Below are positions 1-48,499 of a DNA stretch of 48,499 bases, in pieces (position 1 is the stretch's first letter; each line of letters starts with the position of its first letter). The translations under genes and the position numbers were made by a program. A model generated the notes under the pieces. It was not told where the DNA came from. It was given only the letters and a program-made list of their open reading frames with translations, and did no database searches. The DNA lies in the NCBI RefSeq assembly GCF_001956585.1, contig NZ_MSRR01000016.1, forward strand, positions 1-48,499, given 5' to 3'. Source of the DNA: Actinomyces naeslundii (GTDB taxonomy: Bacteria > Actinomycetota > Actinomycetes > Actinomycetales > Actinomycetaceae).

Positions 1-2
1 CC

Positions 3-77
3 CGCCGTACCGTCCTGCGCTACAAGGCCGACCACCCCTGGACCAGCCTTCGGCTTGACGGCTTCGGGCACCTCTAG
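3..77 (+). CDS. 3' end of an unidentified gene (partial)
   Basis: An open frame enters from the left edge and stops with TAG at 75-77; its last residues are KADHPWTSLRLDGFGHL. High GC and third-position G/C preference match the host-like part of the window, unlike the AT-rich DNA that begins about 200 bases later. The fragment is too short to name. It could be the tail of a transposase or another enzyme, but nothing in it decides this. Confidence 0.3.
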   Translation, partial: RRTVLRYKADHPWTSLRLDGFGHL

Positions 78-447
78 GCCCTACCGGCTCCGTAGACACA
101 CGGCTCCTGCCTCCTGTCCACCACGCCCCTGAAGGAAGAACCCTCTGGCCCCCGGAAAGGCCCGACCACCGCGAGGCGACACGCGGCAAGCCGTCACACC
201 CAACCGGCATAATCTCACCCACGACACCGGCAACGACGCCGCCAAACCCCACTCAACCAACCAATGAAAGTTAGGATCGAGATGCACGACATGTCAAAGC
301 GCATTCTAGGGGAAGCAACGCTGTCAACAACTTACCTTATAATTAAATGATTGTAAATGGGGCGGATACATTCCAAGGGTGGCTGTAGCCAACAACGGGG
401 CGTAACATCTTCCTGCACCATTATCTGCTCCAATGAAGGACACCGCC
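78..447. other. Gene-poor junction between GC-rich and AT-rich DNA
   Basis: No credible gene is seen in these 370 bases. The left part (to about 260) is GC-rich; from about 265 the sequence turns markedly AT-rich and stays so through 4280. A perfect TATAAT at 338-343 is a plausible -10 box for the following gene, but no convincing -35 hexamer stands 16-18 bases upstream. The composition switch marks a likely insertion boundary. No inverted or direct repeat typical of an IS end or att site was recognised. Confidence 0.45.
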
Positions 448-2400
448 ATGCTCGGCTATCGCAGCAGTTTCTCTGTAGAACTAGATCCGCAGCTCGGTTT
501 GGATCGTGAGAAGGCCGTCGATGTGCTCCTCGGTGAAGGGTTCGCCTGGATGCGGAGTCAGAAGGGGGTTAAAAGCGTTGAAGATCTGGAACCGCTTCAT
601 GAGCAGAGGTTTCCGGGAGGTGATCGGGCAATTTATACCCGCAGCCGAACGGGTGCAGGAGTTGACTACGCCAAACTAATTTACTTTGATGCGCCGAGAG
701 GTGACGAGCAATGGGTTACCTCACTGCTCGTCGGTTTTGATTTCACTGATGACCGAGCTAAGCCCACAGTCGCCATCGAGATCGACTCACCGCCAGATCC
801 GAAAAATGAAGGAAAACCGCACTGGACTGCGAGACCTAAGCTCGTTCAGCGTGTCCTCGAGGCATACTCCTGTAGTGAGCACGGCTTAGTTATGGGGGCT
901 AAACCTGCATATCTACGCGGAGGTGAGGGAGTAAATTCCTTGATCGAGGGGATGGCTGATTCTCGTAGGCGTTCCCTTGTCATTATCTGTGCTGAGGATG
1001 GCACGGTTGATCCTACGTACTGGCAAAAAATTATGACTGAGTTAACGGTGCAGACGATTGGGCAAGCATCCGTATATGTGCTCGATAAGACGTCCACTGA
1101 AGAATTCAATGCCAGTGTGTCGAACGGACATCAAATCTCTCCATACTCCCCAAGAACTTTCAGGCCGCCGATTGACCCTACAGACCCTCAAGATGGGTTG
1201 AGGCACCGTGTGCTGTCTGCGCAAAGACTTATACAATCTACCGCTCCTTACCTTAGTCGCATGTATGGTCGCCTCTGTCGAGAACACGCCAATACTCAGC
1301 CTATCGGAAAATTTTTGCGGCGTCTCGATGCAGTGACTGCGCGAGAACTTGATCGTGCAACTCACCCGGGAAACAACGCTGTCGAGCTTCCCGCGGCCCC
1401 TGTAACGCCTGGATCCGAAACTATTGTGTTACAAACCATTCCCATTGGAGAGCAGGCTAAAGTAACCTCGATTGAAAAACGAAATCATGTTCGGAATGAA
1501 CTCCAAGATTCTGTTACGGAAACAGTCAACGGTGAGCAACTAGTTGACTTGCTTAACGAAAATGCTGAACTGCGGGCTGAACGAGATCGGCTTCAAGCTG
1601 CGGACGCACTGCTAAGGGAATCGCTGCAACGCGCTAACTCGTCAATCCAAAGACTTGAACAAACCATCGACGACAACATTGTCGATCATAATGAAATAGT
1701 TCAAGAAATGGAGTCTCGACACAAAGAAGAAATAGAGAACCAACAATTTGAATGGCTAATTAAGGATGAGGAGGCTCGAACTTCCTCGGATAAGGTCCGT
1801 TCACTCACCTACCAATTAGATGAAGCTCGTCGGTTGCTGATCGAGAATGGTATAGATGTCAGTAGTTCCCGTGGCGCTCCAGAATGCCGTTACGTGCAGG
1901 AACTGGGACAGTGGGAAGAGATTGAATTGTTCGGTAAAGACAAATTTCCGAACTTGGTATTTACTTGTGACTGGAAGAAGATGATGTATATCGCAGAACG
2001 GGACGAGAGCGGCGCCTGGTTATCTCAGACTTGGCAAAGCCTTGCCATGCTCGATGACTATTGTGAATTCCGTCGATCAGAAAAAGGAAGTAGATTTATT
2101 GGTGGATTACGTGAGTATCTTGAAGGTGGTTATGGTGGGGCATGGGCTATATCGTCCGGTCGCTATCGCTCTAATGAATCAGACATTGTAAAGGGTTCTA
2201 GGAAGTACTCTGCAGAGCGCATTTTTAATGTGCCAAAGGAGGTGGATCCTTCGGGAAAAGCAGTAATGTACTCTCATATTGTTATCCAAACGAAGGGTAC
2301 GGTGAGTCCTCGAATCTACTTTCGAGACTGTGTTCAGCAACTTGGTAAGATCGTTATTGGATACATTGGCAAGCATCCGCGTAATACTTTGACAAACTAA
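448..2400 (+). CDS. Large coiled-coil protein of unknown function in AT-rich island
   Basis: A 650-residue protein that I do not recognise. Start: ATG 433 is available, but AAGGA at 436-440 sits 7 nt before ATG 448, so 448 is preferred. Visible parts: an N-terminal globular region (about 1-165, opening GYRSSFSVEL); a middle region (about 165-285) with SLVIICAEDGTVDPTYW and a YSPRTFRPPIDPTDPQD stretch; a charged, heptad-like coiled coil at about 365-475 rich in E, R, Q and L; and a compact C-terminal domain ending KIVIGYIGKHPRNTLTN. There is no signal peptide, membrane segment, Walker motif or obvious nuclease motif. GC and codon use are far below those of the core genes, pointing to horizontal acquisition. 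It converges on the pentapeptide-repeat gene across a 205-base gap. The close of the protein loosely recalls other large actinobacterial hypotheticals with a terminal GYIG motif, but that is memory, not a search. Confidence 0.85.
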   Translation: MLGYRSSFSVELDPQLGLDREKAVDVLLGEGFAWMRSQKGVKSVEDLEPLHEQRFPGGDRAIYTRSRTGAGVDYAKLIYFDAPRGDEQWVTSLLVGFDFTDDRAKPTVAIEIDSPPDPKNEGKPHWTARPKLVQRVLEAYSCSEHGLVMGAKPAYLRGGEGVNSLIEGMADSRRRSLVIICAEDGTVDPTYWQKIMTELTVQTIGQASVYVLDKTSTEEFNASVSNGHQISPYSPRTFRPPIDPTDPQDGLRHRVLSAQRLIQSTAPYLSRMYGRLCREHANTQPIGKFLRRLDAVTARELDRATHPGNNAVELPAAPVTPGSETIVLQTIPIGEQAKVTSIEKRNHVRNELQDSVTETVNGEQLVDLLNENAELRAERDRLQAADALLRESLQRANSSIQRLEQTIDDNIVDHNEIVQEMESRHKEEIENQQFEWLIKDEEARTSSDKVRSLTYQLDEARRLLIENGIDVSSSRGAPECRYVQELGQWEEIELFGKDKFPNLVFTCDWKKMMYIAERDESGAWLSQTWQSLAMLDDYCEFRRSEKGSRFIGGLREYLEGGYGGAWAISSGRYRSNESDIVKGSRKYSAERIFNVPKEVDPSGKAVMYSHIVIQTKGTVSPRIYFRDCVQQLGKIVIGYIGKHPRNTLTN

Positions 2401-2605
2401 TGGAGACATTTTGGGAGTTTGGTCGCCCCTACTGGGAAGGTCAACGAGGTCTGTACTGTTCCACGTGGGGAGTTTTTGGCTGCGTCCTGGCTTCCGGGAC
2501 TGCGATGTGCGCCTCCTCCTGGCTCCGTTAGTACCAAGCGCTAGGAGGTCTCCAGTGTGGTCGTCCCCATCGACGAGTTGAGGCGTGCTCGTAACTGTTC
2601 TCTTC

Positions 2606-4282
2606 TCAGCTTCCGTTCTTCGGGAAATTGTCGGTAGGAGGTATCTCATCTCGCTGAACCTGCTCGTCGACGGGAATTTCGTAATGCCGATTACTTGATG
2701 GTGCTGGATTGTCTATGATGTCGAAAGTGATCCACTTTGCTCCTTCAGGGAGTCCTTCGTTGTTCACTTTTATGCTTTCGGGAAAAAATAAACTTACGTC
2801 TGGGCTAGGATTGAAGTTGGCATTCAGGAAATGATCGACTTCATTGTGCTTAGAGTTACTTTCTAGTTTGGTTTCCCAAAAATCAACGTCGTTTAAGAAA
2901 AAAGATCCCATAAAATTTGCGCCACGAGGAAACGTGGCTCTCCTAAAACTGACACTGTACTTGAATGTGACTTTATGAAATATAGATTCATGTGCGAATG
3001 TGACGCCCCACATAGAAGTGTCGCCATTGAAGGTAACGCCAGTGAAATTACTGCGCTGCTTAAAGATGGTTCCCGTAAAGTCGGTAGAATTATTAAATTC
3101 TGCATTTGAAAATATGGTGTCGTGCACAAAAATGGCGCCCAAAAAAAGGACACCATGTTTGAATTTTGCGTATTCTAAAATAGTTTCTCCACCAAATGTA
3201 ACGCCTGTAAAATCGGCAAACTGACGAAAGGTTGCCCTCTTTAAATTAACATACCCTGGAAAGGTGACACCTCTAAATTGAATTTCTTTCTCACAATTAA
3301 TGGCTTCGAAAGTGACGTTGGCTGTGAATGTGGCGAGGGTGAAAGAGATTTTATTTTCAAATGTGGATCCATCGAAGTAAACGTCCGAAAAACGAGTACC
3401 GGTGAAGTTGACTTTCTTTTTAAGTGTCGCATCACTAAAAATTGCCTGTCGATCAAATCTAACATTACCAAAGTTGACGCCTTGAGTAAAAATAGAATTT
3501 ATGAAAATTGCGCAATTTGCGAAAACGGAATCCTGAAAAGAAATATGTCCTGCGAATTTGATGTCTTGCACATTAAATGCTCCAATGTGTGATCCTGTAA
3601 ATTGAATCGATTCTGTTAGGGTGGCTCCATGAAGATTGAGGGTGCAGTGACTCCATGGGCCAGGGCTGGCGTTCTCTTTGGTGTCATTCTCGGAAACCGT
3701 TTTGAGATGGCTGTCCAGTACCGAGAGAATCGTAGATTCGACGGCTCCGTCTGCGCTGAGGGGCTGGTCATAGTTAGGGGTTCCATCGTCGTTGGTAGCG
3801 TACCGCGTGTCTCCGTTTGCGTCCTTGAGAAGTCGGTCGGTACGCAGGTATCCGCAGAGAATATCGACGACACGTTGATGGTAGGGGCCCTCGTAGGTGT
3901 CGGCCACGTCAGCCAGTGCGTAAACTCCAGCGATGCGCACCTGTGGTGAGGCGTCGCCCAGCTGCTGGACTGCACGAACAAGCTTTTCATCTGCCTCCCC
4001 GCGCTCAAGCGCTGCGCGTTCACGGTACTTGATGACTAGGTAGCCAACGGCGCCGACGCCGCCCAAAGCCGTCAAAGTGACTTTGATGCGTTCCAAAGGA
4101 TCGTGGGTCGCGCCAATGTGCCATCCTGCGAGAATGCGGCTCCATCCGTGTCCATATCCCCATATTGCGCTCAGTAGTGTGTAGGCAATGATGGCTATAA
4201 TGATCCAGGAGACAATAGCGCAGAACAACCCATTTTTGCGACGCCATGACGCGAACTGTCTCCATCGGAGATTGATGCTCAT
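2606..4282 (-). CDS. Membrane-anchored pentapeptide-repeat protein
   Basis: 558 residues. Two hydrophobic segments near the N-terminus (about 20-43 and 68-85) are followed by a charged, HEAT-like stretch (about 95-150: VRAVQQLGDASPQVRIAGVY, then a YLR motif) often found before pentapeptide repeats in actinobacterial proteins. A long run of paired pentapeptide repeats follows (about 215-470; units such as ADFTGVTF, ANFMGSFF, TDFTGTIF), which should fold as a right-handed quadrilateral beta-helix. A polar tail follows to 558. The start ATG overlaps the stop of the upstream AlbA-domain gene by 4 nt (ATGA), with GGAG 8 nt ahead, so the two are translationally coupled. The repeat region is strikingly AT-rich, whereas the partner gene is not. 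Pentapeptide proteins can mimic DNA or act as scaffolds; the role here is unknown. Confidence 0.88.
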   Translation of the reverse strand: MSINLRWRQFASWRRKNGLFCAIVSWIIIAIIAYTLLSAIWGYGHGWSRILAGWHIGATHDPLERIKVTLTALGGVGAVGYLVIKYRERAALERGEADEKLVRAVQQLGDASPQVRIAGVYALADVADTYEGPYHQRVVDILCGYLRTDRLLKDANGDTRYATNDDGTPNYDQPLSADGAVESTILSVLDSHLKTVSENDTKENASPGPWSHCTLNLHGATLTESIQFTGSHIGAFNVQDIKFAGHISFQDSVFANCAIFINSIFTQGVNFGNVRFDRQAIFSDATLKKKVNFTGTRFSDVYFDGSTFENKISFTLATFTANVTFEAINCEKEIQFRGVTFPGYVNLKRATFRQFADFTGVTFGGETILEYAKFKHGVLFLGAIFVHDTIFSNAEFNNSTDFTGTIFKQRSNFTGVTFNGDTSMWGVTFAHESIFHKVTFKYSVSFRRATFPRGANFMGSFFLNDVDFWETKLESNSKHNEVDHFLNANFNPSPDVSLFFPESIKVNNEGLPEGAKWITFDIIDNPAPSSNRHYEIPVDEQVQRDEIPPTDNFPKNGS

Positions 4283-5889
4283 TTGACGTCTCCGGAGAGT
4301 CTGTGGAGATAGGTGCGTCCGGCGTCGGTGATTCGGTAGCGCTGAAGGCGGCTCGTGGGCTTGTCGGGGATCGTTCGTTCGACGAGTCCGGCCTCGATCA
4401 ACGGTTCGACATGGCGCTGGAATGCGCGCGTCTGGTTCGTAATGCCCAGCGCGTTCATGATCTCTGCCCTGCTTGCTGTCGCTGTCTCCATCTGATGGAG
4501 AACAGTCAACTCGTCCGGCGTCAGAGCGGTAGTCGGTGTGCTTGGCACTCCGTCTTGGTGCTCCGACTTAGTGCCTCGACTTAGTGCCTTGGTGTCCTGA
4601 CTTAGTGCCTCGACTTGGTGCCTTGGTGCTCCGTCTTGGTGCTCCGACTTAGTGCCTCGACTTAGTGACTGGCTACTCCGACTTGGTGACTTAGTGCTTC
4701 GACTTGGTGACTCACCGTGTTCTCCGGCATCGGCAGGGTTGTGGCTGAGCACGTGGATCGTGACCCGCACGCGGTCGATGACCTCCTCGATGGTGGGCTC
4801 GGGCAAGCCGGCCTGGGCCACCTGCTCGAAGACGCGCTGGATGCCCGTACCCCACTGCTCCATGATCCCGGCTTCGCGGAAGATGCGCGCCAGTGCGGGG
4901 TTACGCAGTCGGGACACCCGCCGCATGGTGTCGACGGTCATGCCGGGGAGGAGTAGCCCGGGGCTGTCGATCTGGATCCGGTCGTCGTAGAAACCGATGC
5001 GGATCGGGGTACTGCTCTCGGCGTAGGAGGCGTGAACGAGGGCGTTGACGATGACCTCGCGGATCGGCTCGATGGGGATGGAGTAGACATCGCGGCGGCG
5101 CACTTCTCCGAAGACGGCGGTCTTGTAAGCGTGCTTCAGCAGGAACTCCACGGCCTGGTCAACGGCCAACGGCATCGGTCCGTGGATCTCAACCTGGTCG
5201 AAGATGTCCGTGCCCTGGGGGCCGCGCAACCGGCCGCACTGAACCCAGGCGGAGGGCAGGAAACGCGTGGGGTCGGGGCACGCAGCGAGAATCCCTGCGT
5301 AGGCCGGAATGATCTGATCGCCTTGTCTCACTGCAAGACCGAGTGCCAGCAGATCATCCGTGTCGGTGGTGCGGCCGCGCAGCTCGGCCAGAGCGCTCAG
5401 ATCCAGGTCAGTCAGGGTGGCGCGTGGCTCGGGCAGGTTCTCAAAAGCGATGCCGTGAGCGTTGCGTTCGAGCTCGGCGACCAGCGCCGGATCGGCCTGG
5501 CGAGTGGAGGAACCGAGACGCACGTAGACGCCCGCTTCTGGCCCCAGCCGAGTGATGTAGTGGGGGCGTCGGGTGCTCAGAGGAACATCGACGACGAGAA
5601 CAGTATTGCCGCCGAGCGTGACAAGGTCGATGGCGGGAACCAGCTGGGGCGAGATCCAGTCATCGATGAGACTGGCGACGCGCTCCTCCTCGGCGAGTGG
5701 GTCCTCAACACCGACCACGGTGCCATCATCCGCGATCCCGATGACGAGGCGACCACCCGCGGAGTTCGCGAAGGCCGTGATGGTGCGCAGTGGCCCGGTG
5801 GGTGAGCTGAGATCCCGCTTGAGCTCCAGAGTCTTGCCTTCGCGGTCTACGAGTCGGCCGTCATTTCCAAGGGTGAGGTAGTCAGTCAT
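4279..5889 (-). CDS. AlbA_2/Schlafen-type domain protein with HATPase-like and winged-helix regions
   Basis: 536 residues of the RecG-like transcriptional regulator family (COG2865-type). An AlbA_2 domain at about 14-125 carries TLELKRDLS, ITAFANSAGGRLVIGI and a GV-DP motif. A GHKL/HATPase_c_4-like region at about 270-380 has REVIVNALVHASYAE as N-box and QWGTGIQRV as glycine-rich motif. A low-complexity Ser/Arg/Thr/Lys linker (about 393-448) repeats SRGTKSEHQDG, and a winged helix closes the protein (about 455-530; DEL..LHQMETATASRAEI). GAGGA lies 5 nt before the ATG. The gene's GC is close to the host's, unlike the coupled downstream gene. Family members are annotated as transcriptional regulators and also occur in defence loci; neither role is shown here. 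Identification of the AlbA_2 domain is secure, function is not. Confidence 0.9.
   Translation of the reverse strand: MTDYLTLGNDGRLVDREGKTLELKRDLSSPTGPLRTITAFANSAGGRLVIGIADDGTVVGVEDPLAEEERVASLIDDWISPQLVPAIDLVTLGGNTVLVVDVPLSTRRPHYITRLGPEAGVYVRLGSSTRQADPALVAELERNAHGIAFENLPEPRATLTDLDLSALAELRGRTTDTDDLLALGLAVRQGDQIIPAYAGILAACPDPTRFLPSAWVQCGRLRGPQGTDIFDQVEIHGPMPLAVDQAVEFLLKHAYKTAVFGEVRRRDVYSIPIEPIREVIVNALVHASYAESSTPIRIGFYDDRIQIDSPGLLLPGMTVDTMRRVSRLRNPALARIFREAGIMEQWGTGIQRVFEQVAQAGLPEPTIEEVIDRVRVTIHVLSHNPADAGEHGESPSRSTKSPSRSSQSLSRGTKSEHQDGAPRHQVEALSQDTKALSRGTKSEHQDGVPSTPTTALTPDELTVLHQMETATASRAEIMNALGITNQTRAFQRHVEPLIEAGLVERTIPDKPTSRLQRYRITDAGRTYLHRLSGDVK
4548..4712 (-). repeat. In-frame direct repeats encoding the AlbA protein linker
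   Basis: A 39-base segment at 4548-4586 recurs exactly at 4629-4667 (offset 81 bases, 27 codons), and shorter units of the type CGACTTRGTGCCT fill the space to 4712. All units keep the reading frame of the minus-strand gene and encode alternating SRSTKS/SRGTKS blocks. This looks like a slippage- or recombination-prone minisatellite that can lengthen or shorten the linker between the ATPase-like and winged-helix regions without frameshift. The spacing and in-frame location exclude a CRISPR array. Confidence 0.85.
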
Positions 5890-6130
5890 ACGAATCCTCG
5901 AAAGACATTACTGGTGCGGGTACCGCCCGCGATTCGGGGCCCTGGGCCGACTGCAACAACACTAGCCGATCCGAGATGGAGAGTCGGGATCAGATGTGAC
6001 GTACCGGAAGAATGTTGAGAGGCCCAGCAGGTCCGGATGACGATTAGGACGTCATGATGTGGCTGCAGAGTGCGCGAGAGTGCGCGCGGCCCAGGGTGAC
6101 GTGCCCTCGGCGTCTCTGGGGCCAATCATC

Positions 6131-6136
6131 TAGGAT
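6131..6136 (+). promoter_or_regulatory. -10 element (TAGGAT) of phoH
   Basis: TAGGAT lies 5 nt before GTG 6142 and 8 nt before ATG 6145. No Shine-Dalgarno sequence precedes either codon, so the phoH transcript probably begins at its start codon. No good -35 hexamer is visible. Confidence 0.5.
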
Positions 6137-6141
6137 CGACA

Positions 6142-7357
<1,216 letters not shown>

Positions 7358-7368
<11 letters not shown>

Positions 7369-7816
7369 GGTCATCAACGAGACCACCACCGTCATCGACG
7401 CCGCCGAGTTCGCGGACCTCGCCGACCACGTCCTGACCGCCATGCACGTCAGCCCCGCCGCTGAGCTCAACATCATGTTCATTGACCCCGAGCCCATGGA
7501 AGAGCTCCACGTGCGCTGGCTCGACCTGCCCGGCCCCACCGACGTCATGAGCTTCCCCATGGACGAGCTGCGCCCCGGCTCTGCCGACTCGCCCACCCCC
7601 GCCGGGACCCTGGGCGACATCGTCCTGTGTCCTCAGGTCGCCGCCAAGCAGGCCCTGGCCGCCGGGCACTCGGCGGCCGAGGAGATGCTCCTGCTCACCG
7701 TCCACGGCATCCTCCACCTCCTGGGCTACGACCACGCCGAGCCCGAGGAGAAGAAGGAGATGTTCGACCTCCAGCGCCGCCTCCTGCTGACCTTCCTGGC
7801 CGAGCGCGGCAAGTGA
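7358..7816 (+). CDS. ybeY: Endoribonuclease YbeY (16S rRNA maturation)
   Basis: 152 residues. The zinc-binding signature [11 protein letters not shown] near the C-terminus, preceded by GTLGDIVLC and DVMSFPMDE, identifies the UPF0054/YbeY single-strand RNase that takes part in 16S rRNA 3'-end processing and ribosome quality control. The ATG at 7358 overlaps the end of phoH by 11 nt and is preceded by a GGAGAGGA-type ribosome-binding site around 7344-7351. The pairing with phoH and era is a classic RNA-metabolism cluster. Length is normal for the family. Confidence 0.96.
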
Positions 7817-7823
7817 GACCCGC

Positions 7824-9110
7824 GTGACCGGTATCCCCACCGCCGCGCTCATCGCCTGCGCGGTCATCGTCCTGGCTCTGGGCGCCCTGCTCTCGGCCGG
7901 AGAGTCCGCCCTGCTGCGCTTCACCCGGGCCGCCGCCGACGACCTCGTCGAGGAGGGCCGCCGCGGCGCCGCCAGGGTCCGCCGCCTCGCCGAGCACCGC
8001 CCCCGCGTCCTGGGCGCTCTCAGCGTCGCCCGCGTCGCTGTCGACATGCTCGCCGCCGTCCTCATCACCCTGGCCGCCTCCGGGCTCGTGCGCGCCTGGT
8101 GGCAGGTCCTGGCCCTGGCCCTGCTGGCCAACATCATCCTGCTGGGAGTCGTCGTCGGCTTCTCCCCGCGCACCTACGGCCGGCGTAATCCTGCCGGCAC
8201 CCTCCTGGCCCTGGGTGGTCTGCTCACCTGGGTCGACGTCCTGGGCGCCCCGCAGCGCCGCCTCCTCTCGCGCACCCGCCGTACCGAGGCCGCCCCCACC
8301 GACGCCGAGACCCGCGAGGCCGTCAACGAGGACCTGCGCGAGATGATCGACGAGATCGGCGAGACCGACACCATCGAGGACGAGGACCGTGAGATGATGC
8401 GCTCGGTCGTCGAGCTCGGCCAGACCCTCGTGCGCGAGGTCATGGTCCCACGCACCGACATGGTCACCATCGACGCCCACAAGCCCGCCTCCGCCGCCAT
8501 GCGCCTGTTCATCCGCTCCGGCTACTCACGCGTGCCCGTCATCGGGGAGGACGCCGACGACGTGCGCGGCATCCTCTACCTCAAGGACGTCCTGCGCCGC
8601 CTGGCCGCCCACCCCGAGCACGAGGAGCTGGCCGTGGCCGGATTCGTCCGGGAGGCCGAGTACGTCCCCGAGATGAAACCCGCCGACGACCTCCTGCGCG
8701 AGATGCAGACCGGTCGCTTCCACATGGCCCTGGCCGTCGACGAGTACGGCGGCACCGCAGGCCTCGTCACCATGGAGGACCTCCTGGAGGAGGTCGTCGG
8801 CGAGCTCACCGACGAGCACGACCCCGAGCTGCCCGAGGTCGTCGAGGTCGCCCCCGGCACCTACCGCGTCCCCGCCCGGCTCGCTCTGGACGAGCTCGGC
8901 GAGCTCTTCGACCTTGAGATCGACGACGACGACGTCGACACCGCCGGCGGCCTGCTCACCAAGGCCATCGGCCGCGTCCCCCTGCCCGGAGCCGCCGGAG
9001 ACACCCAGGGCGTCCACCTCCAGGCCGAGGAGGCCGCCGGCCGCCGCCGCCAGGTCTCCACCATTCTCGCCTCCCGCACACCCGCCCCCGAAGAGGACAC
9101 CGATGACTGA
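7824..9110 (+). CDS. Hemolysin-C/CorC-type CBS-domain membrane protein
   Basis: 428 residues. An N-terminal hydrophobic region with three probable membrane helices (about 5-25, 65-90 and 92-115; CNNM/DUF21-like but short) is followed by paired CBS domains starting at [14 protein letters not shown] (about 204) and ending around 330. A C-terminal CorC_HlyC domain (about 345-420) contains [12 protein letters not shown]. Relatives are divalent-cation (Mg/Co) transport or tolerance proteins. GTG 7824 begins 7 nt after ybeY; the end overlaps era by 8 nt, so it belongs to the same operon. Substrate cannot be decided from sequence. Confidence 0.93.
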
Positions 9111-10371
9111 CACCGCAGACCGCTCCGACAACTCCGTCGAGCCCGCCCAGGACGACCAGCCCCAAGCCCCTGAGGAGGCAGCCCAGGCGCTCTCGACCGA
9201 GCCCCTCGAGATGCCCGAACCCGGCTCCGCCCCAGCCGGCTTCCGTTTTCCCTCCGACGCCGAGCTCATGGACGGCCCCAACCCCCTCACCGATCCTGAC
9301 GATGAGGACGAGACCGGAGACGAGATCGACGATTCCGACGTCACGGCCCGGCTGGACGCAGACGGCTTCCCGATCCTGGGCGAGGAGGACGACGAGGATG
9401 AGGCCGCCGACTCTGCGGATTCGACCCGCGTCGAGATTGTCGTCCCCGACTTCCCCGAGGACTTCCGCGCCGGCTTCGCCTGCATCGTGGGCCGCCCCAA
9501 TGCCGGCAAGTCCACCCTCACCAACGCCATGGTCGGCACCAAGATCGCCATTACCTCCGGGCGCCCCCAGACCACCCGCCACAACGTGCGCGGCGTCATC
9601 CACAAGGAGAAGGCGCAGATCGTCCTGGTCGACACCCCCGGCCTCCACCGTCCCCGCACCCTGCTGGGCAAGCGCCTCAACGACCTGGTGCGCGAGACCC
9701 TCACCGACGTCGACGTCGTCGTCTTCTGCATCCCCGCCAACGAGAAGATCGGCCCGGGCGACCGCTTCATCACCCGCGACCTCGCCGAGCTGCGCACCCC
9801 CGTGGTCGCCGTGGTCACCAAGGCCGACACCGTCACCCGCGAGGCCCTGGCCGCCCAGCTCCTGGCCGTCAGCGAGCTGGGGGAGTGGGCCGACATCGTC
9901 CCAGTCTCAGCCCAGCGCAACGAGCAGATCGACGTCCTGGAGGAGGTTCTGCTCAAGTACATGCCGCTGTCCCCTCCGCTGTATCCCACCGGCGAGATCA
10001 CCGACGAGCCCCAGCAGGTCATGATCGCCGAGCTCGTGCGCGAGGCCGCCCTGGAGGGCGTGCGCGACGAGCTGCCCCACTCCCTGGCCGTCGTCGTCGA
10101 CGAGATCGCCGACCCCGACGACGAGCGCGAGGTCGGCCGCATCAAGGGCGTCGGAGGCCGCCTCCAGGTACGTGTGAGCCTCGTCGTCGAACGCGACTCC
10201 CAGAAGGCCATCATCATCGGCAGGGGTGGACGGCGCCTCAAGGAAGTGGGCGTCAACGCCCGCAAGGGCATCGAGAAGCTGCTGGGGCGCAAGGTCTACC
10301 TCGACCTGCACGTGCGCACCGCCAAGGACTGGCAGTCCGACCCCAAGGCCCTGGCCCGCCTCGGTTTCTAG
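9103..10371 (+). CDS. era: GTPase Era with long acidic N-terminal extension
   Basis: 422 residues. The GTPase domain starts near residue 125: G1 GRPNAGKST (about 129), switch region ITSGRPQTTRH, G3 DTPGLH, G4 VVTKADT. The C-terminal KH domain carries IIGRGGRRLKEVG (about 374). Era binds the 3' end of 16S rRNA and checks 30S assembly. Typical Era is about 300 residues; here 115-120 extra residues precede the G domain, rich in D, E, P and A with acidic clusters such as DPDDEDETGDEIDDSD. The ATG at 9103, with GAAGAGGA 5-6 nt upstream, overlaps the preceding stop. No alternative start with a good ribosome site is obvious close to the G domain, so the extension is probably translated. Confidence 0.96.
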   Translation: MTDTADRSDNSVEPAQDDQPQAPEEAAQALSTEPLEMPEPGSAPAGFRFPSDAELMDGPNPLTDPDDEDETGDEIDDSDVTARLDADGFPILGEEDDEDEAADSADSTRVEIVVPDFPEDFRAGFACIVGRPNAGKSTLTNAMVGTKIAITSGRPQTTRHNVRGVIHKEKAQIVLVDTPGLHRPRTLLGKRLNDLVRETLTDVDVVVFCIPANEKIGPGDRFITRDLAELRTPVVAVVTKADTVTREALAAQLLAVSELGEWADIVPVSAQRNEQIDVLEEVLLKYMPLSPPLYPTGEITDEPQQVMIAELVREAALEGVRDELPHSLAVVVDEIADPDDEREVGRIKGVGGRLQVRVSLVVERDSQKAIIIGRGGRRLKEVGVNARKGIEKLLGRKVYLDLHVRTAKDWQSDPKALARLGF

Positions 10372-10532
10372 CCTCTCCTTCCCGATCCGATGAGGGCCGG
10401 GACAAGGCCCGGGAAGGGTACGGGGCCGGCGGGGCCGGCACTAGGGGATGCCTAGGACCAAGGTGTCTTGCGAAACGCCGGGGACTCGTGCAGCGAAACG
10501 GTCGCGCTTCAGGGGTGTTGTATCGCACACTA

Positions 10533-10547
10533 TGTGTGTCTCACACA
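10533..10547. promoter_or_regulatory. Palindrome upstream of putA, candidate operator
   Basis: TGTGTGTCTCACACA is a perfect 6-3-6 inverted repeat 22 nt before the putA start codon, directly upstream of its GGAGG ribosome-binding site. Such a site could bind a dimeric repressor controlling proline catabolism; no regulator gene adjoins it. Confidence 0.4.
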
Positions 10548-10569
10548 AGCCGAGCCTGGAGGCCCACGC

Positions 10570-13500
10570 ATGACGAACAGTGTCGTTCCCAGCCAGCCCC
10601 GCACCAACGCAGGTAATGCAGGGCGCCGTTGCCCCGATGACCTGTGGGCGCTAGGGGAGAAGGCCGTCGCCCGAGCGCGCCGGTGGGCTGACGAGTCGGC
10701 ATCCGAGCCGGTACCGCGCTCGGCCAAGCTGCTGTCCCGGATCCTCGCCGACCCCGACGGCCTGACCTTCACCACGCGCTTCGTCGACGACGTCGTGCGC
10801 CCCACGGACCTCGACGTCGCCGGTGACGCCCTCAAGCGCCTGTCCTCGGGCCGCACCGACTTCCTGCCTCCCGCCCTGGCCGGTGCCATGGGGCTGGGAT
10901 CGGCCGCCTCCCGCCTCGCCCCGCGCACCGTGACCGCCGTGGCCCGGCGGGTCTTCCGTGAGATCGTCGGCGACCTCGTCGTCGACGCCACCGACAAGAG
11001 CCTCGGCCCGGCGCTCGCCCGCCTGCGCAAGGGCGGCAACCGCCTCAACGTCAATCTCCTGGGCGAGGCTGTCCTGGGGGAGAAGGAGGCCGCTCGGCGC
11101 CTGGCCGAGGTCTCCCGCCTGGTGACCCGCGAGGACGTCGACTACGTCTCGGTCAAGGTCTCCGCCGTGACGGGCCCGCACAACCCCTGGGGCTTCGATG
11201 AGGTCGTTGCCCACGGCGTCCAGGCCCTCCTGCCCCTCTACCGCCTGGCCCGCGACAACGGCACCTTCCTCAACCTGGACATGGAGGACTACAAGGACCT
11301 GGACCTGACGATCGCCGTCTTCACCGCGATCCTGGACCAGGAGGACATGTACGGCTACGAGGCCGGCATCGTCCTGCAGGCCTACCTGCCCGACTCCCTG
11401 GGTGCCATGCAGCGCCTCCAGGAGTGGGCCTCCCGCCGCGTGGCTGCGGGCGGCTCGCGCATCAAGGTCCGTGTCGTCAAGGGCGCCAACCTGTCCATGG
11501 AGAAGGTCGACGCCGAGATCCACGGCTGGGAGCTGACCACCTGGCCCTCCAAGCAGGCCACCGACACCAACTACAAGCGCATGCTCTCCTGGGCGATGAC
11601 CCCGGAGCGCACCCGCGCGATCCGCCTGGGTGTGGCGGGCCAGAACCTGTTCGACATCGCCTTCGCCTACGAGCTGCGCGCCGCTCGCGGCGTCGAGGAC
11701 GGCGTCGAGTTCGAGATGCTCTCCGGGATGGCCACCGGTCTGCAGGAGGTCGTGCGCCGAGACACCGGCCACCTGCTGCTCTACGTGCCCGTCGTCGACC
11801 CCCACGAGTTCGACGTCGCCATCTCCTACCTGGTGCGCCGCCTGGAGGAGAACGCGGCACCTGAGAACTTCATGTCCGGCGTCTTCGAGCTGGCCGCTGA
11901 CGAGGCGGTCTTCGGCCGCGAGCGCGACCGCTTCCTGGCCGCTCTGTCCGACCTCGACCCGGACGCCCCGGTGCCCGAGCCCAACCGTCGCCAGGACCGC
12001 CTGGCCGAGCGGGACGCGGGTGTCCCGGAGGAGACCGGCACCCTGGAGGAGCGCTCCAGGAGGCCCTTCGTCTCCGAGCCGGACTCCGACCCTGCCCTGG
12101 CCGCCAACCGCCAGTGGGCCCGGGACATCGCCGCGGCCATCCCGGACTCCACGCGGGGCGTGGCCGAGGTGGAGGCCGGAGCCGCCCGCCTGGCCACGAA
12201 CGCCGAGGTCGACGCCCTCGTGACCGCCACGGCCGAGGCCGCCGGCGTCTGGCAGTCCCTGGACCCGGCCGAGCGGGCCGCCGCCCTGCACCGGGTCGGC
12301 GACGTCCTGGCCGCCCGGCGCGCCGAGCTCATCGAGGTCGCCGGCTCCGAGGCCGGCAAGACCATCGACCAGTCCGACCCGGAGGTCAGCGAGGCCATCG
12401 ACTTCTGCCACCACTACGCCGAGTCCTCCCTGCTGCTGCACGATGGTGAGCACATGGTCGGGGCCCGCTTCACCCCGGTGGACGTCACCGTGGTCGCCTC
12501 GCCCTGGAACTTCCCGTTGGCCATCCCCACCGGGGGCGTGGCCGCGGCTCTGGCGGCCGGCAGCGCCGTCATCCTCAAGCCCGCTCCGCCGGCCCGGCGC
12601 TGCGCGGCCGAGCTCGTGCGCGCCTTCCATGACGCTGGGATCCCCGAGGACCTCGTGGTGCTCGCCCCGCTGGAGGACGGCGACGTCTCACGCCACCTCG
12701 TGACCCACAAGGACGTCGACCGCGTGGTCCTCACCGGTTCCTACGACACCGCCCGCCTCTTCCGCTCCTGGAAGCCGGATATGCACCTGCTGGGGGAGAC
12801 CAGTGGCAAGAACGCCATCATCGTCACCCCCTCGGCCGATCCCGACATCGCCGTGCGCGACGCCGTCTACTCGGCCTTCGCCCACGCCGGCCAGAAGTGC
12901 TCGGCCTCCTCGCTGCTGGTCCTGGTCTCCTCGGCCGGCACCTCCGAGCGCATCGCCCGCCAGCTCGTGGATGCGACCGCCTCCCTGCGGGTGCGCCTGC
13001 CGCTGTCCCTGGACTCCCAGATGGGGCCCGTCGTCGTGCCCGACGACGAGAAGGCCGTACGCGGCCTGACCACCCTGGGATCTGGCGAGCACTGGGTCCT
13101 CAAGCCCCGCTACCTCGGTGACGGCCTGTGGACCCCGGGCATCCGCGCCGGGGTCGTGCCCGGCAGCGAGTTCCACCTCACCGAGTACTTCGCCCCCGTT
13201 ATCGGGGTGATGCGCGTGGACACGCTTCAGGAGGCCATCGAGGCGGTCAACGCCGTCGACTACGGGCTCACCTCCGGGATCCAGACCCTGGACGCCACCG
13301 AGCTGGCGATCTGGCTCGAGGGCGTTCAGGCAGGAAACCTCTACGTCAACCGCGGCATCACCGGGGCCATCGTGCGCCGCCAGCCCTTCGGCGGCTGGAA
13401 GCGCTCGGCCATCGGCTCCACCACCAAGGCGGGTGGTCCCTCCTACCTGCTGGGCCTCGGCGAGGTCGAGCCCGCCCGCGGTCAGGGTGGAAAGGTTGAG

Positions 13501-14136
13501 CAGGGAACCGCCGCCCTCGACCCGCGCGTGGCGAACCTGTGCGACGCCGTGAGCAGTCAGCTGGACGCCGCCGACCTGGCCGAGCTGCGCCGCGCCCTGG
13601 TGGCAGATGCCGCTGCCTGGCGGACCGCCTACGGTGCCAACCGTGACGTGACGGGCCTGGCCTGCGAGCGCAACATCCTGCGCTACCGGGAGGTCGACGT
13701 CGTCGTGCGCGCCGGGCAGGGCACCGCCCTGGCCGACGTCGTTCGCGTCATGGCGGCCGGGGTGCGTGCCGGCGGGTTCATCAGCCTGTCGGTCGCGGAC
13801 CGTCTGCCCCAGCCGCTGCAGAACGCGTTACTGGCAGCCGGCGTCCAGGTGGCGGTCGAGGACCAGGGTGCCTGGGACGCCCGCCTGGCCGAGCTGGCGG
13901 CCTCCGGCGGGCTGGGTACGCGCGTGCGCGTCATCGGCCCGCGTGAGGAGACCTCGGCCGCCCGCTGGAGCCACGCCAGCCGGGTCACCGGTGGGAGCCC
14001 CGACATCGCCCTGTACACGGGCGCCGTGACGGCCTGCCCGCACTCCGAGCTGCTGCCCTTCCTGCGCGAGCAGGCGGTGGCCGTCACCAACCACCGTTTC
14101 GGCACCCCGCTGGACCTGGCTGAAGGCCTCCTGTAG
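10570..14136 (+). CDS. putA: Bifunctional proline dehydrogenase / P5C dehydrogenase PutA
   Basis: 1188 residues. The protein oxidises proline to pyrroline-5-carboxylate (FAD domain) and then to glutamate (NAD-dependent aldehyde dehydrogenase domain) with channelling between sites. The PRODH barrel spans about 100-465 (VSVKVSAV, RVVKGANLSMEKVDAEIHG, LQAYLPDS). The ALDH domain spans about 530-1000, with Glu743 in GETSGKNAIIV and catalytic Cys777 in AFAHAGQKCSASS. A C-terminal ALDH-like extension (about 1020-1188) follows, as in long PutA types. There is no N-terminal ribbon-helix-helix, so the protein is not its own repressor. The open frame extends upstream, but ATG 10570 with GGAGG at 10558-10562 (7-nt spacer) is the likely start. 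It is a single-gene unit ending at a long hairpin. Confidence 0.96.
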   Translation: MTNSVVPSQPRTNAGNAGRRCPDDLWALGEKAVARARRWADESASEPVPRSAKLLSRILADPDGLTFTTRFVDDVVRPTDLDVAGDALKRLSSGRTDFLPPALAGAMGLGSAASRLAPRTVTAVARRVFREIVGDLVVDATDKSLGPALARLRKGGNRLNVNLLGEAVLGEKEAARRLAEVSRLVTREDVDYVSVKVSAVTGPHNPWGFDEVVAHGVQALLPLYRLARDNGTFLNLDMEDYKDLDLTIAVFTAILDQEDMYGYEAGIVLQAYLPDSLGAMQRLQEWASRRVAAGGSRIKVRVVKGANLSMEKVDAEIHGWELTTWPSKQATDTNYKRMLSWAMTPERTRAIRLGVAGQNLFDIAFAYELRAARGVEDGVEFEMLSGMATGLQEVVRRDTGHLLLYVPVVDPHEFDVAISYLVRRLEENAAPENFMSGVFELAADEAVFGRERDRFLAALSDLDPDAPVPEPNRRQDRLAERDAGVPEETGTLEERSRRPFVSEPDSDPALAANRQWARDIAAAIPDSTRGVAEVEAGAARLATNAEVDALVTATAEAAGVWQSLDPAERAAALHRVGDVLAARRAELIEVAGSEAGKTIDQSDPEVSEAIDFCHHYAESSLLLHDGEHMVGARFTPVDVTVVASPWNFPLAIPTGGVAAALAAGSAVILKPAPPARRCAAELVRAFHDAGIPEDLVVLAPLEDGDVSRHLVTHKDVDRVVLTGSYDTARLFRSWKPDMHLLGETSGKNAIIVTPSADPDIAVRDAVYSAFAHAGQKCSASSLLVLVSSAGTSERIARQLVDATASLRVRLPLSLDSQMGPVVVPDDEKAVRGLTTLGSGEHWVLKPRYLGDGLWTPGIRAGVVPGSEFHLTEYFAPVIGVMRVDTLQEAIEAVNAVDYGLTSGIQTLDATELAIWLEGVQAGNLYVNRGITGAIVRRQPFGGWKRSAIGSTTKAGGPSYLLGLGEVEPARGQGGKVEQGTAALDPRVANLCDAVSSQLDAADLAELRRALVADAAAWRTAYGANRDVTGLACERNILRYREVDVVVRAGQGTALADVVRVMAAGVRAGGFISLSVADRLPQPLQNALLAAGVQVAVEDQGAWDARLAELAASGGLGTRVRVIGPREETSAARWSHASRVTGGSPDIALYTGAVTACPHSELLPFLREQAVAVTNHRFGTPLDLAEGLL

Positions 14137-14187
14137 GCCGGGCGATGCCGTAGCGTCCCGGCGGGACCGAGTGACAGGACCGATCAT

Positions 14188-14224
14188 CCGGGTGGTGCCC
14201 TCCTGATTGGAGGGCACCACCCGG
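14188..14224. terminator. Perfect 16-bp hairpin between convergent putA and MFS gene
   Basis: Left arm 14188-14203 and right arm 14209-14224 are fully complementary around a 5-base TGATT loop. It sits between the convergent ends of putA and the exporter gene, so it can serve both strands. There is no T-run on either side, as is common for actinobacterial intrinsic terminators. Confidence 0.85.
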
Positions 14225-14269
14225 CTTCCATACTGCAAGGGACCGGGGAGGAAGGGATGGGGACAGGGC

Positions 14270-15706
14270 TCATGCGTCCTGCGGTGACGTCTTGGTGTGA
14301 CCAGGCATGGTCACTGAGGCGAGGCCGGCGACTCCGTACGCGACGATAGGTACCCACAGGGCGGTTGTGACGGCCTCGCGAGCGTCGGCCGTGTCCTGAA
14401 GGATCCCGAAGAACATGGTTCCGGCAAGAGCGACTCCCAGCACCATACCGACCTGACCGAAGGTGGTCAGGGTGCCGGATGCCGCTCCGGCGTCCTGGGT
14501 GGGCACCGACTCAAGCGTGATACTCGTCAGCGGCATGATGAAGGTCATCAGCCCGGCACCCGTCAGTACCAACGGGGCGGTGAGGTCCCAACCCGTCAGG
14601 GACGTTCCGGCGGTCCAGATCGTCCACAGGACCCAGGTCAGTGCAGCCGCTTGCACCATCCCGCCGAGCAGCACGGCCCACTTGCCGATCTGCTTCGTCG
14701 CGAGGATCGCCAACGGCGTGGCCACGATGGAGCCCAGTGCGAAAGGCAGAAGCGTGAGCCCCGCCGCCAATGCGGTGAAGCCGAGTGCGCTCTGAACGTA
14801 GTACAGCAGGATGAGCACGTACCCGCCGTTGCCGATCGACGAGAGCACCTGCACCAGCTGTCCGCTCGCAAAGCCTCGGTCGCGAAACAGCGGGAGTGGC
14901 AGCAGCGGGGATCCGTGAGCCTTGAGCATGCGCCTCTGCTGCCACACGAAGGCGGCGATGATGAAGGGCGCCGTCGTCAGCATGGCCCAGATCCACCACG
15001 CCCACCCCGCGGCGCGGCCGTCGGTGAGCGGGAAGACGACCAGGAAGACACCGAGACCACCCAGCAGCACCCCGACCAGATCGGGCCTGAGCGGATGCTC
15101 CGAACGACTCCTCGGTACGAACAGGAGCGCCGCAGCGACAAGCACGATTCCGACCGGCACGTTCACGAGGAAGATGCTGCGCCAGCCCATACCCAGAAGG
15201 TCGGCCGTGACGAGCCAGCCACCGAGGATCAGTCCCCCGATGGCCCCCAGCGAGCTCAGCGCTCCAATAATGCCCAGGACAGGAGCGCGCTCCTCCGGTG
15301 CGAACATCACCTGCACGCTGGAGAGCACCTGGGGCACCATGATCCCGGCGAACGCGCCTTGAATCACGCGGGTCGCAACGAGCAGGTCGCCTGTCTGGGA
15401 CAGCGCTGCCCCGAGGGAGGCGAGGGTGAATCCCACCATCCCGATCACGAAGATGCGCCGGTGCCCGAAGATATCGCCCAGCCGACCGCCCGTGATGAGT
15501 AGCGTCGCGAAGGCGATGACGTAACCGGCGAGAGTCCACTCCAGCTGCTCCGGCGTCGCATGGAGGTCCTTGCCGATCGTGGGCAGTGCGACGTTGGTGA
15601 TCGTTGAGTCCATGAGATCCATGAATGTCGCCACCATGAGCACAGTGGTGGCAACGGTGCGTGACCTTGCGGTGGCCTGGTGCTGGGGTCGTTCCTCGTT
15701 CGTCAT
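14270..15706 (-). CDS. DHA2-family MFS drug exporter
   Basis: 478 residues with about 14 hydrophobic segments, the DHA2 (14-TMS) topology of proton-coupled multidrug exporters. Markers are MDLMDSTITNVALPTI in the first helix, motif A GGRLGDIFGHRR (about 72-83) after helix 2, the helix-5 region SSLGAIGGLILGGWLV and NVPVGIVLV. AGAGGA lies 8 nt before the ATG. The gene is transcribed divergently from a TetR-type gene, and the shared promoter holds two GTAC-based inverted repeats, so efflux is probably repressed by that regulator and induced by a ligand. The substrate is unknown. Confidence 0.93.
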   Translation of the reverse strand: MTNEERPQHQATARSRTVATTVLMVATFMDLMDSTITNVALPTIGKDLHATPEQLEWTLAGYVIAFATLLITGGRLGDIFGHRRIFVIGMVGFTLASLGAALSQTGDLLVATRVIQGAFAGIMVPQVLSSVQVMFAPEERAPVLGIIGALSSLGAIGGLILGGWLVTADLLGMGWRSIFLVNVPVGIVLVAAALLFVPRSRSEHPLRPDLVGVLLGGLGVFLVVFPLTDGRAAGWAWWIWAMLTTAPFIIAAFVWQQRRMLKAHGSPLLPLPLFRDRGFASGQLVQVLSSIGNGGYVLILLYYVQSALGFTALAAGLTLLPFALGSIVATPLAILATKQIGKWAVLLGGMVQAAALTWVLWTIWTAGTSLTGWDLTAPLVLTGAGLMTFIMPLTSITLESVPTQDAGAASGTLTTFGQVGMVLGVALAGTMFFGILQDTADAREAVTTALWVPIVAYGVAGLASVTMPGHTKTSPQDA

Positions 15707-15733
15707 GCTCCCGTCCTCTCACGGCTCCAAGGT

Positions 15734-15770
15734 GTGTACGCTGTACACGTCGGTTGTGAGTACACTGTAC
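15734..15770. promoter_or_regulatory. Two operators in the MFS/tetR divergent promoter
   Basis: Site 1, 15734-15748, is the perfect palindrome GTGTACGCTGTACAC. Site 2, 15760-15770, is GTACACTGTAC; the centres are 24 bases apart. On the minus strand TTGCGT (15787-15792), a 17-base spacer and TACAGT (15764-15769) form a good promoter for the exporter gene, and site 2 lies exactly on that -10 box. Binding there would block exporter transcription and, since TACACT at 15761-15766 is a possible -10 for the regulator, also its own. Confidence 0.7.
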
Positions 15771-15827
15771 GCATGTGTCGTGGTCGACGCAATCCGATCC
15801 CCGATGCAATGGCGAGGAGACAAAACG

Positions 15828-16559
15828 ATGCACACCGATTCGGACACCCCGCCCAAGTGGGAGCGGTGGCTGTGGGAAGTCGATGCCTCTGAGGCGGCCG
15901 AAGAGTGGGAGGGGGGCAAAGGTCTGGGCGTCGGCAAGATCGTCCGCGCGGGTATCGCGCTCGCAGACGATGAGGGGCTGGAGGGCGTGTCGGTTCGCAA
16001 GCTCGCCCAGCGCCTGAGCGTGAGCACCATGGCGGCGTATCGGCACATCAGCTCCCGCGATGAGGTCATCGCCGCCATGGTCGATGTCGCCTTCGGGCCG
16101 CCTCCGGTCCTTTCGGGTTGCTCCGAGGACTGGTCAGGCGGACTGCGGTGCTGGGCGCTCGCCGTACACGCCCGCTATGACGCGCATCCCTGGCTCCTGG
16201 ACGCCCCGGTCCACGGCATGCCAACCGGGCCGCATCGTCTGCGATGGATGGAGGCAGTCCTCCAGGTGCTCGCCGGTGCGGGGCTCGAGCTGCAGGAGCG
16301 GCTCAATGCGGCGCTGCTCGTCGACGGCCACGTGCGCACCGTCGCCGCGCTGAAGCGCTCCCTGGCGACTGCGGCGCACGGTACTACGCGCCGCAGTGCG
16401 TCCTCGACCTGGCTCCTGACCCGTCTCGAAGCCGACGGGCTGACATCCATGGCGCAGGTGCTCAAGGCCGGGGCCCTTGATGATGGACAAGGGTATGAGC
16501 TCGACTACGGCCTCGATCGGATCATCGCTGGGATCGAGGCCGATAGCACCTCAGGGTGA
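15828..16559 (+). CDS. TetR-family transcriptional repressor
   Basis: 243 residues. The N-terminal helix-turn-helix contains IVRAGIALADDEGLEGVSV and RKLAQRLSVSTMAAYRHI (about 38-80), close to the TetR/ActR group; the C-terminal ligand-binding region resembles the tetracycline-repressor C-terminal domain. GAGGAG at 15814-15819 supports ATG 15828; an upstream in-frame ATG at 15804 lacks such a site. Divergence from the DHA2 exporter and the paired palindromes between them indicate a local repressor-exporter pair. The inducing ligand cannot be read from sequence. Confidence 0.92.
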   Translation: MHTDSDTPPKWERWLWEVDASEAAEEWEGGKGLGVGKIVRAGIALADDEGLEGVSVRKLAQRLSVSTMAAYRHISSRDEVIAAMVDVAFGPPPVLSGCSEDWSGGLRCWALAVHARYDAHPWLLDAPVHGMPTGPHRLRWMEAVLQVLAGAGLELQERLNAALLVDGHVRTVAALKRSLATAAHGTTRRSASSTWLLTRLEADGLTSMAQVLKAGALDDGQGYELDYGLDRIIAGIEADSTSG

Positions 16560-16592
16560 CGGCCCGGTCAGAGCGTGAGGGCGGGGTGCGTC

Positions 16593-16817
16593 TCACGTCA
16601 GTCGGGGGAACTCCTCGAGGGAGAAAACTGACTCCACGGCCACGTCGAAGTAACGGGCGATGCGCAGGGCCAGGTGCAGCGAGGGGGCGTACTCCCCGCG
16701 CTCGAGGTAGCCCACCGTCTGGTAGTGGACGCCCAGCGCCTCGGCGAGCTCTCGGCGGCTCACCCGGCGGTCGGCGCGCAGGACCGCGATCCGGTTGTGG
16801 ACGACGTCGTCGGACAT
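16593..16817 (-). CDS. Small XRE-family (Cro/CI-type) DNA-binding protein
   Basis: 74 residues, almost entirely one HTH_3 domain: NRIAVLRADRRVSRRELAEA followed by LGVHYQTVGYLERGEYAPS, ending with a short tail (SVFSLEEFPRL). This YozG-like type often accompanies an integral membrane or ABC transporter gene. ATG 16817 overlaps the stop codon region of the upstream permease; GTG 16823 is an alternative. As last gene of the ATPase-permease-regulator operon it probably regulates that operon. Confidence 0.9.
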   Translation of the reverse strand: MSDDVVHNRIAVLRADRRVSRRELAEALGVHYQTVGYLERGEYAPSLHLALRIARYFDVAVESVFSLEEFPRLT

Positions 16818-16819
16818 GG

Positions 16820-17656
16820 TCACAGACCGGTCTGAGAACGGATGGTGGACTGCACGCGCGCCAGGCTACCGATCGTCTCCTTGCGGAAGCTGCGCCGCAC
16901 GACGAGCGAGGCCCCTGCGAAGCCGAGGACTGTCCAGGTCACCAGGATCCCGACGGCGAGCACCGGGAAGAAGGCCCGGCCCAGCTCCCACGAGGGATCG
17001 CCCACCAGCGTCCACCGGGTCAGGTGCCCCGACCAGTAGGTGGGCAGTGCCAGCTGGACCGCCTGCACCCAGGAGGGGAGTCGGTCCAGGGGCATGAAGA
17101 GGCCGCTTGTCGCGATGAGGGCGAAGAGGGGCAGATAGGAGACCATGAAGCTGTAGACGCCTCGGACGAAGGCGCCCACGAGGAAGCCCAGTGGGGCTGT
17201 TGCGATGGCCGACAGCATCATGAGTGGCAGGCAGGCCAGTATCTGGGGTGGGCTCAGGGGAAGTGTCTCAACGAACAGGGCCCCGCCGAGAAGGATGGCG
17301 CCCTGGAACACGAGGGTCTGAGTGAGCGAGGACATCGTCTTGCCGATCGTCCACGTCAGCGGGCCGTGGGGGAGAACGCGCACCCGCAGCAGGGCGCCGC
17401 CGATGCGGTCGGAGTAGGTCTCGCTGGCGATCTGAAAGGTGATGAAGCAGCTGATCGTGCCGATGCTGCTGGTGAGGAACATGGGGCCGAAGGCCGTGTG
17501 GGCCTCGGTCGCGGCCTGGGTGCTCCTGCTGGCCAGCACGATGGCACTCACCGAGGCCAGCAATGCGATGCTCGACCCGACAATGCCTGCTCGCAGGTCC
17601 AGGGCGGCCTGGCGGCGGGCCGCGCGTAGAACTGCCAGAAAGGTGCGAGTGCTCAT
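16820..17656 (-). CDS. ABC-2 type transporter permease
   Basis: 278 residues with about six membrane helices (for example SSIALLASVSAIVLAS, LLGGALFVETLPL, ILVTWTVLGFAGASLVV) and an ABC-2 layout. The start overlaps the ATPase stop by 4 nt and the end abuts the XRE gene, so the three form one operon. Together with the ATPase it probably exports a peptide, lipid or drug; nothing specifies which. Confidence 0.88.
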   Translation of the reverse strand: MSTRTFLAVLRAARRQAALDLRAGIVGSSIALLASVSAIVLASRSTQAATEAHTAFGPMFLTSSIGTISCFITFQIASETYSDRIGGALLRVRVLPHGPLTWTIGKTMSSLTQTLVFQGAILLGGALFVETLPLSPPQILACLPLMMLSAIATAPLGFLVGAFVRGVYSFMVSYLPLFALIATSGLFMPLDRLPSWVQAVQLALPTYWSGHLTRWTLVGDPSWELGRAFFPVLAVGILVTWTVLGFAGASLVVRRSFRKETIGSLARVQSTIRSQTGL

Positions 17657-18507
17657 GAGTGGGGCTCCTTGCTGCTGACGAGGGAGAGGTAGGTCTCCTC
17701 CAGGGTGGGGCGGGTGATGGTGAGCCCGGTGACGTGATCGAGATCGAGCTCCTTGACGAAGCGCTCGGGGGAGTGGGTGGAGTGGACGTGGCGGGTGCCG
17801 TCCTGGACCCAGGTGATCTCAGCGCCGCGGTCAAGGCGCTCGCGCAGCGCGGTGACCGTGCCGTCGGCGATGATCCGTCCCTCGTTCATGATGAGCACGC
17901 GTGAGGCTAGGTGCTCGGCCTCGGCCAGGTCATGGGTGGTCATGACGATAGTGGCGTCGTCGTCGACCCTGGCCAGGATGAGGTCGTGCAGGCGCGCCTT
18001 CGAGGCCGGGTCCAGGCCCGTGGTCGGCTCGTCCAGGACGAGGAGCTCGGGTGCGGCCATGAGGGCGGCCGCGAAGTCAATGGTGCGTCGCTGCCCGCCG
18101 GAGAGCCGGGACAGCCGGGAGTCGGCCTTCTCGCTGAGCCCGACGGCGTCGAGCACCTCTTCGACGCCGCTCACCCGGCTCGCCGCCGTCAGCTGGACCG
18201 AGCGGATCCACTCCAGCTGGTCCCTCACCCGCCACTTGGCGTGGTCGGTCCAGCTCTGCTGCACCAGCCCGATTCGTGACCAGAAATCGGCGCCCGCCCG
18301 GTGCGGATCGGTGCCGAGTACTCGCACCCGGCCGCTGGTTGGCGTCAGCGAGCCCAGCAGGTTCTCCACCAGGGTCGTCTTGCCCACACCGTTGGGGCCG
18401 AGCAAACAGACGACCTCTCCGGCCTCGACCGACAGGTCGAGTCCGCGCAGCACCGGGGTGTCCCCGTAGGAGAACTCAAGGCTCTCCGTGGTGATGACTG
18501 GAGGCAT
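17653..18507 (-). CDS. ABC transporter ATP-binding protein (ABC-2 exporter type)
   Basis: 284 residues. Walker A LLGPNGVGKTTLVENLL (about 36-50), Q-loop VQQSW, signature LSRLSGGQRRTIDFA, Walker B LLVLDEPTTGLDPAS and H-loop TTHDLAEAEH are intact. The C-terminal extension (about 215-284), ending in TRPTLEETYLSLV, is typical of DrrA/CcmA-like exporter ATPases. The frame is open further upstream, but GAGGAGGG 8 nt before ATG 18507 fixes the start. It heads the ATPase-permease-XRE operon. Confidence 0.93.
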   Translation of the reverse strand: MPPVITTESLEFSYGDTPVLRGLDLSVEAGEVVCLLGPNGVGKTTLVENLLGSLTPTSGRVRVLGTDPHRAGADFWSRIGLVQQSWTDHAKWRVRDQLEWIRSVQLTAASRVSGVEEVLDAVGLSEKADSRLSRLSGGQRRTIDFAAALMAAPELLVLDEPTTGLDPASKARLHDLILARVDDDATIVMTTHDLAEAEHLASRVLIMNEGRIIADGTVTALRERLDRGAEITWVQDGTRHVHSTHSPERFVKELDLDHVTGLTITRPTLEETYLSLVSSKEPHS

Positions 18508-18536
18508 CACACAAACCCTCCTCAGTAGAAGCACAA

Positions 18537-18546
18537 CTATATATAG
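18537..18546. promoter_or_regulatory. AT-rich palindrome in the ABC operon promoter
   Basis: CTATATATAG is a perfect 10-base palindrome about 30 bases upstream of the ATPase start, inside a short AT-rich patch (18531-18575) within otherwise GC-rich DNA. It contains several TANNNT -10 candidates and may be an operator, perhaps for the XRE protein. Confidence 0.4.
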
Positions 18547-18653
18547 CAGAGATACTACAATATGGTGTTGGTGTTCGGTAGACCGAGGGGAGTGCTGCGT
18601 GGTTGATCGCCCCGGCGTGTGTCTCATACTGCGGTCCGGCGTGGTCGCCTTAC

Positions 18654-18682
18654 CTGACGTCGGGTCGTCGTCGGGGTAGGGT
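18654..18682 (+). promoter_or_regulatory. Promoter of the leuA leader
   Basis: CTGACG (18654-18659), a 17-base spacer and TAGGGT (18677-18682) form a good actinobacterial promoter. The expected start site coincides with GTG 18690 of the leader peptide, 7 nt downstream, so the leader peptide would be read from the very 5' end of the mRNA. Confidence 0.72.
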
Positions 18683-18689
18683 CTACCCC

Positions 18690-18761
18690 GTGCGAGCGAC
18701 TCCACGGCCTCAGGCCTGGCAGCGGGCGAGCCTCCTGCTTAGTCGCCGCGGCGGGGCCTGA
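18690..18761 (+). CDS. leuA leader peptide (leucine attenuator)
   Basis: A 23-residue leaderless ORF: GTG start, QRASLLLSRRGGA at the end, TGA at 18759-18761. Three consecutive Leu codons (CTC CTG CTT, 18732-18740) are followed by Ser-Arg-Arg-Gly-Gly. Leader peptides with a Leu run before leuA are known in Actinobacteria and underlie leucine-responsive attenuation. The codons after the Leu run form the left arm of a hairpin (18745-18784), so ribosome stalling at Leu codons would alter folding of the leader RNA. Confidence 0.8.
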   Translation: MRATPRPQAWQRASLLLSRRGGA

Positions 18762-18784
18762 CAGGCCGGCACCCCGACCGCGGC
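18745..18784 (+). promoter_or_regulatory. Leader hairpin upstream of leuA
   Basis: GCCGCGG (18745-18751) pairs with CCGCGGC (18778-18784), continued by GGGG (18753-18756) with CCCC (18772-18775) and an inner GGCCTG/CAGGCC element. The left arm overlaps the end of the leader peptide. A second hairpin, TTCCGG (18850-18855) with CCGGAA (18863-18868), lies 43 nt before leuA. There is no T-tract, so control could be through Rho, translation initiation or a pseudoknot rather than classical termination. Confidence 0.6.
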
Positions 18785-18911
18785 TGACTCGTCCTGCTCG
18801 GCCACGTTCCCGACCGCGCCTCTCTGCTTCCCCAGAGCTCTCCGGAGCCTTCCGGTCTCTCGCCGGAACCGCCGTCGGAACCACGAAGCACCTGATCCCA
18901 GGAGAACCCCG

Positions 18912-20693
18912 ATGCGTAACGCCCGCCCCGCCCCCCAGCAGCCCTCCGGTATGCCGTTTGCCAAGTACCGGCCCTTCCTCGACGTCGTCAGCATCGACCT
19001 GCCCGACCGCACCTGGCCGGACAAGCGCATCACCCAGGCCCCCCGCTGGCTGAGCACCGACCTGCGCGACGGCAACCAGTCCCTCATCGAGCCCATGGGC
19101 CCCCAGGCAAAGCGCGCCATCTTTGACCTGCTCGTGAACATGGGCTTCAAGGAGATCGAGATCGGCTTCCCCGCCGCCTCCCAGACCGACTACGACTTCG
19201 TGCGCTCCCTGGTGGACGACGGCGCGATCCCCGAGGACGTCACCATCTCCGTGCTCACCCAGTCGCGCGGTGAACTCATTGACCGCACCCTGGACGCCTG
19301 CGTCGGCATCCCGCGGGCCACCGTCCACCTCTACAACGCCCTGTCGCCGCTGTTCCGCAACGTCGTCTTCCGCATGGACCGCGACCAGATCCGCGAGCTC
19401 GCCGTCGACGGCACCCGCCAGATCATGGCCCGTGCTGAGAAGGTCCTGGATGAGGACACGATCTTCGGCTACGAGTACTCCCCGGAGATCTTCGTGGACA
19501 CCGAGCTCGACTACAGCCTTGAGGTCTGCGAGGCCGTCATGGACGTGTGGCAGCCCGAGGATGACCGCGAGATCATCCTCAACCTTCCCGCCACCGTTGA
19601 GCGGGCTACCCCCAACGTCTACGCCGACCAGATCGAGTGGATGAGCCGACACCTGTCCCACCGTGACGCCGTGTGCCTGTCCCTGCACAACCACAACGAC
19701 CGCGGCTCGGGCGTGGCCGCCGCCGAGCTCGGCCTCATGGCCGGCGCTGACCGCGTCGAGGGCTGCCTGTTCGGCCACGGCGAGCGCACCGGCAACGTGG
19801 ACCTGGTGACCCTGGCCCTCAACCTCTTCAGCCAGGGCGTCGACCCCATGCTCGACCTGTCCGACATCGACGAGGTCCGCCGCATCGTCGAGCGGGCCAC
19901 CGACATGGACGTGCCCCCGCGCACCCCCTACGCCGGCGAGCTCGTCTACACCTCCTTCTCCGGCTCCCACCAGGACGCCATCAAGAAGGGCTTCGCCGCA
20001 CGCGCCAAGCAGGTCGACGCCAGGAAGGCCGAGGGGCTGACCAAGGCCGACGCCGAGATCGCCGTGCCGTGGTCCATGCCCTACCTGCCCATCGACCCCC
20101 ATGACGTGGGCCGATCCTACGAGGCGGTCGTGCGCGTCAACTCCCAGTCCGGCAAGGGCGGGGTCGCCTACTTACTGGGCACCACCCGCAAGCTCGAGCT
20201 GCCGCGCCGCCTCCAGATCGAGTTCTCCCGCATCGTCCAGCGCCACACCGACACCTACGGCGGCGAGGTCGACGGCGCCCGCCTGTGGTCGATCTTCGCC
20301 GACGAGTACCTGCCCGCAGCGGCCGCTCCCGAGGCCGAGCTCAGCCGCTGGGGCCGCTTCGAGCTGCGGGGGGCAACCCTGACCTCCACCGGTGACGACA
20401 AGGACTCCACCCTCACCGTCACCCTGGTCGACGGCGGCCAGGAGAAGCGCCTGACCGCCGTCGGCAACGGCCCCCTGGACGCCTTCGTCACCGCCCTGGA
20501 GGGCACGGGCCTGAGCGTGCGGATCCTGGACTACGCCGAGCACGCCCTGAGCGAGGGACACGACGCGAAGGCCGCCAGCTACGTCGAGTGCGAGGTCGAC
20601 GGACAGGTCCTGTGGGGCGTGGGCATCGACCCCTCCATCACGACCTCCTCCTTCAAGGCCGTCATCTCCGCCCTCAATCGTGCCCTGCGCTGA
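18912..20693 (+). CDS. leuA: 2-isopropylmalate synthase
   Basis: 593 residues. First committed step of leucine synthesis: 2-oxoisovalerate plus acetyl-CoA gives 2-isopropylmalate. The TIM-barrel HMGL-like domain has LSTDLRDGNQSLIEPM (about 50) and the metal-binding HNHNDRG (about 259), followed by EGCLFGHGERTGNVDLV. The C-terminal LeuA dimer/regulatory domain (about 450-590), with VEVDGQVLWGVGI-like features, gives leucine feedback inhibition. This long form is the actinobacterial LeuA2-type. AGGAG precedes ATG 18912. Expression is probably controlled by the leader peptide upstream; recO follows 22 nt downstream. Confidence 0.96.
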   Translation: MRNARPAPQQPSGMPFAKYRPFLDVVSIDLPDRTWPDKRITQAPRWLSTDLRDGNQSLIEPMGPQAKRAIFDLLVNMGFKEIEIGFPAASQTDYDFVRSLVDDGAIPEDVTISVLTQSRGELIDRTLDACVGIPRATVHLYNALSPLFRNVVFRMDRDQIRELAVDGTRQIMARAEKVLDEDTIFGYEYSPEIFVDTELDYSLEVCEAVMDVWQPEDDREIILNLPATVERATPNVYADQIEWMSRHLSHRDAVCLSLHNHNDRGSGVAAAELGLMAGADRVEGCLFGHGERTGNVDLVTLALNLFSQGVDPMLDLSDIDEVRRIVERATDMDVPPRTPYAGELVYTSFSGSHQDAIKKGFAARAKQVDARKAEGLTKADAEIAVPWSMPYLPIDPHDVGRSYEAVVRVNSQSGKGGVAYLLGTTRKLELPRRLQIEFSRIVQRHTDTYGGEVDGARLWSIFADEYLPAAAAPEAELSRWGRFELRGATLTSTGDDKDSTLTVTLVDGGQEKRLTAVGNGPLDAFVTALEGTGLSVRILDYAEHALSEGHDAKAASYVECEVDGQVLWGVGIDPSITTSSFKAVISALNRALR

Positions 20694-20703
20694 CGGGGCG
20701 TGA

Positions 20704-20709
20704 GAGACT
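20704..20709 (+). promoter_or_regulatory. Candidate -10 element of recO
   Basis: GAGACT (A at position 2, T at position 6) stands 6 nt before GTG 20716, and no ribosome-binding site precedes that codon. This suggests a leaderless recO transcript in addition to read-through from leuA. The hexamer is weak. Confidence 0.35.
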
Positions 20710-20715
20710 GCGTCC

Positions 20716-21465
20716 GTGACGAGCAGGCTGTACCGGGACGAGGCGATCGTTCTGCGCACCTACAAGCTGGGTGAGGCCGACCGCATTATCGTGCTGCTCA
20801 CCCGTCACCACGGGCAGGTGCGCGCCGTGGCCAAGGGCGTGCGCCGCACCAGCTCCCGCTTCGGGGCGCGTCTGGAGCCCTTCTCCATGATCGACGTCCA
20901 GCTCCACGCCGGACGCAGCCTCGACGTCGTCACCCAGGCCGAGATCATCGATCCCTTCGGCCGGGCCATCTGCGCCGACTACGCCATGTTCACCTGCGCC
21001 TCGACCATGGTGGAGACCGCCGAGCGCCTCAGCGCCGACGACGGCGACCTGGGCACCGAGGCCAGCCCCCAGCAGTACCTGCTGCTGGCAGGGGCCCTGG
21101 CCGCCATGTCCCACCGGCGCCACGCGCCCGGACTCATCCTGGACTCCTACCTGCTGCGCGCGCTGGCCCTGGGGGGCTGGGCGCCGTCGTGCTACGACTG
21201 CGCCCTGTGCGGCGCGCCCGGACCGCACCGGGCCTTCCACGTACAGGTCGGCGGTGCGGTGTGCGAGTCCTGCCGCTCGGCCGGAGCCGTGGAGGTCGAG
21301 CCGGCCGCGATGGTGCTCCTAGGCGCCCTGCTCTCCGGCGACTGGGCCGTGGCCGACGCCTCCGGCCAGCGCGGGCGCTCACAGGCCTCCGGCCTCGTGT
21401 CGGCCTACACGACCTGGTACCTGGAGCGGCGCCTGCGCTCCCTCGCACTGGTGGAAAGGGCATAA
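20716..21465 (+). CDS. recO: DNA repair protein RecO
   Basis: 249 residues. The N-terminal OB-fold begins [20 protein letters not shown], followed by [20 protein letters not shown] four-cysteine zinc site is visible (CALCGAPG near 162 and CESCRSAG near 185). RecO helps RecR load RecA on SSB-coated gaps in the RecFOR pathway. It lies between leuA and uppS; uppS begins one base after its stop. Confidence 0.95.
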
Positions 21466-21466
21466 C

Positions 21467-22327
21467 ATGACAGACGTCGCCAGAGACATGACGGTCGAGG
21501 CCGCCCCGCCCCTGCACCGGCCCGGCCTGACCCCGCCCGTGCTGCCGGCCGCCTCCCTGCCCCAGCACGTCGCCGTCGTCATGGACGGCAACGGGCGCTG
21601 GGCCAACGCCCGCGGCCTGCCCCGCACCGAGGGCCACCGGGTGGGGGAGGCCAATATGCTCGACGTTGCCGCCGGCGCCATCGAGATCGGTGTCAAAGAG
21701 CTGAGCGTCTACGCCTTCTCCACCGAGAACTGGCGGCGCTCACCCGGCGAGGTCCGCTTCATCATGGGCTTCGCCCGCAAGGTACTGCGCACCCAGCGCG
21801 ATGTCCTCAACTCCTGGAACGTCAGGCTGCGCTGGATCGGGCGCACCCCGCGCCTGTGGAAGTCCGTGCTGCACGAGCTGCGCGAGGCCGAGCGCCTCAC
21901 CGCCCACAACACGGGGCTGGTCCTCAACCTGTGCATCAACTACGGCGGGCGCGCCGAGATCGCCGACGCCACCCGCGCCATCGCCGAGGACGTCGCCGCC
22001 GGCCGGCTCAAGGCCTCCTCCGTCAACGAGAAGACCATTCAGCGCTATCTCTACTCACCCACCATGCGTGACGTGGACCTGTTCATCCGTACCGGGGACG
22101 AGCAGCGCACCTCCAACTTTCTCATGTGGTCCTCCTCCTACGCCGAGCTCTACTTCTCGCCCCTGCCCTGGCCCGACTTCAACCGGAGCGAGCTGTGGAG
22201 GGCCTGCGAGGTCTACGCTGGGCGTGAGCGCCGCTACGGCGGCGCCGTGGACAAGGTGCTGCACGAGGAGCCCGGCCAGGCCGGTGACCCGTTGGACGAC
22301 GAGACCCCGGAGGACCACGAGCAGTAG
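21467..22327 (+). CDS. uppS: Isoprenyl transferase (undecaprenyl diphosphate synthase family)
   Basis: 286 residues. HVAVVMDGNGRWANARGLPR (about 34-53) carries the catalytic Asp and diphosphate-binding residues of cis-prenyltransferases; YAFSTENWRRS and FIRTGDEQRTSNFLMW are further family blocks. The enzyme makes the polyprenyl diphosphate carrier for cell-wall precursors. GGAAAGGG precedes ATG 21467, one base after recO stops. In actinobacteria this position usually carries the long-chain (decaprenyl/undecaprenyl) enzyme; chain length is not certain here. Confidence 0.95.
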   Translation: MTDVARDMTVEAAPPLHRPGLTPPVLPAASLPQHVAVVMDGNGRWANARGLPRTEGHRVGEANMLDVAAGAIEIGVKELSVYAFSTENWRRSPGEVRFIMGFARKVLRTQRDVLNSWNVRLRWIGRTPRLWKSVLHELREAERLTAHNTGLVLNLCINYGGRAEIADATRAIAEDVAAGRLKASSVNEKTIQRYLYSPTMRDVDLFIRTGDEQRTSNFLMWSSSYAELYFSPLPWPDFNRSELWRACEVYAGRERRYGGAVDKVLHEEPGQAGDPLDDETPEDHEQ

Positions 22328-22374
22328 CGGTCCGGCCGACTCCGGCTTGCTCGGTCTCAGTCCGGGGAGGTGTC

Positions 22375-22806
22375 TCAGGCGGTTTCCTGGACTGATTCCT
22401 GGGGTGAGCAGCTGGCGCACAGGCCGAAGAACTCCGCGGTGTGCTCCATCTGGGTGAAGCCCTGCTGGGCCGAGACCCGCTGAATCCATTCCTCCAGCTC
22501 TCCGCCGGCGACCTCCACGGCGTATCCGCAGCGGCGGCACACGATGTGGTGGTGGTGCTCCTGCCTCTCGCAGGCCCGGTAGAGGATCTCGCCCTCGGCG
22601 CTGCGCACCTGGTCCACCGCACCGGTCTCCGCCAGGGTCTGCAGGTTGCGGTAGACGGTGGCCAGCCCCACCTTGGTGCCCTCGGCTTCCAGAGCCGCGT
22701 GGATCTGCTGGGCCGAGCGGAACTCGTCGGTGCGCGACAGGATGTCGGCGACGGCGGCGCGCTGACGCGTGGCACGAGGGCGCTGCGTTGTGCCGCTTGC
22801 GCTCAT
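22375..22806 (-). CDS. zur: Fur-family zinc uptake regulator Zur
   Basis: 143 residues. The winged helix RATRQRAAVADILSRTDEF and LATVYRNLQTLAETG is followed by metal-binding motifs HHHHIVCRRCG and CASCSPQE, whose CxxC pairs form the structural zinc site. With zinc bound, Zur represses zinc uptake. Its start overlaps the end of znuB by 4 nt, so it is the last gene of znuA-znuC-znuB-zur and probably autoregulated through the palindrome at the znuA start. A Fur or Mur role is possible from sequence alone; the context argues for zinc. Confidence 0.92.
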   Translation of the reverse strand: MSASGTTQRPRATRQRAAVADILSRTDEFRSAQQIHAALEAEGTKVGLATVYRNLQTLAETGAVDQVRSAEGEILYRACERQEHHHHIVCRRCGYAVEVAGGELEEWIQRVSAQQGFTQMEHTAEFFGLCASCSPQESVQETA

Positions 22807-23693
22807 GATCTACCTCCTGAGGTGATGCGGTGCCGTCGGGAGCGGCTGACGAGCTGCCACAGGCCGGAGAGGAGGGCGACGACGGCGTACCCCCCTACTA
22901 GGAGTACCACGATCATGGCGCCGGGGGAGGCTGCCACCAGGTAAGTGATCGTCAACCCGGACACGCAGGCCACCACGCCCAGCCCCATCGCCAGGTACAT
23001 GGTGCGGGAGAAGGAGTGCGAGACGAGCTGGGCGATGGCCACCGGCACGATCATCACCGCCGAGACCAGCAGGGCACCCACCACCCGCATGGACACTGAG
23101 ACCGTCAGTGCCGCCACCACCGCCACCAGGACGTTGAGGGCGCTGGTCGGCAGTCCGCAGGCGCGGGCGAACTCCTCGTCGTGGCACAGGGCGAACAGGG
23201 GGCCGCGCAGCCCCAGCCCCACCAGGAGGACCAGGGTCGCCAGGGCGATGGTGAACCAGGCGTCTGAGACCGAGACCGTGGAGATCGAGCCGAACAGGTA
23301 GGAGTTGAGGTTCGTCGTCGTGCCACCGGCCAGACGGATGAGGATGACGCCCCCGGCGATGCCCCCGTAGAACAGGATCGCCAGGGCCACGTCGCCGCGC
23401 GTGCGGCCGTTGGCGCGGATGACCTCGATCGCCACGGCGCCCAGCACGCTGATGATGATCGCCCCGGGGACGGCCCAGGCGTCGTGGGGGGAGACGTTGG
23501 CGGCGGCTCCGGCCAGCCAGCCCAGTGCGATACCGGTCAGGGCGATGTGCCCGATCCCGTCACCCAGCAGCGCCAGGCCCCGCTGAACCAGGTAGGTGCC
23601 CACCACCGGGGCGGCCAGCCCCACGAGTACCGCGACGATGAAGGCCCTCTGGATGAGGGGGCTGGCGAGCATGTCGGAGATGAACTCGATCAT
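22803..23693 (-). CDS. znuB: Zinc ABC transporter permease (ZnuB-type)
   Basis: 296 residues and 8-9 hydrophobic segments of the ABC-3 metal permease family: GDGIGHIALTGIALGWLAG, FYGGIAGGVILIRLAGG and VVGALLVSAVMIVPVAIAQ. It forms the membrane channel for Zn(II). It overlaps znuC upstream and zur downstream by 4 nt each, giving tight translational coupling. Confidence 0.93.
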   Translation of the reverse strand: MIEFISDMLASPLIQRAFIVAVLVGLAAPVVGTYLVQRGLALLGDGIGHIALTGIALGWLAGAAANVSPHDAWAVPGAIIISVLGAVAIEVIRANGRTRGDVALAILFYGGIAGGVILIRLAGGTTTNLNSYLFGSISTVSVSDAWFTIALATLVLLVGLGLRGPLFALCHDEEFARACGLPTSALNVLVAVVAALTVSVSMRVVGALLVSAVMIVPVAIAQLVSHSFSRTMYLAMGLGVVACVSGLTITYLVAASPGAMIVVLLVGGYAVVALLSGLWQLVSRSRRHRITSGGRS

Positions 23694-24634
23694 GGCCGGG
23701 CGCTCCTACCGGTGCGGGGCTGCGCATTGGGCAGCCGGTGATCCAGGACGGGGGCGTGGTGCGCCGGAGGTCCGCCGGCGTCCGGGTGGTGGTCTCCGTG
23801 GTCATAGTCGTCCTCCCAGTGCTCACCGTGGGCGCTGTGGTGGCTATGGTGCCTGCCGACGACGCCGTCGCGCAGGCGAGCGACCTCGCCGGCCGGCCCG
23901 TCGGCGACGAGCCTTCCGTCCTGCAGAAGGATCGCCCGCTCGACGACGTCAGCGAGCTCTCCCATCTCGTGCAGGACCGTCACCAGGGTCAGCCCCCGCT
24001 CCCGCAGCCCCTTGAGGATCTCGGCCAGGGACTCGCGGCTGGCCCGGTCGATCCCTGCCAAAGGCTCATCGAGGATGAGCAGCTCGGGGGAGCGGACCAA
24101 GGCCCGGGCGATGAGAAGACGCTGAGCCTGCCCGCCGGAGAAGACCTGGACGTGGTCACCGGCCCGGTGAGCCAGTCCGACGGCGTCGAGCGCGTCCATG
24201 GCCTGTCGCCTGGCGGTCCGGCCCCGGTCCGCCCAGGGGCGGCGCGGCCCCAGGAGCCCGGAGCGCACCACCTCCAAGGCTGTGGCTGGGACGCCCGAAC
24301 CGGCACCGATCCGCTGAGGGACGTAGCCGATGCGCTCCCAGGGGACCCTGCGGCGCCGGGTGATGGAGGTGCCCAGCACCTCGATGCCTCCGCCGGCCAT
24401 GGGCACCAGCCCCAGGACGGCCTTGACGAGAGTGGACTTGCCCGAGCCGTTGGCGCCCAGCAGCGCCACGGACTCACCGCCTCCCACCGCCAGGCTCACG
24501 TCCTCCAGGATGAGGGAGGCCCCCAGGACGACGCGGAGGTCTCGGACCTTGATGGCGAGCACGGACGACGCCGCCCGGGGTGAGCCGGACGGCGTCGCCG
24601 GAGACGATGCTGCTGATGGAGATGAGGAGGTCAT
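23690..24634 (-). CDS. znuC: Zinc ABC transporter ATPase with His-rich tail
   Basis: 314 residues. Walker A LLGANGSGKSTLVKAVLG (about 55-72), Q-loop YVPQRIG, signature FSGGQAQRLLIARAL, Walker B LLILDEPLAGID and H-loop LHEMGEL are all present. Unusually, the C-terminal 65-70 residues are dominated by His, Asp and Glu (GRHHSHHSAHGEHW, DYDHGDHH, PAHHAP), well beyond the normal end of the ATPase fold. Such a tail could bind zinc and sense or buffer it at the cytoplasmic face. It lies 73 nt downstream of znuA. Confidence 0.94.
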   Translation of the reverse strand: MTSSSPSAASSPATPSGSPRAASSVLAIKVRDLRVVLGASLILEDVSLAVGGGESVALLGANGSGKSTLVKAVLGLVPMAGGGIEVLGTSITRRRRVPWERIGYVPQRIGAGSGVPATALEVVRSGLLGPRRPWADRGRTARRQAMDALDAVGLAHRAGDHVQVFSGGQAQRLLIARALVRSPELLILDEPLAGIDRASRESLAEILKGLRERGLTLVTVLHEMGELADVVERAILLQDGRLVADGPAGEVARLRDGVVGRHHSHHSAHGEHWEDDYDHGDHHPDAGGPPAHHAPVLDHRLPNAQPRTGRSARP

Positions 24635-24707
24635 ACCTGAGTGATCATGCCGATCTGCTTGGATGTCATCTGCTCGGGCCGCCGGGCTCGGCCGGCAGCG
24701 TCCGACT

Positions 24708-25799
24708 CTACTGGCACACCAGGGCGCCCTTGAGCCGCTCCAGGTTGGAGGTCATGGCGTCGGTGTAGTCGCCCCGTTCGGGCTTGGACTCCAGAGGACT
24801 GAGGACACTCGTCTCCGCTCCGGTCTCCGCGGCGATCGCCTTGGCCGGCGCATCGGAGACCAGTTCCTCGGTGAAGATCGTCTTCACCCCCGTGCTCTGG
24901 ACCACCGACTTGATGTTGGCCATCTCCGCGGGGCTGGGCTCGGTCTCCGGGTCGATGCCGGAGATGGAGGCCTGGGTCAGCTTGTAGCGGTCGGCCAGGT
25001 AGCCGAAGGCGGCGTGGGAGGTGATGAAGGTGTTGTGCTGGCAGCTGGACAGGCCCTTGGTGTACTGCGTGTCCAGGTTGGTCAGCGCCGTCTTGAGCTT
25101 GTCCAGCCCTGCCTTGTAGTCGTTGGCGTTGGCCGGGTCGACCTGGGCGAAGGAGGACTCCAGGGTCTCAGCCACCTTGATCATGCGCTGAGGGTCGAGC
25201 CAGAAGTGCGGGTCGAGGTCGCCGTCGTGATCCTCGCTGCCCTCGGCGTGGCTGTGCTCGGCATGCCCGTGATCGTCGTGGCCGGCCTCGGTGGACTGCG
25301 CGGTGGCGACGGCGGACGCTGTGTCAGTGGCGCCGTCAGACGCCTCCTCACTGTGCTCGTGCTCCTCCTCGACCCCCTCGTGGTGGACGAGGTTGGCCGG
25401 CTTGCTCAGGTCCACCACCGTGGGCCCGGAGCCGACCTCCTTGACGGCCTTGTCCAGGGAGGGCTGGAAGCCGGGGACGTAGGCGATGAGGTCGGCCTTG
25501 CTCAGCTCGGCGGTCTCCTTGCCGGAGAGCTCGAAGTCGTGCGGCTCGACGTTGGACGGGGTCACGGTGGAAACCTTGACGAGCGGGCCACCGATGGCCT
25601 CGGCCAGGTACTGGATCGGGTAGAAGGACGTGGATACTGTCAGCGTCTTGCCCGGGGCGATCGTGTGCGGTGCTGAGGCGCTTGACGAGCTCTCACTCTT
25701 CAGGGCGCTGCAGGCGCTCATGCCGGCAGCCAGGACCAGGGCGGCTCCGAGCGCGACGATGCGACGGAGATCATGGGAACGAGTCCGTGAAACACTCAT
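24708..25799 (-). CDS. znuA: Zinc ABC transporter substrate-binding lipoprotein
   Basis: 363 residues. A lipoprotein signal (lipobox AGMSAC, about 25-30) is followed by a metal-binding TroA fold: FYPIQYLAEAIGG, NVEPHDFELS with a zinc-ligand His, a long His/Asp/Glu-rich loop (HEGVEEEHEHSEE and GHDDHGHAEHSHAEGSEDHD, about 145-200), DPHFWLDPQRM, FITSHAAFGYLADRY and a C-terminal EELVSDAPAKAI. The loop is the hallmark of ZnuA/AdcA zinc receptors. Several in-frame ATGs exist (25814, 25808, 25799); the promoter geometry selects 25799, which yields a leaderless message. Confidence 0.95.
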   Translation of the reverse strand: MSVSRTRSHDLRRIVALGAALVLAAGMSACSALKSESSSSASAPHTIAPGKTLTVSTSFYPIQYLAEAIGGPLVKVSTVTPSNVEPHDFELSGKETAELSKADLIAYVPGFQPSLDKAVKEVGSGPTVVDLSKPANLVHHEGVEEEHEHSEEASDGATDTASAVATAQSTEAGHDDHGHAEHSHAEGSEDHDGDLDPHFWLDPQRMIKVAETLESSFAQVDPANANDYKAGLDKLKTALTNLDTQYTKGLSSCQHNTFITSHAAFGYLADRYKLTQASISGIDPETEPSPAEMANIKSVVQSTGVKTIFTEELVSDAPAKAIAAETGAETSVLSPLESKPERGDYTDAMTSNLERLKGALVCQ

Positions 25800-25835
25800 G
25801 CGAATCATTCTCATACTGCTGGCGCGATGCGTCAA
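25798..25835 (-). promoter_or_regulatory. znuA promoter with overlapping Zur-box palindrome
   Basis: Reading the minus strand, TTGACG (25830-25835), a 17-base spacer and GAGAAT (25807-25812) form a near-consensus promoter, and ATG 25799 follows the -10 box by 7 nt. Positions 25798-25814 read ATGAGAATGATTCGCAT on that strand, a 17-base imperfect palindrome (7 of 8 pairs) similar to known Zur boxes. Zur bound here would cover the -10 box and the transcription and translation start at once. Confidence 0.75.
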
Positions 25836-26032
25836 ACCGCGGCGAGTCGCCATGTGCGCTGCTGAGGGGTTGTTTGCGAGCCCGGCCCCGTCCCCGCGGC
25901 CTTGCTGTGGCTGCACGCGCAGCCGCGGTGCGACGGGCCCCTCACCTCAATATGACGGCCCTCCGCCTAGACTGTCCCCACTCGTCCCCACCAACCAGGC
26001 GGGACCACGACTACTCCTGAAGGAGCACTCCG

Positions 26033-27427
26033 TTGGCATCCACCCCTTCACGCCTTGACGCCGTCATCAACCTCGCCAAGCGGCGCGGGTTCGTCTTCCC
26101 CTGCGGCGAGATCTACGGCGGAACCCGCTCGGCCTGGGACTACGGGCCGCTGGGCGTCGAGCTCAAGGAGAACATCAAGCGCCAGTGGTGGCAGTACATG
26201 GTTCGCTCGCGCGACGACGTCGTCGGGCTGGACTCCTCGGTCATCCTGCCGCGCGAGGTGTGGGTCGCCTCCGGGCACGTTCAGGCCTTCACCGACCCGC
26301 TCATCGAGTGCCAGTCCTGTCACAAGCGCCTGCGCGAGGACGAGCTCCAGGAGACCTACGCCGCCAAGCACGGCATCGAGGACCCCTCCACGGTGAGCCT
26401 GGAGCAGGTCGCCTGCCCCAGCTGCGGCACCCGTGGCCAGTTCACCGAACCCAAGGCCTTCTCCGGCCTGCTCAAGACCTACCTGGGCCCGGTCGACGAC
26501 GAGTCCGGCCTGCACTACCTGCGCCCCGAGACGGCCCAGGGCATCTTCGTCAACTTCGCCGCGGTCATGAGCGCGGCCCGCAAGAAGCCGCCCTTCGGCA
26601 TCGGCCAGGTGGGCAAGTCCTTCCGCAACGAGATCACGCCCGGGAACTTCATCTTCCGCACTCGCGAGTTCGAGCAGATGGAGCTGGAGTTCTTCTGCGA
26701 GCCGGGAACGGACGAGGAGTGGCACCAGTACTGGATCGACTACCGCAAGGCCTGGTACACCGACCTGGGCATCAGCGAGGACAACCTGCGCCTCTACGAG
26801 CACCCCGCCGAGAAGCTCTCCCACTACTCCAAGCGCACCGTGGACCTGGAGTACCGCTTCGGCTTCGCCGGCTCGGAGTGGGGCGAGCTCGAGGGCATCG
26901 CCAACCGTACCGACTTCGACCTGTCCACCCACGCCGAGCACTCCGGCAAGGACCTGTCCTACTTCGACCAGACCCGTTCCGAGCGCTGGATCCCTTACGT
27001 CATCGAGCCGTCGGCCGGCCTGACCCGCTCGCTCATGGCCTTCCTCGTGGAGGCCTACACCGAGGACGAGGCCCCCAACACCAAGGGTGGGGTGGACAAG
27101 CGCATCGTCCTCAGGCTCGACCCGCGCATCGCCCCGGTCAAGGCGGCCGTCCTGCCGCTGAGCCGCAAGGAGGAGCTGACCGGCCCGGCTAAGGAGCTGG
27201 CGGCCCGCCTGCGTCGCTCCTGGAACGTGGACTACGACGACGCCGGCGCGGTGGGCCGCCGCTACCGCCGCCAGGACGAGGTGGGCACGCCCTTCTGCCT
27301 CACCTATGACTTCGACTCGCCCGAGGACGGCGCGGTCACAGTGCGCGAGCGCGACACCATGGCCCAGGAGCGCATCCCGCTCGAGGGCGTGGAGCGCTAC
27401 CTGGCTGAGCGTCTCGTCGGCTGCTGA
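26033..27427 (+). CDS. glyS: Glycine--tRNA ligase (homodimeric type)
   Basis: 464 residues, class II synthetase of the alpha2 GlyRS type. Features are [20 protein letters not shown] at the N-terminus, motif 2 region [29 protein letters not shown], and an anticodon-binding C-terminal domain (about 355-464) with [15 protein letters not shown]. CxxC pairs at CQSCHKR and CPSCGTR suggest a zinc site. The start codon is TTG 26033, supported by GAAGGAG at 26019-26025 with a 7-nt spacer. The gene stands alone, ending at a strong hairpin. Confidence 0.96.
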
Positions 27428-27445
27428 GGTCCGTCCTAACTTTGC

Positions 27446-27479
27446 GCCCCGCCGTCGGATTTTGGTCCGACGGCGGGGC
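27446..27479. terminator. 14-bp hairpin after glyS
   Basis: Arms 27446-27459 and 27466-27479 are perfectly complementary (GCCCCGCCGTCGGA on the left) around a TTTTGG loop. It lies 18 nt after the glyS stop, between glyS and the convergent DUF6463-like gene, and lacks a T-run. Confidence 0.85.
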
Positions 27480-27522
27480 ATCGTCAACGACGTCACGATC
27501 ACCCGGGCCTCTGCGGTGTGGG
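27477..27522 (+). pseudogene. Fragment of a yibE/F-like gene
   Basis: Forty-six bases that match 29269-29314, inside the intact YibE/F gene, at 38 of 46 positions by eye. Translated in the equivalent frame they read IVNDVTITRASAVWG against VLNDVTITQASSVWE, a signature segment of the family. Nothing else of the gene is recognisable on either side, so this is probably a leftover of a deleted or rearranged copy. It abuts the glyS terminator on the left and the DUF6463-like stop on the right. Confidence 0.6.
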
Positions 27523-27523
27523 G

Positions 27524-27913
27524 TCACTCTGCTGACTGTCTGGGCCGCCGGGCCCTTCGCCGTCGGACTACGGTGATGGCGAGCGGTATCGTCAGCGTCC
27601 AGAAGCCAGAGGCGGGCATGGTCGCTACCCCTGCGGCAGTCAATGCCGCCAGACCGCCTGTCACTGGTAGGGGCAGAGCGGGATTGCGTCTCTCCAGTTC
27701 CGCTACGGCGGTGCTGAGCACCATGAGCGAGGCGCCGGTGACCAGGAACCAGTAGGTGGCGCTGCGCTCCGCCGGCGCGGCCCAGACACCCACGAGGCCT
27801 TCGGCAACCCCTGCCTTGATGACGTCCCAGCCGGTGACCATGCCGATTCCTGTGTGGAGAACCGCCACAACTGCCAAGGACCATGCGACGAGCGGATGGC
27901 CTTCTGTGCTCAT
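27524..27913 (-). CDS. DUF6463-like small membrane protein
   Basis: 129 residues, four hydrophobic helices: WSLAVVAVLHTGIGMVTG, YWFLVTGASLMVLST, GGLAALTAAGVATMP and FWTLTIPLAITVV, with an Arg-rich end. The pattern of an LHT-G start, a central WFL-G helix and a final MPASGFW matches my recollection of the DUF6463 family, whose function is unknown. The ATG at 27913 is 6 nt from a TACGCT -10 box with no ribosome-binding site, so a leaderless transcript is likely; the frame is open upstream but that part is not protein-like. Confidence 0.75.
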   Translation of the reverse strand: MSTEGHPLVAWSLAVVAVLHTGIGMVTGWDVIKAGVAEGLVGVWAAPAERSATYWFLVTGASLMVLSTAVAELERRNPALPLPVTGGLAALTAAGVATMPASGFWTLTIPLAITVVRRRRARRPRQSAE

Positions 27914-27919
27914 GCCAGG

Positions 27920-27925
27920 AGCGTA
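27920..27925 (-). promoter_or_regulatory. -10 element of the DUF6463-like gene
   Basis: On the minus strand TACGCT ends 6 nt before ATG 27913. No Shine-Dalgarno sequence is present, implying a leaderless mRNA. Confidence 0.5.
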
Positions 27926-28278
27926 TTCGGACCAGGTCTGTCCGGAGGGCGCAACAGCGTTCGCCCGGGGTGGACGATCCTGCGAAACACTGGTACGTGG
28001 CATGGGCTGATGACGCATGAGACTCGCCTGTGCGGGGTTCTGCCAATGGTTGCAGCAATGCCGGGACGACCCCCGTGCGCGCCGCCAGGTGTTCTGGGTC
28101 ATGCAGCGATTCAGCACTTCCACCGTCGCCGCGTTCATCGGCGAGGAGCTCCTGGTGAGGCACTGCATCGAGGCCCTGCGGCTACGGATGGTCACGCCAT
28201 GCGTCCGGACGGCCGGTCTCACGCTGCCCTGGTTCCCGTTCGCGATCGCGCGGTTGAGCACAGGGGGCTCGGGGCGGG

Positions 28279-28284
28279 CATGAT
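28279..28284 (+). promoter_or_regulatory. -10 element of the YibE/F gene
   Basis: CATGAT ends 6 nt before GTG 28291; TTGAGC at 28254-28259 is a possible but distant (19-base spacer) -35. No ribosome-binding site, so probably leaderless. Confidence 0.45.
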
Positions 28285-28290
28285 GGGACG

Positions 28291-29619
28291 GTGAGCACCA
28301 ACTCGACCTCTCCGAGCCACGAGACCTTCCCTCCCGAGGACCTTCCCGAGCCGCCGGCCGAGGAGGGGCGGGACAGCAGGGGCCACAGCCGTCATAGCCG
28401 CAGCGGGCACAGCCACTCCCACTCCGGTCCTCTCGACCTGGATGCCGGGGAGGCCCGCAGGGTACGGATCGTGCTCGGGGTCATCGTCGGCGCCCTGGTG
28501 CTGGCCACCGTCGTCGGGCTGTTCGTTCTCTGGCCTGGCAAGAGCTCACTGATCGGTTCGCGCTCCTTCACCGCCGAGGGCGGATCGGTGGGCAAGGCCA
28601 CCATCACCTCCGTGGACCTGTCGGGCTGTCAGAGCGCCGTGAGCGCCCTGACGGAGGTCAACGGCGTCAAGCAGGAGGACTTCTCCAAGGGGCACGTGTG
28701 CGCCCGCATCACCGAGGGGGAGGGCAAGGGGCTGATCATGCCGGTCCAGCTGGTCGGCGAGCCCCGCAAGCTGGCCCATGCCGGTGACCGGCTCGTGGTG
28801 CTCTACTCGCCCCAGGCCATCCTGTCCGGCTCGCCGTACTCCTTCATCGACTACCAGCGCCAGCTCCCGGTCGGCGCCCTGGCGATCGTCTACCTCGTGC
28901 TCGTCGTCGCCGTGGCCGGACGCAAGGGTGTCCTGAGCGTCCTGGGCCTGCTGGTGGCCACCGGTGTGCTCGCCTTCTTCATGATCCCTGCGCTCCTGTC
29001 CGGCTCCCACCCGCTGGCGGTGACGCTGGTCGGGTCGATGGCCATGATGCTGGCGGCCGTCTACGTGGCTCACGGCGTATCCATCCGCACCACGACGGCC
29101 CTGCTGGGAACGGTGGCCGGCATCGTGCTGACCGTGCTGCTCGCCCTGTGGGGGACCGACGCCGCCCACCTGACCGGCGACGTCGACGAGACCGCCCGCC
29201 TGCTGGCCTCCCGCACGCATATCGATCTGCAGACGCTGCTGACCTGCGGCATGGTCATCGCCGGTCTCGGTGTCCTCAACGACGTCACCATCACCCAGGC
29301 CTCCTCAGTGTGGGAGCTGCACGCCGCCAACCCGCTGCTGTCGCGCACGCGCCTGTTCACCGGCGGGATGAGGATCGGCCGGGACCATATCGCCTCGACC
29401 GTCTACACCCTGGCCTTCGCCTACGCCGGCACGGCGCTGCCGCTCATCCTGGCCGCCTCCCTCATGGACCGGGCGGTGCTCGACACCATGCTCTCGGGCG
29501 AGATCGCCGAGGAGATCGTGCGCACCCTCATCTCCTCCATCGGCCTGGTCCTGGCGATCCCGGCGACGACGGCGATCGCGGCGGCCCTGTGTCGCGTCAC
29601 CCCGGTCTTAGACGATTAA
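28291..29619 (+). CDS. YibE/F-like multipass membrane protein
   Basis: 442 residues. A soluble N-terminus with a His/Ser/Arg-rich cluster (about 30-48, HSRHSRSGHSHSHSG) is followed by one membrane helix (about 60-82), an extracellular-type beta domain (about 85-185) and about seven further helices of the YibE/F fold, including GLGVLNDVTITQASSVWEL (about 325-345). Function of the family is unknown; roles in transport have been suggested. GTG 28291 is probably the first base of the transcript. Part of the same segment occurs as a fragment at 27477. The stop codon lies in the first unit of a short tandem repeat. Confidence 0.88.
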   Translation: MSTNSTSPSHETFPPEDLPEPPAEEGRDSRGHSRHSRSGHSHSHSGPLDLDAGEARRVRIVLGVIVGALVLATVVGLFVLWPGKSSLIGSRSFTAEGGSVGKATITSVDLSGCQSAVSALTEVNGVKQEDFSKGHVCARITEGEGKGLIMPVQLVGEPRKLAHAGDRLVVLYSPQAILSGSPYSFIDYQRQLPVGALAIVYLVLVVAVAGRKGVLSVLGLLVATGVLAFFMIPALLSGSHPLAVTLVGSMAMMLAAVYVAHGVSIRTTTALLGTVAGIVLTVLLALWGTDAAHLTGDVDETARLLASRTHIDLQTLLTCGMVIAGLGVLNDVTITQASSVWELHAANPLLSRTRLFTGGMRIGRDHIASTVYTLAFAYAGTALPLILAASLMDRAVLDTMLSGEIAEEIVRTLISSIGLVLAIPATTAIAAALCRVTPVLDD

Positions 29620-29666
29620 CTGACGACTAACTGACGGCTGACTGACGGCTGACCGGACGACTGACC
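29611..29666 (+). repeat. 11-bp tandem repeat at the end of the YibE/F gene
   Basis: Five tandem copies of a unit close to GACGRYTRACT: four contiguous (29611-29654), then one extra base and a fifth copy (29656-29666). The YibE/F stop codon TAA (29617-29619) lies inside the first unit. The array fills the gap to the convergent dihydrouridine synthase gene. It contains no clear hairpin, so it is more likely slippage-derived spacer DNA than a terminator. Confidence 0.8.
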
Positions 29667-29688
29667 GGAGGGCGGCAGTCGGACTCGC

Positions 29689-30993
29689 TCAGCCGCCGGA
29701 GACGTCGGACTCGGCCTGGCTGAGCATCTCGCGGTGCGCCTCGTCCAGGACGGGGGAGTCCAGCCACCCGTCGGGTAGGCGTGGGGTCTTGGGGCTGCCG
29801 GCCCGGCCCCGGGGGCCCTCGACGATGTCACCGGGGTAGTCGACGACCTCCGGCAGGCGCGAGCGCATCCGCTCCAGGCCGGCGTCGAGCTCGGCCAGCG
29901 TCCTGATCCCCATGAGGTCGGCGCGCGCGGCGCCGCCGACCGGGTAGCCCTTGAGGTACCAGCCCACGTGCTTGCGCAGGTCGCGTACGCCCCGGTCCTC
30001 GCCCATCTCCTCGGCCAGCATGCGCCCGTGGCGGCGGATCACCTCGATGACGGCGTCCAGGTCCGGGCGAGTGCGCGCCGGTGAGCCGTGCAGGGCCGCC
30101 ACGATGTCGGCGAACAGCCAGGGCCGCCCCTGGCAGCCGCGCCCCACGACGACGCCGTCGCAGCCGGTGGCCTCCATCATGCGCACCGCGTCGTCGCCGA
30201 GCCAGACGTCCCCGTTGCCGAGCACCGGCAGGTCGGTGGCCCCCTTGAGACGGGCGATCTCTTCCCAGCGGGCCTGACCCGAGTAGTGCTGGCGCGCGCT
30301 GCGGGCGTGCAGGGCCACGGCCGCGATCCCCGAGTTCTCTGCGGCCCGGGCGGCGTCGAGGAAGGTCTCGTGCTCCTCGTCGATGCCCAGGCGCATCTTC
30401 ATGGTCACCGGGACCTCCCGTACCCGCCCGGTGGCGCGGACGGCCGCCTCACTGGCGCGCACCGCCTCGGTGAGGATCGCCGCCAGCAGGTCGCGCTTCC
30501 AGGGCAGCGCCGCCCCGCCGCCCTTACGCGTCACCTTGGGCACCGGGCAGCCGAAGTTCAAGTCGATGTGGTCGGCCAGGTCCTCCTCCACCAGGATCCG
30601 CACTGCGGCGCCCACCGTGGCCGGATCCACCCCGTAGAGCTGGATGGAACGCACCCGCTCGGCCGGGTCGGTGCGCACCATCGCCAGAGTGCGCTCGTTG
30701 CGCTCCACCAGGGCCCGGGTGGTGACCATCTCGGTGACGTACAGACCCGCCGGAGCCAGCAGGCCGCCACCCGGTGCCTCTATCGGGCCGGTCGAGGTGG
30801 GCGCCAGCGTCGTGGGCAAGGCGGCCTCGGCCATCTCGCGGCACAGGCGGCGGAAGGAGGCGTTGGTGACTCCGGCCATGGGGGCGAGCTCGACCGGGGT
30901 GGCCACTTCCAGCGGGCCGATGCGCAGTGGCACGGGCGCAGGACCGCAAGCGCCGGCACTGGGGGCGGAGGTAGTGGTCTCAGTCGTCGTCAT
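29689..30993 (-). CDS. dus: tRNA-dihydrouridine synthase (DusB-like)
   Basis: 434 residues. A flavin-dependent TIM barrel reduces specific uridines in tRNA D-loops. Blocks are APMAGVTNASFRRLCRE (FMN binding), NFGCPVPKVTRKGGGAAL with the catalytic Cys, VTMKMRLGID, LHARSARQHYSG, GNGDVW, VVVGRGCQGRPWLF and a C-terminal helical domain (RDLRKHVGWYLKGYP). The open frame runs further upstream, but ATG 30993 begins the family-like sequence and follows a CAGCAT -10 box by 6 nt, so the mRNA is probably leaderless. From general knowledge its neighbourhood near glyS is conserved in actinobacteria. Confidence 0.94.
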   Translation of the reverse strand: MTTTETTTSAPSAGACGPAPVPLRIGPLEVATPVELAPMAGVTNASFRRLCREMAEAALPTTLAPTSTGPIEAPGGGLLAPAGLYVTEMVTTRALVERNERTLAMVRTDPAERVRSIQLYGVDPATVGAAVRILVEEDLADHIDLNFGCPVPKVTRKGGGAALPWKRDLLAAILTEAVRASEAAVRATGRVREVPVTMKMRLGIDEEHETFLDAARAAENSGIAAVALHARSARQHYSGQARWEEIARLKGATDLPVLGNGDVWLGDDAVRMMEATGCDGVVVGRGCQGRPWLFADIVAALHGSPARTRPDLDAVIEVIRRHGRMLAEEMGEDRGVRDLRKHVGWYLKGYPVGGAARADLMGIRTLAELDAGLERMRSRLPEVVDYPGDIVEGPRGRAGSPKTPRLPDGWLDSPVLDEAHREMLSQAESDVSGG

Positions 30994-30999
30994 CCTGAC

Positions 31000-31005
31000 A
31001 TGCTG
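31000..31005 (-). promoter_or_regulatory. -10 element of dus
   Basis: On the minus strand CAGCAT ends 6 nt before ATG 30993 with no ribosome-binding site between, the leaderless geometry repeated in this window. Confidence 0.45.
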
Positions 31006-31060
31006 ACACATGACAGGCACCACGACGCAGACCGGCCGTGCCCTCCGGCTCCATATTGCG

Positions 31061-31097
31061 ACAGGTATGGACCACCTGTGGGGTAGATAACACAGGT
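31061..31097. promoter_or_regulatory. Triple half-site operator in the dus/fabG promoter region
   Basis: ACAGGT (31061-31066), ACCTGTG (31074-31080) and CACAGGT (31091-31097) alternate in orientation, giving two overlapping inverted repeats with 7- and 10-base spacers. The cluster lies 50-100 bases upstream of fabG and could bind a fatty-acid synthesis regulator. No matching regulator gene is nearby. Confidence 0.5.
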
Positions 31098-31162
31098 TGA
31101 TCAAGGGTGGTGCGTGACGAACTGCTGATGATGAATGCTCGCGCGCGTTACCTTGTGTGCTT

Positions 31163-31897
31163 GTGCTGATGAACGAAGAGACCGAGCCGTCAATACCACG
31201 TTCCGTCGTCGTGACCGGTGCCTCCCGAGGGATTGGGGAGGCAGTCGCGAAGGAGTTCCTCGCACAGGGTGATCGGGTGGCCGGCATCTCCCGTTCCGGT
31301 GAGGCCCCAGGCGGGGTCCTGGGGCTGGCCGCCGATGTCACCGACCCCGAGGCGCTGGCCCAGGCGCTCAGCGTTGCCACCGAGGCGCACGGCACCATCG
31401 AGGTCCTCGTGGCCTCGGCCGGCGTCAACCGGGAGTCCCTGGCCGCCCGCACCTCCTCCCAGATGTGGGACGAGGTCATCTCAGCCGACCTGACCGGCAC
31501 CTTCAACACGGTGCGTGCCGTCACCCCCGCCATGATGCGGGCCCGCCGGGGGCGCATCATCCTGGTCTCCTCGGTGATTGCTGCCCGTGGAGGCGTGGGC
31601 CTGTCCGCCTACGGCGCCGCCAAGGGCGGGGTGGAGGGCCTCACCCGTTCCCTGGCCCGCGAGCTCGCGCCGCGCGGCATCACCGTCAACGCGGTGGCGC
31701 CCGGATTCGTGCGCACCGCCATGACCGCCTCCCTGCCCGACCACATCCGCACGGCCTACCTCGAGCAGATCCCCCTGGGGCGCTTCGCCGAAGTCGCCGA
31801 CGTCGCCGGCCCCGTCCTGTTCCTGGCCTCCTCAGCAGCCTCCTACGTCACCGGCGCGATCCTCGGCGTCGACGGCGGCATGGGCATAGGGCGATAG
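31163..31897 (+). CDS. fabG: 3-oxoacyl-ACP reductase FabG (SDR family)
   Basis: About 244 residues. A short-chain dehydrogenase with nucleotide motif VVTGASRGIGEAV, a VLVASAGVN segment, catalytic Ser in SSVIAARGGVGL, the YGAAK active-site motif, and C-terminal SSAASYVTGAILGVDGGMG. It reduces 3-oxoacyl-ACP with NADPH in fatty-acid elongation. Start is uncertain: GTG 31157, GTG 31163 and ATG 31169 are all in frame; a TACCTT -10 box (31149-31154), with CTGATG 18 bases upstream, predicts transcription from about 31161, favouring 31163. The fabI gene follows after 29 nt, an order resembling mycobacterial mabA-inhA. Confidence 0.93.
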   Translation: MLMNEETEPSIPRSVVVTGASRGIGEAVAKEFLAQGDRVAGISRSGEAPGGVLGLAADVTDPEALAQALSVATEAHGTIEVLVASAGVNRESLAARTSSQMWDEVISADLTGTFNTVRAVTPAMMRARRGRIILVSSVIAARGGVGLSAYGAAKGGVEGLTRSLARELAPRGITVNAVAPGFVRTAMTASLPDHIRTAYLEQIPLGRFAEVADVAGPVLFLASSAASYVTGAILGVDGGMGIGR

Positions 31898-31914
31898 ACG
31901 GTCGGCAGGCGTGG

Positions 31915-31920
31915 GACGAT
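31915..31920 (+). promoter_or_regulatory. Candidate internal -10 element of fabI
   Basis: GACGAT ends 6 nt before ATG 31927 with no strong ribosome site. It suggests an additional leaderless fabI transcript inside the fabG-fabI pair. The hexamer is imperfect. Confidence 0.35.
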
Positions 31921-31926
31921 GAGGGC

Positions 31927-32766
31927 ATGAACCCTCCCACGGGACTGCTCAGTGACCGTACGGTGCTTGTTACCGGTGTCCTGCGGCCCAGCTCGATCGC
32001 CAGCACTGTCGCCGACGTCGCCGCCCAGCAGGGCGCCCGTGTGCTGCTGAGCGGTCACCCTCGCACTCTGGTAGCCACCGCCTCGGTGGCTCGCGGCCTC
32101 GGTCTGCCCGACCCGGTGACGCCCCTTGACGTGGCCGACGCCAACTCCCTGTCCGCCCTGGCGCCGGCCTTGAAGGAGCTGGGCGTCACCCGCCTGGATG
32201 GTCTGGTCCACTCCGTCGCCCGTGCCGACCTCGACCTGCTGGGCACGGTCCTCCCTCTCGAGACGCCCGGTACCGGCGATACCGGACCCGAGTCCACTGC
32301 TCGGACTGAGGAGCGGTTGCGCGGCCTGGAGCGCGCCTTCACTGTCTCGGCGGCCTCTCTGCCCGCCCTTGTCGATGCCGCCGGCCCGCTGCTGAGCCGC
32401 GGGAGCAGCGTGGTGACCCTGACCTTCGACAGTGCCCGGGTCTACCCCGGCTATGGCTGGATGGGCCCCCTCAAGGCGGCGCTGGAGGCCTCAGTGCGCG
32501 CCCTCGCCGTCGAGCTCGGAGAACGCGGAGTGCGAGTCAACGCCATCTCGTCGGGCCCCATGAGCACCACGGCGGCCGGCGCCATCCCGGGCTTCGAGGA
32601 GCTCAGCAGGAGCTGGAGCGAGGTCGCCCCCCTGGGCTGGGACACCGGTGACGCCACCGCCGTGGCACGCACCGCCGTGGCCCTGCTGTCGACCTGGATG
32701 CCGGCCACCTCCGGGCAGACCATCCACGTCGACGGCGGGGCGTGCGTCGTCGGCCGAGCGCGCTGA
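31927..32766 (+). CDS. fabI: Enoyl-ACP reductase (FabI/InhA-like)
   Basis: 279 residues. An atypical SDR with LVTGVLRPSSIASTVADVAA at the NAD site, DGLVHSVARAD, and the active-site motif YGWMGPLKAALEAS, a Tyr-x6-Lys arrangement directly comparable to InhA. The C-terminal part contains VNAISSGPMSTTAAGAIPGF and TSGQTIHVDGGA. It catalyses the last reduction in each fatty-acid elongation cycle and belongs to the triclosan/isoniazid target family; sensitivity is not inferable. A residue block of about 15-20 after VLPLETP looks longer than usual for the family. Confidence 0.93.
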   Translation: MNPPTGLLSDRTVLVTGVLRPSSIASTVADVAAQQGARVLLSGHPRTLVATASVARGLGLPDPVTPLDVADANSLSALAPALKELGVTRLDGLVHSVARADLDLLGTVLPLETPGTGDTGPESTARTEERLRGLERAFTVSAASLPALVDAAGPLLSRGSSVVTLTFDSARVYPGYGWMGPLKAALEASVRALAVELGERGVRVNAISSGPMSTTAAGAIPGFEELSRSWSEVAPLGWDTGDATAVARTAVALLSTWMPATSGQTIHVDGGACVVGRAR

Positions 32767-32772
32767 AACGCT

Positions 32773-32802
32773 CCGTGACAGCTGTCCGTGACAGTCGTGT
32801 CA
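32773..32802. promoter_or_regulatory. Overlapping palindromes upstream of the SixA-type gene
   Basis: GACAGCTGTC (32777-32786) is a perfect 10-base palindrome; TGACAGTCGTGTCA (32789-32802) is a 5-4-5 inverted repeat; CCGTGACAG occurs twice (32773-32781, 32786-32794). Together they lie just before the -10 box at 32820 and may be an operator. Confidence 0.4.
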
Positions 32803-32819
32803 GGACCGCCGCGGTGCCG

Positions 32820-32825
32820 TAGGGT
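32820..32825 (+). promoter_or_regulatory. -10 element of the SixA-type gene
   Basis: TAGGGT ends exactly 6 nt before GTG 32832; no ribosome-binding site is present, so the transcript is probably leaderless. Confidence 0.55.
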
Positions 32826-32831
32826 AGAGCC

Positions 32832-33347
32832 GTGACAACGGATCCCATGCGCCGCCTCGTGCTCGTCCGCCACTCCAAGGCCTCACACGACGCCGTCACC
32901 GACCTGGAACGTCCCCTGACCTCCAAGGGCGCCGCCCTCGCCGGCCTGCTGGCCAAGGAGCTGCGCAAGCGTCTGGAGTCCACCGACCTGCTCGTGGTCT
33001 CTCCGGCCGCCCGTGCCCGCGAGACCGCCCGCCCCCTGCGCGACCGCCTCGAGCCCGCCGACACCGTGGTGCGTGAGGAGATCTACAACCTGGGCCCCAA
33101 CGGCATCCTGCGGGTCCTGGCCGAGGAAGGGGGAGACGCGAGCACAGTGGTGGTCGTCGGCCACGAGCCCACGATCTCAGTCCTGGCCCACATCCTCCAC
33201 GACACCGACGACGACCTGGCCTCCCAGATCTCCTTCGGCGTGCCCACGGCCACCGCCGTCGTCATCGACGTCCCCTGCCGCTGGGCGGAGCTGGAGCCCA
33301 AGAGCGCCCGGATCCGCGAGATCTTCACCGCCCGCAAGCGCGACTGA
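32832..33347 (+). CDS. SixA-type histidine phosphatase
   Basis: 171 residues. The RHG motif appears as LVRHSKASHD (about 10), with DLERPLTSKG, a second catalytic His in VVGHEPTIS and arginine-bearing VVSPAARARETA, the short SixA/PhoE-like histidine phosphatase fold. SixA dephosphorylates phosphohistidine in phosphorelays; small-molecule substrates are equally possible. It converges with serB. Confidence 0.9.
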   Translation: MTTDPMRRLVLVRHSKASHDAVTDLERPLTSKGAALAGLLAKELRKRLESTDLLVVSPAARARETARPLRDRLEPADTVVREEIYNLGPNGILRVLAEEGGDASTVVVVGHEPTISVLAHILHDTDDDLASQISFGVPTATAVVIDVPCRWAELEPKSARIREIFTARKRD

Positions 33348-33369
33348 GCCGGCCGGCCCCACAAGAGCC

Positions 33370-33387
33370 CGGACCGGCCCCGGTCCG
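33370..33387. terminator. Weak hairpin between SixA-type gene and serB
   Basis: CGGACC (33370-33375) pairs with GGTCCG (33382-33387) around a 6-base loop in the 47-base gap between convergent genes. It is short and has no T-tract, hence tentative. Confidence 0.4.
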
Positions 33388-33394
33388 CCTCTGA

Positions 33395-34096
33395 TCAGCT
33401 CTGGATCAGCTGCAGGACTGCCCGCAGGTCGCGTACGTGGACTGCGGCGTCGGCCTGCTCGACGACGACCGGCTTGGCGCAGAACGCCACCCCCAGCCCT
33501 GCGGCTGCCAGCATCCCCAGGTCGTTGGCGCCGTCCCCGACGGCGATGGTGCGCTCCATGGGCACCCCGTCCTGCTCGGCCCAGGTAAGCAGGCAGCGGA
33601 CCTTCTCCTGACGGTCCACGATCCTGCCCAGCACCCGGCCGGTGAGCACGCCGTCGTCCGTCTCCAGGCGGTTGGCCGCCACATGGTCGATACCGAGGCG
33701 CTCGGCCAGGGGCACCACCACCTCCTCGAAGCCGCCAGAGACGACCCCGACCCGGCAGCCGCGCGCGTGCAGTGCCTCAATGAGCTCGGCCGCCCCCCTG
33801 GTGGGGCGCACCTCGGCCAGGACGTCCGCGAAGACGCTCTCGCGGACCCCGGCCAGTGTCGCCACCCGCTCGCGCAGTGAGGCGGCGAAGTCCAGCTCCC
33901 CGCGCATCGCCCGGGCCGTGACCTCGGCGACCTGCTCGCGCGTCCCGGCGCGCTCGGCGATGAGCTCGATGACCTCCTGCTCGATGAGAGTCGAGTCAAC
34001 GTCCATGACCAGCAGGCCGGGGCCCTCGGTCACGAGGGGCCCGTCGGTCAGCGCGCCGCTGACCGGACCGGCAGGGGCGGGAGAGGTGCTACTCAT
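33395..34096 (-). CDS. serB: Phosphoserine phosphatase
   Basis: 233 residues, HAD superfamily. Motif I is VMDVDSTLIEQEVIELIAE (nucleophile Asp in DVDST), motif II VGVVSGGFEEVV, motif III/IV K and GDGANDLGMLAAAG. It hydrolyses phosphoserine in the last step of serine synthesis. The frame is intact and single-domain, lacking the ACT-like N-terminus of long SerB proteins. TAGCAT 6 nt before the ATG implies a leaderless message. Confidence 0.95.
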   Translation of the reverse strand: MSSTSPAPAGPVSGALTDGPLVTEGPGLLVMDVDSTLIEQEVIELIAERAGTREQVAEVTARAMRGELDFAASLRERVATLAGVRESVFADVLAEVRPTRGAAELIEALHARGCRVGVVSGGFEEVVVPLAERLGIDHVAANRLETDDGVLTGRVLGRIVDRQEKVRCLLTWAEQDGVPMERTIAVGDGANDLGMLAAAGLGVAFCAKPVVVEQADAAVHVRDLRAVLQLIQS

Positions 34097-34102
34097 GGTG
34101 TC

Positions 34103-34108
34103 ATGCTA
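34103..34108 (-). promoter_or_regulatory. -10 element of serB
   Basis: On the minus strand TAGCAT is followed by 6 nt and ATG 34096. No ribosome-binding site. Confidence 0.55.
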
Positions 34109-34216
34109 ACCGCGCACACGACTGCGCCGTCTCCCCGGGATGAACCGGGAGACGGCGCAGCGGGCAGCGGATCGGCAGCGGGTGCAGCCGGGGGCGGGCG
34201 GTGAGTGCCGCCCGGG

Positions 34217-35461
34217 TCAGCGGGTGACGACCTGCCCCTTGGCCACCACCGTGATGCCGGACTCGGTCACGGTGAAGCCGCGTTCACGGTCGTGCTCGGG
34301 ATCGATACCCACCATGGCACCCTCCTCGACCCGGACGTACTTGTCCAGGATCGCGCGGTTGACCACCGTGTTGCGGCCGACCTCCGCGCCGTCCATGAGG
34401 ACTGACTCGCGCACCGAGGACCAGGAGTTGACGCGCACGCCGGGGGACAGGACCGAGGAGATCACCTCACCACCGGAGACGATGACGCCCGGCGAGACGA
34501 TCGAGTCGACCGCGTGCCCCAGGCGCTCGTGGTGCCCGTAGACGAACTTGGCCGGAGGCATCGCCGCCTGGTAGCCGGCGAACAGCGGCCAGCGGTCGTT
34601 GTACAGGTTGAACACGGGCGTCACCGAGATGAGGTCCTGGTGGGCGTCGAAGAAGGCGTCCACGGTACCCACGTCACGCCAGTAGTCGCGGTCACGCTCG
34701 GAGGAACCGGGAACGTCGTTGTCCTTGAAGTCGTAGACGCCGGCGGCGCCCCGGTTCACGAACCAGGGCACGATGCTGCCGCCCATATCGTGCTTGGAGG
34801 ACTCGTCGGCGGCGTCCACCGTGACGGCCTCCAGGAGCGCGTCGGCGTTCATGATGTAGTTGCCCATCGAGGCCAGGACCTCATCGGGGGAGTCCGGCAG
34901 CCCCGGGGTCTCCTTGGGCTTCTCGACGAAGGCCTTGATCTTGCCTCGGTTGGTCGGGTCGGTCTCGATGACGCCGAACTGGTCCGCCAGGGACCTCGGC
35001 TGGCGGATGCCCGCCACGGTGCACGGCAGCCCGGAGGCGATGTGGTGGTCTAGCATCTGGGAGAAGTCCATGCGGTAGATGTTGTCCGCACCGGTGATGA
35101 CCACGTAGTCGGGCCGCTCGTCGTCGAGCAGGTTGAGGGACTGGTAGATCGCGTCGGCGCTCCCCAGGAACCAGTGCTTGCCCACGCGCTGCTGGGCCGG
35201 TACCGGGGCGATGTAGTTGCCCAGCATGTCGGACATGCGCCACGTCTTGGAGATGTGGCGGTCCAGCGAGTGGGACTTGTACTGAGTGAGCACCACGACC
35301 TTGAGGAAGCCGGAGTTGATCATGTTGGACAGCGAGAAGTCGATCAGCCGGTAGATGCCACCGAAGGGGACGGCGGGCTTCGCGCGGTCGACGGTCAGGG
35401 GCATGAGACGCTTGCCCTCGCCACCGGCGAGGACGATTGCGAGAACGCGAGGTTGAGCCAT
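34217..35461 (-). CDS. glgC: Glucose-1-phosphate adenylyltransferase
   Basis: 414 residues. [18 protein letters not shown] (nucleotide-binding loop), [34 protein letters not shown] and a C-terminal left-handed beta-helix region (about 300-414) identify ADP-glucose pyrophosphorylase, the rate-setting step of glycogen synthesis (glucose-1-P plus ATP gives ADP-glucose). It is divergent from glgA with a 278-base shared control region. Length and active-site motifs are normal. Confidence 0.96.
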
Positions 35462-35514
35462 GTGGCCTACCTTACGTTGCTCGAGGGACTTATGGGGCCA
35501 AACAGATCACAATC

Positions 35515-35532
35515 TGAGTCATCCCTGACTCA
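35515..35532. promoter_or_regulatory. Inverted repeat in the glgC/glgA divergent promoter
   Basis: TGAGTCATCCCTGACTCA is a perfect 7-4-7 inverted repeat, 54 bases upstream of glgC and about 210 bases upstream of glgA. Its position suits an operator for a dimeric regulator of glycogen genes. A second perfect repeat, GTCGGTGG-AAA-CCACCGAC (35593-35611), lies nearer glgA and may fold as an RNA hairpin in its leader. Confidence 0.5.
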
Positions 35533-35739
35533 ACCCGGACCTTCGATCTAGATCCCCTTCCGTCCGGGCTCTCGCAGGGCCTCGGTGTGAGAGTCGGTGG
35601 AAACCACCGACGTCGAACAGTCCCACTTCCAGGCGCGTGCGTATACCGTCGGGTGTGGCGCCCGCCCACCGTAGGGCGCCCGTCCTGCGCCGAGGACGGC
35701 GCGGTCAGTCCATCCAGCAGACAGAGGAGAGGCACACCC

Positions 35740-36969
35740 ATGAGGGTCGACCTGCTGACCAAGGAGTACCCACCCTTCATCTACGGCGGCGCCGGGGTCC
35801 ACGTCAACGAGCTCGCCAAGGTCCTGCGCCCCCTGGCCGACGTCCGCGTCCACGCCTTCGGCGGCCCCCGCGAGCCCGGCACCGAGGGCGCCGACGACGG
35901 CGTCACCGGCTACCCCGAGATCGCTGAGCTCGACGGCGCCAACGCCGCTCTGCGCACCTTCGGGGTCGACCTGGAGATGGCTCAGGGCACCGAGGGGACC
36001 GACCTCGTCCACTCCCACACCTGGTACGCCAACCTCGCCGGCCATCTGGCCGGTCTGCTCCACAGCGTCCCCCACGTCATCAGTGCCCATTCCCTGGAGC
36101 CCCTGCGCCCCTGGAAGGCCGAGCAGCTCGGCGGCGGCTACGCCCTGTCGTCCTGGGCGGAGAAGACCGCCTACGAGGCCGCCTCCGGTATCATCGCGGT
36201 CTCCAACGGCATGCGCGAGGACATCCTGCGCTCCTATCCGGCCATCGATCCCGAGCGCGTCAAGGTCGTCCACAACGGCATCGACCTCGAGGCCTGGAAG
36301 CACCCGCAGGGCGAGGACGCCGACGCCGCGGCCGCCGCCACCCTCAAGCGCCTCGGCATCGATCCCGACCGCCCCACCGTCGTGTTCGTCGGCCGCATCA
36401 CCCGCCAGAAGGGACTGCCCCACCTGCTGCGCGCCTGCGAGCAGCTGCCTGCCGATGTCCAGGTCATCCTGTGCGCCGGTGCCCCTGACACCCCCGAGAT
36501 CAAGGCCGAGGTCGAGGGCCTCGTGGCCCGCCTGCGCGAGAAGCGCACCGGCGTGGTCTGGATCGAGGAGATGCTGCCGCGTCCCGAGCTCATCGCCGTC
36601 CTGGCCGCCTCCGACGTCTTCGTGTGCCCCTCGGTCTACGAGCCCCTGGGCATCGTCAACCTCGAGGCCATGGCTGTGGGCCTGCCGGTGGTCGGATCGG
36701 CCACCGGCGGCATCCCCGACGTCATCGTCGATGGTGAGACCGGACTGCTGGTGCCCATCGAGCAGGTCCAGGACGGAACCGGCACCCCCATCGACCCGGC
36801 CCGTTTCGAGGCCGACCTAGCCGAGCGCCTGACCACCCTGGTCACCGACTCCGAGGCCGCCAAGGTCATGGGAGAGGCCGCCCGGCGCCGCGTCGAGGAG
36901 CACTTCGCCTGGGAGGCCATCGCCCAGCGCACCATGGACGTCTACAACTGGGTCCTGGCCCAGGGCTGA
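35740..36969 (+). CDS. glgA: Glycogen synthase, GT4 type
   Basis: 409 residues. The GT-B fold with N-terminal LLTKEYPPFIYGGAGVHVNE and C-terminal VFVGRITRQKGLPHLL, CPSVYEPLGIVNLEAMA and GGIPDVIVDGETGLLV marks the actinobacterial glycogen synthase family (GT4; also considered for ADP-glucose-dependent maltose-1-phosphate synthase, GlgM-like). It uses the ADP-glucose supplied by the divergent glgC. AGAGGAGAG at 35723-35731 supports ATG 35740; the frame is open upstream but not conserved-looking. Confidence 0.92.
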   Translation: MRVDLLTKEYPPFIYGGAGVHVNELAKVLRPLADVRVHAFGGPREPGTEGADDGVTGYPEIAELDGANAALRTFGVDLEMAQGTEGTDLVHSHTWYANLAGHLAGLLHSVPHVISAHSLEPLRPWKAEQLGGGYALSSWAEKTAYEAASGIIAVSNGMREDILRSYPAIDPERVKVVHNGIDLEAWKHPQGEDADAAAAATLKRLGIDPDRPTVVFVGRITRQKGLPHLLRACEQLPADVQVILCAGAPDTPEIKAEVEGLVARLREKRTGVVWIEEMLPRPELIAVLAASDVFVCPSVYEPLGIVNLEAMAVGLPVVGSATGGIPDVIVDGETGLLVPIEQVQDGTGTPIDPARFEADLAERLTTLVTDSEAAKVMGEAARRRVEEHFAWEAIAQRTMDVYNWVLAQG

Positions 36970-37021
36970 TCCACGGCTGCCCCAGGGATGACGCAGACCG
37001 AGACGGCCGGTGTCGTCGGGC

Positions 37022-37074
37022 GCCACCGAGTGGTACGGCTCTGAGCCCCTTTACCGGGCCCACCACTCGGTGGC
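37022..37074. terminator. 13-bp inverted repeat between convergent glgA and hypothetical gene
   Basis: GCCACCGAGTGGT (37022-37034) and ACCACTCGGTGGC (37062-37074) are perfect complements with a 27-base loop that contains a small GGCTC-T-GAGCC hairpin. The right arm is inside the last codons of the minus-strand gene. A bidirectional terminator is likely, again without T-tract. Confidence 0.6.
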
Positions 37075-37788
37075 CGCCGCCGCGCCGTGGCGGGCCACCG
37101 CCAGCAGCGGACGCAGCACGTCGCAGCGCCGCTGGGCCTGAAGCGCCGTCGTAGCCGCACCGTCGTCGTCCAGAGCCAGCTCGCAGATCCCCGCCAACCG
37201 CAGTGAGCGCTCCAGCAGCTCCCGGTTGCGCCTCGGCAGCCAGGGCGGGATGAGACGGGGGTCCACCACGGCCGTGAGAAGGTCGTTGAGGGCATCGGCC
37301 GTATCCGGGCGCTCACGCGCCAGGTCGAGTTCGATGAGTGAGTCGATGGCCTCCTCGGTGGCGGCGTGCACCTGCCTGCGGGCGTGGGCGGCGTCCAGCG
37401 GGGGCAGCGGAGCGGTCACCGGATCGGCGTGCCAGGTCATGGAGGTGCCCGACTCCTCGGGCACCAGCAGCACCCGCCCGAGTGCCCCCTCGATGACGAC
37501 TCCCTCCTCGACGTCGGGCAGGATGCCCCACGTTCCGGTACTGCCGGCAGGAGAGGGCAGGACCGCCGTCACCCGGGTGAGTGGCCGGGCATCCGTGAGC
37601 CAGTGCTCCAGGCCGACGCGCCCTGGACCGGTGGTGGCACCGGTCGACGCGCCCAGGGCCTTGGGGACGGTGCTGCCGACGACGTCGTGAACGCCGTCGG
37701 CGCCCTGAAGCAGCGACAGGCCGTGGGAGGAGGGAACCGGCGCCCACAGGGCCAGCACGATGCTCGCGGGAGGATTGAGGGGATCCAT
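37051..37788 (-). CDS. Conserved-looking hypothetical protein
   Basis: 245 residues, no family recognised. Codon use is host-like. The N-terminal half is hydrophobic-mixed without clear membrane helices (SIVLALWAPVPSSHGLSLL; VTAVLPSPAGSTGTWGILPD; VVIEGALGRVLLVPEESG), suggesting a beta-rich domain; the C-terminal half (about 125-245) is helical with Leu/Arg/Ala repeats (RNRELLERSLRLAGICELAL). The start is ATG 37788 with AAGGTGG upstream. It lies between glgA and an ABC ATPase gene but is not obviously coupled to either. Confidence 0.75.
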   Translation of the reverse strand: MDPLNPPASIVLALWAPVPSSHGLSLLQGADGVHDVVGSTVPKALGASTGATTGPGRVGLEHWLTDARPLTRVTAVLPSPAGSTGTWGILPDVEEGVVIEGALGRVLLVPEESGTSMTWHADPVTAPLPPLDAAHARRQVHAATEEAIDSLIELDLARERPDTADALNDLLTAVVDPRLIPPWLPRRNRELLERSLRLAGICELALDDDGAATTALQAQRRCDVLRPLLAVARHGAAAATEWWAR

Positions 37789-37912
37789 GGGGAACCACCT
37801 TAGTGAAGGGCGGGGCGCCCAGGACCCGGTTGGCCGACCGGATGGGGAGCAGGTCCCGCCGTCTCCTGCTCCGGTGGTTCCTCACCTGCCCGATGTGATG
37901 TCGGTAGCACGA

Positions 37913-37918
37913 TAGGAT
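37913..37918 (+). promoter_or_regulatory. -10 element of the ABC ATPase gene
   Basis: TAGGAT is followed by 6 nt and ATG 37925, with no ribosome-binding site: leaderless geometry. Confidence 0.55.
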
Positions 37919-37924
37919 CGGCCC

Positions 37925-38746
37925 ATGACCAGTGTCCTGCGCCTCGACGACGTCTCGCTGCACCGCGGCAGCCACCAGATCCTCAGCCATGTCGACTGGA
38001 CCGTGGAGGAGGGGCAGCACTGGGTGCTGCTGGGACCCAACGGTGCGGGCAAGACCACGATCGCCAGAATCGCCTCGGCCAGGCTCTTTCCCTCCTCGGG
38101 AACGGTGGACATCCTCTCCGAGAGGCTCGGACGCGTGGACGTCTCCGAGCTCCACCCGCGTATCGGTCTGCTGTCCTCCGCCCTGGCCGCCAATGTCCAG
38201 GGCGGCGAGAAGGTGCTGGGCGTGGTCCTGTCGGCCTCCTACGGGCGCATCGGGCGCTGGCGCGAGGAGTACGACGACTTCGACGTCGAGCGGGCCCAGG
38301 CCCTGCTGGGCGCCCTGGGCGCCGGTCACCTGATCGACCGCCTCTGGGGGACGCTGTCATCCGGGGAGCGCAAGCGCGTCGAGCTGGCCCGCGCGCTCAT
38401 GCCGGACCCGGAGATGCTCTTCCTCGACGAGCCCGCCTCGGGCCTGGACCTGGCCAGTCGCGAGCAGCTCCTGGCGGCGCTCACGGAGATCATCTCCTCG
38501 CCCGACTCGCCCTCCATGGTTCTGGTGACCCACCACCTTGAGGAGATCCCAGAGGGCTTCACCCACGCGCTCACGCTGCGCGAGGGGGAGGTCGTGGGCT
38601 CCGGCCCGCTGGAGCAGGTCCTCACCGAGGACACGATCAGCGCGACCTTCGGTCTGCCGCTGGAGGTCACCCACGACCGTGGACGCTACACCGCCCGAGG
38701 CCGACGCACCGGTCACGGCAGGCGCGTCGCCGAGGCCAGGGGCTGA
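37925..38746 (+). CDS. Stand-alone ABC ATPase
   Basis: 273 residues. Walker A LLGPNGAGKTTIARIAS (about 37-53), signature LSSGERKRVELARALMP, Walker B MLFLDEPASGLD, H-loop VTHHLEEIPEG. The EEIPEG ending is typical of a small family of soluble single-domain ABC ATPases (YlmA-like) found without permease partners. No membrane protein adjoins it. A transport role is therefore unproven. Confidence 0.9.
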   Translation: MTSVLRLDDVSLHRGSHQILSHVDWTVEEGQHWVLLGPNGAGKTTIARIASARLFPSSGTVDILSERLGRVDVSELHPRIGLLSSALAANVQGGEKVLGVVLSASYGRIGRWREEYDDFDVERAQALLGALGAGHLIDRLWGTLSSGERKRVELARALMPDPEMLFLDEPASGLDLASREQLLAALTEIISSPDSPSMVLVTHHLEEIPEGFTHALTLREGEVVGSGPLEQVLTEDTISATFGLPLEVTHDRGRYTARGRRTGHGRRVAEARG

Positions 38747-38839
38747 CCGGCTCCGGGCACGGGCAGGCACCCCGGCTCACACCGTCCCCGCCCAGGACCG
38801 GACCACATACTCGCCAACCGCGTTCATCAGGAGGTTCTC

Positions 38840-39304
38840 ATGGAATGGCTGTTCTGGATCGGAGGGGCCCTGCTCCTCGTCGTCATCGAGACGGTGACGG
38901 CCGATCTCACCTTCCTCATGATCGCCGGAGGCGCGCTGGGAGGCGGACTGACGTCCTTCCTCGGCGGGCCCCTGTGGGCGCAGGTGGTGGTCTTCGCCTG
39001 TGTCTCCACCCTGCTGCTCTTCGCCGTACGCCCCTGGGCCAAGCGGCGCCTGGCGGCCACCACACCGCAGATGAAGACCAATGTCGACGCCCTCATCGGC
39101 AGGTCGGCCACCACCATCACCGCAGTGGACGACGGCGGCGGCCGGGTCCGCCTGGGCGGTGAGGAGTGGAGCGCCCGCCTGGCCCCCGTCGTCCAGGGGA
39201 CGACCCGCCTGGAGGCCGGAGCCAGCGTCATCGTCACCGAGATCGACGGGGCCGTGGCCGTCGTCGCCCCGGCGGCTGCGCCCGCCGATGCCTCCGCATC
39301 CTGA
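38840..39304 (+). CDS. NfeD-like membrane protein
   Basis: 154 residues. Two to three membrane helices (LFWIGGALLLVVIETVTADL, LWAQVVVFACVSTLLLFAV) precede a C-terminal OB-fold (about 75-150) of NfeD type: IGRSATTITAVDDGGGRVRL and GASVIVTEIDGAVAVV. NfeD proteins pair with SPFH/stomatin partners in membrane microdomains; the SPFH gene follows after 197 bases. AGGAGG stands 6-7 nt before the ATG. Confidence 0.93.
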   Translation: MEWLFWIGGALLLVVIETVTADLTFLMIAGGALGGGLTSFLGGPLWAQVVVFACVSTLLLFAVRPWAKRRLAATTPQMKTNVDALIGRSATTITAVDDGGGRVRLGGEEWSARLAPVVQGTTRLEAGASVIVTEIDGAVAVVAPAAAPADASAS

Positions 39305-39501
39305 TTCCGGACGCCGCCTGAGACGTCCGCAGCGGTTTCGAGCCGGCCGGTGATGTCCTACCGTGTTGGCATCTGTGGGCCTTGATGGGCGTCGTCGGCA
39401 GCTCACCCGTCCACCTGCCCCCTCGTCACCCGACACCTTCAGTTCCCGTGGCCGGCTCACAGCCGTCCTGACCACCCGTTCAACCCCGCAGGAGGAAACT
39501 C

Positions 39502-40812
39502 GTGCCCGTCATTTCCATCATCTTGCTTCTCCTGGCAGTGCTGGTCATCATCGCCATCTTCCGGGCGGTGCGGATCGTCAAGCAGAGCACCGCCATCATC
39601 GTTGAGCGCCTGGGTCGCTTCCAGGCGGCCTACACCGCCGGTCTGCACTTCCTGGTGCCCTTCGTCGACCGGGTGCGCAACGTCATGGACCTGCGCGAGC
39701 AGGTCGTCTCCTTCCCGCCCCAGCCGGTCATCACCTCGGACAACCTCGTCGTGAGCATCGACTCGGTCGTCTACTACCAGATCACCGACCCGACGCGCGC
39801 CACCTACGAGATCTCCAACTACCTGCAGGCGATCGAGCAGCTGACCGTCACCACGCTGCGTAACGTCGTGGGATCCATGGACCTGGAGCAGACGCTGACC
39901 AGCCGCGACCAGATCAACGGGCAGCTGCGCGGCGTCCTGGACCAGGCCACCGGCCGCTGGGGCATTCGCGTCAACAGCGTCGAGCTGAAGTCCATCGACC
40001 CGCCCGCCTCCATCCAGGGCTCCATGGAGCAGCAGATGCGCGCCGAGCGTGACCGCCGCGCCGCGATCCTGACGGCCGAGGGTGTCAAGCAGTCCCAGAT
40101 CCTCACGGCCGAGGGTGACAAGCAGTCCGCGATCCTGCGCGCCGAGGGTCAGGCGCAGTCCGCGATCCTCAAGGCCCAGGGTGAGTCGCGCGCCATCCTC
40201 CAGGTCTTCGACGCCATCCACCGAGGAAACGCCGACTCCAAGCTGCTGGCCTACCAGTACCTCCAGACCCTGCCCAAGATCGCCAACGGCTCCTCCTCCA
40301 AGATGTGGATCGTGCCCACCGAGTTCACCGCGGCCCTTGACGGGATCGCCGGTGCCCTGGGTGGCGGCAAGGACGGGGGCCCCGGTGGCGGCCTGAGCGG
40401 CTCGGACGACGATGCCGACTCCGGGGCCGGCGTCGACCTGTCGGGCAGCGAGCTCGATCTGGGCATCGCCTCGGACCTGGCCAGCACCAGTCTCCAGGCC
40501 CCCGAGGAGGCCCTCGCCCAGGCTCGCGGCGAGGTCGAGTCGGCCTCCCAGGAGGCCAGTGAGGAGCCCGTCCCCAAGGGGAGCGCTGCTCCGAAGGCTC
40601 CCGCGGACGAGGCCGACGGCGGGCCGACCGTGACTGTTCCGACCTCCGACGGCGTCGAGGAGGCTCACTCCGCGCACGGCAGCCATACGGCCGCTCCCGG
40701 GGAGCACCCCGGCCAGCCCGGCACCGTGCCCCCGCGCGGCGGTTACGGTATCCAGGCCCAGCCCGGATACGGCACGCCTCCCGGCGCGCCCCAGGGGCCC
40801 CACGGGGCCTGA
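39502..40812 (+). CDS. SPFH/stomatin-like (band 7) protein
   Basis: 436 residues. One N-terminal membrane helix (about 5-25) precedes the SPFH domain (AVRIVKQSTAIIVERLGRF to about 185) and a helical region with degenerate AEG repeats (ILTAEGVKQSQ, ILTAEGDKQSA, ILRAEGQAQSA; about 188-235). A tail from about 285 to the end is rich in G, D, E, S and P and finishes with a GYG/PG-rich segment. It is probably a scaffold for a membrane microdomain or protease-control complex with the NfeD partner upstream. GTG 39502 has AGGAGG at 39490-39495. The long acidic tail is unusual for bacterial stomatins. Confidence 0.93.
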   Translation: MPVISIILLLLAVLVIIAIFRAVRIVKQSTAIIVERLGRFQAAYTAGLHFLVPFVDRVRNVMDLREQVVSFPPQPVITSDNLVVSIDSVVYYQITDPTRATYEISNYLQAIEQLTVTTLRNVVGSMDLEQTLTSRDQINGQLRGVLDQATGRWGIRVNSVELKSIDPPASIQGSMEQQMRAERDRRAAILTAEGVKQSQILTAEGDKQSAILRAEGQAQSAILKAQGESRAILQVFDAIHRGNADSKLLAYQYLQTLPKIANGSSSKMWIVPTEFTAALDGIAGALGGGKDGGPGGGLSGSDDDADSGAGVDLSGSELDLGIASDLASTSLQAPEEALAQARGEVESASQEASEEPVPKGSAAPKAPADEADGGPTVTVPTSDGVEEAHSAHGSHTAAPGEHPGQPGTVPPRGGYGIQAQPGYGTPPGAPQGPHGA

Positions 40813-40863
40813 GACGCATCCGCTGACGCCGGTTGCCGGCATCGGCTGAGCCTCCCGGCACGC

Positions 40864-40916
40864 TACGGCGGGAAGACTAGGTGATCCAGGCGGATCGGCC
40901 TATTCTTCCCGCCGTA
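40864..40916. terminator. Long interrupted hairpin after the SPFH gene
   Basis: TACGGCGGGAAGA (40864-40876) pairs perfectly with TCTTCCCGCCGTA (40904-40916); after one mismatch the stem continues four more pairs inward (TAGG with CCTA). It lies 52 nt after the SPFH stop and before the RNA methyltransferase gene. Confidence 0.75.
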
Positions 40917-40957
40917 CTGCTGTGCTGAGCGAGGACGGACCCAGAAGGTGACGGGCG

Positions 40958-41818
40958 ATGATCATTGAGCTGGCCGACGGCGCCGACGAGCGCCTGGCGG
41001 ACTACACCCGGCTGACGGACGTGGCGCTGCGCCGCCGGCTGGAGACCCAGCGCGGCCTGTACATGGCCGAGTCCTCCAAGGTCATCACCCGTGCCGTGGC
41101 CGCCGGGCACGCCCCGCGCTCCTTCCTCATGGCTCCGCGCCACCTGGACGAGATGCGTCCGGTCATCGCCTCCGCGGCCGGCTGCGGGGGAAGCGACGAC
41201 GGCGGGGAGGTCCCCGTCTTCGTCGCCCCCGAGGAGGTGCTGGAGTCCATCACCGGGTTTCACCTGCACCGCGGGGCGCTGGCCGCCATGAATCGGCCCG
41301 AGCTCGCTGGCGTGCTCGAGCTGCTGGCCTCCGCGCGTGCAGGAGCGGGTGCCAGGCGCGTCGCCGTCCTGGAGGACCTGGTGGACCACACGAACGTGGG
41401 AGCCGCCTTCCGCAGCGCAGCGGCCCTGGGGATCGATGCCGTCTTGGTCACCCCGCGCTGCGCGGACCCGCTCTACCGGCGCAGCGTGCGCGTCTCCATG
41501 GGCACCGTCTTCCAGGTCCCCTGGACCCGGATCGAGCGCTGGCCTGCCATGGATGAGCTCCATGTGCAGGGCTTCACCGTGGCCGCGCTGGCCCTGTCGG
41601 AGAACTCGGTGGCGCTGGATGAGTTCGCGGCCTCGCCGGCCTGTACGGAACCGGACTCGCGGGTCGCCGTCGTCCTGGGCACGGAGGGTGACGGGCTGTC
41701 CCACCGGACGATTGCCGCGGCCGACGAGGTGGTGCGCATCCCCATGGCCGGGGGAGTGGACTCCCTCAACGTGGCGGCTGCCGCGGCCGTGGCCTTCTGG
41801 GCGCTGCGTCTGCACTGA
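40958..41818 (+). CDS. SpoU/TrmH-type RNA 2'-O-methyltransferase
   Basis: 286 residues. An N-terminal substrate-binding part (about 1-125) with YTRLTDVALRR and LYMAESSKVITRAVAAGH is followed by the SPOUT domain: LEDLVDHTNVGAAFRSAAAL, VRVSMGTVFQVPW, VLGTEGDGLS and VDSLNVAAAAAVAFW, the three SpoU motifs. These enzymes methylate the 2'-O of a nucleotide in rRNA or tRNA using SAM; the site is unknown. Confidence 0.93.
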   Translation: MIIELADGADERLADYTRLTDVALRRRLETQRGLYMAESSKVITRAVAAGHAPRSFLMAPRHLDEMRPVIASAAGCGGSDDGGEVPVFVAPEEVLESITGFHLHRGALAAMNRPELAGVLELLASARAGAGARRVAVLEDLVDHTNVGAAFRSAAALGIDAVLVTPRCADPLYRRSVRVSMGTVFQVPWTRIERWPAMDELHVQGFTVAALALSENSVALDEFAASPACTEPDSRVAVVLGTEGDGLSHRTIAAADEVVRIPMAGGVDSLNVAAAAAVAFWALRLH

Positions 41819-41862
41819 TCCGGACCGGAACCGGCACTGCCAGCAAGTACCGGGCAAGCAGC

Positions 41863-41906
41863 ACGTCGGGGCCGGATCCGTCCATTCACGGATCCGGCCC
41901 CGACGT
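41863..41906. terminator. Perfect 19-bp hairpin between convergent genes
   Basis: Arms 41863-41881 and 41888-41906 are fully complementary around a CCATTC loop, 44 nt after the methyltransferase stop and 41 nt from the PTS stop. It is an evident bidirectional terminator without T-tract. Confidence 0.88.
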
Positions 41907-41947
41907 CGTATCAGCGGCCTATCGGGTCGGCTGTGTCGCTATGCGAC

Positions 41948-44068
41948 TCAGGCCTCGGGTGCGGTGACCTTGATAAGGGCCTCACCGGGCTCCACCGAGT
42001 CTCCGCCGACGACCTCAACCGAGGCGAAGGAGGCGGTGTTGGTGATGAGCACCGGCGTGGTCAGCGGGTAGCCGGCCTGCTCGATGACGGAGCGGTCCAC
42101 GCGGACGAGCTCCTGGCCCTCGCTGACGCGGTCGCCCTGGGAGACCTTGACGTCGAAGCCCTTGCCCTCCAGGTTGACGGTGTCCAGACCCACGTGGATG
42201 AGGATCTCCACGCCGTTGTCCAGGGTGATGCCGAAGGCGTGCCCCGAGGAGGGGGCAACGACGACGGTTCCGTCCGCGGGAGCTGTGACGACGATGTCGC
42301 CCTCGGGCTCCAGACCCACACCTTGGCCGACGGCGCCCGAGGAGAACACCGGGTCGGGAACCTTGTCCAGGTCCATGGTCGTGGCCTTGAGCGGCGAGGC
42401 GATCTCTGTGACCGCGCCGGGAACGAGGGCCGGCTTGGGCGTGGGGGCCTTGGCGGTCCGGTCGCCCTCCTCAGCGGTACCGGCAGCCGCGGCGGCGCCG
42501 TCGGTCTCGGGCTCCTCAGCGGCCTCAGCCGGGGCAGATGCAGAGACCTTGGCGGCCTCCGCGTCGGCCACAGCCGCACGGGCCTCGGCCCGCTCCTCCT
42601 TGGTGCGGTAGTCCGTGAAAATGATGAGAGTCATCGAGGTGGCGAAGGCCGCGGCGATGGCGATGCCGTACAGGGCCATGGGGGTGAAGACCGGGATGCT
42701 CAGCAGTGAGCTGAACACGAAGGTAGAGGCCTTGATACCGCCGCCGATACCGGTGATGAGACCGCCCACGAGACAGCCGGCCAGCAGACGCGGGTAGATG
42801 CGCTTGAAGCGCAGGTGGATACCGTAGAGGCTTGGCTCGGAGATGCCGCCGAAGAGGCCGGCGGCCAGGGCACCGGAGGCCGTCTGACGCATGACCTTGT
42901 CCTTGTCACGAATGGCCAGGACCAGCACACCGGCGGTGGCGCCGAAGCAGGCGAAGTTCCACGAGCCCATGGGACCCTGGATGAAGTCGTAGCCCAGCGA
43001 GCTGATGTTGGCCAGCATGATGGCGTTGAGTGGCCAGTGCAGACCCAGCGGCACCAGGAACGGGTAGAGCAGTGGGATGACGATTGCGAAGACGATCGGA
43101 GCGCTCGTGTTGAGCCACGCCAGTCCGGATCCCAGGCCTGTACCGACCCAGATACCTACTGGACCGATGATGAAGGCCGTCACCGGCATCATGATGATGA
43201 AGGAGAAGAACGGAACAAACACCATCTGCACGTTAGAGGGAATGAGCTTGGCCAGACCCTTGTAGACCAGGGCCAGGATGGCCACCATCATGAGGGGAAC
43301 GAAGACCTGGCCGCTGTAGTCGTTGAGCTGCATGGGAACGCCCGCGATATGCGCGACACACAGGTCCTTGTTCAACGTGGCGTTGTGGGTGCATGTCGTT
43401 CCCAGTGCCTTGCTGAGGTCAAGGAATGGAGGCGTCATCAGCGCCGCCATGACCGCGGCGCCGACCCAGGGGTCGATGTTGAGCTTCTTGGCGGCGTTGT
43501 AGGCCACCATGATGGGCAGGAAGTGGAACACCGACTTGTACATGGCCTCAGCGAAGACCTGTGCGGCGGGCTTGTCCGCGGCCGTCAGGTTCGGATCACT
43601 GGCATTGATGACGCCGAACGCATCCAGTACCGCAAGACCGGCGATGATGAGCGAGGCGCCCAGCAGCACCGGCAGCAGGGGACGGAAGGAGTCCGAAAGG
43701 TACTCGAAGAAGGCGTCGACCATGGCGTTCTTGCCACGGGCCTTGGCGCGGGCAGCGGCCTTGACGTCGGCGTCGGACTCACCTGAGCCGGAACCGGAGG
43801 AGCCGCTCTGGCTCTTCATGGCCGGCAGGTTGTTGATCTCGTCGTACACGCTCTGTACGGCACCACCGATGACGATCTGGTAGCGGTCCCCGGACTGGGG
43901 GACGGCGCCCATGACACCCGGGATGGCCTCGACGGTCGCCTTGTCGACGCCGGAGGCGTCCTTGAGCTCGAAGCGCAGCCGGGTGGCGCAGTGGGTGAAA
44001 TGGATGATGTTATCGGCGCCGCCGACGGCGTCGAGGATTGCCTCAGGGGTTGAGGTCGTAGTTGCCAT
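41948..44068 (-). CDS. PTS sugar permease EIIBCA, beta-glucoside/sucrose (BglF) type
   Basis: 706 residues with domains in the order B-C-A. EIIB (about 1-85) carries phospho-Cys27 in HCATRLRFEL; EIIC (about 110-460) has about ten membrane helices, including the LYGIHLRFKR loop; an Ala/Glu-rich linker (about 490-545) leads to EIIA (about 560-700) with GHAFGITLDNGVEILIHVGL, both EIIA histidines present. It imports and phosphorylates a sugar at PEP expense. The BglF-like order indicates a beta-glucoside, sucrose or trehalose type; the exact sugar cannot be told, and no hydrolase adjoins it. Confidence 0.93.
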   Translation of the reverse strand: MATTTSTPEAILDAVGGADNIIHFTHCATRLRFELKDASGVDKATVEAIPGVMGAVPQSGDRYQIVIGGAVQSVYDEINNLPAMKSQSGSSGSGSGESDADVKAAARAKARGKNAMVDAFFEYLSDSFRPLLPVLLGASLIIAGLAVLDAFGVINASDPNLTAADKPAAQVFAEAMYKSVFHFLPIMVAYNAAKKLNIDPWVGAAVMAALMTPPFLDLSKALGTTCTHNATLNKDLCVAHIAGVPMQLNDYSGQVFVPLMMVAILALVYKGLAKLIPSNVQMVFVPFFSFIIMMPVTAFIIGPVGIWVGTGLGSGLAWLNTSAPIVFAIVIPLLYPFLVPLGLHWPLNAIMLANISSLGYDFIQGPMGSWNFACFGATAGVLVLAIRDKDKVMRQTASGALAAGLFGGISEPSLYGIHLRFKRIYPRLLAGCLVGGLITGIGGGIKASTFVFSSLLSIPVFTPMALYGIAIAAAFATSMTLIIFTDYRTKEERAEARAAVADAEAAKVSASAPAEAAEEPETDGAAAAAGTAEEGDRTAKAPTPKPALVPGAVTEIASPLKATTMDLDKVPDPVFSSGAVGQGVGLEPEGDIVVTAPADGTVVVAPSSGHAFGITLDNGVEILIHVGLDTVNLEGKGFDVKVSQGDRVSEGQELVRVDRSVIEQAGYPLTTPVLITNTASFASVEVVGGDSVEPGEALIKVTAPEA

Positions 44069-44412
44069 TCGGGCCCTTTCCTACTGGGCGAGGTCGACGA
44101 CGACGGATGCACGCCGGTGCGCTCCGGGCCCTCGGTGGGCTCGCTCTCGGTGGTGGGGAATCTGTCACCTCCCACGCTGCGCGGGCGCAGCAGAGGTGCT
44201 TGAGACAGAGGCTACTGCCTCACGGCCCAGAACTGAAAGGCAACAGTCCATCCGGCCGGTGCTGAGTCCTGGTGCGGTACCCAGGGGGCCACCGACGTCG
44301 GTTCGAGCAGAAGAAGTCGCTTTTGCGCACAGGCGCTCGGGGCAACTGCTGCGTCGGCGGAGCGGTTCTCGCAGTCTGGAGGCCCAACCCGCCTCGAACG
44401 AAGGAGCTCAAC
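44069..44412. other. Intergenic control region of the PTS and DUF genes
   Basis: 344 bases without a gene. Two compact hairpins lie in the probable PTS leader: GCTGCG-CGGG-CGCAGC (44176-44191) and GAGGC-TACT-GCCTC (44208-44221). A BglG/LicT-type antiterminator site was looked for but not convincingly found. Near the right end AAGGAG (44401-44406) is the ribosome-binding site of the next gene. Confidence 0.5.
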
Positions 44413-45030
44413 ATGGTCGCGTCGACCACTCCAGTACGGCCGCCCACCACGACCCCGTCTCCCGCATCGTCTCCAACGGGCTCGCCCGATTCACCGCGCC
44501 TCTACGGTCCACCGGGGTGGACGGTGCGTATCGGCCTGTGGCACCTGCTCGAGCCCTGGCTCGATGCTCCGCGCTGCTTGCCGGGGGAGACGCCGTTGCG
44601 CACGGACGCCCTCGGCGCCCCGATGAGCGACTACGTGCCGTTCCGCGGGATGGATGCCGCCACGGCGGCCGACCTGCTCCTGCGCCTGCCGGCTCCGGCG
44701 CTGGTCGATCGCCAGAACCTCTCCCCGAGTCTGAGAACGATGCTGACCGCCTGTGCTCACGCCGACGGGCGGGTGCGTCTGTCCGGCTACGGGATCGGTC
44801 CTCAGCGCGAGGACGAGCGCCTGAGCGTCGAGGCCCTGTGGGTGGCCGACCCCGATCTGCAGGGCTATGAGGTCTTCGTCGAGCACAGCCGGGCCTGCCA
44901 GTGCTCCGCGCTGTGGGAGCGGGTCAGGGATCGGTACGAGCTCGATGCCCACAGCGTCCCGGACGACATCGTGCGCACCCGACCCGAGTGGGCCGGCGGC
45001 GGGGTCGGCTGGTGGATGTGGTGGGACTGA
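44413..45030 (+). CDS. Hypothetical protein, His-poor Trp-rich C-terminus
   Basis: 205 residues, no family recognised. A Thr/Pro/Ser-rich N-terminus (1-30) is followed by a compact globular domain: VRIGLWHLLEPWLDAPRCLP, MSDYVPFRGMDAATAADLLL, MLTACAHADGRVRLSGYGIG, FVEHSRACQCSALWERVRDR, ending GVGWWMWWD. It is probably cytoplasmic. AAGGAG with a 6-nt spacer fixes ATG 44413; the open frame upstream is not protein-like. It precedes the ABC-F gene by 48 nt. Confidence 0.78.
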   Translation: MVASTTPVRPPTTTPSPASSPTGSPDSPRLYGPPGWTVRIGLWHLLEPWLDAPRCLPGETPLRTDALGAPMSDYVPFRGMDAATAADLLLRLPAPALVDRQNLSPSLRTMLTACAHADGRVRLSGYGIGPQREDERLSVEALWVADPDLQGYEVFVEHSRACQCSALWERVRDRYELDAHSVPDDIVRTRPEWAGGGVGWWMWWD

Positions 45031-45065
45031 TAGGTCCGTTGCGGCGGGCAGGAGCGGCGGGCCCG

Positions 45066-45071
45066 TACGAT
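45066..45071 (+). promoter_or_regulatory. -10 element of the ABC-F gene
   Basis: TACGAT is followed by 7 nt and GTG 45079. Because the element overlaps ATG 45070, that ATG cannot be the start of this transcript; GTG 45079 is favoured. Confidence 0.55.
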
Positions 45072-45078
45072 GGCGCGC

Positions 45079-46737
<1,659 letters not shown>

Positions 46738-46839
46738 GGGTGAGACCATGTCCCTTTCGTCCCTTCCCCTCCCGAGCCAGGGGCGACGCCCTTGAACACA
46801 GTGAGTCCCGTCACCCCGGCTCCGGGGCAGGGACCGCGT

Positions 46840-46845
46840 AGGGTT
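46840..46845 (+). promoter_or_regulatory. Candidate -10 of the Fe-S carrier gene
   Basis: TAGGGT about 145 nt before ATG 46989. If used it gives a long 5' leader containing a GGAGC-GTTG-GCTCC hairpin (about 46874-46887). No function of this leader is known. Confidence 0.3.
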
Positions 46846-46988
46846 GTCACCAGGAACAAGGCATCCGGATGGAGCGTTGGCTCCAGTGGATCCTTAGGGC
46901 TCTCGTCAGAAGGGCCGCCGCAGGACCCTCAGCGGCATCACACGGAGCGCCGCAGACACACGTAGGCATACCAGACCAGGAGATGATC

Positions 46989-47381
46989 ATGGCAGAGACC
47001 GCCCTGACCGACACCACTGACACCGAGACCCCCGAGCACGAGGTCATCCTCACCGAGACCGCCGCGGCGAAGGTCGCCAGCCTCCTGGCCCAGGAGGGGC
47101 GTGACGACCTGCGCCTGCGCGTGGCCGTCCAGCCCGGCGGTTGCTCCGGCCTGGTCTACCAGCTCTACTTCGACGAGCGACTCCTGGACGGCGACGCCGT
47201 GCGCGCCTTCCCCACCGAGGGCGCCGAGATGGATAGTGTCGAGGTCGTCGTCGACCGCATGAGCGTGCCCTACCTGTCGGGCGCCACCATCGACTTCGCC
47301 GACTCCATCGAGAAGCAGGGCTTCACCATCGACAACCCCAACGCCGCCGGAAGCTGCGCCTGCGGCGAGTCCTTCCACTGA
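46989..47381 (+). CDS. A-type Fe-S cluster carrier (IscA/ErpA-like)
   Basis: 130 residues. The three conserved cysteines are present: GGCSGLVYQL and C-terminal SCACGESF. The protein receives and delivers [2Fe-2S] or [4Fe-4S] clusters to target enzymes. AGGAG (46978-46982) with a 6-nt spacer selects ATG 46989 over ATG 46983. In actinobacteria the single ErpA-like carrier is usually essential. Confidence 0.94.
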   Translation: MAETALTDTTDTETPEHEVILTETAAAKVASLLAQEGRDDLRLRVAVQPGGCSGLVYQLYFDERLLDGDAVRAFPTEGAEMDSVEVVVDRMSVPYLSGATIDFADSIEKQGFTIDNPNAAGSCACGESFH

Positions 47382-47420
47382 TCCCTGCCGCGCAGGCCCT
47401 CCCGTACGCAAGGAGCTCAT

Positions 47421-48467
47421 GTGCGCCGCACATCCCTGACCCTGACCGCCCTGGCCGCGGCCGCCTGCCTCGCGCTGGCCGGCTGCTCGGGGTCGTCGTC
47501 CTCCTCCTCAGCATCGGCGTCCAAGGCCGCTGCCTCCGAGACTCCGGTGCCGGCGGCCACGGCGCCCGTGGACTGCTCCACCCTGACGATCGACTCCGAC
47601 TCCGAGTCGTTGCCGACCGTCGGTGGTGACGCGGGCAAGCAGCCCACTGTGACCTGGAAGAAGGGTTCGCAGGCGCCCAAGAACCTCACCGTCAAGACGT
47701 TGACGAAGGGGAACGGGGCTGAGATCGACGCCGCCGGTGTGGTCAAGGCCAACTACACGGGCTGGCAGTGGGACGGCTCCGACCCCTTCGACACCTCCTT
47801 CAAGAGCGGTGCTCCGGCGACCTTCCCGCTGGGGAACGTGATCCAGGGATGGAAGTGTGGTCTGGCCGGGCACCACGTGGGTGACCGGGTCGTCATGTCG
47901 ATTCCCCCGGAGCTGGCCTACGGCAACAAGGCGGCCCAGGACGCTCAGGCCGCCCAGGCCGGCGGCGCCCAGCAGCAGAGGCAGCAGAACCCGGCCGGAA
48001 CGCTCGTGTTCGTCGTCGAGATCGTTGACGGCGTCAGCGGCAAGATCTCCGGCGGCTCGGCCTCGGCCACGATGGAGGGCGAGGAGGCTGTCAGTCAGCG
48101 CGGAATCACGGTCAGCGGTGAGCTCGGCCAGCCTGCGAAGCTCTCCATCGGGGCCGACGCCGCCCAGCCGACCAAGTCCGAGGTCATCGTGCTGGCCCGC
48201 GGCTCCGGTCCGGCCATCAAGGAGAACTCCACGGCCGTGATGAACATTGCCGGAAACTACTGGGACGGCTCCCAGCCGTCCAACACCTGGGAGCAGCACG
48301 CCGCCGAGTCGATCAACATGGCGCAAGCACAGCAGTCCGTTCCGGGACTGATCGGCGTGCCGGAAGGCTCCCGGATCGTGGTGCTCATGCCACCGGTGCA
48401 GGCTACTGGCCAGCAGCAGGGGGCCCCGGCCTCGGCCTACGTCATGGACGTTGAGAAGGTTTTCTAG
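47421..48467 (+). CDS. FKBP-type peptidyl-prolyl isomerase lipoprotein with two FKBP-like domains
   Basis: 348 residues. A lipoprotein signal (LALAGC lipobox, Cys about 20) and Ser/Ala-rich spacer precede an FKBP domain (about 75-200: GVVKANYTGWQWDGSDPFDT, NVIQGWKCGLAGHHVGDRV, IPPELAYGN) and a second, degenerate FKBP-like domain (about 225-348: TAVMNIAGNYWDGSQPSNTW, VPGLIGVPEGSRIVVLMPP). It probably helps fold exported proteins at the membrane surface. GTG 47421 has AAGGAG 5 nt upstream; ATG 47419 is out of frame. Confidence 0.93.
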   Translation: MRRTSLTLTALAAAACLALAGCSGSSSSSSASASKAAASETPVPAATAPVDCSTLTIDSDSESLPTVGGDAGKQPTVTWKKGSQAPKNLTVKTLTKGNGAEIDAAGVVKANYTGWQWDGSDPFDTSFKSGAPATFPLGNVIQGWKCGLAGHHVGDRVVMSIPPELAYGNKAAQDAQAAQAGGAQQQRQQNPAGTLVFVVEIVDGVSGKISGGSASATMEGEEAVSQRGITVSGELGQPAKLSIGADAAQPTKSEVIVLARGSGPAIKENSTAVMNIAGNYWDGSQPSNTWEQHAAESINMAQAQQSVPGLIGVPEGSRIVVLMPPVQATGQQQGAPASAYVMDVEKVF

Positions 48468-48499
48468 CAAGAGCTGTTTGGCAGCGCCAGATATGGCTG

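Follow-up and report, generated by a model that had tools for sequence, protein, structure and literature searches.

The window analysed here, 48,499 nucleotides of Actinomyces naeslundii DNA, is the complete contig C16 of an assembly of 3.12 Mb in 47 contigs. At its left end lie the remains of an insertion sequence, three genes that we call A, B and C, and a fragment of a transporter gene, followed by a gene of the phoH type. The reading frames and their order given in an earlier note on this DNA agree with our ORF calls. Below, G numbers are genomes, L numbers fetched loci and C numbers contigs.

1 to 270, forward strand: right-hand terminus of an insertion sequence that the contig end truncates; a 97% copy lies on contig C21.
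448 to 2400, forward strand: gene A, 650 amino acids, by profile matches a divergent HEC-07 relative and candidate single-gene defence protein.
856 to 1302, forward strand: thioredoxin-like fold of A (residues 137-285) in the predicted model, overlapping the part matched by HEC-07 (127-266).
1531 to 1845, forward strand: long coiled coil of A (residues 362-466), one continuous helix in the model.
1915 to 2397, forward strand: C-terminal domain of A (residues 490-650), common to HEC-07 and NsnC, with a RelE/YoeB-like predicted fold.
2431 to 2681, forward strand: 3'-end fragment of an EamA-type transporter gene (nucleotide matches and Pfam), overlapping the 3' end of gene B.
2606 to 4282, reverse strand: gene B, 558 amino acids, a pentapeptide-repeat protein with an N-terminal hydrophobic segment (Pentapeptide_3, hydropathy).
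4279 to 4282, reverse strand: 4-nt overlap of the C stop and the B start (ORF calls).
4279 to 5889, reverse strand: gene C, 536 amino acids, with SLFN_AlbA_2, HATPase_c_4 and winged-helix-type domains (Pfam, synteny).
6142 to 7368, forward strand: phoH-type gene, with orthologues in relatives; the conserved anchor to the right of a variable site.

How much of this stretch was acquired at once? The earlier note took 265 to 5889 for a single AT-rich cassette of recent origin. GC content does fall to 0.42-0.48 in the 1-kb windows of 1001-4000, against about 0.70 across most of the window, and the block is AT-rich where A (0.486) and B (0.466) are concerned, but C (0.636) does not belong to it; the adjoining phoH gene stands at 0.707. 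Because the composition of C is unlike that of A and B, there is no single recently acquired cassette at 265-5889. Synteny with phoH in relatives marks C as a resident gene and likewise rules out that reading. Recent acquisition fits part of the stretch, whereas C is old at the site. Gene B is itself a mosaic, with a GC content of 0.574 in its first 540 bases and 0.414 in the remainder. A second dip in the window, to 0.63 at 42.5-44 kb, contains a long transporter-like frame (41948-44068), which we take to resemble an ordinary PTS permease.

The edge that the note placed near 265 is the end of the insertion sequence, at position 270 and 178 bases from the start of gene A, which itself lies 447 bp from the contig end. 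Positions 3-77 are the terminal part of the transposase frame. The 97% copy of 1-270 sits at the end of contig C21 in the same genome, eight copies at 86% are found in G440, and 20 of 49 genus genomes, this one included, have at least a partial match. One G440 copy has a DDE_Tnp_1_4 transposase domain (Pfam), and the stretch RRTVLRYKADHP of the transposase frame is also present in a frame at the locus of the G440 copy. The copy on C21 lies near another AT-rich pair of genes (L188 6889-8216 and 9704-9974; GC 0.48-0.50), one of which encodes a SocA/Panacea antitoxin domain, so this insertion sequence may mark fresh accessory genes elsewhere in the genome too. In G435 (C5:58082-58656) a fragment of B (58082-58378) directly adjoins a copy of the same end (58385-58656); the element seems to have inserted into a B gene there too.

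Between A and B lies the EamA fragment (EamA by Pfam), which is 72% identical to the EamA end of G417; positions 2445-2691 are 77% identical to C28:38439-38684 in the same genome. The intact EamA gene of C28 sits within a block 92% identical to the G417 block and is followed there by other genes, neither B, C nor phoH. The stretch is very probably a variable site, extending from an ABC-transporter/EamA block to phoH, in which unrelated and mostly defence-type genes accumulate.

Gene C is best understood through its relatives. The assignment of its product as AlbA_2/HATPase-like holds in Pfam (PF04326 at residues 17-132, PF13749 at 294-378), and a C-terminal winged-helix-type domain (Fic-like_C, 463-521) can be added. 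The HATPase and winged-helix parts are joined by a Ser/Arg-rich linker, encoded by short tandem-like repeats at 4541-4602; these match G417 in a shifted register, so the length of the linker probably varies. Among 20 loci fetched around C matches, phoH is present in 10; it adjoins C in nine, and in G418 an EamA-type gene lies between. The C proteins of G417, G440, G416 and G396 are 82-91% identical to that of the window, with dN/dS values of 0.12 (G440), 0.17 (G417) and 0.51-0.52 (G416, G396) that indicate purifying selection. The gene is split or interrupted by stops in G404, G418, G419, G422, G423 and G438. In a 296-genome sample of the phylum, only its own genome matches C at E below 1e-60.

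What do these relatives have beside C? An intact C is followed directly by pglZ and brxL in G421, G443, G414 and G407, and a broken C in G404 and G418. Upstream of C is pglX in all of these except G418; between the two genes is an AAA_13/PDC-S06 ATPase (G421, G414, G404) or another gene (G443, G407). In G443 brxC directly precedes pglX, and BrxC and PglX are both encoded upstream of C in L164. The BREX operons of the genus run brxC, pglX, then a gene for an AAA ATPase or some other gene, C, pglZ and brxL; by gene set they are type I. Full-length pglZ occurs in six of the 49 genus genomes by PglZ profile, always beside a C orthologue (intact in four, broken in two). G397, where the profile has one weak hit, and G438 have pglZ-matching remnants next to C. 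The BREX operon abuts an EamA gene in G414 and G404. G396 has such a gene to the left of C, and G417 to the left of B. In G418 the broken C, pglZ and brxL stand between phoH/EamA and an ABC permease. In L164 the overlap of C with pglZ is 4 nt, the same as that of C with B here.

The PglZ profile finds no pglZ in the genome of the window, no BREX core gene lies beside C within positions 1-6000, where the flanking frames are A and B, and no remnant of pglZ or brxL was seen in the window. For want of such neighbours we call C an orphan and not a BREX member. Synteny, linkage to pglZ and the 4-nt overlap together favour the view that it has survived from a BREX operon at this site: BREX would have been lost and C left intact as a resident gene. 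A full-length pglZ is missing from 14 of the 20 fetched C loci, which indicates that C can outlast BREX or live without it. Proteins combining a Schlafen RNase, a minimal histidine kinase and a wHTH are described in PMC12839542 as a backup effector of BREX and BREX-related systems in at least 1017 taxa. The BREX-linked Schlafen proteins of that paper resemble C in domain order and, through the relatives of C, in BREX linkage; they differ from the C of the window, which has no BREX core gene left beside it.

At two loci (L171 and L174; G418, G419) the operon itself is incomplete. G418 has near phoH a broken C followed by intact-looking pglZ and brxL, with no pglX in the stretch, and in G419 a short frame, to the eye like the N-terminus of pglZ, follows a broken C. 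We read these as BREX operons that are probably decaying piece by piece at one site.

Gene B now stands where pglZ stands in the BREX-bearing relatives. Its product matches Pentapeptide_3 (PF13576) at E 7e-38, 129 bits against a cut-off of 27. The membrane anchor of two helices claimed for it is half supported by hydropathy: there is one strong segment within residues 15-45, and the second, at 66-84, is weak. The claimed translational coupling with C stands, since the frames overlap by 4 nt at 4279-4282. By its sequence and position, B is a putative pentapeptide membrane protein occupying the pglZ slot, and it would have taken the place of pglZ beside C while keeping the 4-nt coupling. Matches to B occur in 22 of the 49 genus genomes, its own included, and dN/dS values of 0.24-0.28 indicate purifying selection. 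Among the matches listed, most of the 22 genomes have B away from C, and in G415 it lies beside phoH without C. B accompanies C in few genomes and is found at G415 without it; it is therefore a frequent occupant of the site and not a fixed partner of C. In G396 (L159 5074-5496) the same slot holds an AT-rich gene (GC 0.43) of 140 amino acids with no Pfam match.

Gene A has a different history. A start at 448 is more likely than one at 433 because GAAGGA precedes the ATG at 448 and is absent for 433, and because the MLxYRS start of several relatives corresponds to it, giving 650 residues. In the predicted model an N-terminal beta domain (residues 1-120) is followed by the thioredoxin-like region, which has no conserved Cys, by the coiled coil and by the C-terminal domain. 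Three residues of the last, H610, R622 and H643, are kept in 20 of 20 A sequences. The statement in the earlier note that this protein has no recognisable enzyme motif was too strong, given these conserved His and Arg residues and a predicted fold like that of toxin RNases. Invariance of K634 and G638-H643 in a 60-row alignment (the window and 59 of 69 loci, leaving out shorter or split frames and a duplicate of L032) is partly built in, because the pattern used to scan for A loci, [KD][VI][VIY][VI]GYIGxH, demanded these residues. In a recount on 20 sequences, 18 of them pattern-free, K634 is kept in 16 and Y639 in 12, and H643 is retained. L044 (336 amino acids) and L115 (291 amino acids), on rough gene calls, carry the C-terminal domain without the N-terminal half, and the domain is thus modular.

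Two PADLOC profiles match A at its two ends. The HEC-07 profile (PDLC04161, positions 141-282) matches residues 127-266 at E 5e-12 and 43 bits, and relatives of A at up to E 1.4e-25; the NsnC profile matches residues 499-643 at E 1.6e-9. In a search of 396 genomes the HEC-07 profile has a match in 24. Proteins at L244 and L246 match nearly the full HEC-07 profile and also, at the C-terminus and weakly in L246, the NsnC profile. An HMM of the A C-terminal domain finds the C-termini of the HEC-07 hits L250, L251 and L252 at E 1e-9 to 2e-10, and L260, L245 and L267 more weakly; further HEC-07 hits score from E 0.0001 to above 1, several at chance level. A first alignment had the pattern His...Arg...His in 11 of 11 HEC-07 proteins, a biased count because they had been chosen for a visible C-terminus, and frames were therefore re-picked for all 25 HEC-07 loci. 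Six of these are A relatives (L248, L249, L255, L256, L258, L263); L247 and L267 hold one and the same protein, the hit at L266 is false, and the L254 frame is truncated at the edge of its locus. Judged by eye, counterparts of H610, R622 and H643 are present in 15 of the 16 remaining, assessable proteins, L253 lacking the first His.

From these shared matches we conclude that A, HEC-07 and NsnC have a common C-terminal domain and that A is a divergent relative of HEC-07. A shares with HEC-07 the N-terminal region, the coiled coil and the C-terminal domain with H610, R622 and H643, the architecture of the whole protein. It differs in that the match is weak, its C-terminal domain scoring with the NsnC profile and not the HEC-07 profile. 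From NsnC, with which it shares the C-terminal domain, A differs by a long N-terminal half, and no NsnA-type neighbour was seen here. Relatives of A share the Hma context of HEC-07, with Hma genes in up to 16 of their 88 loci; next to A itself no Hma operon was seen on this contig, which breaks off 447 bp upstream of the gene. As embedding in Hma is a context, and one not seen in the window, we call A a relative of HEC-07. We found no published description of HEC-07 by that name and no paper on NsnC. HEC-05 and HEC-06 appear in PMC11411939, citing the Payne et al. 2024 preprint, as proteins embedded in Hma clusters, a system described in PMC8565338; we take HEC to stand for the embedded candidates of that preprint.

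Relatives of A are present in nine of the 49 genus genomes and in seven of 396 genomes of a phylum sample (its own included in both). A non-exhaustive scan of about 85,000 species genomes with one peptide pattern yielded 69 loci, all of Actinomycetota to judge by the titles of their records. Seven of 72,556 plasmid records carry one, at 24-35% identity. We rejected the idea that A is phage cargo: besides these plasmid records there are two loci in viral contigs, and none among 50,697 phage records.

Are these genes found in defence neighbourhoods? At least one defence-type match is present in 40 of 88 A loci, and in 38 of 85 once three duplicates are removed (L030 = L045 and L032 = L089, for example, have identical gene A C-termini); removal covered the loci with an assigned A frame, which five loci lack. 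Of 20 control stretches one has such a match, a C5 methyltransferase; this contrast is partly circular, because 19 of the 21 defence-type query proteins came from A loci and two from C loci. HmaC is the commonest neighbour (16 of 88), followed by HmaB (15), PDC-S37 (12), DUF262 (6), type IIG (6) and HsdM (5); pglX and brxL occur in one locus. The link to defence drawn earlier is upheld. A same-strand neighbour lies within 50 bp of A upstream in 26 and downstream in 15 of 80 loci (the 88 less the five without a frame and the three duplicates), as called by a rough gene caller whose starts are often too early. In the window, no obvious small gene that could serve as an antitoxin partner was seen among 18 ORFs of 20-84 amino acids around 1-447 and 2390-2700. 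We regard A as a candidate, mobile-looking, single-gene defence protein related to HEC-07; that it is a defence gene at all we consider probable.

How might such a protein act? Structural matches to the predicted model of the C-terminal domain mix mRNA-cleaving toxins with ParE, at low absolute Z. RelE/ParE (BECR-fold) toxins, among them YoeB, RelE and HigB, are surveyed in PMC11980606. YoeB, RelE and HigB resemble the A domain in predicted fold and in an active-site-like set of His and Arg residues; they differ in having no sequence match to it, in that the A domain is fused to a large N-terminal half, and in that no antitoxin gene was recognised beside A. None of 60 A-family members matches a Pfam toxin family, and a YoeB profile built from 16 proteins of one genus (16 of 25 script-scanned loci) aligns with the A domain at an hhalign probability of 0.1%. 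We therefore do not file the domain as a RelE/ParE member and say only that it may work like one. Against the PDB by sequence, the full-length A profile has one marginal match, a designed repeat protein (E 0.00098), the others being mostly coiled-coil matches, and the profile of the C-terminal domain nothing below E 0.18. A viral fold library gave nothing below E 0.36; VIA on the whole gene A model is mainly a test of residues 137-285. Also among the closest known systems is Cami1 (PDB 8phj), a cyclic-nucleotide-gated RelE-type RNase; its sensor half and the presumed one of A have no established kinship.

On this model A would act alone, as sensor and effector in one. The N-terminal half, beta domain and thioredoxin-like fold together, would use the coiled coil to hold the C-terminal domain in check and would release it on sensing an infection cue. 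The freed domain would cut mRNA, and probably do so on the ribosome, like YoeB and RelE; H643 would serve as general acid, R622 would stabilise the transition state, and H610, E577 or both would act as general base. The outcome would be an arrest of growth and of phage production. We offer the RNase mechanism as a lead, at slightly under even odds. Its extension to the family is possible but a little more doubtful: A, HEC-07 and NsnC would share one undescribed RelE-fold RNase effector domain, and a single gene of the HEC-07 type would encode a whole abortive-infection device: a thioredoxin-like sensor half, in place of a separate antitoxin, would act through the long coiled coil to gate a toxin that cuts mRNA in a ribosome-dependent manner.

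The domain might instead not be an RNase. ParE shares the fold, and a gyrase-type inhibitor or a binding module, with A acting in some other way, would accord with the mixed structural list, the low Z and the negative YoeB profile; the conservation of H610, R622 and H643 in A and HEC-07 proteins looks catalytic, and we think this alternative rather unlikely.

Might C have adopted B as a new partner in the coupled slot of pglZ once BREX was gone? Besides this genome (G000), B adjoins C in G417, G440 and G416, with a 4-nt overlap in each on our own gene calls, and purifying selection acts on both genes. The G416 copy, however, is truncated and followed by a transposase-type gene, and the pairing is seen at this one site only. 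G415 has B without C and G396 has C without B. In 18 of the 22 B-matching genomes, among the matches listed, B has no full C orthologue beside it. B also evolves far faster, at 46-66% identity to G417 and G440 against 87-91% for C. A two-gene module of B and C is therefore improbable.

We think it quite improbable that A-type proteins pair with DUF262 (GmrSD/NsnA-like) proteins as the two parts of a type IV restriction device. A is the immediate neighbour of a DUF262-type gene in L042, L052, L106 and L107, and in L028 a single gene separates the two; the DUF262-type proteins of L028, L052, L106 and L107 match NsnA weakly, and the A C-terminal domain matches NsnC. Yet the fetched flanks of 82 of 88 A loci have no DUF262 match, the first 6 kb of the window show no such gene, and no neighbour family, HmaC included, reaches a fifth of the A loci.

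That A, B and C form one sensor-plus-effector defence system, as the earlier note suggested from their adjacency, the low GC of A and B and the coupling of C with B, is scarcely credible: none of the 88 A loci has a relative of B or C in its fetched flanks, B stands at the site without C in G415, and among the matches listed C occurs without A or B in G396, G436 and G405. Six of the nine A-bearing genomes also have a B match, where four are expected from 22 of 49.

The reading that we prefer, with a probability of about 0.6, is that C is a resident orphan, that B occupies the slot of pglZ, and that a HEC-07-like A, which would have arrived later than C and beside an insertion sequence, acts as a single-gene RNase defence. 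A tempting three-gene system is thereby replaced by a history that can be traced: an absent BREX, an orphan Schlafen protein, a newcomer in the coupled slot and a defence gene next to an insertion sequence. The PADLOC names HEC-07 and NsnC are linked by a shared C-terminal domain, whose three conserved residues are open to mutation. Should this domain prove to be an RNase, a family of candidate defence proteins, with no published effector that we could find, would gain a testable mechanism.
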